From: Planctomycetia bacterium
GTDB lineage: Bacteria > Planctomycetota > Planctomycetia > Planctomycetales > Planctomycetaceae
Length of the DNA stretch: 44,036 nucleotides
Direction of reading: 5' to 3'
Assembly (NCBI GenBank): GCA_016200145.1
Contig: JACQFH010000273.1
Location: 1 to 44,036 of the forward strand
The position numbers and the translations under genes were made by a program. Below are positions 1-44,036 of this stretch, piece after piece. How positions within the stretch are numbered: position 1 is the stretch's first letter; every line of letters begins with the position of its first letter. Under the pieces are notes generated by a model. It saw only the letters and a list, made by a program, of their open reading frames with translations, had not been told where the DNA came from and searched no databases.

Positions 1-605
1 CCGACGGCCGCAAGCTGGAAGCCGATGACGTGATCGTGACGGTCCCGTGCAGCACGTGGAACCGCATCGCTTTCGACCCGCCGCTGCCGGCCGTGCTCGC
101 ACCGCAGATGGGGACGAACTCCAAATTTCTCGTGGCGGTCAAGCGCCGTTTCTGGGAGAAGGAACAGCTCTCGCCGCGCAGCCTGACCGACGGCCCGATC
201 AACCTCACGTGGGAAGACACGAACGGGCAGCCCGGCGATCTCGGCGCGTGCCTGACGGTGTACGCCGGCGGCCCCATGGCCGACCTCGCCATGTCGTGGT
301 CGGCCGACGAACGCCAGGATCGGTACCTGGCAATCCTCGAACAGCTCTATCCTGGAATCGGACGGCAATTCGACAAATCGCTGTTCATCAACTGGCACAA
401 TGATCCCCTGGCACGGGGCACTTACTCGTTTCCGGCGCCGGGGCAGGTGACGACGGTCGGGCCGATCCTGGAGGCGGGGCTCGGGCGGATACACTTCGCC
501 GGGGAACACTGTTGCCCGGCTTTCGTCGGCTACATGGAAGGCGCCCTGCAATCCGGCGCCCGCCTCGCCAAACGCCTGGCCATGCGCGATGGAATCGCGA
601 AGTAG
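1..605 (+). CDS. Flavin-containing amine oxidase family protein, 3' end only
   Basis: The reading frame is open from the window edge (first full codon at base 3) to TAG at 603-605, so the start and the N-terminal FAD-binding Rossmann part lie outside. The visible 200 residues fit the C-terminal half of a flavin amine oxidase or protoporphyrinogen-oxidase-like protein. The strongest sign is the closing block GRIHFAGEHCCPAFVGYMEGA, where the FAGE(H) motif contacts FAD and the GYMEGA helix is typical of the family. An earlier stretch, DDVIVTVPCSTWNRIAFDPP, matches the usual end of the FAD-binding part. Members oxidise amines or related substrates with FAD. The substrate cannot be read from this fragment, so a specific enzyme such as HemY is not claimed. 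No signal or partner gene is visible. Confidence 0.8.
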   Translation, partial: DGRKLEADDVIVTVPCSTWNRIAFDPPLPAVLAPQMGTNSKFLVAVKRRFWEKEQLSPRSLTDGPINLTWEDTNGQPGDLGACLTVYAGGPMADLAMSWSADERQDRYLAILEQLYPGIGRQFDKSLFINWHNDPLARGTYSFPAPGQVTTVGPILEAGLGRIHFAGEHCCPAFVGYMEGALQSGARLAKRLAMRDGIAK

Positions 606-637
606 ATTTCGGATGTGGGAATTCGGATTTCGGATTT
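605..637. repeat. Dispersed GGATTTCGG repeat
   Basis: A run built from the unit ggatttcgga starts at the stop codon of the amine oxidase gene. Similar runs occur at 5104-5137 (inside the first codons of a GldG-like gene) and 19456-19483 (between the MarR and flavoprotein genes). No function is apparent. Confidence 0.6.
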
Positions 638-650
638 GGGCGCCACTTCT

Positions 651-669
651 CCCCCCTTAGCAAGGGGGG
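651..669. repeat. C6TT...AAG6 hairpin after the amine oxidase gene
   Basis: Six C and TT (651-658), a three-base loop, then AA and six G (662-669) form a perfect hairpin 45 bases after the stop. There is no T-run after it, so it is either a repeat unit or a weak transcription end. It begins a 488-base gene-free gap (606-1093) that otherwise holds only the inverted cluster at 836-936. Confidence 0.5.
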
Positions 670-835
670 GGCAGGGGGGGCGGGTGAACCTGCAACTTCG
701 ATCTGTGTTACAAATGTCTTGAATTTGCGCACGGCGCGAAGATTTGTCTCAACTCGTTCCACAAATCATTTCGTTGGCAGAGAATACGATGGGGCCCACG
801 GATGGCGTGGCAATCCCACGGATGACGGAAGCGAA

Positions 836-936
836 GACAGGAAAATTGGGGACAGGAAAATCGTCGTCCGGCCTGCCGTGGCCAATTTGCAATCGCAGGT
901 CGAAAACCAATTTTCCTGTCCACCATTTTCCTGTCC
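836..936. repeat. Inverted cluster of a GGACAGGAAAAT unit
   Basis: Two head-to-tail copies of gacaggaaaat (836-861) face two copies in reverse orientation (attttcctgtc, 907-936), with about 45 bases between. The arms can fold into one long imperfect stem. No reading frame with coding character spans it. It is probably a dispersed intergenic repeat or a small structured RNA of unknown role. Confidence 0.6.
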
Positions 937-1093
937 TCCCGTCTCGTCGTTCGTGTGTTTCGTGGACCTCCTGTTTTGGTTCCGGCCGAAGGCCGGGCCC
1001 CGTTTCATCCGTGGCTGAATCTGATTTATTTGATGTTCAACGTTCGATCTTCGCCGTTTCGTCAATACTCGTGTCAGCGAGGCTGATTCACTC

Positions 1094-1849
1094 ATGAACC
1101 AACCGGGAACTTCTCTCGCATCCACATCGCGGCGCCTCTTCCTGGCAATCGCGAGCGGATTGATGCTCCTTCTCGCGCCCACGATCAAGTCATCGTTGGC
1201 CGAAGAAATACCCGACGGCAATACCGTCAAGATCGTCGCCCTGGGGGACTCGATCACGAAGGGGGTTCGCTCGGGGGTGAAACCCGATGAAACATTTGCC
1301 GCGCTGCTCGAAGTCGATCTGAAAAAGCAGGGAGTGCGGGCGGAAGTTGTGAACGTCGGCATCGGCGGCGAGCGGACCGATCAGGCCCTCGCGCGCTTGG
1401 AGAAAGAAGTCATCGCCGCCAAACCGCAATTCGTGACGATCATGTACGGCACCAACGATAGCTACGTCGACAAGGGGGCTACCGAGCCTCGCCTCACTGC
1501 CGTCGATTATCGACGCAACCTGGCGGCGCTGTGCGACAAGCTGCGCGCGGCCGGAATCACTCCCGTGCTGATGACCGAGCCGCGCTGGGGCCCCGACGCG
1601 CGCAACGGTCTCGACGAGAACCCGAACGGCCGGCTCGAGAAATACATGGAAGAATGCCGCGCGATCGCGAAGGAACGGAAGCTGCCGCTGGTCGACCATT
1701 TCGCCCACTGGACGAAGGCCGAATCCGAGGGGACGAAGATCGCCGACTGGACGACCGATCAGTGTCACCCCAACCCCGCCGGCCACCGCGTGATGGCCGA
1801 TCTGATCCTGCCGGTGCTGCTCAAGAGCATCGGCGAGAAATCAAACTAG
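1094..1849 (+). CDS. Secreted SGNH/GDSL-type hydrolase
   Basis: The 251-residue protein has an N-terminal signal sequence (basic TSRRLF, then a hydrophobic run to about residue 29), so export is expected. The SGNH blocks are all present: ALGDSITKG with the nucleophile Ser53 (block I), Gly in NVGIGGERTD (block II), YGTND with Asn121 (block III), and D222-x-x-H225 in TDQCHPNPAGH (block V). The catalytic triad therefore looks intact. Family members hydrolyse esters, such as carbohydrate acetyl esters or lysophospholipids. The true substrate is unknown. The gene stands alone between two repeat-rich gaps and faces a minus-strand gene, so no operon partner suggests a pathway. Length fits single-domain secreted SGNH hydrolases. 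Confidence 0.88.
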   Translation: MNQPGTSLASTSRRLFLAIASGLMLLLAPTIKSSLAEEIPDGNTVKIVALGDSITKGVRSGVKPDETFAALLEVDLKKQGVRAEVVNVGIGGERTDQALARLEKEVIAAKPQFVTIMYGTNDSYVDKGATEPRLTAVDYRRNLAALCDKLRAAGITPVLMTEPRWGPDARNGLDENPNGRLEKYMEECRAIAKERKLPLVDHFAHWTKAESEGTKIADWTTDQCHPNPAGHRVMADLILPVLLKSIGEKSN

Positions 1850-1859
1850 CTTAGCCGCT

Positions 1860-1884
1860 CGTTCCCAGGCTCTGCCTGGGAACG
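1860..1884. repeat. Palindrome CGTTCCCAGGC...GCCTGGGAACG
   Basis: A perfect 11-bp stem (1860-1870 with 1874-1884) with a three-base loop lies 10 bases after the SGNH hydrolase stop, followed by gaggttctgcctc at about 1896-1908. Palindromes of this type are common intergenic repeats in planctomycete genomes (from memory). It may double as a transcription end for the upstream gene. Confidence 0.7.
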
Positions 1885-1919
1885 CCATGCTACCAGAGGT
1901 TCTGCCTCGACCGATCATT

Positions 1920-2249
1920 TCACCACTTGTACCCCTGTTGTTTGCCCCACTTCAGCCAGGCATCGGTCATTTCACGGATTCTTCCGCAGCTTTCGACAGG
2001 AACTGGATCTTGCCGCGTAATCGCGTGCAGCGCCCAAAACCAATGATCCGGCTCACGATTCAATTCGGCCAAGAGCAGCGGCACCGCGTCCATGCCCAAT
2101 CCGATAATTTGCTGATATGCCATGTCCATCGCCATTTCTTCGACGCAGGAAGAATGGCTCGGACGAGACTTCCATTCCTGAACCAAAGCACGAAACGTAT
2201 CACCGACGTCTCGCAGAGCGCTAACAGTGCTCGTTCCGCCAGCAGACAT
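1920..2249 (-). CDS. Small conserved hypothetical protein (109 aa)
   Basis: The protein has 109 residues, no signal sequence and no membrane segment. It contains Trp-rich motifs such as PDHWFWALHAITRQDPVP and ends WLKWGKQQGYKW. I recall similar short proteins with a PDHWFWAL...WLxWGxxxGY pattern in diverse bacteria, but no biochemical function is known to me. The middle part (IIGLGMDAVPLLLAELNRE) resembles a single HEAT-like helix pair. The ATG is preceded by aaaggga at a fair distance. It is convergent with the SGNH hydrolase gene and separated from the upstream DUF1080 gene by about 60 bases, so it could be cotranscribed with it. Confidence 0.65.
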   Translation of the reverse strand: MSAGGTSTVSALRDVGDTFRALVQEWKSRPSHSSCVEEMAMDMAYQQIIGLGMDAVPLLLAELNREPDHWFWALHAITRQDPVPVESCGRIREMTDAWLKWGKQQGYKW

Positions 2250-2312
2250 CTGAATCCCTTTGTAATTTGAAATTCTCGTGTAATGATGTCACGACACTCT
2301 CCCCAAATCATC

Positions 2313-3278
2313 CTATTTCATCTCCGCAATCTCAAGCCGCCGGAATTCGATATCCGTTTCGGGGTCGTGGGCCTGCAACTGGATCGTACCCGGCTCGACC
2401 CGCAGGCCTTCACGCGGGTTTTCGTGGTTGGGGCGCGTATCGGTCCAGTCGGTCATCTGCCAGCCGTTCACCCAGGTGGCGATATGAGGCCCGGTTGCAA
2501 TCACCGTCATTGTCAGAGGCGCCAGATCGCGCGACACGAGTCGGCGCGCCAACTGCCGGTCGTCGATCGCCCCCGTGCTGTACCGTGCCGGCTGCGCCGG
2601 ATCGTGATCGTAACATCCGTTGAAGAGCTGCGCCTCGTACCCGTTCATGAACTGGCCGGGCACCGATCGGAAGAACAATCCGCCGTTGACGAGCGGTTTC
2701 CGCATCCGCACTTCAATCTGCACGACAAGTTCGCCGTAGCGCCCTTCCAGTTCGACGGCCCCCGGCCCGCCCACGGCGTGCAAAGCGCCGTCTTCCACGC
2801 TCCAGCGTGTCTGCCGCGTGTCGGGCAGCCTGGGATGCTTGATGATCGTCCAGCCGGCAAGGTCCTTCCCGTTCAGCATCGGTTTGAGGCCGATCGGTTT
2901 CAGCAGCACGGACTTCAATTTCACGCCTTGACGCAGGCGGATGGGGCCCGGCGATTTCACGGTGATGCGGCGCTCAAACCGGCCTGCCGGGACGGAAAGG
3001 GCCTGATCGGCGACGGTGATTTCACCGGCTGCCGCGGCCTCCCCCTTCAACTCGCAACTGCCGAACACGCACGTCGTCGTACCGCTTGCCAGGATTTTGG
3101 CGTCGACCGACGCGGCCTCCCAGCCGAACGTCGTCTGGCCGTCGAACAGCGCGATCCATCCGGCCCGCGCGTCGTCTGCCGAAAGTCCATAGCCGTATTC
3201 CGGCTGCGCCGACTCCGGACTGGTGAAGGGCCGCTTTTCCGGTTGGGCGACGAGAATTGCCAGCAGGAGCGTCCACAT
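2313..3278 (-). CDS. Secreted DUF1080 (3-keto-disaccharide hydrolase fold) protein
   Basis: The chosen ATG at 3278 opens a short signal sequence (MWTLLLAILVAQ). The longer upstream frame runs into palindromic repeats and is rejected. The 321-residue protein has a C-terminal DUF1080 domain (about residues 140-321) with the hallmark LNGKDLAGW, then VEDGALHA, GELVVQIEVR, NGGLFFRSVPGQFMNGYEAQLFN and a closing DIEFRRLEI. The N-terminal part (about 20-135) starts with its own WIALFDGQTTFGW, so the DUF1080 entry motif appears twice and the protein may hold one degenerate and one complete lectin-like beta-sandwich. The family includes 3-keto-glucoside-hydrolysing enzymes and many uncharacterised carbohydrate-binding proteins of planctomycetes. 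It probably acts outside the cytoplasm on sugars. Confidence 0.85.
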   Translation of the reverse strand: MWTLLLAILVAQPEKRPFTSPESAQPEYGYGLSADDARAGWIALFDGQTTFGWEAASVDAKILASGTTTCVFGSCELKGEAAAAGEITVADQALSVPAGRFERRITVKSPGPIRLRQGVKLKSVLLKPIGLKPMLNGKDLAGWTIIKHPRLPDTRQTRWSVEDGALHAVGGPGAVELEGRYGELVVQIEVRMRKPLVNGGLFFRSVPGQFMNGYEAQLFNGCYDHDPAQPARYSTGAIDDRQLARRLVSRDLAPLTMTVIATGPHIATWVNGWQMTDWTDTRPNHENPREGLRVEPGTIQLQAHDPETDIEFRRLEIAEMK

Positions 3279-3326
3279 GCTGCGCCTTTCGTACGGTTTC
3301 AGATGATCGGTGGATGCATCATAGTA

Positions 3327-3347
3327 GAAGCGGCATCCTGCCGCTTC
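3327..3347. repeat. 21-bp palindromic repeat, GAAGCGGCA orientation
   Basis: Nine-base arms gaagcggca and tgccgcttc surround tcc. It is the first of three copies in the 299-base gap between the DUF1080 and GldG-like genes. The next copy, 103 bp on, is in the opposite orientation. Confidence 0.85.
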
Positions 3348-3429
3348 GCAATGTGCCACCCGATCCGAATCCCATCGCCACCGGCACCGATTGCGACCAT
3401 CGGACAATCTGCAAGGCAAGTCGACTCCC

Positions 3430-3450
3430 GATGCGGCAGGATGCCGCATC
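3430..3450. repeat. 21-bp palindromic repeat, GATGCGGCA orientation
   Basis: Arms gatgcggca and tgccgcatc surround gga, followed by tac. It is preceded by aagtcgactccc, which resembles the sequence before the copies at 3549 and 29104, so the repeat unit is longer than the palindrome. Confidence 0.85.
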
Positions 3451-3548
3451 TACTTTCGGCATCCGCTTCCGCAATGTGCCCCTGAAAGAAGCTGAGATAT
3501 CCAGCCCCGGAATCGACCCGGGCGTTATCGCAAGCAACGTCGATTGCC

Positions 3549-3569
3549 GATGCGGCAGGATGCCGCATC
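3549..3569. repeat. 21-bp palindromic repeat, GATGCGGCA orientation
   Basis: Same palindrome and trailing tac as at 3430, preceded by acgtcgattgcc. It ends 8 bases before the stop codon of the minus-strand GldG-like gene, so it lies just past that gene's 3' end. Confidence 0.85.
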
Positions 3570-3577
3570 TACGATGA

Positions 3578-5146
3578 CTACCCAATCCGGCGGGTCGTCC
3601 AGACGGTCAGGCCTGCGGTCGCGATCAGCGAGCACAGAACGAGGCTCGACTTCCACACCAGGCCGCGGTGGTCGGCGGGAGAACCCGTGAGGCGATAGCC
3701 TTCGTGACGCTGCGGCGGAATGTCCCCCAGCAATTCCCGACGGCCGCGCAGCCAGTTAACAGACGACAGGAAGAAGCTCGCATGAATGCGTCCCGACGAT
3801 GCCGAGACAGCGCGGTTCGACGCGAACTGCGCATTTCCGACGACCACCAGCGCGGGGGCGGCGTCGCGCTCCTGCCGGCGTTCGACCGCCATCGCCATCG
3901 CCACCGGCCCGTCGAGGTCGTCGGGCCCGCCCGGCTCGGGGGCGCCCAAAGCACGGAAATCGGCGTCGGCCCAGGCACGCGGCGCCGCGTGCGAAACGAG
4001 CAGCGGCACGACGTGCGCGCCAATTTGCCGAACGCTCGTCGACAGGCTCAGGCTGCGGCAATCGAGCAGCGTCAGCGGCGCCTGGGGGAGCGAGCGGACG
4101 AGCGGATGATTTCCGGCAGCCGGCAGCGCAGGGGAGGCCGTCTCCACCTGCCCGGCGATGTTGCGCGTCACAACGCGGTCGTTTCCGACGGCGATCCCGA
4201 ATTTTGCGATCAGCTCTTCCAAACCGCACGGCGCCGGCCGTTTGAGGCGCGCGTCGAAATGATGGTCCACGAAAAGCAGCGCCCGGCCACCCTGGCGCAA
4301 GTACACATCCAGCTTTTCTGCATCCGCGTCGCTCCAGCGCCCTTCACCACCGGCGACCACGACCAGGCTCGCGTCGCGCGGCACGCGCTGTTCGGCAGAC
4401 AAGTCGAGCGGTGCGATCCGGCAATCGAGCTGCCGCAGCATTTCCCCGATCAGCCCGAATCCACGCGGGCTGGCCGGATCCGAATCGTCAAGCGACAGCT
4501 CTCCGTGCCCGGTCGTGGCATACAGCAGCGATTGCTTCCTGCCCGCCGAGAGGCGCGCCAGGGCCCCAGTCAGCGCCTGCTCGCCGAGGAAGTCGACCCG
4601 CGCGCCTTGCAGGGCGCTGCCCGGCAGAAACTCGGCGATGTCGCGGGCTGTCAGCACTTCATGTCCTGCGGCTGGCCCGGAGCCCGTCGCAATCAGCACA
4701 CAGGGGGGGACCGCATCAGCGAACTGTTCCTGCCACTCTCTGGCCGCGGCGCTCTCGGCGGGGTCGGCGTCATGCAGGCGAATCAGCGGCTGGGCCTGGC
4801 GGCACGTCGCCACCAGATCGCGAAACATGGTTGCCGCAGCGTGAAAATTCTGTTCGGCCACCGTCCTCGGGGATTTCGGCGCCAGCAGCACGACGTCGAC
4901 GGGCGCACTCAGCGAGGCCAGCAGGTTCCGGGTTTGAGGCGCCGGCGTGAAGATCCGCCGCTGCGTCAGGTCGATCTGCGCCGGAAAGACGTAGTGGCAC
5001 AGCAGGTTGAGGGCGACGAGGATGGCGGCGAAAAATGCAAGGCGACCGAAAATTCGCAAGCCGCGCGGATACCGTGGGGAGATACCCCGCGGCTCGCCAA
5101 CGCGATTTCGGATTTCGGAATTCGGATTTCGGATTTGATTAGTCAT
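3578..5146 (-). CDS. GldG-like ABC transporter auxiliary subunit
   Basis: This 522-residue protein has one membrane helix near the N-terminus (FGRLAFFAAILVALNLLCHYVF, about residues 32-53), a large extracytoplasmic part, and a second helix at the extreme C-terminus (VWKSSLVLCSLIATAGLTVW). The order matches the GldG/ABC-aux family (PF09822-like). Family-type features are DLTQRRIFTPAPQTRNLL after the first helix and the nucleotide-fold-like strand LLFVDHHFDARL. It lies 21 bases after the permease gene and completes an ATPase-permease-auxiliary operon. In Bacteroidetes the homologous set is linked to gliding and secretion. In planctomycetes the cargo is unknown. Codons 4-14 are a dispersed repeat read as IRNPNSEIRNR, so the first 25 or so residues are probably not conserved. 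Confidence 0.8.
   Translation of the reverse strand: MTNQIRNPNSEIRNRVGEPRGISPRYPRGLRIFGRLAFFAAILVALNLLCHYVFPAQIDLTQRRIFTPAPQTRNLLASLSAPVDVVLLAPKSPRTVAEQNFHAAATMFRDLVATCRQAQPLIRLHDADPAESAAAREWQEQFADAVPPCVLIATGSGPAAGHEVLTARDIAEFLPGSALQGARVDFLGEQALTGALARLSAGRKQSLLYATTGHGELSLDDSDPASPRGFGLIGEMLRQLDCRIAPLDLSAEQRVPRDASLVVVAGGEGRWSDADAEKLDVYLRQGGRALLFVDHHFDARLKRPAPCGLEELIAKFGIAVGNDRVVTRNIAGQVETASPALPAAGNHPLVRSLPQAPLTLLDCRSLSLSTSVRQIGAHVVPLLVSHAAPRAWADADFRALGAPEPGGPDDLDGPVAMAMAVERRQERDAAPALVVVGNAQFASNRAVSASSGRIHASFFLSSVNWLRGRRELLGDIPPQRHEGYRLTGSPADHRGLVWKSSLVLCSLIATAGLTVWTTRRIG
5104..5137. repeat. GGATTTCGG repeat inside the start of the GldG-like gene
   Basis: This is the same family as 605-637. It covers codons 4 to about 14 of the minus-strand gene, so a non-coding repeat has become part of the protein's N-terminus or lies just before an unrecognised later start. 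No good in-frame alternative start is visible. Confidence 0.6.
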
Positions 5147-5167
5147 TAGACATTCGGCATTTCGAGG

Positions 5168-6181
5168 TTAGCCTTCGTCCACGCGCCGGCACGTCACCGC
5201 GGTTCCCCACAACAGAGCGGCACACACCGACAGGTGCCCGGCGACGATCCGCGGCTCGATCGTGCCGCGACTGAACCGCTCGAGATGACCCCAGCACGAA
5301 ACGGCTTCCACGAGGGCGATCTGATCGGGCGCAAAGCTCCAATACGCCAGCACCCGCGGCGCGAGGGCGATCAGCACGATCAGTCCCATCGCCGCCAGCG
5401 AGAGCACGGCCGCCGACGCGGGCACACGGCACAACCCGGAACAGAAAAGTCCCAGTGCCGCGAACGTGGCTCCCACGATCATGAGTCCCAGACACCCGCC
5501 CCAGACCATGCCGAAATCAAACGCCAGCCCCGGACCGTCGAACCAGGGAATTCCGTGCCAGTCGGTCATTCGTCCGTTCCAGAACCGCAACACGACGACG
5601 TGGTACACCCACGGCGCCAGCGCGATCATCAACAGGCTCCACACGGCCGCGAATTTCCCAAGCACAACAGCCAGCGGAGAAACCGGCGCGGTGAGCAACT
5701 GTTCCCAGGTAGCCCGTCGCCTCTCGTCGGCAATCGAGTTCATCGTCAGCAGCGGCACGAGCAGCGTGCAACCGCCGATCAGGAACACGTTGGGGCCCAG
5801 GAATTGGGCAATCGGGTCGTCGGCATGGCGGAGAATGATCGTCGCGCCGCGAGAGAGCAGCGTGACCAGCCACGAGAATCCCCAGGCAGCCGTCAGCGTC
5901 GCCGCCAGGAGCAGAAGATAAGAGGCCGGCCGCAGGAAGAACGACCGCAGCTCCCACGCGCAGACGGCTGCTGCCGACGTCGAGAAATTCGCAATTGCCT
6001 GCCGCATTGCGGATCGCGCGGTCCGATCGTCGCCTGGCCCTCTCGGATCGGAAGCGGCGCGTCCCCCGCCTGTCGAGAAATGCGGAGCGCCGACGGGGGC
6101 GTCGACCGGGCCATTTTCCTTCGCAACGGCCGTTGCGCTCGCGGATGCTTGAGGCGTCGACGTCTTGCGGGACAAAGCCAT
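5168..6181 (-). CDS. ABC transporter permease (GldF-like)
   Basis: The 337-residue protein begins with about 85 hydrophilic residues, then has six hydrophobic segments: LRPASYLLLLAATLTAAWGF; FLIGGCTLLVPLLTM; LGKFAAVWSLLMIALAPWVYHV; FGMVWGGCLGLMIVGATFAALGLF; AAVLSLAAMGLIVLIALAP; and a C-terminal one. The block NSIADERRRATWEQLLTAPVSP is typical of ABC-2/GldF permeases and marks the coupling region. The ATG at 6181 overlaps the ATPase stop as TGATG, which supports this start and translational coupling. The frame is open further upstream but runs antiparallel to nothing useful and lies inside the ATPase gene. Its partners are the ATPase upstream and the GldG-like protein downstream. Substrate unknown. 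Confidence 0.85.
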   Translation of the reverse strand: MALSRKTSTPQASASATAVAKENGPVDAPVGAPHFSTGGGRAASDPRGPGDDRTARSAMRQAIANFSTSAAAVCAWELRSFFLRPASYLLLLAATLTAAWGFSWLVTLLSRGATIILRHADDPIAQFLGPNVFLIGGCTLLVPLLTMNSIADERRRATWEQLLTAPVSPLAVVLGKFAAVWSLLMIALAPWVYHVVVLRFWNGRMTDWHGIPWFDGPGLAFDFGMVWGGCLGLMIVGATFAALGLFCSGLCRVPASAAVLSLAAMGLIVLIALAPRVLAYWSFAPDQIALVEAVSCWGHLERFSRGTIEPRIVAGHLSVCAALLWGTAVTCRRVDEG

Positions 6182-7116
6182 CAGGCCGCCTCCTGCGTGC
6201 CGCGCATGGCGAGGCGCACGAAATGATCCTCCAGCGTTCCCCGCGTCGACCGCAATTCGCGCAAGCCCCAGCCGCGCTCCTGGCACTGGTGCGCCGCCAG
6301 CTCGCGTGCCCGCGCGCTGTGCGCGGCGACCATGAAGCTGTGCCAGCCTCCCTGTGTCGCCAGCAGAATGACCGACGTCACCTGCGGCAGGCTGGCGAGC
6401 ATCCGCTCGCATTCCGTGCGCGGTCCGCACAATTCAATTTCGAAGCCCGACCCCGAGCGCAACTCGGCAATGTTCAAGTCGGCGGCCAGCCGGCCCCGCA
6501 GCAGCACGAGGATCCTGCCACACAGCCCCTCGGCCTCGGCCAACAGGTGCGTCGAGAGCAGAACAACGCACTCGTGCGCCAGGTCGGCCAGCAGCTTGCG
6601 CGTTTCGCGGATTTGCAGCGGGTCGAGCCCGATTGTCGGTTCGTCCAGCAGCAGGACGCGCGGGGCGCAGAGCAGCGCATCGGCCAAACCGACGCGGCGG
6701 CGAAACCCCAGCGAGAGCCGGCCGATCAGCCGCCGGCGCACCGGCCGCAACTGGCACAACTCGAGGCAGCGGTCGACTTCATTCCGCCGGTCGCGGCGAT
6801 CCACCCCTTTGAGCCGCGCGCGAAATGCCAGGTACTCTTCGATTCGCGCTTCGTGCTGTCCGGGCGGGTTCTCGGGCAGGTAACCGATGTTCCGCTGGAC
6901 GCCCTGCGGGTCGACCGCAGCGTCGCGCCCGGCGACGATCACGCGTCCCGACGTCGGCGACAGAAACGTCGAAACGATTCGCAGAATCGTCGACTTGCCG
7001 GCGCCGTTCGGCCCGATCAGACCGACCAGCCCCGAACTGCCGATGTCGAAGCTGACGCCGTCGACGGCGCGCAGCGCGCCGTAGGTCTTGGTCAACTCGC
7101 GGACGACGATCGACAT
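6181..7116 (-). CDS. ABC transporter ATP-binding protein (GldA-like)
   Basis: The 311-residue ATPase has Walker A GPNGAGKST (35-43), a signature helix that reads LSLGFRRR (from 134) instead of LSGGQ, Walker B VLLLDEPTIGLD (D158, E159) and an H-loop STHLL. LSLGFRRR is a variant often seen in GldA/CcmA-type ATPases. The C-terminal 100 residues are the extra domain of this subfamily. The start at 7116 (MSIVVRELTKTYG) has a ggaagg ribosome site and begins exactly at the domain. It is the first gene of the three-gene operon and energises the permease at 5168-6181. Confidence 0.92.
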   Translation of the reverse strand: MSIVVRELTKTYGALRAVDGVSFDIGSSGLVGLIGPNGAGKSTILRIVSTFLSPTSGRVIVAGRDAAVDPQGVQRNIGYLPENPPGQHEARIEEYLAFRARLKGVDRRDRRNEVDRCLELCQLRPVRRRLIGRLSLGFRRRVGLADALLCAPRVLLLDEPTIGLDPLQIRETRKLLADLAHECVVLLSTHLLAEAEGLCGRILVLLRGRLAADLNIAELRSGSGFEIELCGPRTECERMLASLPQVTSVILLATQGGWHSFMVAAHSARARELAAHQCQERGWGLRELRSTRGTLEDHFVRLAMRGTQEAA

Positions 7117-7224
7117 GCCCGTTCCTTCCCTGGACCCCGGACTCCCTGCGGGGGGGCGAATCATAGGCCCATTCGCCGGGTCGATCAATGCGAGTCTGGG
7201 GATGCGCGTGGACTGAGGTCCACC

Positions 7225-8247
7225 CTACGAATTGCCGGTCAGGCGCACCAGCACGTCGTGAACGGCGGCGAGGACGCGGTCATGCAGTGCGCCATTGGTC
7301 GCGACGATCCCGTGGTTGGCCGTCAACGCCCGCCCCTGGCTGAAATCGAGCGGCTTGCCGTGCACGTCGGTCACCTTTCCGCCGGCTTCTTCGGTGATCA
7401 GCACGCCGGCGGCATGGTCCCAGACCTTTTCGCGGTATTCGCGGTTCAGGCTGTGCCGCAGATAGAGCGACGCTTCTCCCCGCGCAACAACGGCGTACTT
7501 GGCCTGGCTGTCGAGACGGTCGGGCGCGGTGCGGATGCCGACGCGCTCGACGACTTGCGAAGTCAGGTCGTGGTTCTTGTCGCTCGATTCGACTCGTTCG
7601 CACCACCGCGCCACGGCCGGATCGCTGGTTGCCGCGACGTGAATCGGCTGCCGCGACACGACGAAATCGCCTGCGCCCAGGTCGATCCGCACGGCCCCCG
7701 CGCCGCGGGCGGCCGCGTAGAGCTGCCCAAGCGCCGGCCCCTTGCTCGAATTGTTGAGCGTTGCCGGCAGATTCGGGCAGGCCAGCACCCCCAGCAATAC
7801 GCGGCCCCGCTCGACGAGCGCCAGCGCAACGGCATACTGTTCTTTCCGCAGGAACCCTTTTGTGCCGTCGACCGGATCGAGCACCCAGTACCGGCGGTGT
7901 TCGTCGATCGGCTGCTGGCCCCGTTCGATCCAGTCGAGAATTTGCGACGGCTCGGGGCGCTCCGTGCGCACCTGGTGCACGTGCGCCGTCACTTTGGCGA
8001 GCAGGTCGGCCCATGCCGGCTCGCGCAGCTCGCTGCTTCCTTCCTCGGCCATCAGCGGATCGCCCGGGAACGCCTCGGCAAGCGCCGCGCTGACGACCGC
8101 CTGCACGGCAAGGTCTGCGACTGTGACCGGCGTGCGGTCTTCTTTATCCCAGCGGCCGGGGGCGATTTCTCCCTGCACGTCGCGGCAGATGCGAACCGCC
8201 GAGCGAACGATTTCGATGGCAGACTCAAGCTCGTTGGTCGAAGTCAT
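7225..8247 (-). CDS. cysQ: CysQ-like 3'(2'),5'-bisphosphate nucleotidase / inositol monophosphatase family
   Basis: This 340-residue member of the Mg-dependent, lithium-sensitive phosphatase family has the metal-site motifs AEEG (E68, E69), LDPVDGTKGF (D124, D127) and WDHAAG near residue 280. The DPVDGTKGF form is the one seen in CysQ/Hal2-type nucleotidases, which remove the 3'-phosphate from PAP or PAPS. Position supports this: it lies 114 bases downstream of a sulfate-assimilation reductase gene on the same strand. A more general inositol monophosphatase role cannot be excluded. The ATG at 8247 (MTSTNELESAIEIV) starts at the domain. An upstream in-frame extension would add 37 residues with no family character. 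Confidence 0.85.
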   Translation of the reverse strand: MTSTNELESAIEIVRSAVRICRDVQGEIAPGRWDKEDRTPVTVADLAVQAVVSAALAEAFPGDPLMAEEGSSELREPAWADLLAKVTAHVHQVRTERPEPSQILDWIERGQQPIDEHRRYWVLDPVDGTKGFLRKEQYAVALALVERGRVLLGVLACPNLPATLNNSSKGPALGQLYAAARGAGAVRIDLGAGDFVVSRQPIHVAATSDPAVARWCERVESSDKNHDLTSQVVERVGIRTAPDRLDSQAKYAVVARGEASLYLRHSLNREYREKVWDHAAGVLITEEAGGKVTDVHGKPLDFSQGRALTANHGIVATNGALHDRVLAAVHDVLVRLTGNS

Positions 8248-8361
8248 GGATTCCGTCGTGACACAAAAGAAAATCTGGAACAGCGCTCGTGGGCCGAACG
8301 ATCGCCGCCTGGCGGACCGCATGACGCTGGTAAGGCGCGCCGTCCCGGCAGGTGGCAAGCA

Positions 8362-9153
8362 TCAAATCGCAAAGTCGACCTTGCGGCCGAGGATTCGGTC
8401 GATCAGGTCCTGGGGCAGATCGATGGCGGCATCGGTGCCGCGGTCGAGGTCGGTGGGATTGATACCGCAATACATGGCCCAAGGGCCCAGGTGCCGCCAG
8501 CGGCCGGCGCGTTTCGGTTCGTCGGGCAGCACGGGAGTCGTGCAGCGATTGCAACTGATCGTGGCGTATCCCTGCTTGTGCAGCGGATTGGTAATGACCG
8601 AGTTCGTGCGAATGTAATCGGCAAGTTCCTGATCGCCGAAATTCGCCAGGACGTTGACTCGCAGGCAGTTCATCTTCGGGTCGACGGCCAGAATCGGCAC
8701 CTTGCTGCGCCGCTCGCCGTCGCCGCGGCGCAGGCTGCCGATGAGCGCGTCGTAGCGCCCCTTGAGCGCCAGCAACGGGGCCGACTTGCGCATCTCGCAG
8801 CATTGAGCCTGCCCGTCGGGAGTCAAGTACAGGATGCCGAGCTTTTCGGTTTGCTCTTCCATCGTCATTTCGGGCGTCAGCGAGATAATGTTGAGCCCGT
8901 AGGTGGCGGCCACCAGGTCGCGCGTGGCAAGCGTCTCGGGAAACAGCACCCCGGTGTCGACGAACAGCACGTCGAGGTTCACTTTCGCCACCGAGGCCAG
9001 ATGGCAGACGGTACATCCTGCCCGCTGCAATGCAGACAAAATCGCCACGCGCCCGCCGAACGTCGTCTTGGCCCACGCCAGAAGTTCCTGAGGTGTGCGG
9101 CTCTCCATGCTGGCGTTCAAATCCGCCAGGTCTGCCTGCAAGAGCGCCGCCAT
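8362..9153 (-). CDS. cysH: Adenylyl-sulfate / PAPS reductase (CysH family)
   Basis: This cytoplasmic enzyme reduces activated sulfate to sulfite using thioredoxin. The 263-residue protein has the PP-loop-type fold and the four cysteines of the [4Fe-4S] type: C118-C119 in QCCEMRK and C201-x-x-C204 in SCNRCTTPV. Those cysteines mark bacterial APS reductases; PAPS-specific enzymes lack them, so APS is the likely substrate. A C-terminal YCGIN takes the place of the usual ECGLH that holds the catalytic cysteine. KRAGRWRH resembles the conserved arginine-rich substrate motif. A cysQ-like gene follows on the same strand, giving a small sulfate-reduction unit. ATG at 9153 is used; a second ATG 15 codons later is possible. 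Confidence 0.9.
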
Positions 9154-9251
9154 TCCCCGAATCTCCCCGCGAAAAGAGTGTCAATCCAGCGCCTGCGAGT
9201 GTAGCAAACTCGTGGCAAAAGCAGCAATGTCCTCTGATGCTACCAGCGAAA

Positions 9252-9286
9252 TGAAAAACCGCGGATGATCAACGATCACCCGCGGT
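9252..9286 (-). terminator. Rho-independent terminator of the DUF1598 gene
   Basis: Read on the minus strand, a 13-bp stem (9274-9286 with 9258-9270, one mismatch) with a three-base loop is followed directly by TTTTT CATTT. It lies about 47 bases after the DUF1598 stop and before cysH, separating the two transcripts. Confidence 0.75.
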
Positions 9287-9332
9287 CGACATTTGCGATC
9301 TTCTATCCTCGATCTTCCATCCTCAGTATCGC

Positions 9333-11117
9333 CTACTCCCTCGCATCCCACCACCAGCGGCCGGCAGGCAGCGTGGGCAGCTTGCCGCGTCCGCCGACCT
9401 GGTTGAGTGCGGGGTCTTCCTTCTCCAGCTTTTTGTCGCGGGCAACCGCCAGCAGATTGCCTTCCACACCGCCGGCAATCTGCACGACGAGCTGACCGCC
9501 GCTGTACACCTTATGATTCAGCACCGATTCGACGACAGTTGGAGGCGCGACCGCAGCCGGCTGGTACAAACCGTTCGTGCCGAATACGCCCAAATCCCAG
9601 CCCGAACGCTGGTGCAGGTTTTCCTGCCGGCACAACGCGGCCACCAGGGCCATGTCGAACAGGTTCCGCAACTCGGCGAAGACCGGTTCGCGGCGGGCCA
9701 GGGAGTTGTAATGCTGTGTGAAGTTCTGGGCGAAGAGCTGATTGACCGACTCGGAAACTCCGGTGGGAACGTGCTGGCCACGCGAGTTGACGAACTGATT
9801 TTCCGACTGCACCAGCACCGACGAACCCTGAATCTCGAAGAAGCTGCGATCCGGATTATGGACGATCGCGCCGTACTTCATCGTCAGCCACCACCGCAAC
9901 GCTTCGAGCGGTGCCCCCTTGATCTGGCCGGCGGCCTTCAAGAGCGCGAAATAACTGGGGATGTCTTTGCCGCCGTCGAGCTTCTCGACGCCGATCAGTT
10001 TCATCCGGTAGTCGGCCTCGGCGACGACTTGCGCGACTCGCGTATTTGCGGGCACTCCGATGATCACCACATCCTGCTGGCCCAGGCGCCGCTGCAACTC
10101 GCCGAGCCATTTGTCGCGCGCGGCCTTTCCGGGCGCAAGCGGCGACTTGTTGGACTGTTCGACGAATTCTTTAACGGCCTTCAGGTTCTCGTCGCGAGTG
10201 TTGATCGAGCAGCCGAACTCGGCGTTGCCGCCGGGGGCGAACGTGCGGAGCACCACGACGAAGTCGTCGAGCTGCAGCAAGGGACGGGCCGATTCGCGGC
10301 CGACCGAGCGGCCCGAGTCGTCGTACTTCCAGCCTTCGGCAGGTCCCGCGATGACGATCTCTTCATCATCGGGATAGACGAAGACGTACCGAATTTGCGT
10401 GAGACCGGCCAGGTGCTGCATCGTTTCGAGAACAGGGCGCCCCGATTCAAGCCGCTGGGCGACGGCGCGTTCAAGCCGTTTCAGCGACACCAGCCTCAGG
10501 CTGCTGGCCTTCGCCATGTCGCCGTTCAGATCGGCCTCGCGCGCCCGGCGGCCGAGCGTTTCGAGCGAACCCGAATCGTCGCCCTTCGTCAGCGTGCGCA
10601 TCAGGCCGTGCGGGTCGACGTAGACTCCTGTGCGATACGGCACCATCGATCCCGGGCCGCTCAACTCTTCCCACGAGTCGGGCTGCACGGTCTGCGAGAT
10701 CAGGTTCATCAGCGAAGTGAAGTCGGCCTGAATGCCCCCCCCTCCCTTGGCGCCGCGATCGCGAATCACTTCGCCACGCGAACGCGCCCGCTCTTCGCGG
10801 ACGGGGATGCTCGCGGCCGTGGCCTCGGCTGCCTGCAGCTCGCCGGCGCCGCGCTCGGCGTCGACGATCTGCTTGAGATAACCGACTCGCTGCGTCAGGT
10901 CGGCAATACCACCAGCGTCGTCGACGGCCGGCCCGAATTCACCGCTGGCCAAGCGCGCCGCGAGCAGCGATTCGTCGAGCTTGGCGGCGTCAGCCTTTTT
11001 GGCGGGGGCCGCGCGCTCGGCGGCCTCCGGCCGGATCGCACACAGGAACAAAATTGTCGCCGCGACGCATCCCAGGCGCGCAGCCTGCCGCAACGACCGA
11101 AGCGAAGCGATTCTCAT
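9333..11117 (-). CDS. Exported DUF1598 protein of planctomycetes
   Basis: The 594-residue protein has a signal sequence (QAARLGCVAATILFLCAIRPEAA, roughly residues 10-32). The middle and C-terminal part carries blocks I recall from the DUF1598 family: IRYVFVYPDDEEIVIAGPAEGW, GCSINTRDENLKAV, DYRMKLIGVEKLDGG, and RWWLTMKYGAIV. The family is almost confined to planctomycetes and no function is known to me. The tail QVGGRGKLPTLPAGRWWWD is short and Trp-rich. The ATG at 11117 has aaaggga in front and leads straight into the signal sequence; a start 12 codons earlier is less likely. The gene is alone on its transcript, ended by the terminator at 9252-9286, and is divergent from the HU-like gene. Confidence 0.85.
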   Translation of the reverse strand: MRIASLRSLRQAARLGCVAATILFLCAIRPEAAERAAPAKKADAAKLDESLLAARLASGEFGPAVDDAGGIADLTQRVGYLKQIVDAERGAGELQAAEATAASIPVREERARSRGEVIRDRGAKGGGGIQADFTSLMNLISQTVQPDSWEELSGPGSMVPYRTGVYVDPHGLMRTLTKGDDSGSLETLGRRAREADLNGDMAKASSLRLVSLKRLERAVAQRLESGRPVLETMQHLAGLTQIRYVFVYPDDEEIVIAGPAEGWKYDDSGRSVGRESARPLLQLDDFVVVLRTFAPGGNAEFGCSINTRDENLKAVKEFVEQSNKSPLAPGKAARDKWLGELQRRLGQQDVVIIGVPANTRVAQVVAEADYRMKLIGVEKLDGGKDIPSYFALLKAAGQIKGAPLEALRWWLTMKYGAIVHNPDRSFFEIQGSSVLVQSENQFVNSRGQHVPTGVSESVNQLFAQNFTQHYNSLARREPVFAELRNLFDMALVAALCRQENLHQRSGWDLGVFGTNGLYQPAAVAPPTVVESVLNHKVYSGGQLVVQIAGGVEGNLLAVARDKKLEKEDPALNQVGGRGKLPTLPAGRWWWDARE

Positions 11118-11251
11118 GACAGGTCCCTTTCGGAAGTCACCCAAACCGCCCACAGTTCGAGAACTCCTGTTCCACTTCTCAGCATCGTCTGACGGGCTCT
11201 ATTCGTCAAGGAAAAACCTGAAATTTCTCGGGAAAAACGGGGGGCAGGTCA

Positions 11252-11280
11252 TTGACAATTCAGCGACTCGCGAGTTAACT
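11252..11280 (+). promoter_or_regulatory. Possible promoter of the HU-like gene
   Basis: A perfect TTGACA (11252-11257) is followed after 17 bases by TTAACT (11275-11280), a poor -10 match. A 10-bp palindrome GTAAGCTTAC lies at 11333-11342 between it and the gene. The gap between the divergent DUF1598 and HU-like genes must hold both promoters. Confidence 0.3.
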
Positions 11281-11381
11281 ACCACCACAGGCGCTCGAAT
11301 TCCGGGCGAAAAATACATAAGTTGCATCACGTGTAAGCTTACGTCAAGTTGTCACCGTATCAGTCAGTTGGTCCCAGTTTC

Positions 11382-11390
11382 AGGAGGTGA
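11382..11390 (+). promoter_or_regulatory. Strong ribosome binding site deciding the HU start
   Basis: aggaggtga is a near-full match to the 16S rRNA tail and lies five bases (from GGAGG) before ATG 11393. It implies high translation, as expected for an abundant nucleoid protein. Confidence 0.85.
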
Positions 11391-11392
11391 AG

Positions 11393-11710
11393 ATGGCCGC
11401 AGCGAAGCCCAAGTCAATCAGCAAGTCGGAAATCCTCAAGTCGTTGTCCGACTCGACCCAGCTCACGAAAAAGCAAGTCGTCGCCGTTCTCGACGCGGTT
11501 GCCGCGCTGGTCGGAAAGAACATCGGCAAGAAGGGTCCGGGCGTGATCGCGCTGCCGGGACTCGTGAAGATCAAGGTCGTGAACAAGCCTGCGCAACCGG
11601 CCCGCAAGGGGGTCATGGTGCTCGGGCAGCTCCGCGATCTGCCGGCGAAGCCCGCTTCGAAGAAGGTTCGGGTCCTGCCGCTCAAGGCGCTCAAGGACAT
11701 GGTGAAGTAA
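11393..11710 (+). CDS. HU-family DNA-binding protein
   Basis: This 105-residue basic protein fits the HU/IHF fold. Helices come first (ISKSEILKSLSDSTQLTKKQVVAVLDAVAALVGKNI, with the usual TKKQV entry), then GPGVIALPGLVKIKVV as the first beta-strands. A DNA-binding arm region rich in Lys, Arg and Pro follows, and KALKDMVK closes the protein like the KALKDAV end of HU. The arm (KPAQPARKGVMVLG...) differs from classical HU (GRNPxTG), so the way it bends DNA may differ. The start is fixed by a strong caggaggtga site (11381-11390) before ATG 11393; an in-frame GTG at 11387 is inside the ribosome site. It stands alone. Confidence 0.88.
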   Translation: MAAAKPKSISKSEILKSLSDSTQLTKKQVVAVLDAVAALVGKNIGKKGPGVIALPGLVKIKVVNKPAQPARKGVMVLGQLRDLPAKPASKKVRVLPLKALKDMVK

Positions 11711-11878
11711 CGCCGGTTGCCGGCAGGCGGCACGCGGCAGCAGTGGGGCGTTCGATGGGCCGGCTCGAAAGGGGCGGTGGTCGGAACAGCCAGGTCGGCG
11801 CAATGAATACAGGGCCCGGCCGATTGACACGTGTCCTCATGTGCGCCGCGGCTGGCCCGGGAATTTGGAAACAGGCGT

Positions 11879-11947
11879 CCGGGAGGGCGGAACTCCCTGC
11901 GAACAGGCGGCCCACGCCGCGGCTCGCAGGGAGTTTCGCCCTCCCGG
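11879..11947. repeat. 24-bp-arm hairpin repeat before the cyclase gene
   Basis: Arms at 11879-11902 and 11924-11947 are reverse complements at 23 of 24 positions, with a 21-base loop. This is the main content of the 281-base gap between the HU-like and cyclase genes. It may end the HU transcript, or simply be a dispersed GGGAGGGCG-type repeat. A fold upstream of the cyclase start (45 bases away) could also affect its expression. Confidence 0.8.
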
Positions 11948-11991
11948 TGCTTTTTTATCCAGGTCGTGTGTCCGCAGTGAAGGACCGGTGA

Positions 11992-13953
11992 ATGACGCCC
12001 GCGAATGTCGATCGCGAGCGACTCATTCGCTGCTGCCGGCAGGTGCGCGAAACCCTTCTCGCAGAGCGCACTTCGTCGGGGAACTGGGAAGGCGAGCTGT
12101 CGGCCTCGGCACTTTCGACAGCCACCGCCGTCATGGCGCTGGAAATGGTCCGGCGAGCGTCGGACGTGAGTTCGACGGTGCAACCGCCGAAACTTGCGGC
12201 TCCCCACAGCGACGCGCACCCGGGGACTTACGTCCCCGGCTCGCAGAGAAGCGTCACGGGGGGAGAGGAACTCATTGCACGCGGGATCGAGTGGCTCGCC
12301 GGGCGGCAGAATTCCGACGGTGGCTGGGGAGACACGACGCGCAGTGTCAGCAACATCTCGACGACGATGCTGTGCCACGCCGCGTTTCATGCGACCGGAT
12401 CGGCGAGTCGATTTGAAACGGTCGTCAACGCGGCAGCAGCGTACATCGACAAAGCCGGCGGCGTCGCCGCACTTCGCGCCCGCTACGGAAAAGACAAGAC
12501 GTTTTCGATCCCCATCCTCACCCATTGCGCGCTGGCCGGGCTGGTCGATTGGCGCGATGTCGCGCCGCTTCCGTTCGAGCTGGCCTGCATTCCCGCCCAA
12601 TTTTACAAATGGGCTCGCCTGCCCGTCGTGAGCTATGCGCTTCCCGCGCTGATCGCCATCGGCCAGGTGCGGCATCATTTCGTGAAACCCTGGAACCCGC
12701 TGGTACGGATCATTCGCGGCCTGGCGATCGAAAGATGCCTGGCGATTCTGGAAAAAATTCAGCCTGCCAGCGGAGGCTTTCTCGAAGCCACGCCACTGAC
12801 AAGTTTCGTCACCATGAGCCTCGCGGGAATGGGACGGGCCGACCACCCGGTCGCGCGGAATGGTGCCGCATTTCTGAAGCGCTCGGCCCGGCCGGACGGC
12901 AGTTGGCCCATCGACACCAATCTGGCGACGTGGGTGACAACGCTATCGATCAACGCGCTGGGAAGCGACCTTCCCCGCGATGCGATCGGCGCGCTGCGCG
13001 ACTGGCTGCTGGGGCAGCAGTATCGAGTCGTACACCCCTACACGAATGCCGACCCTGGCGGCTGGGCGTGGACTAATCTTCCAGGGGGCGTTCCTGATGC
13101 CGACGACACCCCGGGGGCGATCCTGGCGCTGCTGAATCTCGAACATCAACGCGGCGTGGAGGACGGACCTGCCTTAACCGAACGCAAATTGGCCGATACC
13201 GGCGACCCAGTTGCTTCGGCTCTTGAATCGGCCGTGGATTGGCTGCTTGACTTGCAGAACGGCGACGGCGGCTGGCCGACTTTTTGCCGGGGGTGGGGCA
13301 CGCTTCCATTCGACCGCAGCGCTCCGGATCTGACGGCCCACGCACTGCGAGCGCTGGGGCGGTGGACTGATGGGCGCACTGCTGGCTCGGCATCGAATGG
13401 CCCCGAGTCGTCGTCGCCGCGGATCCATCGCCGCACCCGCCGATGCCGCCGTGCCATCATGCTTGGGTTCGAATACCTGAGCAAAGCCCAGCGGGACAAC
13501 GGGTCATGGCTTCCACTGTGGTTCGGCAACCAGCACGCGGCCGACGATGAGAACCCGACTTATGGAACGGCCCGGGTCCTGGCGGCGTATCGAGACGCCG
13601 GACGCATCGGTGATCCAGCCTGCAGCAAGGGTCTGGGATGGCTCTGCCGTACCCAGAACCCTGACGGCGGCTGGGGTGGCGCCGCGGGAATTTTGTCGAG
13701 CACGGAAGAAACCTCACTGGCTGTTGAGGTGTTGGTATCGCTGGAGGCAGATGGCGATGAAGCCTCGGAATCGGCTGGCCGCGGCGTGAACTGGCTATTG
13801 GATCGATTCGATCAAGGGAAATTGATGGAACCGTCGCCAATCGGCTTTTATTTTGCTAAGCTGTGGTACTTTGAGAAACTTTACCCTCTGATTTTCGCAA
13901 CCGCCGCGCTCAGGCGCGCGGTCGAGAAGGGTTGGTCTGCGCCGCGTCCATAG
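11992..13953 (+). CDS. Class II triterpene cyclase family protein (squalene-hopene cyclase-like)
   Basis: The 653-residue length fits squalene-hopene cyclases. The catalytic acid motif DxDD is present as D369-A-D371-D372 in GGVPDADDTPGA, which protonates a terminal double bond and starts ring formation. QW-type repeats are visible at Q106 (QNSDGGWG), Q422 (QNGDGGWP) and Q555 (QNPDGGWGG), with looser ones elsewhere, giving the double alpha-barrel. A hydrophobic part around 200-235 could touch the membrane. Two stretches look like insertions: about residues 65-85, where a palindromic repeat is read in frame, and about 458-487, which is Arg/Ser-rich. The next gene encodes a prenyl synthase, so the substrate may be a polyprenyl compound other than squalene. 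Ribosome site aaggac before ATG 11992. Confidence 0.85.
   Translation: MTPANVDRERLIRCCRQVRETLLAERTSSGNWEGELSASALSTATAVMALEMVRRASDVSSTVQPPKLAAPHSDAHPGTYVPGSQRSVTGGEELIARGIEWLAGRQNSDGGWGDTTRSVSNISTTMLCHAAFHATGSASRFETVVNAAAAYIDKAGGVAALRARYGKDKTFSIPILTHCALAGLVDWRDVAPLPFELACIPAQFYKWARLPVVSYALPALIAIGQVRHHFVKPWNPLVRIIRGLAIERCLAILEKIQPASGGFLEATPLTSFVTMSLAGMGRADHPVARNGAAFLKRSARPDGSWPIDTNLATWVTTLSINALGSDLPRDAIGALRDWLLGQQYRVVHPYTNADPGGWAWTNLPGGVPDADDTPGAILALLNLEHQRGVEDGPALTERKLADTGDPVASALESAVDWLLDLQNGDGGWPTFCRGWGTLPFDRSAPDLTAHALRALGRWTDGRTAGSASNGPESSSPRIHRRTRRCRRAIMLGFEYLSKAQRDNGSWLPLWFGNQHAADDENPTYGTARVLAAYRDAGRIGDPACSKGLGWLCRTQNPDGGWGGAAGILSSTEETSLAVEVLVSLEADGDEASESAGRGVNWLLDRFDQGKLMEPSPIGFYFAKLWYFEKLYPLIFATAALRRAVEKGWSAPRP
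12220..12239. repeat. Palindrome inside the cyclase gene
   Basis: ccggggac-ttac-gtccccgg is a perfect 8-bp stem within codons 77-83 of the cyclase. The translated piece HPGTYVPGSQ lies in a stretch without family character between two conserved regions, so the repeat probably inserted in frame. Confidence 0.75.
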
Positions 13954-14015
13954 CCGGGAATTTGATTAACACCTGATGAACGCTTCAACGTCCTGACTGT
14001 TGGAAGGAGTTCGAA

Positions 14016-15917
14016 TTGACGATTTCTGCCAATGGGTTCGACGGCCACGAGGCGGAAGGCGCCGCGACGCTCGCCGGCCCCGCAGCCGAATTCGAATCCG
14101 GATCACGCGACGTCGAAACCGATCCCGATCCTGTTCCGCGCAAGCGCGAAAAGGTGCGTCGCAGCACGAGCCACCTGAAGGCCGTTCCCGAGACGCTCGT
14201 GCATCGCGAGAAGCTCAAGACGGCGGCCGAAAACTACGCCCGCCCGCTCGACAAGAGCCAGCCCTTCTCCAAAGATGAGCTGGAGTCCCACGGACGCAAG
14301 TTGCTGGCCGAGTTAGGCGAGCCCGAGAAGTTCCTCGGTTTCATGATGGTGATGATCGGGAACTTCTTCTGGAAGCAGCAGTTTTTGACGATCCCCTATC
14401 ACCGGCGTATGCTGCTGTTGCCGCACTGCCTGAAGCACGCCGAAGGCTGCCCGGCCGATTACGACGAATTCGGCCTCGACTGCGAAAAATGCGGCGCGTG
14501 CTCGATCGCCGATTACAAAGTCCGCGCGGAGCAGCTCGGCTACAAGGTGCTGGTGGCCGAAGGATCGCCGATTGTCCTCAAAATCATCGTCTCGGGGCAC
14601 ATCGACGGCATTCTGGGCGTGGCGTGCCTGAACGTCCTCGAAAAGGCGATCGACAAAGTGCTGATCGCCGGCGTCCCCTCGTATGCTGTCCCCCTGCATT
14701 CTGGCGACTGCAAGAGCACGACCCTTGACGAATCATGGGTCTGGGACGTGCTGGAAAAATACGAAGAACCGCAGGCGACCCCCACGACCAGCTACGTGCC
14801 GCTGATGCGCAGCGCCAACGAGCTGTTCGACGTGCATTTCGACCGGCTGTTGCCGCGAGTCCGCAGCAAGGGCGTGCCCGGCGACCTCGAATCGGCGCTG
14901 TCGGCGACCGAAGCGATCGCCTACGACTGGCTGCGACACGGCGGAAAGCGGTTCCGCCCGTTCATCACTCTGGCGGCGTACGATGCGGCCAAAGGCGGTT
15001 CGGCGGCTGCGGCCGGTTCGGGGAGCGCCGCGCCGGCATTTCCCGATACCGTCAGCCGCGTGGCGATGGCGATCGAGGCGTTCCACAAGGCCTCGCTCGT
15101 TCACGACGACATCGAAGATGACGACCTGTATCGCTACGGACGGGAAACGCTGCACCGTCGCTACGGATTGGGCACGGCGATCAATGTGGGAGACCATCTG
15201 ATCGGCCTGGGGTATCGTCTGGTGACTTCGATCCGCGGCGAAGCCGGGGCTGAGGCCGCCGCCGACATCGCCGACCGCATGGCCGCCGCACACGTCAAAC
15301 TGTGCGATGGGCAGGGAGCCGAGATGCACTGGCACGAGTCTCCCGGCCAGATGCTGAAGCCGATCGACGCACTGCAGATCTACGCGCTGAAAACATCTCC
15401 GGCCTTCGAAGCGGCCCTGTACGCCGGACTGAGACTGGCCGGCCCCATTGCCCCCTACGAAGACATGGTTCCGGTCTTTGCCCGGCATCTGGGCGTGGGC
15501 TTTCAGATCCTGAACGACCTCAAGGACTGGCAGGGGGACGACAACAACAAGCTGGTCGCCGGCCAGGACGCGCTGTCGATGCGGCCCACGCTGCTCTTGG
15601 CACTGGCGTTCGAAGCGGCGACGCCCGCACAGCGGGTCGAACTCAACGCGATCGTCGCCGACCGGGAATCGGAAGCCCTGCGGACCGGGCGCCTGCGGCG
15701 CATCTTCGAGCAGTGCGGTGTGTTCGAGAAAGCCCAAACGCTGGTCGAAAAGTCGCGTGCCCGGGCCGAGGCATTGGCTGACGAAGTGCAGCCCGACTCG
15801 CTGCGCCAGCTCATGTACTTCCTGGTCGACATGGTGCTGGCTCCCGAAACGGAAGAGCCCGCGATCGCCTCCGCCGGTTCGCCGCTGGTTTCGCTGCCCG
15901 TCGTCGCCGCGACCTGA
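14016..15917 (+). CDS. DUF116 domain fused to a polyprenyl diphosphate synthase
   Basis: The start is TTG 14016, set by ggaaggag six bases upstream. Residues 1-80 are charged and disordered-looking. About 85-250 is a DUF116-like domain with seven cysteines (C138, C145, C156, C159, C162, C204, C232) arranged to bind metal or an Fe-S cluster. About 260-600 is a trans-prenyl synthase: GGKRFRP (309-315), first Asp-rich motif DDIEDDD (364-370), and a second motif at 500-504 that reads NDLKD, with Asn for the first Asp. The usual RRG after the first motif is RYG. Ala359 and Ser360, five and four residues before the motif, are small, which fits products of C20 or longer and argues against FPP. It follows the cyclase by 62 bases. 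Confidence 0.85.
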
Positions 15918-15936
15918 TCGCCGCTCGCCGCACACC

Positions 15937-15958
15937 AACCCGAAGCGCCAGCGAGGGA
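15937..15958. repeat. Dispersed repeat AACCCGAAGCG(C)CAGCGAGGGA
   Basis: This short sequence, 20 bases after the DUF116-prenyl synthase stop, matches a motif I recall as frequent between genes in planctomycetes. gcgccagcg forms a weak fold. No terminator with a T-run is seen in the 157-base gap before the ceramidase-like gene. Confidence 0.5.
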
Positions 15959-16017
15959 GTGATCAATTTGCGCTAACTGGAGTTCGCTTTCTGATTTCCC
16001 GCCACGGTGTAATGTGC

Positions 16018-16046
16018 CACGGATGAAACACGGATCAAACACGGAT
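16018..16046. repeat. Three-fold CACGGAT direct repeat
   Basis: cacggat occurs three times at 10- to 11-base spacing (cacggatgaaa, cacggatcaaa, cacggattg) just upstream of the ceramidase-like gene. It is a dispersed repeat or a possible regulator-binding array. The spacing near one helix turn is compatible with the second idea. Confidence 0.45.
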
Positions 16047-16074
16047 TGACGGGGAGGATCGTCCTGGAGATGCC

Positions 16075-17544
16075 ATGAAAAACTCAATTCTCCGTGGGGT
16101 CACATTAGTATGGGTGCTGCTGGCGTTCGCCTCGGTGGCCGCGCCGGCTTACGCCGCTGAGTTCAGGGCGGGGGCGTTTGCGCAGCCGATTACGCCGACG
16201 AAGTTCCCGGCCCCCGTGAACGGCAACATGAAAGGGGCGTTCGCCAAGGACGTGCACGACCCGATGCACGCCCGTTGTCTGGCCCTCTTCGACGGCAAGA
16301 CCGAGCTGGTGTTCTGCATCGTCGATGCCTGCCTCATTCCCCGCGACATCTGCGAAAGGACCAAACAGATTGCGTCAGAGAAGACGGGAATCCCCGCCGC
16401 ACACATCCTGATCTCCGCCACCCACACGCACTCGGCCGCCGCGATGACGCCCGCCTTCCAGAGCGATCCCGATCCCGAATACGTCGCCGCGCTCCCCGAA
16501 CGCATCGCACAGGGCATCGTGCAGGCGCACGCCAATCTGGAACCTGCCGAGATCGGGTGGGGCCTGGGGAAAGATCCGACGCAGCTCTTCAACCGCCGCT
16601 GGTTCGTCAAGGAAGGAGAGACTTACGAGAATCCATTCGGCAGCAAGGCCGACCGCGCGCGGATGAATCCCGGTTATCAGAATCCCGCCGTGACGAAATC
16701 GATCGGCCCCGTCGACCCGACGGTGGCCGTGCTGGCTGTGCGTTCTTCCACCGACAAGCGCCCGCTGGCGTTCTTCGCCAACTATGGCCTGCACTACGTG
16801 GGAGGCTATCCGGCGATTTCGGCCGATTACTTTGCGGCGTTCGCCGAGGAAATCGGCGCCCGCCTGAAGGCCGGCGACGCCCGTTACAAGAACAAACCGC
16901 CGTTCCTGGGCGCGATGACGAACGGTACGAGCGGAGACGTGAACAACGTCAACTTCGCCGGCCCGGCCCCCGGACCACGGCAGGCCGGAGAGCAGATTCT
17001 CGTCGTCGCCAAAAGCGTCGCCGAGGCGGCGATGAAGGCCTACGACCAGATTCAGTTCCGACCGCACGTCACGCTCGACGCACTGGCGGCCGACATCGAA
17101 CTGGCCGTACGCAAAGCCTCCCCCGAAGAATTGAAACGCGCCCGCGAAGTGCTCGAAACCACACCCAAAGATAACGACGGCCAGTATTCGAACCAGAGCG
17201 CCATCTACGCCCGCGAAGCAGTGCTGCTCGACGCCTATCCCGATCGCGTGCCGGTCAAGCTGCAGGCCTTGCGGATCGGCGATCTCAGCATCGCGGCGAT
17301 CCCGTGCGAGGTCTTCGTCGACATCGGGTTCGATCTGAAAAAACGCACTCCGTTCCGGCAGCACTTCACCGTGTCGCTCGCCAACGGTTACAACGGCTAC
17401 CTGCCGACCACCGAGCACCACCACTACGGCGGCTACGAAACCTGGCGCGCCCGCAGCAGCTACCTGGAAGTGGATGCCGCCGCGAAGATCACGACGCACC
17501 TGGCCGGTATGCTGGCGGAACTCCAAAAACGCGCGGGGCAGTAG
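16075..17544 (+). CDS. Secreted neutral/alkaline ceramidase-like hydrolase
   Basis: The 489-residue protein begins with a clear signal sequence (residues 1-28, ending APAYAA) and so is exported. The core resembles the catalytic domain of neutral ceramidases: ISATHTHSAAAM supplies H117 and H119, expected zinc ligands, and NGTSGDVNN and HYVGGYPAISADY match conserved blocks around the site. It lacks the C-terminal immunoglobulin-like domain of true ceramidases, and planctomycetes carry many such shorter paralogues. Ceramide hydrolysis is therefore only a family-level guess; another amide or ester is possible. ggaga precedes ATG 16075. The gene is convergent with the thioredoxin-type gene, with a small hairpin between them. 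Confidence 0.82.
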   Translation: MKNSILRGVTLVWVLLAFASVAAPAYAAEFRAGAFAQPITPTKFPAPVNGNMKGAFAKDVHDPMHARCLALFDGKTELVFCIVDACLIPRDICERTKQIASEKTGIPAAHILISATHTHSAAAMTPAFQSDPDPEYVAALPERIAQGIVQAHANLEPAEIGWGLGKDPTQLFNRRWFVKEGETYENPFGSKADRARMNPGYQNPAVTKSIGPVDPTVAVLAVRSSTDKRPLAFFANYGLHYVGGYPAISADYFAAFAEEIGARLKAGDARYKNKPPFLGAMTNGTSGDVNNVNFAGPAPGPRQAGEQILVVAKSVAEAAMKAYDQIQFRPHVTLDALAADIELAVRKASPEELKRAREVLETTPKDNDGQYSNQSAIYAREAVLLDAYPDRVPVKLQALRIGDLSIAAIPCEVFVDIGFDLKKRTPFRQHFTVSLANGYNGYLPTTEHHHYGGYETWRARSSYLEVDAAAKITTHLAGMLAELQKRAGQ

Positions 17545-17572
17545 TGCGCCGTCCACTTGGAAGATCCTATTC

Positions 17573-17595
17573 CCTACCCCCGTCAACGGGGTGGG
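17573..17595. terminator. Possible bidirectional hairpin between convergent genes
   Basis: cctaccccc-g-tcaa-c-ggggtggg can pair with one bulge and one wobble. It sits in the 80 bases between the ends of the ceramidase-like and thioredoxin-type genes. No T-run follows on either strand, so it is a weak candidate. Confidence 0.3.
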
Positions 17596-17624
17596 GGCGG
17601 CGCATCACAGTCACGTAACCTGCG

Positions 17625-18758
17625 TTACTTCTTGCTCGCATACGTTTTGCCCAACGCATTCGAGATCTCGCTCTTCAGGTCGGCGGGTTTGATTTCGTCC
17701 TTCCAGCGGTGGACGATTTTGCCGCCGGGGGCGATCAGCAGCGTGTAGGGGACGGGGCCTTCCCATTTGGGATCGATCAGCTCGGCGAGTTTGTCGCGGT
17801 CGTCGGTGTGGAAGATGTAGTTGGTGCACGAGACGTGGTGCTTTTCGAGCACCTTCCGGGCGATGTCTTTCCGCTCCGGCGGATCGATCGAGAGCGTGTA
17901 CATCTCGAAATGCCGGCCGCGGTACATGCGGTTGATGGTCACAAATTCGGGAAACTCCGTGACGCACGGGGCGCAGGTCGTCGACCACAGATTGATCAGC
18001 CGGTATTTTTCGGTCTTGTTCTCCGCCAGATCGCGCAGGGCCGTTTCGTCGATCGATTTGAGCGCGACCGGCTCGGCATTCCATTTCTCGATCGACTCGC
18101 GGGCGCTGTCGCGCTTGTCGGCCCATTTCGTCGAACAGCCGAAGACGCGGGTCTTCGCCACGCGCACGTCGCGCCCGGCCAGCACGTCGTCGATGGCATT
18201 GCGGGCGTCGTGCGATTTCGGCTCGGCCGTTTCGGCGTCGTCGATCCGGCCGTTGTAGCGCAGCTTGCGTTCGCGGTCGAAAATGTACACGTGCGGCGTG
18301 GCCAGCACACCGTACGCCGTCGAAACGCGCTGCGTTTCGCCGTCGTACAGATAGGGAAATTTGAAGCCGCGGCGCTCGGCGTGGCGTTTCATGTCGTCGA
18401 ATGAATCGCCCAGATCCGTATAGCCCAGCTCGTCGAGCCTGACCGCCAGCGGATCGTTCGGGGAGACCGCGACGAGGGCCACCCCTTTGTCGCGGTAGTC
18501 GGCGTGCAGGCGGATGATTCGTTCTTCGTAGGCCTGGGCGGTGGGGCAGTGATTGCAGGTGAAGACCACGACCAGGACTTTCGCGCCAGCGAAATCGGCA
18601 AGCCGGTACGTATTATTGTCGACACCCGGCAGATTCAGTTCGGGTGCCGCTGCGCCGATCGCCAGGGTTTCAACGTCTTTCGCCATGCCCGACGAGGTGG
18701 CGAGCCCGAGATAGCAGGTGATCAGGGAAAGTCGCAGAGCAAAACAACGGCAAGACAT
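17625..18758 (-). CDS. Exported protein with two thioredoxin-fold domains
   Basis: The 377-residue protein starts at ATG 18758 after aaggag, with a hydrophobic N-terminus (to about residue 25) that directs export. Domain one (about 32-195) is AhpC/TSA-like with C68-N-H-C71 and a cis-proline in ATPHVYIF. Domain two (about 235-377) is TlpA/ResA-like with C262-A-P-C265 in LINLWSTTCAPCVTEFP. Each domain therefore has its own CxxC pair. The protein probably handles disulfides or peroxide in the periplasm. Planctomycetes carry many redoxin fusions, and partners such as cytochrome maturation factors are not nearby. The gene is divergent from the MarR gene, so the 169-base region between them serves both. 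Confidence 0.87.
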   Translation of the reverse strand: MSCRCFALRLSLITCYLGLATSSGMAKDVETLAIGAAAPELNLPGVDNNTYRLADFAGAKVLVVVFTCNHCPTAQAYEERIIRLHADYRDKGVALVAVSPNDPLAVRLDELGYTDLGDSFDDMKRHAERRGFKFPYLYDGETQRVSTAYGVLATPHVYIFDRERKLRYNGRIDDAETAEPKSHDARNAIDDVLAGRDVRVAKTRVFGCSTKWADKRDSARESIEKWNAEPVALKSIDETALRDLAENKTEKYRLINLWSTTCAPCVTEFPEFVTINRMYRGRHFEMYTLSIDPPERKDIARKVLEKHHVSCTNYIFHTDDRDKLAELIDPKWEGPVPYTLLIAPGGKIVHRWKDEIKPADLKSEISNALGKTYASKK

Positions 18759-18857
18759 GATCGGCTCCTTGAGGGGCAGAATGACGATCGATCGCCCTGT
18801 TGAAGATACCGAGGGGTCGCACAGTTCGCGACCGACGTTGAACAGGGCCACGGATGA

Positions 18858-18877
18858 GTCAGACTGGAAAGCCTGAC
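18858..18877. repeat. Imperfect palindrome GTCAGACT-GGAA-AGCCTGAC
   Basis: Eight-base arms match at seven positions. It resembles a dispersed repeat type known to me from planctomycetes and lies 8 bases before the MarR operator. Confidence 0.5.
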
Positions 18878-18885
18878 CTACTAAT

Positions 18886-18915
18886 AGTTGTCTGGACAAC
18901 TGTTGTCTGGATGAC
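18886..18915 (+). promoter_or_regulatory. Tandem operator of the MarR regulator
   Basis: AGTTGTC-TG-GACAACT (18886-18901) is a perfect 7-bp palindrome of the kind bound by MarR dimers. It is followed at once by a second, less perfect copy TGTTGTC-TG-GATGAC (18901-18915) on the same 15-base period. The pair ends 12 bases before the MarR start codon, the expected place for autorepression. The divergent thioredoxin-type gene could share it. Confidence 0.75.
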
Positions 18916-18927
18916 TATCATGGAGGC

Positions 18928-19419
18928 ATGACGACGCTCACTCCCCGACAGTCGCGAGGCCAGAGACGGTTCGATTCGCTCGAACAGGAGGCATTTCTCA
19001 ACCTGTGGCGGACGTACGACCGCCTGAAGGCGCAGGAAGACGAGCTGTTTGCCCGCTACGACCTGACGCCCCAGCAGTACAACGCGCTGCGGCTGCTGAA
19101 GGCCGAGCATCCGCGGCCGATCCGCACGCTCGACCTTGCCGCACGGCTTGTGTCGCGCGCTCCGGACATCACGCGACTCGTCGACCGGCTTGAACAGCGG
19201 GGGCTGATCGCCCGCGACCGCCCGGCCGACAACCGCCGCGTCGTGTGCCTGGCCATCACCGAGGCCGGGATGGCCCTGCTCCGCGAGCTGAAAAAGCCAA
19301 TCGCCGAGTGCCACGCCCGGCAGCTCGGGCACCTGACGGCCAGGCAACTGCAGGAACTGGTGGCGCTGCTTAAAGCGGCCCGCGGGCCGCACGAGGCCGA
19401 CGAGAGCATGTGGTCGTAA
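18928..19419 (+). CDS. MarR-family transcriptional regulator
   Basis: This 163-residue winged-helix regulator represses target promoters until a small ligand or oxidation releases it. The fold is visible as LTPQQYNALRLLKAEHPRPIRTLDLAARL (helices before the recognition helix), APDITRLVDRLEQRGLIARDRPADNRRVVCLAITEAG (recognition helix and wing, with the typical DRLExxGLIxRxxxxxDRR pattern), and a C-terminal dimerisation helix. No cysteine is present, so direct thiol sensing is unlikely. The ribosome site tggagg is only one base from ATG 18928, which is unusually tight, and there is no better in-frame start. It lies upstream of the flavoprotein and antiporter genes, the likely targets. Confidence 0.93.
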   Translation: MTTLTPRQSRGQRRFDSLEQEAFLNLWRTYDRLKAQEDELFARYDLTPQQYNALRLLKAEHPRPIRTLDLAARLVSRAPDITRLVDRLEQRGLIARDRPADNRRVVCLAITEAGMALLRELKKPIAECHARQLGHLTARQLQELVALLKAARGPHEADESMWS

Positions 19420-19455
19420 AGGGCGAATGACGAAAATCAATTGTCTAAGGAAACC

Positions 19456-19483
19456 TGAAATCCGAAATCCCAATTCCGAAATT
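19456..19483. repeat. GGATTTCGG-type repeat between MarR and flavoprotein genes
   Basis: The sequence is aaatccgaaatcc-caattccgaaatt, the reverse orientation of the copies at 605 and 5104. It fills most of the 84-base gap and is therefore inside the presumed MarR-flavoprotein transcript. Confidence 0.55.
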
Positions 19484-19503
19484 GACAGAGGATCAGTTCC
19501 CTG

Positions 19504-20823
19504 ATGAACACCACGAATCCAGAACTTGACGTCATCGTCATCGGCGGGGGGCCGGCCGGCAGCACGGTCTCGACGCTCATTGCCCAGCGCGGGCACCGCG
19601 TCGAGCTGTTCGAGCGCGAGCGGTTTCCGCGCTTTCACATCGGCGAATCGCTGATCCCCGAAACGTACTGGGTGCTCGAGCGGCTGAAAATGCTCGACAA
19701 GATGAAGAACAGCCACTTTGTCAAGAAATTCAGCGTGCAGTTCGTGAGCGCCAAGGGCAAGCTCTCGGCCCCGTTTTATTTCTGGGACAACAAGCCCCAC
19801 GAGTGCTCGCAAACCTGGCAGGTCGTTCGCAGCGAGTGGGACCTGATGATGCTCAACAACGCCCGTGAGCAGGGAGTTTCGGTCCACGAAGGCACGCGCG
19901 TGCTCGACGTGCTGTTTGACGGCAATCGGGCTGTGGGCGTCAGGGTGCAGCACGAAGACGGTTCGCAGCGCGAGGTGCGCGCCAAGGTCGTCGTCGACGC
20001 CAGCGGGCAGAGCGCGATGCTCCAGAACCGCTTCAAGCTCCGCACCTGGGACCCGGTTCTCAACAAGGGGGCGGTCTGGACTTACTGGGAAGGAGCCTAC
20101 CGCGACACGGGGCGCGACGAAGGGGCCACGATCGTCATTCAGACGCCGAGCAAGCAGGGCTGGTTCTGGTACATTCCGCTCCACAACAACACCGTCAGCC
20201 TGGGGGTGGTCGCGCCGTTTGATTACCTGTTCAAGGGGCGCGGCAGTCACGAGCAGATCTACAACGAAGAAGTCGATCTCTGCCCGGCGGTGAAAGAACG
20301 CATCGCCAACGCAACCCGTAAGACGGGATACTTCGCAACAAAGGACTATTCGTATCGCTCGAGGCAGGTGGCCGGCGACGGTTGGGTACTCATCGGCGAC
20401 GCGTTCGGCTTTCTCGATCCGCTCTATTCATCGGGTGTGTTGCTGGCCCTTAAGTCAGGTGAACTGGCCGCAGACGCGATCGCTGACGGATTGGCCAAAG
20501 GCGACGTCTCTGCGGCGCAGCTTGGTCACTGGGGCCCCCTGTTCAACCAGGGAGTCGACCGCATGCGGCGCCTCGTGTGCGAGTACTACGACGGCTTCAG
20601 CTTTGGAAAATTCGTGAAGAATTTCCCAGATCTCAAGGGGATCATCACCGACCTGCTCATCGGCGACCTGTTCACCGAGCGCGTTGACAAAGCCTGGCAG
20701 CCAATGGAATCGCTCTATCCGCCCGAGAGGAAACCGATCCCGCCCTGGTCGGCCGACGCCCCTGCCGAGGTGGCGCAGAACAAGCTGAACGAACTGTATC
20801 TGCCGGCCGGGCCGAAACCGTGA
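19504..20823 (+). CDS. FAD-dependent oxidoreductase with halogenase-type motifs
   Basis: The 439-residue protein opens with the FAD Rossmann motif G14-x-G16-x-x-G19 (VIGGGPAGS) and ERERFPRFHIGESLIP, then a GD motif GWVLIGDAFGFLDP. Two features point to the flavin-dependent halogenase branch. WFWYIP at 220-225 is a WxWxIP motif, and FLDPLYSSG at 303-311 matches the FxDPxxSxG block. Lysines 74-75 sit near the place of the halogenase lysine, but that needs an alignment. Many bacterial proteins annotated as halogenases or geranylgeranyl reductases share these blocks and have unknown substrates, so halogenation is a hypothesis. The antiporter start overlaps its stop by 4 bp, and a MarR gene lies upstream. 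Confidence 0.85.
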   Translation: MNTTNPELDVIVIGGGPAGSTVSTLIAQRGHRVELFERERFPRFHIGESLIPETYWVLERLKMLDKMKNSHFVKKFSVQFVSAKGKLSAPFYFWDNKPHECSQTWQVVRSEWDLMMLNNAREQGVSVHEGTRVLDVLFDGNRAVGVRVQHEDGSQREVRAKVVVDASGQSAMLQNRFKLRTWDPVLNKGAVWTYWEGAYRDTGRDEGATIVIQTPSKQGWFWYIPLHNNTVSLGVVAPFDYLFKGRGSHEQIYNEEVDLCPAVKERIANATRKTGYFATKDYSYRSRQVAGDGWVLIGDAFGFLDPLYSSGVLLALKSGELAADAIADGLAKGDVSAAQLGHWGPLFNQGVDRMRRLVCEYYDGFSFGKFVKNFPDLKGIITDLLIGDLFTERVDKAWQPMESLYPPERKPIPPWSADAPAEVAQNKLNELYLPAGPKP

Positions 20824-22250
20824 CCGCACCGACTGACGACGCGTCGATTCATCCCGCGGCAGGCAACGGGCTTCGTGACTGGCTCGTCTACGCGGCCATG
20901 CTGGCTGTGGCAATCGGAATTTTCTTCGCGATCGATTTCTGCGGTGTGCGGCTGACGGCGCCCGAGGGAACGGGCGCGGGGCTGAATACCGGTGGCGCCG
21001 GGGTTTCATCGTCCGAGGCGCTGATGCACGTTCTGGTGGCGCTGGGCGCGGTGCTGATCGCCGGGCGGCTGCTGGGGATCGGATTTCGATATGTTGGCCA
21101 ACCGCCGGTGATCGGCGAAGTTGTCGCTGGCATCTTGCTGGGCCCGTCGCTCCTGGGACGCGTCTGGCCGGACGCGGCGGCGTTTCTGCTGCCCACGACG
21201 GTCGCGCCCCACCTGGGCATGATCGCCCAGCTCGGGGTCGTGCTCTACATGTTTCTCGTCGGCTTGGAGCTCAATCCGGAGCTCTTGCGCGAGCGGGCCC
21301 GTTCGACGATTGCCATCTCGCACGCTAGCATCGTGGCGCCATTTCTGATGGGGACAGGGCTCGCCCTGTATCTCTATCCGCGCCTGTCGACAAGCGACGT
21401 GCCCTTCACGAGCTTTGCGCTGTTCATGGGGGTGGCGCTGTCGATCACCGCCTTTCCGGTGCTGGCGAGGATCCTCACCGATCGGCAGATGCAAAAATCG
21501 CCACTGGGCGTCATCGCGCTGGGATGCGCCGCGACCGACGACGTCACGGCCTGGTGTCTTCTGGCGTTCGTGGTGGGCGTGGCGCAGGCTAAGGTCGGTG
21601 GAGCGTTCGTCGTGATCGGTTGCACGCTGGCTTACATCGCGTTCATGTTTCTCATCGCGCGACCGATCGCCACGCGGTATTTCCTGCGATTTGGCGAGCA
21701 CGACATCTCTGCGAACGTCGTGGCGCTCGTCCTGGCCCTGCTTTTGGGCTCGGCCCTGATCACCGAAGCAATCGGCATCCACGCGGTATTCGGCGCGTTT
21801 CTGCTGGGGGCCATCATTCCGCACGACAGTGCACTGGCCCGGGCCCTGACGACGCGGCTGGAAGACCTGGTGACAGTGCTGCTTCTGCCGGCGTTCTTCG
21901 CGTTCACTGGACTGCGGACGCAGATCGGCCTCGTCAGCGGGCTCGACCAATGGCTCTGGTGCGGACTGATCATCGTCGTCGCCACGGCCGGAAAATTCGG
22001 CGGGACTCTGGCGGCCGCGCGGCTCACGGGCCTGGGCTGGCGCGACGCGACGTCGCTGGGCCTCTTGATGAATACACGTGGGTTGATGGAGCTGATTGTC
22101 CTCAATATCGGGCTCGATCTGCGGGTCATTTCGCCGACACTGTTCGCGATGATGGTGCTGATGGCGCTCGTCACGACGATGACAACCTCGCCCCTGTTAC
22201 CCCGTGTCGCCGCGGCCGGCGAGCGGCGGCTGGGGCACCAACCTCTTTAG
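20820..22250 (+). CDS. Cation:proton antiporter (CPA2, KefB/NapA-like)
   Basis: The 476-residue inner-membrane protein has about 12 hydrophobic segments. Family blocks include GQPPVIGEVVAGILLGPSLLG, LGVVLYMFLVGLELNPELL, the ion-site pair in GCAATDDVTAW, IHAVFGAFLLGAIIP, and LMNTRGLMELIVLNIGLDL. It exchanges Na+ or K+ for protons. There is no C-terminal TrkA-type nucleotide domain, so it is shorter than KefB/KefC. GTG 20820 overlaps the flavoprotein stop (GTGA), which fixes the start and shows translational coupling. Coupling to a flavoprotein under MarR control suggests relief of a chemical or pH stress created by, or treated by, the flavoprotein. This is inference. Confidence 0.9.
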   Translation: MTAPTDDASIHPAAGNGLRDWLVYAAMLAVAIGIFFAIDFCGVRLTAPEGTGAGLNTGGAGVSSSEALMHVLVALGAVLIAGRLLGIGFRYVGQPPVIGEVVAGILLGPSLLGRVWPDAAAFLLPTTVAPHLGMIAQLGVVLYMFLVGLELNPELLRERARSTIAISHASIVAPFLMGTGLALYLYPRLSTSDVPFTSFALFMGVALSITAFPVLARILTDRQMQKSPLGVIALGCAATDDVTAWCLLAFVVGVAQAKVGGAFVVIGCTLAYIAFMFLIARPIATRYFLRFGEHDISANVVALVLALLLGSALITEAIGIHAVFGAFLLGAIIPHDSALARALTTRLEDLVTVLLLPAFFAFTGLRTQIGLVSGLDQWLWCGLIIVVATAGKFGGTLAAARLTGLGWRDATSLGLLMNTRGLMELIVLNIGLDLRVISPTLFAMMVLMALVTTMTTSPLLPRVAAAGERRLGHQPL

Positions 22251-22402
22251 GTTAGGTTGGTCCGCCGCCGGTGGCTCCGTTTCATCGCTAAAGCCCTGCT
22301 ATCACCCCGCGGTCCTGATGCGCATAATGGGGATCGCCGTGCTGCACGCCCCCGAGTCCGGAGTCCAATGCGTCCTGCGGACGAATCGCCAGCCCGATTT
22401 GC

Positions 22403-24842
22403 ATGTCCAGCCTGACTGCAACAACCAGATCCGCTGCTGCGCCTGCTGTGACAAAATCTGCGCCAGCGGCCGACAGAGCGCTGCGATATCGGCGGGCGCC
22501 CGTTGTGCCGGTCGCTGCGGTATTCGCCGGCGGGATTCTCTGCGATCACTGGCTTCCTTCGTCTTTGCCGACCTGGCTCGCGCTTTGCGCCGGGTGCCTC
22601 GCCGCGTGGGGGATCTGTCTCGTCGCGCGCCGGGCACCGGCTGGCGCCATTTGCCTTCTCGCCGCAATCCTGGCGGCGGGGGGAGCCTGGCACCACTGGC
22701 GGTGGTCGATCGTCGGCTCCGATCACATCAGTCGGTTCGCCGATGAAGTTCCGCAGCCGGTACGGCTCGTCGGGCGGCTCGTTGACCAGCCGTGGGTCGT
22801 CCCGCGAAAGGAGAGCGACCTGCCGGCGTCGATCCCGCAGTTCGATCGCACGCTGTGCACGCTCGAATGCCGCAAGCTGGTCTGTGCAATCGGCGAGCAG
22901 TCGGTTTCGGGGCGTGTCCGGCTCGACATCGAGGGGCACCTGCTGCAGGGGAGCGCCGGGGACGACGTCGAAGTGGTGGGGCTCCTTTCGCGGCCGGCGG
23001 GCCCGCGCAACCCCGGCGCGTTCGACTTTCGGCGGTTCCTGCGGGCTGAGGGATTACTGGCGACGATGCATTGCGGTGAACCCGACGACGTGCGTATCGT
23101 CGCCGGGGGACGGAGCTGGATTCGAAACTGGCAGGCACGCCTGCGGGCCCGGGCCGAGCGGATGCTCGAAGGATCGCTTTCAACCCGCACCGCCCCCGTC
23201 GGCGTGGCGCTGCTGCTGGGGTCGCGCACAGCCATTCCTGAAGAGCTCCGCACGGCCTTCACCGAGAGCGGCACAATGCACATTCTGGCGATTTCGGGCG
23301 CCAACGTCGGGATCCTGGCAGGTTTGTTGTGGGCGCTGACACGGCTGGCGGGATTCGGGCGCAGCGGCAGCGTGGCATTCATCCTGGCATGCGTTCTGGC
23401 GTATTCGTTTGTTGCGGATTCGCAGCCTCCCGTGATGCGGGCCGTGCTGATGGTTGTCGCGCTGCTGGCGGGGCGGCCGTGGCACCGCGAGGGGACGCTC
23501 GTCAACGGGCTGGCGCTGGCTGCACTGGGAGTGCTGGTGTGGAACCCTTCGCACCTGTTCGATGTCGGGGCGCAATTGTCGTTCCTGGCGGTTGCCGCGC
23601 TGATCTGGGCGCCGTCGTGGAGTTGGCGCATCGGCGAATTCGCCAGCCCGCCGATTGAACCGGCCGCGGGTCTCGAGCATCCGTGGCTGACGCGGGGACT
23701 GCGCTGGAGCCGGCGGACTGTCGTAATGCTGCACGTGACGATGGCGGCCATCTGGCTGTTCACGCTGCCCCTCACGATGGCCCGATTCAACCTTGTCTCG
23801 CCGGTTGGATTCGTCGTCAACGTGCTTCTCGCGCCTCTGGTCGTGGCGATCATGTGGAGCGGCTACGCATTGCTGCTCGTCGGCCTTGTGGCGCCCGTCC
23901 TGGCAGCGCCGTTTGCAATTGTCTTCGACGTGGGACTGAAGTTGATGCTGGGGCTGATCGAGCTGGCGGCGTCAATCAAGGGGGGACATCTGTACCTTCC
24001 TGGTCCCTCCGACGGATGGCTGACCGGTTTCTACCTGTGTCTGGCAGCGGTGGCGTTTGGAATGCCCGGTGGACGATTGCGGTGGTGGGGGTGGAGGTCG
24101 CTCCTCGTCTGGACGGTGGGAGGCCTCGCGATCTCCTTGTGGCCGCACCGCCCCGGTGAGCTGCGGTGCACGTTTCTCTCGGTGGGCCATGGTCTGGCGG
24201 TCGTGATCGAATTGCCCGGTGGCCGCACGCTCGTCTACGACGCAGGACAAATGCAGGACCCGGCCCGCGCGCGGCAGGCAGTGCAATCGGCCCTGTGGCA
24301 GCGCGGTGTGCGGTCGATCGATGCACTGATGATCTCACATGCCGACATCGACCACTTCAACGGTGTGCCGGGGCTGGCCCGGACGCTACCGATCGGAAGT
24401 GTGCTCGTCCACGAAACGTTTCTCGATTTCAAGCAGCCGGGCGTCGAAAAGACGTGCGAGCTGCTGGCGGCACGGAAGGTACCGATCAAGCTGATTCACG
24501 CAGGCGACCAACTGCGGCCGGCGAATCGTACTCACAGGAGACCTGGAGCGCGACGGGCTGGAATACGTGATCATGCAGTCCCGGCGGCACGCGGACGTGC
24601 TGCTGGCCCCGCATCATGGCCGGGTGAACGCGAATCCGCGGCGACTGGCCGAATGGGCCACCCCCGACTGGGTGATTGTCAGCGACGGCCGGAAGGATAG
24701 TTCCGACAAGCTGGAATCGATCTACGGACCGGATTCACGGATCCTGTCGACGCAGAAATCCGGCGCCATCACGTTCGTGATCGACCGCACGGGGAATATC
24801 GATTGCCAACCATTCCGCGATGCGACTCATCCTGATCCATGA
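22403..24842 (+). pseudogene. comEC: comEC/rec2 DNA-uptake channel gene, broken by internal deletion and frameshift
   Basis: Frame one from ATG 22403 reads the ComEC N-terminal domain, the competence-type membrane core (TMHILAISGANVGILAGLLWALTRL and later helices) and the start of the metallo-beta-lactamase-like domain with SHADIDH (H646, D648, D650, H651). At about 24513-24524 the coding sense moves to another frame: RIVLTGDLERDGLEYV, then ADVLLAPHHGR and WVIVSDGR, ending at 24842. The stretch normally between GDQLR and GRRIVLTGDLE, about 50 residues including the NxxSLVL strand, is missing. Continuing in frame one gives about 65 nonsense residues to 24700. ComEC carries single-stranded DNA across the inner membrane; the channel part may survive but the hydrolase domain cannot. 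Confidence is for a disrupted comEC. Confidence 0.8.
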
Positions 24843-24882
24843 TGCAGCAGTGGTTTTGTGTCGGCCCAGTGTTAGATGGAGT

Positions 24883-25131
24883 ATGATTGCGGGCATGGAC
24901 GACCGGGAATATCCCACCATTGGAAAGATCATAATAGAGATAGCCACGCCCATGCTCATTGCACTGGCGGTGGTCGCTCTTTTTTCGCCCGTCGGGATGC
25001 CATGGCTGCTGCTTGCGGTCCTCGTCGTCGTCGGACTGGCTTCCGGTCCCGTATTCATTTGGCTGTTGATCAGATCAGAAAACCATCGTGACGACCCACG
25101 CCACGCAAAACTCCCTTCCGACGATCCCTGA
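24883..25131 (+). CDS. Small membrane protein (82 aa)
   Basis: The frame encodes a short acidic start (MDDREYPTIG), two hydrophobic segments (IIIEIATPMLIALAVVALF and WLLLAVLVVVGLASGPVFIWLLI), and a charged tail rich in Asp and Arg. ATG 24883 or ATG 24895 could be the start; the former is close to ggag. I do not recognise a family. The strong hydrophobic pattern and flanking charges support a real gene, but codon evidence is limited. It lies between the broken comEC and secA. Confidence 0.5.
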   Translation: MIAGMDDREYPTIGKIIIEIATPMLIALAVVALFSPVGMPWLLLAVLVVVGLASGPVFIWLLIRSENHRDDPRHAKLPSDDP

Positions 25132-25207
25132 TTTTCTGCGATTTCGCGACTGCGCCTGGAAACGCGATCCGGATGCAAAATGCGGCACGATCCGCCGCCG
25201 ACCGGGA

Positions 25208-25236
25208 TTGACGCATTTTTGCCCGCTGCATACACT
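25208..25236 (+). promoter_or_regulatory. Possible secA promoter
   Basis: TTGACG (25208-25213) and TACACT (25231-25236) are 17 bases apart, a fair sigma-70-type pair. It lies in a 292-base gene-free gap (25132-25423) in which I see nothing else. It would leave a leader of about 180 bases before secA. Confidence 0.4.
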
Positions 25237-25423
25237 TTGCGCAGATTGCCAGAAGCGCATTGACTGCGCGCCACCCCGGTGATTTCGGTGGATTTGACCA
25301 GGCAATCGGGGTGGAAATCGGGTGGGGGCGGGCCAAGAGCCGTCCCCGGATTCGTAGCGGCTGCCGGACGCCGCGGCCGGATTCGTCAGGGCGCCCTGCG
25401 GAGCATTTTTCACAGGCAAGAGC

Positions 25424-28989
<3,566 letters not shown>

Positions 28990-28990
<1 letters not shown>

Positions 28991-29010
28991 AAGCGGCATC
29001 CTGCCGCTTC
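28990..29010. repeat. 21-bp palindromic repeat at the secA stop
   Basis: Arms gaagcggca and tgccgcttc, as at 3327. Its leading gtag overlaps the TAG stop of secA, so the repeat supplies or abuts the stop codon. Confidence 0.85.
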
Positions 29011-29103
29011 AGCAAATCAGGCACCATGCGTCGAGTTGAGATGAAGGCCCCGGAGTTGGCGTACGTGACGGACGGCATCAAGTAGAGCTGAAAGTCAAAC
29101 GCC

Positions 29104-29124
29104 GATGCGGCAGGATGCCGCATC
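29104..29124. repeat. 21-bp palindromic repeat, reversed copy
   Basis: Arms gatgcggca and tgccgcatc followed by tac, as at 3430. It lies 114 bp after the copy at 28990 and in opposite orientation. It contains an ATG that is in frame with waaA. Confidence 0.85.
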
Positions 29125-29133
29125 TACTATGGC

Positions 29134-29148
29134 GCGGCATCCTGCCGC
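29134..29148. repeat. Truncated palindromic repeat before waaA
   Basis: gcggca-tcc-tgccgc is the core of the same palindrome without the outer arms. A second in-frame ATG (29129) lies just before it. The sequence then turns into the waaA ribosome site ggaaagga at 29152-29159. Confidence 0.7.
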
Positions 29149-29151
29149 TTT

Positions 29152-29159
29152 GGAAAGGA
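29152..29159 (+). promoter_or_regulatory. waaA: Ribosome binding site deciding a TTG start for waaA
   Basis: ggaaagga lies five bases before TTG 29165, where the WaaA-like sequence (FAWLLNLIYLVLL) begins. The two upstream in-frame ATGs (29105, 29129) lie in or next to palindromic repeats and have no ribosome site. Confidence 0.7.
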
Positions 29160-29164
29160 TTCCT

Positions 29165-30526
29165 TTGTTCGCCTGGCTTCTTAATCTGATCTACCTTGTG
29201 TTGCTGCCGGCGATCTTTCTGTTTCGCCTGGTCCTCCGGCGAAAGGGAATCCCCGGAGGGAGGCAGAAGGTCTTCGGGCTCGTTCCGCGGCGCGTCGGGA
29301 ACCGCCCTTGCCTGTGGCTGCACGCCGTCAGCGTGGGCGAGGTCCTGCAGTTGCAGCCGGTGCTCGAAGCGCTGACACACAACCGGCCTGATCTTGAGCT
29401 CGTGATCTCCACAACGACGCCAACCGGCTACGATGTCGCGCGCGAGCGTTACCCGGGGCAAACAATATTCTATTTCCCACTGGATTTCAGTTGGGCAGTG
29501 AATGCCGCCCTGTCGCGGATCAACCCGACGGCGATCGCCCTCGTCGAACTGGAGCTGTGGCCGAATTTCACATTTGCGGCTGCCCGACAGAAAATCCCGC
29601 TCGCGCTCATCAATGGCCGCATCAGCGAAAAGAGCTACCGCGGCTATCGGTGGATCTTTCCGCTGGTGCAGGCCATGCTTCGCAAGATCGACGTACTGGC
29701 TGTGCAGAGCGACGCCTACGCCCATCGTCTCATCGACCTGGGGGCCGACCCCGCCGCCGTTTACGTCACCGGTTCGATCAAGTTCGATCGGGTTGAATTG
29801 GGCCGGACGAATCCGAAAACGGCCGAGCTGCGGCAATTCTTCAATCTCCGCGACGACGAGACAGTCTTCATCGCCGGCAGTACGCAAGACCCGGAAGAAC
29901 GTATCGCCCTGGACAGCTACCTGCGGCTTCGCGCGAAATACCCGCGATTGCGCCTGATTCTCGTCCCCCGCCATAAAGAACGCTTCGACGAAGTCGCGCA
30001 GCTCGTCGAGCGCGACGACAAACTCCCCCTGATCCGCCGCAGCGCCTCGCAAAAAAACTCTCCCCGAAGCCCAGGGGTGGGCACCGACCGGGACGTTGGT
30101 CCCCCTGGGTCCACGTCCGCAGCACAACCCCCGATTTTACTCCTCGACACCCTGGGCGAGCTCTCTTTGTGCTGGGGCCTCGCAACAATCGCCTTCGTCG
30201 GTGGCAGCCTGACACGCCGCGGCGGCCAGAACATGATCGAACCGGCCGGTTACGGGGCCGCTGTTCTGTTCGGCCCGAACACGTGGAACTTCAAAGACGT
30301 GGTGGAACTGCTGCTCTCGCATGGTGCCGCCCTCGTCGTCCGCTCCGGCGAGGAACTGACGGCCCGCCTCGACGAACTGCTCGCCGACCCGGCCCGTGCA
30401 GCAGCCCTGGGCGATTGCGCTCGCAAACTCGTCGCCTCGCAGCGCGGCGCCACTGCCAGAACCGTCGAACTGCTGGAAGACGTCTTGCCGGATCGGCCAG
30501 ATACGTTTGCCCCCCGAGCCGCGTAA
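29165..30526 (+). CDS. waaA: 3-deoxy-D-manno-octulosonic acid (Kdo) transferase
   Basis: WaaA moves Kdo from CMP-Kdo to lipid A precursor on the inner face of the inner membrane, so its presence fits a Gram-negative-type lipopolysaccharide pathway. The 453-residue protein has the N-terminal anchor helix (LLNLIYLVLLPAIFLFRLVL). Family blocks include LWLHAVSVGEV, STTTPTGYDVA, YFPLDFSWAVNAALSRINP, LVELELWPNF, INGRISEKSYRGY and, near the C-terminus, AFVGGSLTRRGGQNMIEPAGYGAAVLFGPNTWNF. The start is TTG 29165, chosen for its ribosome site. About residues 297-322 (QKNSPRSPGVGTDRDVGPPG...) have no family character and carry a palindrome (30070-30109), an apparent in-frame repeat insertion in the linker before the conserved LLLDTLGEL strand. 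Confidence 0.92.
   Translation: MFAWLLNLIYLVLLPAIFLFRLVLRRKGIPGGRQKVFGLVPRRVGNRPCLWLHAVSVGEVLQLQPVLEALTHNRPDLELVISTTTPTGYDVARERYPGQTIFYFPLDFSWAVNAALSRINPTAIALVELELWPNFTFAAARQKIPLALINGRISEKSYRGYRWIFPLVQAMLRKIDVLAVQSDAYAHRLIDLGADPAAVYVTGSIKFDRVELGRTNPKTAELRQFFNLRDDETVFIAGSTQDPEERIALDSYLRLRAKYPRLRLILVPRHKERFDEVAQLVERDDKLPLIRRSASQKNSPRSPGVGTDRDVGPPGSTSAAQPPILLLDTLGELSLCWGLATIAFVGGSLTRRGGQNMIEPAGYGAAVLFGPNTWNFKDVVELLLSHGAALVVRSGEELTARLDELLADPARAAALGDCARKLVASQRGATARTVELLEDVLPDRPDTFAPRAA
30070..30109. repeat. Imperfect palindrome inside waaA
   Basis: cccagggg (30070-30077) and cccctggg (30102-30109) form the outer stem, with weaker pairing of accgacc and cgttggt inside. The encoded Pro/Gly/Asp-rich stretch fits neither side of the WaaA fold. 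Confidence 0.6.
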
Positions 30527-30639
30527 CTCCCATTGAGCGAAATCGGGGCAACTCCTAGAATCCGGTCTGCCGGTCGAGGCCCCCATCCGGAAGGCTACGG
30601 ACCGGACTTTTACGACCCGAATACGACACGGAGTTTCGC

Positions 30640-31818
30640 ATGGCGAGCGGATTGTTTACGAGCGAATCAGTCAGCATGGGGCACCCTGACAAGGTGGCCG
30701 ACCAGATTTCGGACGGGGTTCTCGACGCCCTGCTGGCCCAGGACCCTGCCTCGCGCGTGGCCTGCGAAACCCTGTGCACGACCGATCTGGTCGTGCTGGC
30801 TGGCGAAGTCACCACGTCCGCCGACATCGACCACGCCAAACTCGTTCGCCAGATTGTGGCCGACATCGGCTACAACGACCCCGAACTGGGTTTTTGCGCC
30901 GAGTCGGTCCGCGTGTTCCTCGCGCTGCACAGCCAGAGCCGCGATATCGCCATTGGGGTCGACCGTGACGGCGCCGGCGACCAGGGGTTGATGTTCGGGT
31001 TCGCCTGCAACCAGACTCCCGAGTACATGCCGGTGCCGATCGCTTTCGCGCACCGCATCATCAATCGCCTCACCGATTGTCGCCAGAAAAAGGAAGTCGA
31101 TTGGCTCCGTCCCGACAGCAAGAGCCAGGTGACTGTCGAATACGAAGGCGGCAAGCCCGTCGGCATCTCCGCGGTCGTCGTGTCGACGCAGCACTCCGAC
31201 AAGGTCGATCAGAAGAAGATCTCAGACTACGTGATCCCCGAGGTGATCGGCAAGACGATCCCGAAAAACCTGCTCAATTCGAAGACGAAGTATCACATCA
31301 ATCCCACGGGACGATTCGTGATCGGCGGTCCGCACGGCGATACGGGACTGACCGGGCGAAAAATCATCGTCGACAGCTACGGCGGCTGGGGCCGGCACGG
31401 CGGCGGTGCATTCAGTGGGAAGGACCCGACCAAGGTCGACCGCTCGGCCGCCTACATGGCACGGCACGTTGCCAAGAACGTGGTCGCCGCAGGACTCGCC
31501 AACGAATGTGAAGTGCAACTCGCCTACGCGATCGGCGTGGCCGACCCGGTCAGCGTGCGAGTCGAATCGTACGGTACTGGCATGGTCCCCGACGAAAAGA
31601 TCTCCACGCTCGTGCGCGAGATGTTTCCGCTGACTCCCAAAGGGATCATCAACGATCTCAAGCTCCGGCGGCCGATCTATCGCAAGACGGCCGCTGGTGG
31701 ACACTTCGGCCGGACCGACGCCGACTTCACCTGGGAATCGACGGCCAAGGCCGCCGACCTGCGGAAGGCCGCCGGGCTGGGTTCGGATCCTTTCAAGCCG
31801 CAATTTCTGGTGACCTGA
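30640..31818 (+). CDS. metK: S-adenosylmethionine synthetase
   Basis: The 392-residue cytoplasmic enzyme makes S-adenosylmethionine from methionine and ATP. All hallmark blocks are present: [20 protein letters not shown] near the start, [40 protein letters not shown], and the phosphate-loop hexapeptide region [23 protein letters not shown]. Length and order match the family. The 113-base gap before it holds no recognisable SAM riboswitch: I find no pairing set with the expected kink-turn and pseudoknot. It follows waaA on the same strand and may be read through from it. Confidence 0.98.
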
Positions 31819-31835
31819 AACCGGGCACACGGATT

Positions 31836-31927
31836 GTTTAACCCGGAGCCGGGCACCGCCGCGGATCGCGGTGGTCCGACGGTGTGTCGAACGGCGTTGC
31901 ACCGTCGCCGCTGGCTCCGGGTTAAAC
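31836..31927. repeat. 92-bp element with perfect 15-bp terminal inverted repeats
   Basis: gtttaacccggagcc (31836-31850) and ggctccgggttaaac (31913-31927) are exact reverse complements. Between them are smaller palindromic parts such as accgccgcgg-at-cgcggtggt. It starts 18 bases after the metK stop. A single half (ttaacccggagccggg) is at 37542-37557. The form suggests a MITE-like or REP-type non-autonomous element. No transposase is in the window. Confidence 0.8.
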
Positions 31928-31966
31928 GACGCGATCTGACAAGTGACTGCCAAGGAGGGCACGCAC

Positions 31967-32857
31967 ATGGACGAACTCATCGATTGGCTGGTGGAGGCGC
32001 TGGCCCCTTTCAGTTTGTGGCGACTTGCGGCACGCCTCAGAAACGACTTGGCCGGATGGTGCGATATCCGCATGACGTCGCCGCTTGCCGCACTGGCCGG
32101 GCTCAACTGTATCGGTGCTCTGATCCTGATGCGGGCGAGCGGCCCTGGCCCCGCGTTCCGGATGAGCGACTCGCGGTTGTGCCTGGCAGCGGCCGCGGCG
32201 GCCGCTTTGGCCGTGGCGATTCGCTGGGCCCTGTCGAGCTGCCAGCGCAAGGCCCCGGCGTTCTGGATCAAAGCGTTGCTGGCGGCCTTCAGCGTGCTGC
32301 CGCTGGCGGCGCTGTTCGTCACGGCGAGCCCGCGCAATTCGCTGGTGGCCGTGAGCTTCGTCGGCGCCCTGGCCGTCGTGGCGGGAAATGCCAACCTGCT
32401 TTGGAAGCGAAAGTTGAACCTCTATGCAGCGACCTTCGGCGAATTCGACCAGCCCAATCACGACAAGCCGATTCCCGCCCGCGACGTCATCGTGACGCCG
32501 ATTCGGTCCCCGGCCGGCTCATTCGCGATCAAGGATCGTGCTCGGCCGCAGGCCACCGATTGGCTCGAACGAACGACTGATGAGTCCGGAAATGCCGTGG
32601 TGCACGGGTGCGTCATCGCCCGCTTCGAAGCGGGCCAGAGCCTGGCAACCGCGCACATTCCGTTTCAGCCCCCGTTCGATCGGGTGCCTGAATTCACGTG
32701 CGAGGCGGTGCACGAGCCGGGCGTCCGCGTGCGGTCTCCGGCCGTATTTCGTTATGGGGCACGGCTGGAAGTGAAACGGAGCGCCGCTGGCCTGCCACTG
32801 GAATTGCCGCTTCCGTTTCACGCTGTCGCACGGGAACGCTCGCTTCGCGCCGCGTAA
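31967..32857 (+). CDS. Membrane protein of unknown function (296 aa)
   Basis: aaggagg at 31952-31958 sets ATG 31967. The protein has three or four hydrophobic segments in the first 145 residues: LAALAGLNCIGALILM, LCLAAAAAAALAVAIRWAL, WIKALLAAFSVLPLAALFVTA and LVAVSFVGALAVVAGNANLLW. A soluble domain of about 150 residues follows. That domain (VVHGCVIARFEAGQSLATAHIPFQPPFDRVPEFTCE...) reads like a small beta-rich domain with no family I recognise. The gene starts 40 bases after the 92-bp repeat element and is convergent with the haem/HEAT gene, ending 4 bases from it. Confidence 0.75.
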   Translation: MDELIDWLVEALAPFSLWRLAARLRNDLAGWCDIRMTSPLAALAGLNCIGALILMRASGPGPAFRMSDSRLCLAAAAAAALAVAIRWALSSCQRKAPAFWIKALLAAFSVLPLAALFVTASPRNSLVAVSFVGALAVVAGNANLLWKRKLNLYAATFGEFDQPNHDKPIPARDVIVTPIRSPAGSFAIKDRARPQATDWLERTTDESGNAVVHGCVIARFEAGQSLATAHIPFQPPFDRVPEFTCEAVHEPGVRVRSPAVFRYGARLEVKRSAAGLPLELPLPFHAVARERSLRAA

Positions 32858-32861
32858 TACG

Positions 32862-34661
32862 CTATTGCCCGCCGACAACTTCGAACTGGACGGCCGACCC
32901 CGCAGGACGAGTGAGCTCAATCTTCAGCCCCGGCGCCGGACGATCCGAGATTTCGACGCGAACGATCACCTGGTGCAGCCCCGGCTCCAGCGACACCTCG
33001 AATTCCTTCTGTGATTCAAAGGCTTCGGCGTCGACCCAAACTTGTGCGTTCTCACTCGTCTCGACTCGCACGGCGAGCTTGCCTCCCTGGTTGACCTTCA
33101 CCTCGCCGCGCAGGATTGCGACGGCCGGCCGGGTTCCCTTGCGGAGCTCGTCGAGAGGCAGGACGCCGGCGACCTGGCCGTACGCCGCGCCCCACGCCTC
33201 GGGTGCGCTGCCCAGCACGAGCTGGCGGATGTGTTCGAGATGCGGAACGGCGGCGATGAGCTCGGCCGGAGGATCGATCAGCACGCGCCACCGCTGAATC
33301 GCGGGGACCGTCTGCACGGCGTATGGACCGGGCTTTCCCAGCTCGGAAATGAACCGGATCAGGTCGAGCAATTCCCCCTTGGTCAGGAACTTGGTGAGGC
33401 CCGTGGGCATCATCGACTTTCCCTCGACTTCGTCGTCGATATCGGCGACGGCGAGCGTAATCGTTTTCCCCTGGGCGTCGCGAAACCGCACTTTGGTTTC
33501 GTCACGGTCGATGACGATGCCGGTGAGCACCCTGCCGTCGGTCGTTTCGAAGATCCGCGTGACGAACTGCTCTTTCACGGCCAGACTGGGATTGAGAATG
33601 GAATTCACGACGTAATCCAGGGGAGACGATCCGCCCACGGCGCTCAATTCGGGGCCGACCTGCCCGCCGGCGCGGCTGACACTGTGACAGCGCATGCAAC
33701 TGAGGTCGGCCCGGCGGAAGATTTTTTCCCCGCGGGCCGCGTCGCCGTGCTCCTGCACCTCCCGCACCAGAACGGCGACTTCCTCTTGAGTCGGAGGAGG
33801 CGGGTCGGCCACGACGCCGGCCGCCGCGCTGAGAACGGCCGACAGCTCGGCGTCGCTGCGGCCCACCGAATACATGTAGCGCAGCGACCGTTTGGCCACG
33901 TCGGCGCTCACCTTCACTTGCCCGAGTGCTTTGGCCAGAACGGCCGAGCCCTCTTTGCGATCGAGGAACGCGTCGAGCATGACGGCGGTATCGTCCTGGG
34001 GCGAAGCCGCGGCCAGGACTTTCGCGGCTTCGCCTGCAGCGGCCCGCGCGTCGAACCCGACGACCGCCGCGACGGCCTGCATCCGCGCCACGGTCGCAGG
34101 CCCTTGTGACGCCAGTTTCAGCAGCGTGGCGCGATTCTGATCGCCACCGATGGCCACAAGGCCGGCGATCGCCGCCTGCTGCAGGTCGGCCGGGGCGCGC
34201 GGGTCAGCGGCGATTTTCTGCAAATCCGGCGAGACTCCAGCGACCGACAGTGTCGCCGCAAGCCGCACGGCCGCAAGCCGCAAGGGAGCCTCGTTCGACC
34301 GCGCGAGGTCCGCCAGCGCCGCCAGTTCGCCCGCGGGCCTGACCTTGCGCGTGCGGGCAGCCTCGGCCAGCCACCCCATGGCCTTGATACGCAACGGCTC
34401 GGCCATGCCATCGGTCGCGACAATCTTGTCGAACACGACGCGCAGGTCGTGCTCGTTCCCCCGGTTGCAGATCATTTCAACGACGGCGGGCTGCCGCTCT
34501 GGCGACAAGCGCCCGCTCTGGTAGAGTTTCATCAACGGGCCCACCGCGGAAGCGGTCTCATCGGCGCAAGCGACGGCCGCGAGCAGGCAGTGCAGCAGAG
34601 CGACTACAACCAGGCGCCGCGGCCTGAGATGTTGCGATTCGTCGTTCACGGTCGCCCTCAC
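32862..34661 (-). CDS. Exported HEAT-repeat protein with planctomycete-type haem domain
   Basis: GTG 34661 overlaps the upstream gene stop by 4 bp (GTGA), so the two are translationally coupled. After a signal sequence (about residues 15-33), HEAT-like helix pairs fill about 40-290. A c-type haem site C322-M-R-C325-H326 opens a cytochrome domain of the Pirellula/Verrucomicrobium type (to about 430, with GPELSAVGGSSPLDYVVNSILNPS and MMPTGLTKFLTKGELLDLIRFISEL). A beta-rich end (about 500-599) follows. The family usually pairs with the membrane-bound dehydrogenase type encoded next door, and the two probably form an electron-transfer unit in the periplasm. The oxidised substrate, possibly a sugar, is unknown. 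Confidence 0.87.
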   Translation of the reverse strand: MRATVNDESQHLRPRRLVVVALLHCLLAAVACADETASAVGPLMKLYQSGRLSPERQPAVVEMICNRGNEHDLRVVFDKIVATDGMAEPLRIKAMGWLAEAARTRKVRPAGELAALADLARSNEAPLRLAAVRLAATLSVAGVSPDLQKIAADPRAPADLQQAAIAGLVAIGGDQNRATLLKLASQGPATVARMQAVAAVVGFDARAAAGEAAKVLAAASPQDDTAVMLDAFLDRKEGSAVLAKALGQVKVSADVAKRSLRYMYSVGRSDAELSAVLSAAAGVVADPPPPTQEEVAVLVREVQEHGDAARGEKIFRRADLSCMRCHSVSRAGGQVGPELSAVGGSSPLDYVVNSILNPSLAVKEQFVTRIFETTDGRVLTGIVIDRDETKVRFRDAQGKTITLAVADIDDEVEGKSMMPTGLTKFLTKGELLDLIRFISELGKPGPYAVQTVPAIQRWRVLIDPPAELIAAVPHLEHIRQLVLGSAPEAWGAAYGQVAGVLPLDELRKGTRPAVAILRGEVKVNQGGKLAVRVETSENAQVWVDAEAFESQKEFEVSLEPGLHQVIVRVEISDRPAPGLKIELTRPAGSAVQFEVVGGQ

Positions 34662-37411
34662 TGCCCGCCGGCCGCTTTGATGCGGCGGTCGAGCGTCTTC
34701 ATGGTTTCGTCGAGGGCGAACTTCAAATAATCGTCCTGCGCGTGCACGAGCGATTCGACGACGATCTCGCCCGCTTTCGCGGCGTCTGGCCCTGTGAAGA
34801 AACTCAATGCCCAGATCGCCTGCAGGCGGACGCGCGGGTGTTCGTCGTTCACCAGGGCCTGCAGAGTTTCGAGCGGACTGCCGACTCGGTCGCGCCAGGC
34901 CGACAAGACACGTGTCGCCGCGGCCCGCGCCCGGAAATCACGCGACTTCAGCACCTGCTTGAGCAGGCTTTCGCTCACCACGTTGTGGTTCTGGTGCAGC
35001 CACAGCCCTTCCAGGCGCTGGTGTTCGTACTCGGGTGATCCGGCATCGAGGTTGGCCAGCCATTTCTCGAGATTGGCGATCACTTCGCGGGTGGGGCGGC
35101 CGCTCAGTTCGATCCGGGCACGCGACCTCACGCGGTCTTCGGGAGACTTCAGCAGCTCGAGCAGCCGGTCGGTCGGCTCGCCGGCAATCGCCGGGGCCTT
35201 CAGCAGCTCGCGCCCGTCGTATTGCACGCGATACACACGTCCGTGGGTGCGCCCGCGGCTGGGGTCGCGCAGGTTGTGTTGCATGTGGCCGATGATTGGA
35301 TTGTTCCAGTCGGTGAACCAGATGGCCCCGTCGGGACCGATCTCGACGTCGGCCGGGCGGAAATTCGGGTCGGACGACATCACGATCGGATCGGCTTCGA
35401 CCGCGGCGAAGCTCGAATCCTTGTCCGACACCTTATACCGCAGGATGCCCTGATCGCCGATCACGTTGTTGACCAGCAGATTTCCCTGAAACTCTTCTGG
35501 AAAGTGCCGGCTTGTTAAGAACTCGACCCCTGAGCAGGGACGCGTGCGCTGCTTGTAAACCTGCGGCGGCTGCGCGTGCTTGTGGGGGAAGTCGACGCTG
35601 CTGGAGAACAGCACGGCATGGTAAGGCTGGGCGCCGGTTCCGTCGTAAACGAAATCCTGGCCCCAGCGGTCGAACGCGTGACCGTGCGGGTTGGCGAACC
35701 CGAACGAGACGTAGACATCGAATTTCTGCGCCCGCGGTTCGTAGCGGAACACGGCCCCGTTGGCCACGCGCCGCGGCGGCCCCCAGGGGGATTCCACCTG
35801 CGTGTGGTGAAACGTTCCTTCCTGAAAGTAGAGCGCTCCGCCCGGATCGAGCACAAAGCTGTTGGCCGTGTGGTGTGTGTCGGCCGTATCGAGCCCGTGC
35901 AGCAGTCGAACCTTGACGTCGTATTTGTCGTCTCCGTTGGTGTCGCGCAGGAACAGCAAATCGGGCCCCTGGGCGACGATCACGCCGCCGTTCCAGAACT
36001 CGAACCCGGTCGGGTTGTGAATGTCGCCGGCGAACGTCTTGCAAACGTCGGCCCGGCCGTCGCCGTTGGTGTCTTCGAGGATCAACAGCTTGTCGTCCAT
36101 CGGCTCGGTCGGCTTCCAGTGCGGGTACGTGTGCCAGGCAGCGACCCAAAGGCGGCCTTTGCCGTCAAAAGCCATCTGCACTGGATTCACGAGTTCCGGA
36201 AACTGTTCTTCCGATGCGAACAGAGAGATTTTCATTCCCGGGTGCACCTTCATCTTTTCGATCGCCTGTTCACCGCCGAGGTAGATGTGGGCACCCCCTT
36301 CCAGCGGTCCGGGCTTATTCGAGATGACGGGGAAAAACGGCGGCAGATTGTCGTCTTCGACCTTCAGGTCGCCCCCCTGGGCCGCTGCCCAGACACGCCG
36401 GTCGCGGTTGGCCGTCATCACGTCGAGCACTTCCAGCTCGCGCTGCACGGTGCCGTAATTCGACCGGCCTTCGCCGTAGCCCCCGGGGCCTTCCGAGAAC
36501 TTGAGAAATGCCCGCTCGCCATAGGTCGAGAACCCGTCGGTCGTGCGGTACCGATTGAACCAGTAAAAGTTCTTGTCGTTGACGGCACGTCGCAACCGTT
36601 CCAGCTCGGGGGGCTGAACGTTTTTCAGCGCGGGTCCGAACAGCGCCTGGGCGATCGCCATGCCGACGAACTTGTCGCCTGCTTCGTTCAGGTGAATGCC
36701 GTTGATCGTCAGCCGCGGCGACGGCTGCGCGCGATACGCCTCGGACGTCGGGCCGAACAGGTCGACGAACAGGACACCCTTGGCTGCGGCGACCTCTTTC
36801 ATGGCCGCTGCGTACTTCCCGATTCGCGCGTTGGCCGCCGCGACGGCCTGCTTCCCCGGAAGGTCCGGATCGTTGAGCGGTTCCTGGGCGATTGGAGAAA
36901 AGAGGACCAGTTTGGGCACACTCGTGCCGTTGTACTGCTGCGACAGCGTGTGCTGGATGAAGGCTTCGAGGTCCTGCCGGAATTTGCCCAGCCCCGCTTC
37001 GCCGGCAAATGATTCGTTGTAACCGAAGAAGGCGAAGATCACATCGGCCTTCGTGTTGGTCCGCTCGAAGCGGTTCTCGGCGACTTCGTCCTTTGGCGAG
37101 AGCTTTTTCGGCTGCGGTACGGGGGCGCTCGCCGCAAGCCACTGGTCGGGCGTGCCGAAATCCATCGACCGCAGCCGTTTGCCAAGCTCGATTTCGTCGC
37201 CGCTGTAGCCGAGATTGCGGAACACCAGCTCGTGCTGAGGAAACCGCGCGTGGATCAACGTTTCGAGCCAGCCGTCATGCTGCATTCGCTCGGCAAGCGT
37301 GTTGCCGATAATGCAGACATGATCCCCCTTCTTCAATTCCAAACCCGCGGCCCGTGCCGGCGCTGCTGAAACGGCAAGGACCAAAAGGCACAGTGCAGTC
37401 GTCCACTTCAT
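34658..37411 (-). CDS. Exported SGNH-like / PVC membrane-bound dehydrogenase / HEAT fusion
   Basis: The 917-residue protein starts at ATG 37411, directly before a signal sequence (MKWTTALCLLVLAVSAAPARA). Residues about 25-270 are SGNH-like. However, the nucleophile block reads CIIGNTLAE (Thr in place of Ser) and the last block reads INGIHLNEAGD (Asn in place of the catalytic Asp), so hydrolase activity is doubtful. Residues about 380-760 are the planctomycete-type dehydrogenase beta-propeller (MAFDGKGRLWVAAWHTYPHW, LILEDTNGDGRADVCKTFAGD, GPDGAIWFTDWNNPIIGHMQHNLRDPSRGR). About 770-917 are HEAT repeats. It is coupled to the haem protein downstream and probably passes electrons to it. Confidence 0.87.
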   Translation of the reverse strand: MKWTTALCLLVLAVSAAPARAAGLELKKGDHVCIIGNTLAERMQHDGWLETLIHARFPQHELVFRNLGYSGDEIELGKRLRSMDFGTPDQWLAASAPVPQPKKLSPKDEVAENRFERTNTKADVIFAFFGYNESFAGEAGLGKFRQDLEAFIQHTLSQQYNGTSVPKLVLFSPIAQEPLNDPDLPGKQAVAAANARIGKYAAAMKEVAAAKGVLFVDLFGPTSEAYRAQPSPRLTINGIHLNEAGDKFVGMAIAQALFGPALKNVQPPELERLRRAVNDKNFYWFNRYRTTDGFSTYGERAFLKFSEGPGGYGEGRSNYGTVQRELEVLDVMTANRDRRVWAAAQGGDLKVEDDNLPPFFPVISNKPGPLEGGAHIYLGGEQAIEKMKVHPGMKISLFASEEQFPELVNPVQMAFDGKGRLWVAAWHTYPHWKPTEPMDDKLLILEDTNGDGRADVCKTFAGDIHNPTGFEFWNGGVIVAQGPDLLFLRDTNGDDKYDVKVRLLHGLDTADTHHTANSFVLDPGGALYFQEGTFHHTQVESPWGPPRRVANGAVFRYEPRAQKFDVYVSFGFANPHGHAFDRWGQDFVYDGTGAQPYHAVLFSSSVDFPHKHAQPPQVYKQRTRPCSGVEFLTSRHFPEEFQGNLLVNNVIGDQGILRYKVSDKDSSFAAVEADPIVMSSDPNFRPADVEIGPDGAIWFTDWNNPIIGHMQHNLRDPSRGRTHGRVYRVQYDGRELLKAPAIAGEPTDRLLELLKSPEDRVRSRARIELSGRPTREVIANLEKWLANLDAGSPEYEHQRLEGLWLHQNHNVVSESLLKQVLKSRDFRARAAATRVLSAWRDRVGSPLETLQALVNDEHPRVRLQAIWALSFFTGPDAAKAGEIVVESLVHAQDDYLKFALDETMKTLDRRIKAAGGQ

Positions 37412-37541
37412 GAGATGCAGTCCTCGGGGAAGAAATCGAGCGGGAATTCGAGCGCAAATTCGACAGAAGCTATGGTAGGGGTGGGCTGCCGGGGGGTCAA
37501 TTAACGGGAGCCAGAAGAAGCCCGTACGTGCGCTGAGTTGC

Positions 37542-37557
37542 TTAACCCGGAGCCGGG
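37542..37557. repeat. Half copy of the AACCCGGAGCC element
   Basis: ttaacccggagccggg matches the left end of the element at 31836. It sits eight bases past the end of the lipoprotein gene (minus strand). No matching right end is found within about 150 bases. Confidence 0.6.
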
Positions 37558-37565
37558 TCGACTTC

Positions 37566-38006
37566 CTACCGGAACTCAGACGGGTCAAAATTCACCAGCT
37601 TGCCTTCACGGAAGCCCAGGTAGACGGCACGTCCTTTGTCGTCTTTCCAAGCATACATCTCGTCATCGAGATAATAGCTGCCGCCGTGCGACTTGAACGC
37701 GCGATCGTGCGTTTCGCGGGTCCCCTCTTCTCCCATGATTTTCGAGACGTCATCGTACGTCATTCCCAGTTCGACGCAATGCCCCAGCAGCCAGCGCATC
37801 GACTGGCGGCTGTGCGTACCCACATACTCCTGGCGGTGCCGTTCTTCAACCTCGCGGCTGGGAGCCGTCTTGGCCGCAAACGAATCGTTCATCGACCGCG
37901 CCCAGTCGGGCGATCCACAGCCCGCAAGAGCGCAGACCGTTGCCAACACCCCGGCGCAAGTCAATGTCTTCCCTCGTGCAAGCATGTTCGCCATCCGTGG
38001 ACTCAT
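37566..38006 (-). CDS. BamE/SmpA-like lipoprotein
   Basis: The 146-residue protein has a lipoprotein signal with lipobox LAGC (Cys30). The mature part contains LGMTYDDVSKIMGEEG, a YYLDDEMYAWKDDKG strand pair and a closing VYLGFREGKLVNFDPSEF. This helix-helix-beta pattern, with MTYDDVxxIMG and a final FxxGKL, resembles the BamE/SmpA fold, so an envelope role is likely. I cannot say it belongs to a Bam complex. Several in-frame ATGs lie close together (38006, 37994, 37985); 38006 is used, with a weak ribosome site. The gene is divergent from the HNH nuclease gene across a 256-base gap. Confidence 0.75.
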   Translation of the reverse strand: MSPRMANMLARGKTLTCAGVLATVCALAGCGSPDWARSMNDSFAAKTAPSREVEERHRQEYVGTHSRQSMRWLLGHCVELGMTYDDVSKIMGEEGTRETHDRAFKSHGGSYYLDDEMYAWKDDKGRAVYLGFREGKLVNFDPSEFR

Positions 38007-38262
38007 GTCTTATCGCCCCGGACAGCCCTCAATGGTCGCCGGGAGGTCGAGCGCGCGGCGGCAATCTATCCCAAACAGCCACTCTGCGGCTAGAGCGGAT
38101 TAGCCAGGCAGTTGTCGGCCTGGGGGGTGAATGCTAGAATTCCTATCGACATTTGTGCATCGGAATTGTGCCACAGTCTTTCCTCGGATCCTGTCGGTTC
38201 GGACGAGCCGCCGATATCCGTCTTTCGTCGCCCAGAATCGAACCCGGCAGGCGAGGTGGTGA

Positions 38263-38904
38263 ATGACAGCGGGGCCAAGTGCGGCAATGCAGTCGAGCGT
38301 GCTGGTGCTTAACCGGCTGTACATGGCGATTCAGGTCATGTCGGTCCGCCGGGCGTTTTGTCTGTTGTTCAAAGACCTGGCCGAAGTCATCAGCGTCGAG
38401 AACGGCGCGTACGTTTCCTATGACTTCGAAAGCTGGCGCGAAGTCAGCCGCTGGAAGGCTGAAATCGAACAGCCACAGGACCACGAAGACTGGATCCGGG
38501 CGGTGAGTTTTTCGATTCAGGTGCCGCGTGTGATCCGACTGCTGCGCTACGACCTGTTCCCGAAAAACGTGGTCAAATTCAACCGCCGGAATATCTTCCT
38601 GCGGGACGAGAACAAGTGCCAGTATTGCGGACATCGGTATTCGACCCAGCACCTCAGCCTGGATCACGTCGTGCCGCGCAGCCGGGGGGGGCTGACCAAC
38701 TGGGAAAACATCGTTTGCGCCTGCCTGCGGTGCAACGTCCGCAAGGGGGGCCGTACCCCGCACGAGGCACAGATGCGGCTGATCCGACGGCCGGTCAAGC
38801 CGAAGCGGAGCCCCATGCTGGCCCACCAGTTGACCAGCGTGAAATACGAGTCCTGGAAGCAATTCCTCGACGACGCCTATTGGAACGTCGAATTGCAGGA
38901 TTGA
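38263..38904 (+). CDS. HNH endonuclease family protein
   Basis: The 213-residue protein has an HNH core at about 112-162: zinc-type pair C119-x-x-C122, LDHVVPRSRGG with the catalytic D134-H135, N149 in WENIVCAC, and second pair C154-x-x-C157 in CLRCNVRKGGRTP. The N-terminal 110 residues (VLVLNRLYMAIQVMSVRRAFCLLFKDLAEVI) are the conserved extension of a widespread stand-alone HNH family. It may nick or cut DNA in repair, but its role is unknown. gaggtgg precedes ATG 38263. No methylase or phage genes are nearby, so restriction is not suggested. Confidence 0.9.
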   Translation: MTAGPSAAMQSSVLVLNRLYMAIQVMSVRRAFCLLFKDLAEVISVENGAYVSYDFESWREVSRWKAEIEQPQDHEDWIRAVSFSIQVPRVIRLLRYDLFPKNVVKFNRRNIFLRDENKCQYCGHRYSTQHLSLDHVVPRSRGGLTNWENIVCACLRCNVRKGGRTPHEAQMRLIRRPVKPKRSPMLAHQLTSVKYESWKQFLDDAYWNVELQD

Positions 38905-39054
38905 TGCAGTCGAATCACTGATTGCAGTCGCTTAACTGATTGCAGCCGATGGGGGGAGTTGGTAGGCTTAATAGGAGAGGTGGGGGTTCGCTCGGGCAGC
39001 CTGTGTACCAGAGCGCCCGCCGCCACATCGCTCGAAATCTGTCGGAGATTTCCC

Positions 39055-40098
39055 ATGAAGGGTCGCGCTCATTCATCCGTGTGCCGTCAATCCAGATCGA
39101 ACGACCCTCGCACCGGGTTCACGCTGATCGAACTCCTGGTCGTGATGGCGATCATCGCGGTGCTGGCCGCCCTGTTGTTGCCGGCCGTGCAGTCGGCCCG
39201 TGAAGCGGCCCGCCGGTCGCAATGCCTGAACAACATCCGACAGATCGGCCTGGCAGCCCAGAACTACCTGGGATCGAACCGCAGTTACCCGTCCGGGTGG
39301 ATCTGCTCGACCCCGGGCTGCGGACCGGTGGCCCCGTCGCAATCGACGTACTTCACGAACAGCGGATCGGGTAAATTCAAGCTCCCGGATCATAGCATCG
39401 CCAGCATGGACCCGATGAACTGGGTCGTCGGACCTGACTGGAGCTGGCAGCAACTCTTGCTGCCGCAGATGGACGCCGGCACGACCGCGCTCGACTTCAA
39501 GATGCCCAAAGGGGGCGGGCAGAACGGTCCAGCGTTCAATATGAAGATCTCGAGTTACTTGTGCCCCTCTGCCAATGTTCAGAGTGCGGGCATCGGTTAC
39601 TGCACGTATCGCGGAAGCCCCGGCTCCAAGCCGATCTCGGCAAGCGGGAGCGGCCCGCCGTACTACTCGAATGACGGCATCTTCTACATGAACAGCGATG
39701 TTTCCGATCGGTATATCAAGGACGGCACGACGACGACGATCCTGTTCGGTGAATCGCAATTCGGGTTCTGGGGCGACTCGCTCAGTTGCTGCGCCCGCGT
39801 TCCCTATCCGGGCAATCCTCCGGGCCAGAGCACCCCCGAGATTCAGACCCGACCGCAAATCGACTGGATGAGCGCGGCGCAGAATGCGTCCGGCACGTTC
39901 GTCGAGATTACTCAGGCACAGCAGAACGCTCCCTCGGCCCAATTCGTCGTATTCGGGTTCGGGAGCGCTCATACCGAAGTCGTCAACTTCTGCATGTGCG
40001 ACGGTTCGGCGCGCCCCATCAGCAAATCAGTCAGTCCGACAGTGCTCAGCGGACTGGCGACGCGCGACAGCGGAGAGCGAATCAGCGACGATTTCTGA
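39055..40098 (+). CDS. DUF1559 pilin-like protein
   Basis: The 347-residue protein begins with a type IV prepilin signal: a basic leader, then cleavage at G21|F22 in [26 protein letters not shown], with Glu26 at the expected position +5. [20 protein letters not shown] follows. The rest is the DUF1559 domain, ending with the family's [18 protein letters not shown] block. Planctomycete genomes hold many such proteins. They are pseudopilin-like surface or secretion components of unknown function. The start at ATG 39055 follows cggaga and opens the leader; upstream in-frame ATG codons have no such site. A terminator follows at 40142. Confidence 0.95.
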
Positions 40099-40141
40099 TC
40101 GCAGCTTTTACGAACGTGGTTGACTCATCGTCGTGAACACA

Positions 40142-40177
40142 GTGCCCCGGCCGCTCCGCAGCGACCGGGGCACTTTT
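40142..40177 (+). terminator. Rho-independent terminator after the DUF1559 gene
   Basis: A perfect 9-bp stem (gtgccccgg, 40142-40150; ccggggcac, 40165-40173) is followed by TTTT. The loop has 14 bases. It lies 43 bases after the stop and faces the convergent WD40/LRR gene. Confidence 0.85.
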
Positions 40178-40229
40178 GCGTTCTCCAACGCGTCAGGACT
40201 CAGCCGCAAGGGGCGCGGGCGCGCTCGAT

Positions 40230-41942
40230 TCAATCGGGCGAGGCCTGGGCGACTTCAGGTTCCGATGAGATCGGTGAGGGGTCCGGTGAAGCCGTCGAAA
40301 GAGTGCGCAGAAGCGTGCCGTCGGCGACTTTCCACCAGCACAGCTTCCCTTCTGCCGACGCGGCGACCAGCGTGCCGTCGTTGTCGCAGAACGCCAGGCT
40401 CGATGGAATCTGCGGGTAGCTCCACGATCGCAGGAGCTCGCCGTTCTGCGCGTTCCAGATGCTGATTGTTCCATCGCGGCTGCACGAGGCGATCTGCTTT
40501 CCGGCGCGATCGAAAACGGCGTGATGCACGCGGTCGTCGTGACGACCGGGCGCGCGTCGTTCCAGACCCGTCGCCACGTCGAGCAGACGGACTGTGCCAT
40601 CATAGCTGCCTGAAAGCAGCGACCTACCGTCATCGCTGAAGGCCACCGACATCACGTCTTCGTCGTGGGCCTCGATCGTTTTCAGCAGTTCGCCGGTCGA
40701 CAGGTCCCACAGGCGGACAGTGCGGTCGCGGCCGCCGGAGGCGATCAACCGCCCGTCCGGACTGATCGTGGCGGCGGGAATTGTGCGCGTGTGCCCCTTC
40801 AGTTCCAGCCGCTCATCTCCCGACGCGACGTCCCACACGCGGACGGTCTTGTCGTCGCTGCATGAGACGAGGGTCGTGCCATCCGCCGTGAAGGCCACGG
40901 CGTGGACGTCGTCCGTGTGGCCTTCCAGCTTGCGGACTTCGCTCCAGTCGCCGGTATTCCAGATGCGAATCAGCCCGTCGCCGCCCCCGGTCGCCAGGCG
41001 CGTACCGTCGGCAGTGAAGGCCAGCGTAAACAACCATTTGAGGTGCGCCTGCGTCTTGAAAACCGGCGTGAGCGAACGAGCCTCCCAGACGCGCAGGGTT
41101 CCATCGCCGCTGCCGGCGGCCAGCAGGCGGCCGTCGGGGCTGAATCCGATCCGCACGATCGCATGGCGGTAAATCGTGCGCGACGAGAGTTTCGTTGCGA
41201 TCGGATCGACGAAACGGATCTCCAGCTCGGGCAGCGCCTCTTTCAGATGCACGAGGGTGTCATCGGAAACCTTATTGCGGCTCAGTCCGAGTTGCCTGAG
41301 AGACTTCAATTGCTCGAGGCGACGCACCCCCGTGTCGGTCACCTTGGTCTTATTCAAGCTCAGAGTCGCCAGTTTTGGGAATTCGGCGATCGTCTTCAGT
41401 CCCTCGTCGGAAACGGCCGTTTCCGACAGGTCGAGGTACGTCAGCTTGTCGAGTTTGCGCAGGTGCGGCAGCGCGTCGTCCGAAATGGCGGTTCCTGAAA
41501 GCCCGAGATGTCTAAGTTGCTGCAGGCGCGCCAGGTGCTCTGCGGCCGCGTTTGAGATTTTTGTCCGGGACAGCCCCAGATGAGTCATTGTCGCGATGCC
41601 CGAAAGGTTCTTGACCCCCGCATCGGATATCTCGCTGTTCGTCAGATAGACTTCGGCGAGCATCGGAAAATCGCTTAAGCCCGGCAGGCATTCGTCCGCA
41701 GTGACCCGATTGCTCAAATCGACCGAGACGACGGCCCCGCTGGCGTCCCTTCCAATCTTGGCCCCCAGCGCTTCAAATTCTCGGAGTCGTACCGCGGCAC
41801 GTTCGCGAAGTCGCGCCGCCTCACGTTCCGCCGCCGACGGCATCAACGCGAATGAGGCCACCACAAAGCCGACCGCCACGATCACGATGAACAGGGCCCA
41901 CCGTCGAACCGCCCCGGAACCTTGCACCGGCTGATCGTTCAT
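40230..41942 (-). CDS. Membrane-anchored leucine-rich-repeat / WD40 protein
   Basis: The 570-residue protein starts at ATG 41942 (ggggata upstream) with one membrane helix (ALFIVIVAVGFVVASFALMPSA, about 16-37). A charged coil follows, then six or seven leucine-rich repeats (about 70-235: LTNSEISDAGVKNL, LSRTKISNAAAEHL, LSGTAISDDALPHL, LSETAVSDEGLKTI and so on). The C-terminal half (about 265-560) is seven WD40 blades with clear GTLRVWEA, GLIRIWNT, KTVRVWDV, RTVRLWDL, GTVRLLDV and GTISIWNA ends. Each half is a protein-binding scaffold. The combination is common in planctomycetes and has no assigned role. The gene stands alone and is convergent with the DUF1559 gene. Confidence 0.93.
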   Translation of the reverse strand: MNDQPVQGSGAVRRWALFIVIVAVGFVVASFALMPSAAEREAARLRERAAVRLREFEALGAKIGRDASGAVVSVDLSNRVTADECLPGLSDFPMLAEVYLTNSEISDAGVKNLSGIATMTHLGLSRTKISNAAAEHLARLQQLRHLGLSGTAISDDALPHLRKLDKLTYLDLSETAVSDEGLKTIAEFPKLATLSLNKTKVTDTGVRRLEQLKSLRQLGLSRNKVSDDTLVHLKEALPELEIRFVDPIATKLSSRTIYRHAIVRIGFSPDGRLLAAGSGDGTLRVWEARSLTPVFKTQAHLKWLFTLAFTADGTRLATGGGDGLIRIWNTGDWSEVRKLEGHTDDVHAVAFTADGTTLVSCSDDKTVRVWDVASGDERLELKGHTRTIPAATISPDGRLIASGGRDRTVRLWDLSTGELLKTIEAHDEDVMSVAFSDDGRSLLSGSYDGTVRLLDVATGLERRAPGRHDDRVHHAVFDRAGKQIASCSRDGTISIWNAQNGELLRSWSYPQIPSSLAFCDNDGTLVAASAEGKLCWWKVADGTLLRTLSTASPDPSPISSEPEVAQASPD

Positions 41943-42130
41943 GGCGCTATCCCCATGGAATGAGTGCCTGGGTCTTACTACGACGATGTTTACGCTGTTA
42001 TGCAGGCTCCCGTGGGAATTCTCAAGGGGAATTGCCTCCCGCCGGCCGCGTATCATTTCCAAAGCGTGCGGTGCATACTTGCTTGCGGCAGCGGCGTCCG
42101 CCACGGCGACTGGCGCGGCCTTTGTCGTCA

Positions 42131-42166
42131 TTCGCTCCGCGAAAGAACGCCCTTTCGCGGAGCGAA
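42131..42166. repeat. 15-bp inverted repeat TTCGCTCCGCGAAAG
   Basis: Perfect arms at 42131-42145 and 42152-42166 with a six-base loop, 50 bases before the 64-residue gene. I recall this TTTCGCGGAGCGAAAG motif as a frequent intergenic repeat in planctomycetes. It may also fold in the leader of the small gene. Confidence 0.8.
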
Positions 42167-42215
42167 AGGCGACATTCAAACGTTTCCTGCAGAACCGCAC
42201 CGACAGGAGATTCTT

Positions 42216-42410
42216 ATGCCCAAAACACAATACGGCAGCCTGGCCGAGATCAAAACCAGAATCGGAGCGATCGCCGAGACGATGAAGTTCCCCGGGACGC
42301 CTGTCTTTTCGTCCCATCTGGAACCGCTGGCTGCCGCAATCGTCAAGCTGACAGAGGAACTGGAATCAATCGAGATGCGGCTGATTTCAGGACAGGAACA
42401 CAAGAATTGA
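42216..42410 (+). CDS. Small hypothetical protein (64 aa)
   Basis: aggaga at 42205-42210 lies five bases before ATG 42216. The protein (MPKTQYGSLAEIKTRIGAIAE... ending SIEMRLISGQEHKN) is soluble and mostly helical, with a heptad-like C-terminal half (LAAAIVKLTEELESIEMRL) that could form a short coiled coil. I do not recognise a family. It ends 18 bases before the end of the convergent mutarotase gene. The ribosome site and helical composition support a real gene. Confidence 0.6.
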   Translation: MPKTQYGSLAEIKTRIGAIAETMKFPGTPVFSSHLEPLAAAIVKLTEELESIEMRLISGQEHKN

Positions 42411-42428
42411 CCACTTGCGAGATCGCGC

Positions 42429-42875
42429 TCACTCCGTCCGCACGCCGATCGACAGCAGAATGTTGGCATAGCGCTGCATGTCGGCTGTCTGAATGGTGAG
42501 CACATGGTCGGCAGTCGTCACCGCGTCGTAGAACGACCACTTTTCGATCGGTGCCAGCTCCAGCGTGAGGCCGGCCCGTTTGATGAGCGCCCGATATTCG
42601 TCCCACACCGGCGGATCGGCAGGGAGTGCGTACGGGTCGTCTTTCGCGTACATCATCGTGTTCACTGCATCCACGGGCGCCGCCGACAAGACCGCTTCCA
42701 GCGCCTGCGCGCAGGTAATGACTCCCGGCATCAGGTTCAGCGACACGACTTCGGCGTTCGGGCCTTTCTTTGTCGACGCCGGGAAATGCCCGTCGGCAAT
42801 CAGAATCGTCGCATGGTGCCCAGCCCGACCGAGCACTTCATTGATTTTCGGGTGGATGAGCCGGTGTTTGAGCAT
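42429..42875 (-). CDS. RbsD/FucU-type sugar mutarotase
   Basis: The 148-residue protein matches the RbsD/FucU family, which interconverts anomers or ring forms of sugars such as L-fucose or D-ribose. Seen blocks are GRAGHHATILIADGHFP with H20/H21, the place of the catalytic histidine, and D28 and H30 close by. TIQTADMQRYANILLSIGV near the end carries the tyrosine of the active site. A choice between fucose and ribose is not made. It starts five bases after the isomerase gene stop, so the two are cotranscribed and likely serve one sugar route. Confidence 0.9.
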   Translation of the reverse strand: MLKHRLIHPKINEVLGRAGHHATILIADGHFPASTKKGPNAEVVSLNLMPGVITCAQALEAVLSAAPVDAVNTMMYAKDDPYALPADPPVWDEYRALIKRAGLTLELAPIEKWSFYDAVTTADHVLTIQTADMQRYANILLSIGVRTE

Positions 42876-42880
42876 GCGTA

Positions 42881-43702
42881 CTATTTGCGCCTGAAATACC
42901 TGCGAAACGTCTCAATCGTCTGACGGGCGGCCGAATCGGGATCGGGATACGACAGCGCCTCGGCCGATGCGAAGCGGTCGTAACCGATGGCCTCCAGTGC
43001 CGTGACGATCGGGGCATAGTCGATGTGCCCCATTCCCGCAGGGCGGCGATTCGAATCGACGAAATGCACGTGGCCGACCAGCTTGCCGGCGGCGCGGAGC
43101 GACGCGGCACTGTCGACCTCTTCGATGTTCATGTGAAACAGGTCCGCCAGCAGCCGCACGTTTTTCGTCGAGAGCGGCGACAACAGCCTCACGCCATCGT
43201 CGAGTGAATTGATCAGGTTGCTCTCGTAGCGGTTGATCGGCTCGAAGATCAGGGGCACATTGTATTGCCGGGCGTGTTCCCCCAGGTCTTCCAGCGCGTC
43301 AGACAGAAGTCCCAGTGCCGTCGGCTGGTCGACTTCATCGCCGTGTCTGCCCTGCATCGAGCCGATGATCGCCGGCGCCCCGAATGGTCCGGCGAAATCG
43401 ATGATCGCCCGAATAGAGTCGCGGGCCTTATCTCGCGCCGCGTCGTCCGGCAGGCACAAGTGCAGCTTGTGCCGAACCCAGCCTGCCCCCGTCCCCACCG
43501 CGGAAAGGGCCAGTCCGTTCTCGTTCAAAAGCTCGCGCAGTTCTTTGGGATTAACAGCGTCCGGGCCCGGCGGAAAAATTTCGACGGCGTCAAAGCCCAG
43601 CGACCGCGCCGTGCGACAGGCCCCCGGCAGGTCGTGCCAGAAGACGAACGGCCCCCCTTTCGCTTCCCGTACGAGACTGACGGTGACGGACGAGCGGATC
43701 AT
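42881..43702 (-). CDS. Sugar isomerase/epimerase, xylose-isomerase-like TIM barrel
   Basis: The 273-residue protein belongs to the AP-endonuclease-family-2/xylose-isomerase-like barrel. Metal ligands are visible: the Glu in LIFEPINRYE, Asp and His in LLADLFHMNIEE, His in VGHVHFVDSNRR, and Glu in RFASAEALSYPD. The pattern is close to hydroxypyruvate isomerase and tagatose/psicose epimerase types. The cytosolic reaction is a sugar or keto-acid isomerisation or epimerisation. The exact substrate is unknown. It is the first gene of the two-gene operon with the RbsD/FucU protein and is divergent from the histidine phosphatase gene. Confidence 0.88.
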   Translation of the reverse strand: MIRSSVTVSLVREAKGGPFVFWHDLPGACRTARSLGFDAVEIFPPGPDAVNPKELRELLNENGLALSAVGTGAGWVRHKLHLCLPDDAARDKARDSIRAIIDFAGPFGAPAIIGSMQGRHGDEVDQPTALGLLSDALEDLGEHARQYNVPLIFEPINRYESNLINSLDDGVRLLSPLSTKNVRLLADLFHMNIEEVDSAASLRAAGKLVGHVHFVDSNRRPAGMGHIDYAPIVTALEAIGYDRFASAEALSYPDPDSAARQTIETFRRYFRRK

Positions 43703-43909
43703 GGAAGGCAGCGCTTGGGGACTTCACGAGAAGCAGGAACTTACCGACAAACCGCTGGGAGTCTATCTCTCGCGTCCACCCCTTTCAAGCGGTGCCGCGC
43801 CTGGACCGCAACACCCCATTGATTTACAACCAGACTCGGTGCTCCCAGATCGTGCCGCCGGCGCGTGGTTCGCGCCCGTCAGCGCACATTCTCTCGAACG
43901 CAGGGTCCG

Positions 43910-44036
43910 ATGGATCAGTCACTGCCCCGGATTTACCTGGCTCGACACGGAGAAACCGCCTGGAGCCAGTCGGGCCAACACACCGGGCGAACCGATCTGC
44001 CGCTGACGTCGCGCGGCGAGGAGAACGCCGCGCGCC
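43910..44036 (+). CDS. Histidine phosphatase (phosphoglycerate-mutase-like), 5' end only
   Basis: ATG 43910 (after aggg) opens [18 protein letters not shown], with the RHG catalytic motif of the histidine phosphatase superfamily. [16 protein letters not shown] follows, which is the usual second block. The frame runs off the window after 42 codons. The catalytic histidine takes the phosphate in family members, whose substrates include sugar phosphates. Which subfamily cannot be told from this fragment. It is divergent from the sugar isomerase gene across 207 bases in which I see no clear promoter. Confidence 0.9.

Follow-up and report, generated by a model that had tools for sequence, protein, structure and literature searches.

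The window analysed here is a 44,036-nt stretch, read on the forward strand, that covers positions 1 to 44,036 of contig JACQFH010000273.1 of assembly GCA_016200145.1 (8.28 Mb) from a Planctomycetia bacterium (Planctomycetaceae). It contains, in this order and all on the + strand, an operator/promoter region, a MarR gene, a flavoprotein gene and a CPA2 antiporter gene; the tandem palindrome, the MarR gene, the flavoprotein with halogenase motifs and the CPA2 gene, which made up the original prediction, were each confirmed at their positions. The features are as follows.

11992..13953, + strand: squalene-hopene-cyclase-like protein, a possible partner (family adjoins the lyase-like gene in other planctomycetes)
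14016..15917, + strand: DUF116-polyprenyl synthase fusion, a possible partner (family adjoins the lyase-like gene in other planctomycetes)
18886..18901, + strand: putative MarR operator, perfect palindrome AGTTGTC-TG-GACAACT (also kept ahead of marR orthologues)
18893..18921, + strand: sigma-70-type promoter, TGGACA-17-TATCAT (promoter search)
18902..18916, + strand: second, imperfect operator copy, GTTGTCTGGATGACT (repeat analysis)
18928..19419, + strand: MarR-family repressor, 163 aa (PF01047, E=1e-11)
19504..20823, + strand: flavin-dependent halogenase-like flavoprotein, 439 aa (PF04820 Trp_halogenase, E=1.5e-27)
19726..19728, + strand: Lys75 codon (matches the CndH, Mpy16 and FasV lysine in the alignment)
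20161..20178, + strand: WxWxIP motif, W220-F-W-Y-I-P, W220-P225 (family alignment)
20410..20436, + strand: FxDPxxSxG motif, F303-L-D-P-L-Y-S-S-G, F303-G311 (family alignment)
20820..22250, + strand: CPA2 antiporter, NapA-like, 476 aa, GTG start (PF00999, E=5e-59)

The putative operator is a perfect 7+7 inverted repeat of 16 bp, and a direct repeat of 15 nt (18887-18901 and 18902-18916, 87% identical) gives rise to the second copy. The promoter search found one promoter compared with a shuffle mean of 0.1; its -35 box is overlapped by the operator, and since its -10 box ends 6 nt ahead of the marR ATG, the marR mRNA is probably leaderless. Examination of the relatives revealed that the palindrome-14 nt-TATNNT geometry was kept in most of their marR upstream regions, and that 20 of the 31 other loci had an operator match of at least 13/16 ahead of marR, versus 0.03% of shuffled sequences. 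With up to 2 mismatches allowed, the 16-mer occurred only once in the 8.28-Mb genome; a genome-wide MarR regulon was thus rejected, and the predicted MarR control has no visible reach to the partner operon described below.

The regulator has a winged-helix MarR domain and, as judged by position and conservation, a palindromic site at its own promoter, and Cys128 is kept in 31 of 34 orthologues. The MarR domain and an operator at the own promoter are common to HpaR and other aromatic-responsive MarR repressors; however, this protein scored 55.8 bits against the HpaR equivalog model, far under the curated cut-off of 121.2, and it carries a conserved cysteine of its own.

Conservation of the gene order, which had been proposed as a check, was seen in other genomes: 33 of the 34 MarR orthologues were co-directional with and directly upstream of the flavoprotein gene. 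This order, together with the position and conservation of the operator and promoter, supports a single MarR-controlled unit. A three-gene unit had been predicted, of which the MarR-enzyme pair held well, whereas the antiporter was less widely conserved, with a copy at 20 of the 121 loci, many of which lie on short contigs; it is therefore regarded as an optional partner of the more widespread pair. As to the coupled start, the 4-bp overlap (GTGA, 20820-20823) between the flavoprotein stop and the antiporter does exist, but such an overlap is itself ordinary and the spacing differs among relatives. Because orthologous MarR, CPA2 orientation and adjacency, and the operator are kept across loci, the arrangement exceeds what chance would give. 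By these comparisons, MarR, flavoprotein and antiporter form a small, apparently self-regulated unit that is conserved over a large part of the planctomycetes. A literature search found no published account of a MarR-flavoprotein-antiporter unit.

The antiporter, predicted to be of the sodium/proton type, has a Na_H_Exchanger domain and an Asp240-Asp241 pair, in line with NapA-like CPA2 proteins, and no C-terminal regulatory domain was found when looked for. An identity as KefB or KefC was rejected (55 and 53 bits versus cut-offs of 804 and 752, and a length of only 476 aa). Like the NapA Na+/H+ antiporter (4bwz), this protein combines a CPA2 membrane domain with an aspartate pair, but 4 of 20 relatives carry Gly-Asp in place of Asp-Asp.

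The flavoprotein is, by alignment and structural model, a homologue of flavin-dependent halogenases. It contains the GxGxxG FAD-binding motif (G14, G16 and G19 conserved), and K75, WxWxIP and FxDPxxSxG were invariant in 121/121 family members. The halogenase-type flavoprotein of the original prediction was thus borne out, as the family keeps K75 throughout and so does not fit the refuting case of plain reductases that lack this lysine. Its AlphaFold model (pLDDT 92.7) had FasV, PltA, ChlB4 and Bmp2 as the best PDB matches, with query TM-scores of 0.78-0.84 for these four and Mpy16. With the invariant lysine and motifs and with halogenases as the best structural matches, a plain geranylgeranyl reductase or another non-halogenase oxidoreductase was rejected as first choice. 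Since 3nix, an uncharacterised flavoprotein, matched the fold of the model about equally well, the lysine and motifs are no proof of halogenation. PltA, Bmp2, Mpy16, ChlB4, FasV and CndH have the same fold, length, FAD-binding motif, lysine, WxWxIP and FxDPxxSxG, with identities of about 28-33%; unlike them, the flavoprotein here has no polyketide or peptide carrier cluster next to it, is predicted to be MarR-regulated, and is widely conserved and tied to chorismate-lyase-like and radical SAM genes.

Among 246 sampled planctomycete genomes, the flavoprotein was present in 37/37 with the chorismate-lyase-like gene versus 18/209 without it (Fisher p=1e-30, a test that ignores ancestry), and in 21 of these 37 the lyase-like gene was directly upstream on the same strand. 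Within the sampled Planctomycetia, the corresponding figures were 26/26 and 0/8. The distribution of the radical SAM gene tracked the same planctomycete families. Elsewhere, the operon that holds the enzyme gene also encodes a HemN-like radical SAM protein, a DUF98-fold lyase-like protein and a thioesterase of the YbgC type, often joined by an aryl-CoA ligase: 1) operons of other planctomycetes consist of genes for Fe-ADH, propeller, radical SAM, lyase-like protein, flavoprotein, SSF, thioesterase, ABC and FtsX, and 2) those of Acidobacteriota consist of radical SAM, lyase-like, thioesterase, PaaK-like ligase and flavoprotein genes, sometimes with CPA2. A guess from gene sizes that the wider operon was an aryl-polyene or type II polyketide cluster was rejected, as the genes encode Fe-ADH, a PQQ/BamB propeller, radical SAM and others. 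In fold, the lyase-like protein belongs with DUF98 and chorismate lyase, matching the 2nwi and UbiC structures, with Arg74 and Glu172 invariant; the family is nearest to DUF98, and lyase activity could have been lost. Given this coexistence and adjacency, the flavoprotein probably modifies a chorismate-derived aromatic compound. The neighbours elsewhere point to the making or tailoring of an aromatic metabolite, not only to a reaction to a foreign phenol; a response to an aromatic compound, as first proposed, is an inference.

In the genome of the window, the lyase-like gene was located on a separate contig together with thioesterase, ABC and FtsX genes. A search of this assembly for the radical SAM partner gave only a HemW-like match (26%), the contig breaking at the expected point; the gene does occur in the window's genus, from which a relative had the partner operon without the flavoprotein.

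We consider it somewhat probable that the locus is a MarR-autoregulated operon whose halogenase-type step belongs to a widespread aromatic pathway starting from chorismate, but has been separated from the other steps and given its own MarR switch. By position and conservation of the palindrome overlapping the -35 box, MarR would bind there and keep all three genes of the unit, marR included, repressed until a ligand frees it; this ligand is probably phenolic or an electrophilic metabolite and possibly sensed via Cys128. Family, motifs and fold suggest that the flavoprotein would act as a PltA/Bmp2/FasV/CndH-type halogenase, forming hypohalous acid from FADH2, O2 and halide, which Lys75 would steer onto an electron-rich aromatic substrate. 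The substrate would most likely derive from 4-hydroxybenzoate made by the lyase-like partner, perhaps as a thioester, since aryl-CoA ligase and hot-dog thioesterase accompany the enzyme elsewhere. In the window's genus, the partner genes for Fe-ADH, BamB/PQQ propeller, radical SAM, lyase-like protein, thioesterase, ABC and FtsX lie at another locus, and the halogenase step would be switched separately by MarR. As the weakest step, the NapA-like antiporter may counter the proton or ion burden of product synthesis or export. Counting against this reading are the 18 sampled genomes that have the flavoprotein family but no lyase-like gene, the radical SAM gene missing from the window's assembly, the possible loss of lyase activity, the single operator in the genome and the presence of the antiporter at only a minority of loci.

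It is less probable that the flavoprotein is a monooxygenase of the same pathway, such as an aromatic hydroxylase, which kept the halogenase architecture without halogenating. It is also hit by QhpG-like and further non-halogenase models, 3nix, with its uncharacterised activity, fits the fold, and the family, which includes freshwater and groundwater taxa, is more widespread than is usual for halogenases; however, Lys75 and the two motifs, unchanged in every member, and the closeness of halogenases among solved structures speak against this. The antiporter, for its part, may quite possibly be unconnected in function to the enzyme, with the transcript alone in common, which is compatible with the rest of the proposed mechanism: its limited occurrence and variable spacing would agree with this, whereas it is always co-directional (20/20), mostly adjoins downstream, and occurs in both Planctomycetota and Acidobacteriota.

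We regard as improbable a role in stress or detoxification, in which MarR Cys128 would sense a foreign phenol, quinone or hypohalous acid, the flavoprotein would modify it and the antiporter would rebalance pH or ions, the chorismate link being secondary here. The conserved Cys128-His129 of MarR, its weak, sub-cut-off similarity to HpaR, the local, predicted autoregulatory operator and the fact that in this genus the unit lies apart from the biosynthetic operon are in its favour, but in the sampled Planctomycetia the enzyme never occurs without the lyase-like gene, nor that gene without the enzyme, which a purely detoxifying role does not predict.

Returning to the halogenase-type step, the bmp pathway of marine bacteria, with Bmp6 as chorismate lyase and Bmp5 as brominase, likewise pairs a chorismate lyase function with a flavin-dependent halogenase, and the window flavoprotein resembles Bmp2 in fold; here, by contrast, the lyase-like protein is nearest to DUF98 and usually accompanied by radical SAM, thioesterase, ABC and FtsX genes. 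As a rule, flavin-dependent halogenases occur here and there in strain-specific natural-product clusters, whereas the present subfamily keeps company with lyase-like and radical SAM genes in entire planctomycete families, a pattern that suggests a conserved, undescribed planctomycete aromatic metabolite. Halogenated metabolites of planctomycetes include 3,5-dibromo-p-anisic acid (strain 10988) and alichondrichlorin (Alienimonas chondri), the genes for the latter having been reported as unknown (PMC12078418). Both are halogenated, have a 4-hydroxybenzoate-type part and come from the same phylum, although alichondrichlorin carries its chlorine on the fatty acid. An FAD oxidoreductase also adjoins planctomycete type III PKS genes (PMC10896814). 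The flavoprotein and its partners are candidate genes for planctomycete halogenated compounds with genes reported unknown (PMC12078418), and the sharply conserved operator makes the regulation easy to test. Tentatively, large parts of the Planctomycetota and some Acidobacteriota might have a core-like halogenated chorismate-derived aromatic pathway (HemN-like radical SAM, DUF98-type chorismate lyase, thioesterase, halogenase and exporter), with the halogenase step gated separately by a cysteine-containing MarR sensor in many lineages. If this is true, halogenation would be a part of routine metabolism in these bacteria rather than of sporadic secondary metabolism.

Sequence analysis revealed that the MarR unit consists of three genes, the last two overlapping by 4 bp (GTGA), with the following elements in the window, which is a planctomycete contig.

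18886-18901, palindrome AGTTGTC-TG-GACAACT, the predicted MarR operator
18902-18916, second, imperfect operator copy
18893-18921, promoter-like pair TGGACA-17-TATCAT, overlapped by the operator
18928-19419, marR
19504-20823, flavoprotein gene
20820-22250, CPA2 antiporter gene

The promoter-like pair matches at 10 of 12 positions, and shuffled sequences gave 0.1 such pairs on average. When the sequences preceding 34 orthologous marR genes were aligned, most showed one arrangement, in which 14 nt separate the palindrome from a TATNNT-like box and an ATG comes within a few nt after the box. Among 31 other loci retained after removal of near-duplicates, all 16 operator bases were found in 9 and at least 13 in 20, the latter level being reached by 0.03% of shuffled sequences; in the whole genome, the site was single at up to 2 mismatches. 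This conserved footprint strongly suggests, on sequence grounds, local autoregulation, with MarR predicted to bind the operator. Since Cys128 of MarR was kept in 31 of the 34 orthologues, adjoining the conserved His129 and close to His135, a thiol switch via this residue is possible. It was also noticed that an AhpC/TSA-type redoxin gene (17625-18899, minus strand) lies opposite in orientation to the MarR unit; read from its first listed start (TTG 18899), the ORF would extend into the operator, and an internal ATG near 18758 looks more likely as the start.

The flavoprotein had Trp_halogenase (PF04820) as its top Pfam match, and a sequence search of the PDB likewise placed halogenases at the top. 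Its AlphaFold model (pLDDT 92.7) best matched FasV, PltA, ChlB4, Bmp2, Mpy16 and CndH, with the uncharacterised 3nix ranking among the halogenases. In the 121-member family alignment, K75, W220, W222, I224 and P225 (WxWxIP) and F303, D305, P306, S309 and G311 (FxDPxxSxG) were invariant, and K75 aligned pairwise with the lysine of CndH, Mpy16 and FasV, which we take to be the catalytic lysine of the halogenase family. The antiporter is a CPA2 membrane domain nearest to NapA, scoring below the KefB and KefC cut-offs; of its Asp-Asp pair (240-241), the first was present in 14/20 and the second in 20/20 relatives. Its gene occurred in 20 of 121 flavoprotein loci, in Planctomycetota and Acidobacteriota, and was co-directional every time.

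The flavoprotein was kept across most sampled families of Planctomycetia and was also found in Acidobacteriota MAGs, in two types of neighbourhood: 1) MarR-flavoprotein, with or without CPA2, and 2) a larger operon, which in its fullest Planctomycetia form comprised Fe-ADH, a BamB/PQQ propeller, a HemN-like radical SAM protein, c4, the flavoprotein, an SSF symporter, a YbgC-type thioesterase, an ABC ATPase and an FtsX permease, and in Acidobacteriota radical SAM, c4, thioesterase, a PaaK-like ligase and the flavoprotein, to which CPA2 and an aromatic-acid-type MFS transporter were added in some cases. A quick tree with many open forks intermixed both types, one supported part of it uniting MarR-linked planctomycete with lyase/radical-SAM-linked acidobacterial enzymes.

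The c4 protein (roughly 185 aa) matched no Pfam or NCBIfam family above cut-off. A profile search found the DUF98 structure 2nwi, also the first match of its AlphaFold model (pLDDT 91.9), followed lower by E. coli UbiC (1g81, 1jd3, 1fw9, 1g1b) and UTRA domains. Because of these structure matches, its alignment with UbiC by hhalign and the invariant Arg74 and Glu172, c4 was named chorismate-lyase-like, and it may have chorismate lyase activity. In a phylum-wide sample of 246 planctomycete genomes (flavoprotein threshold, E<1e-60), c4 was present in 37 and the flavoprotein in 55, including all 37 with c4 (Fisher p=1.2e-30, shared ancestry ignored); by coordinates, c4 lay directly upstream of the flavoprotein on the same strand in 21 of the 37. 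Within Planctomycetia, both were present in 26 genomes and both absent in 8, and radical SAM was distributed over the same families. Two planctomycete families (f2 and f7) lacked all three genes together.

In the window's genome, c4 is located at the end of another contig (C500) and precedes thioesterase, ABC and FtsX genes; a search of this genome for the radical SAM partner found none. A same-genus genome has a consecutive run of Fe-ADH, propeller, radical SAM, c4, thioesterase, ABC and FtsX genes; its flavoprotein gene is not part of this run and lies with MarR and CPA2 on a separate contig. Therefore, the halogenase-like step in this genus stands apart from the c4 operon, with its own switch. 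The window also carries two genes whose families adjoin c4 in other planctomycetes.

11992-13953, squalene-hopene-cyclase-like gene
14016-15917, DUF116-polyprenyl synthase fusion gene

Their proximity to the MarR unit is only suggestive of a tie, and the pair was not seen beside the MarR unit of the sister genome. Elsewhere in planctomycetes the pair occurs with GcvH-like, ferredoxin, radical SAM and c4 genes, and the fusion was found in 48/59 relatives. A cluster of AMP-ligase-like, aldehyde dehydrogenase, Fe-ADH, BamB/PQQ propeller, HemN-like radical SAM, GcvH-like, ferredoxin-like, cyclase-like, DUF116-polyprenyl synthase and chorismate-lyase-like genes is kept at planctomycete loci L190, L193, L194, L202, L204 and L205. 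The protein encoded at 16075-17544 weakly matched the neutral/alkaline ceramidase N-terminal domain.

A 2025 review describes halogenated planctomycete compounds with 4-hydroxybenzoate-type parts and gives the alichondrichlorin genes as unknown (PMC12078418). Our literature search, covering few subscription papers, found no description of a MarR-flavoprotein-CPA2 unit. As rival explanations, the flavoprotein could be a monooxygenase within the same pathway, the unit could serve to cope with stress from phenols, quinones or hypohalous acid, and the antiporter could be a mere passenger. The best reading of the signatures, the operator and the association with c4 is that the unit would halogenate an aromatic compound derived from chorismate under the control of MarR, which would respond to a ligand, and that the antiporter would have a part in this.
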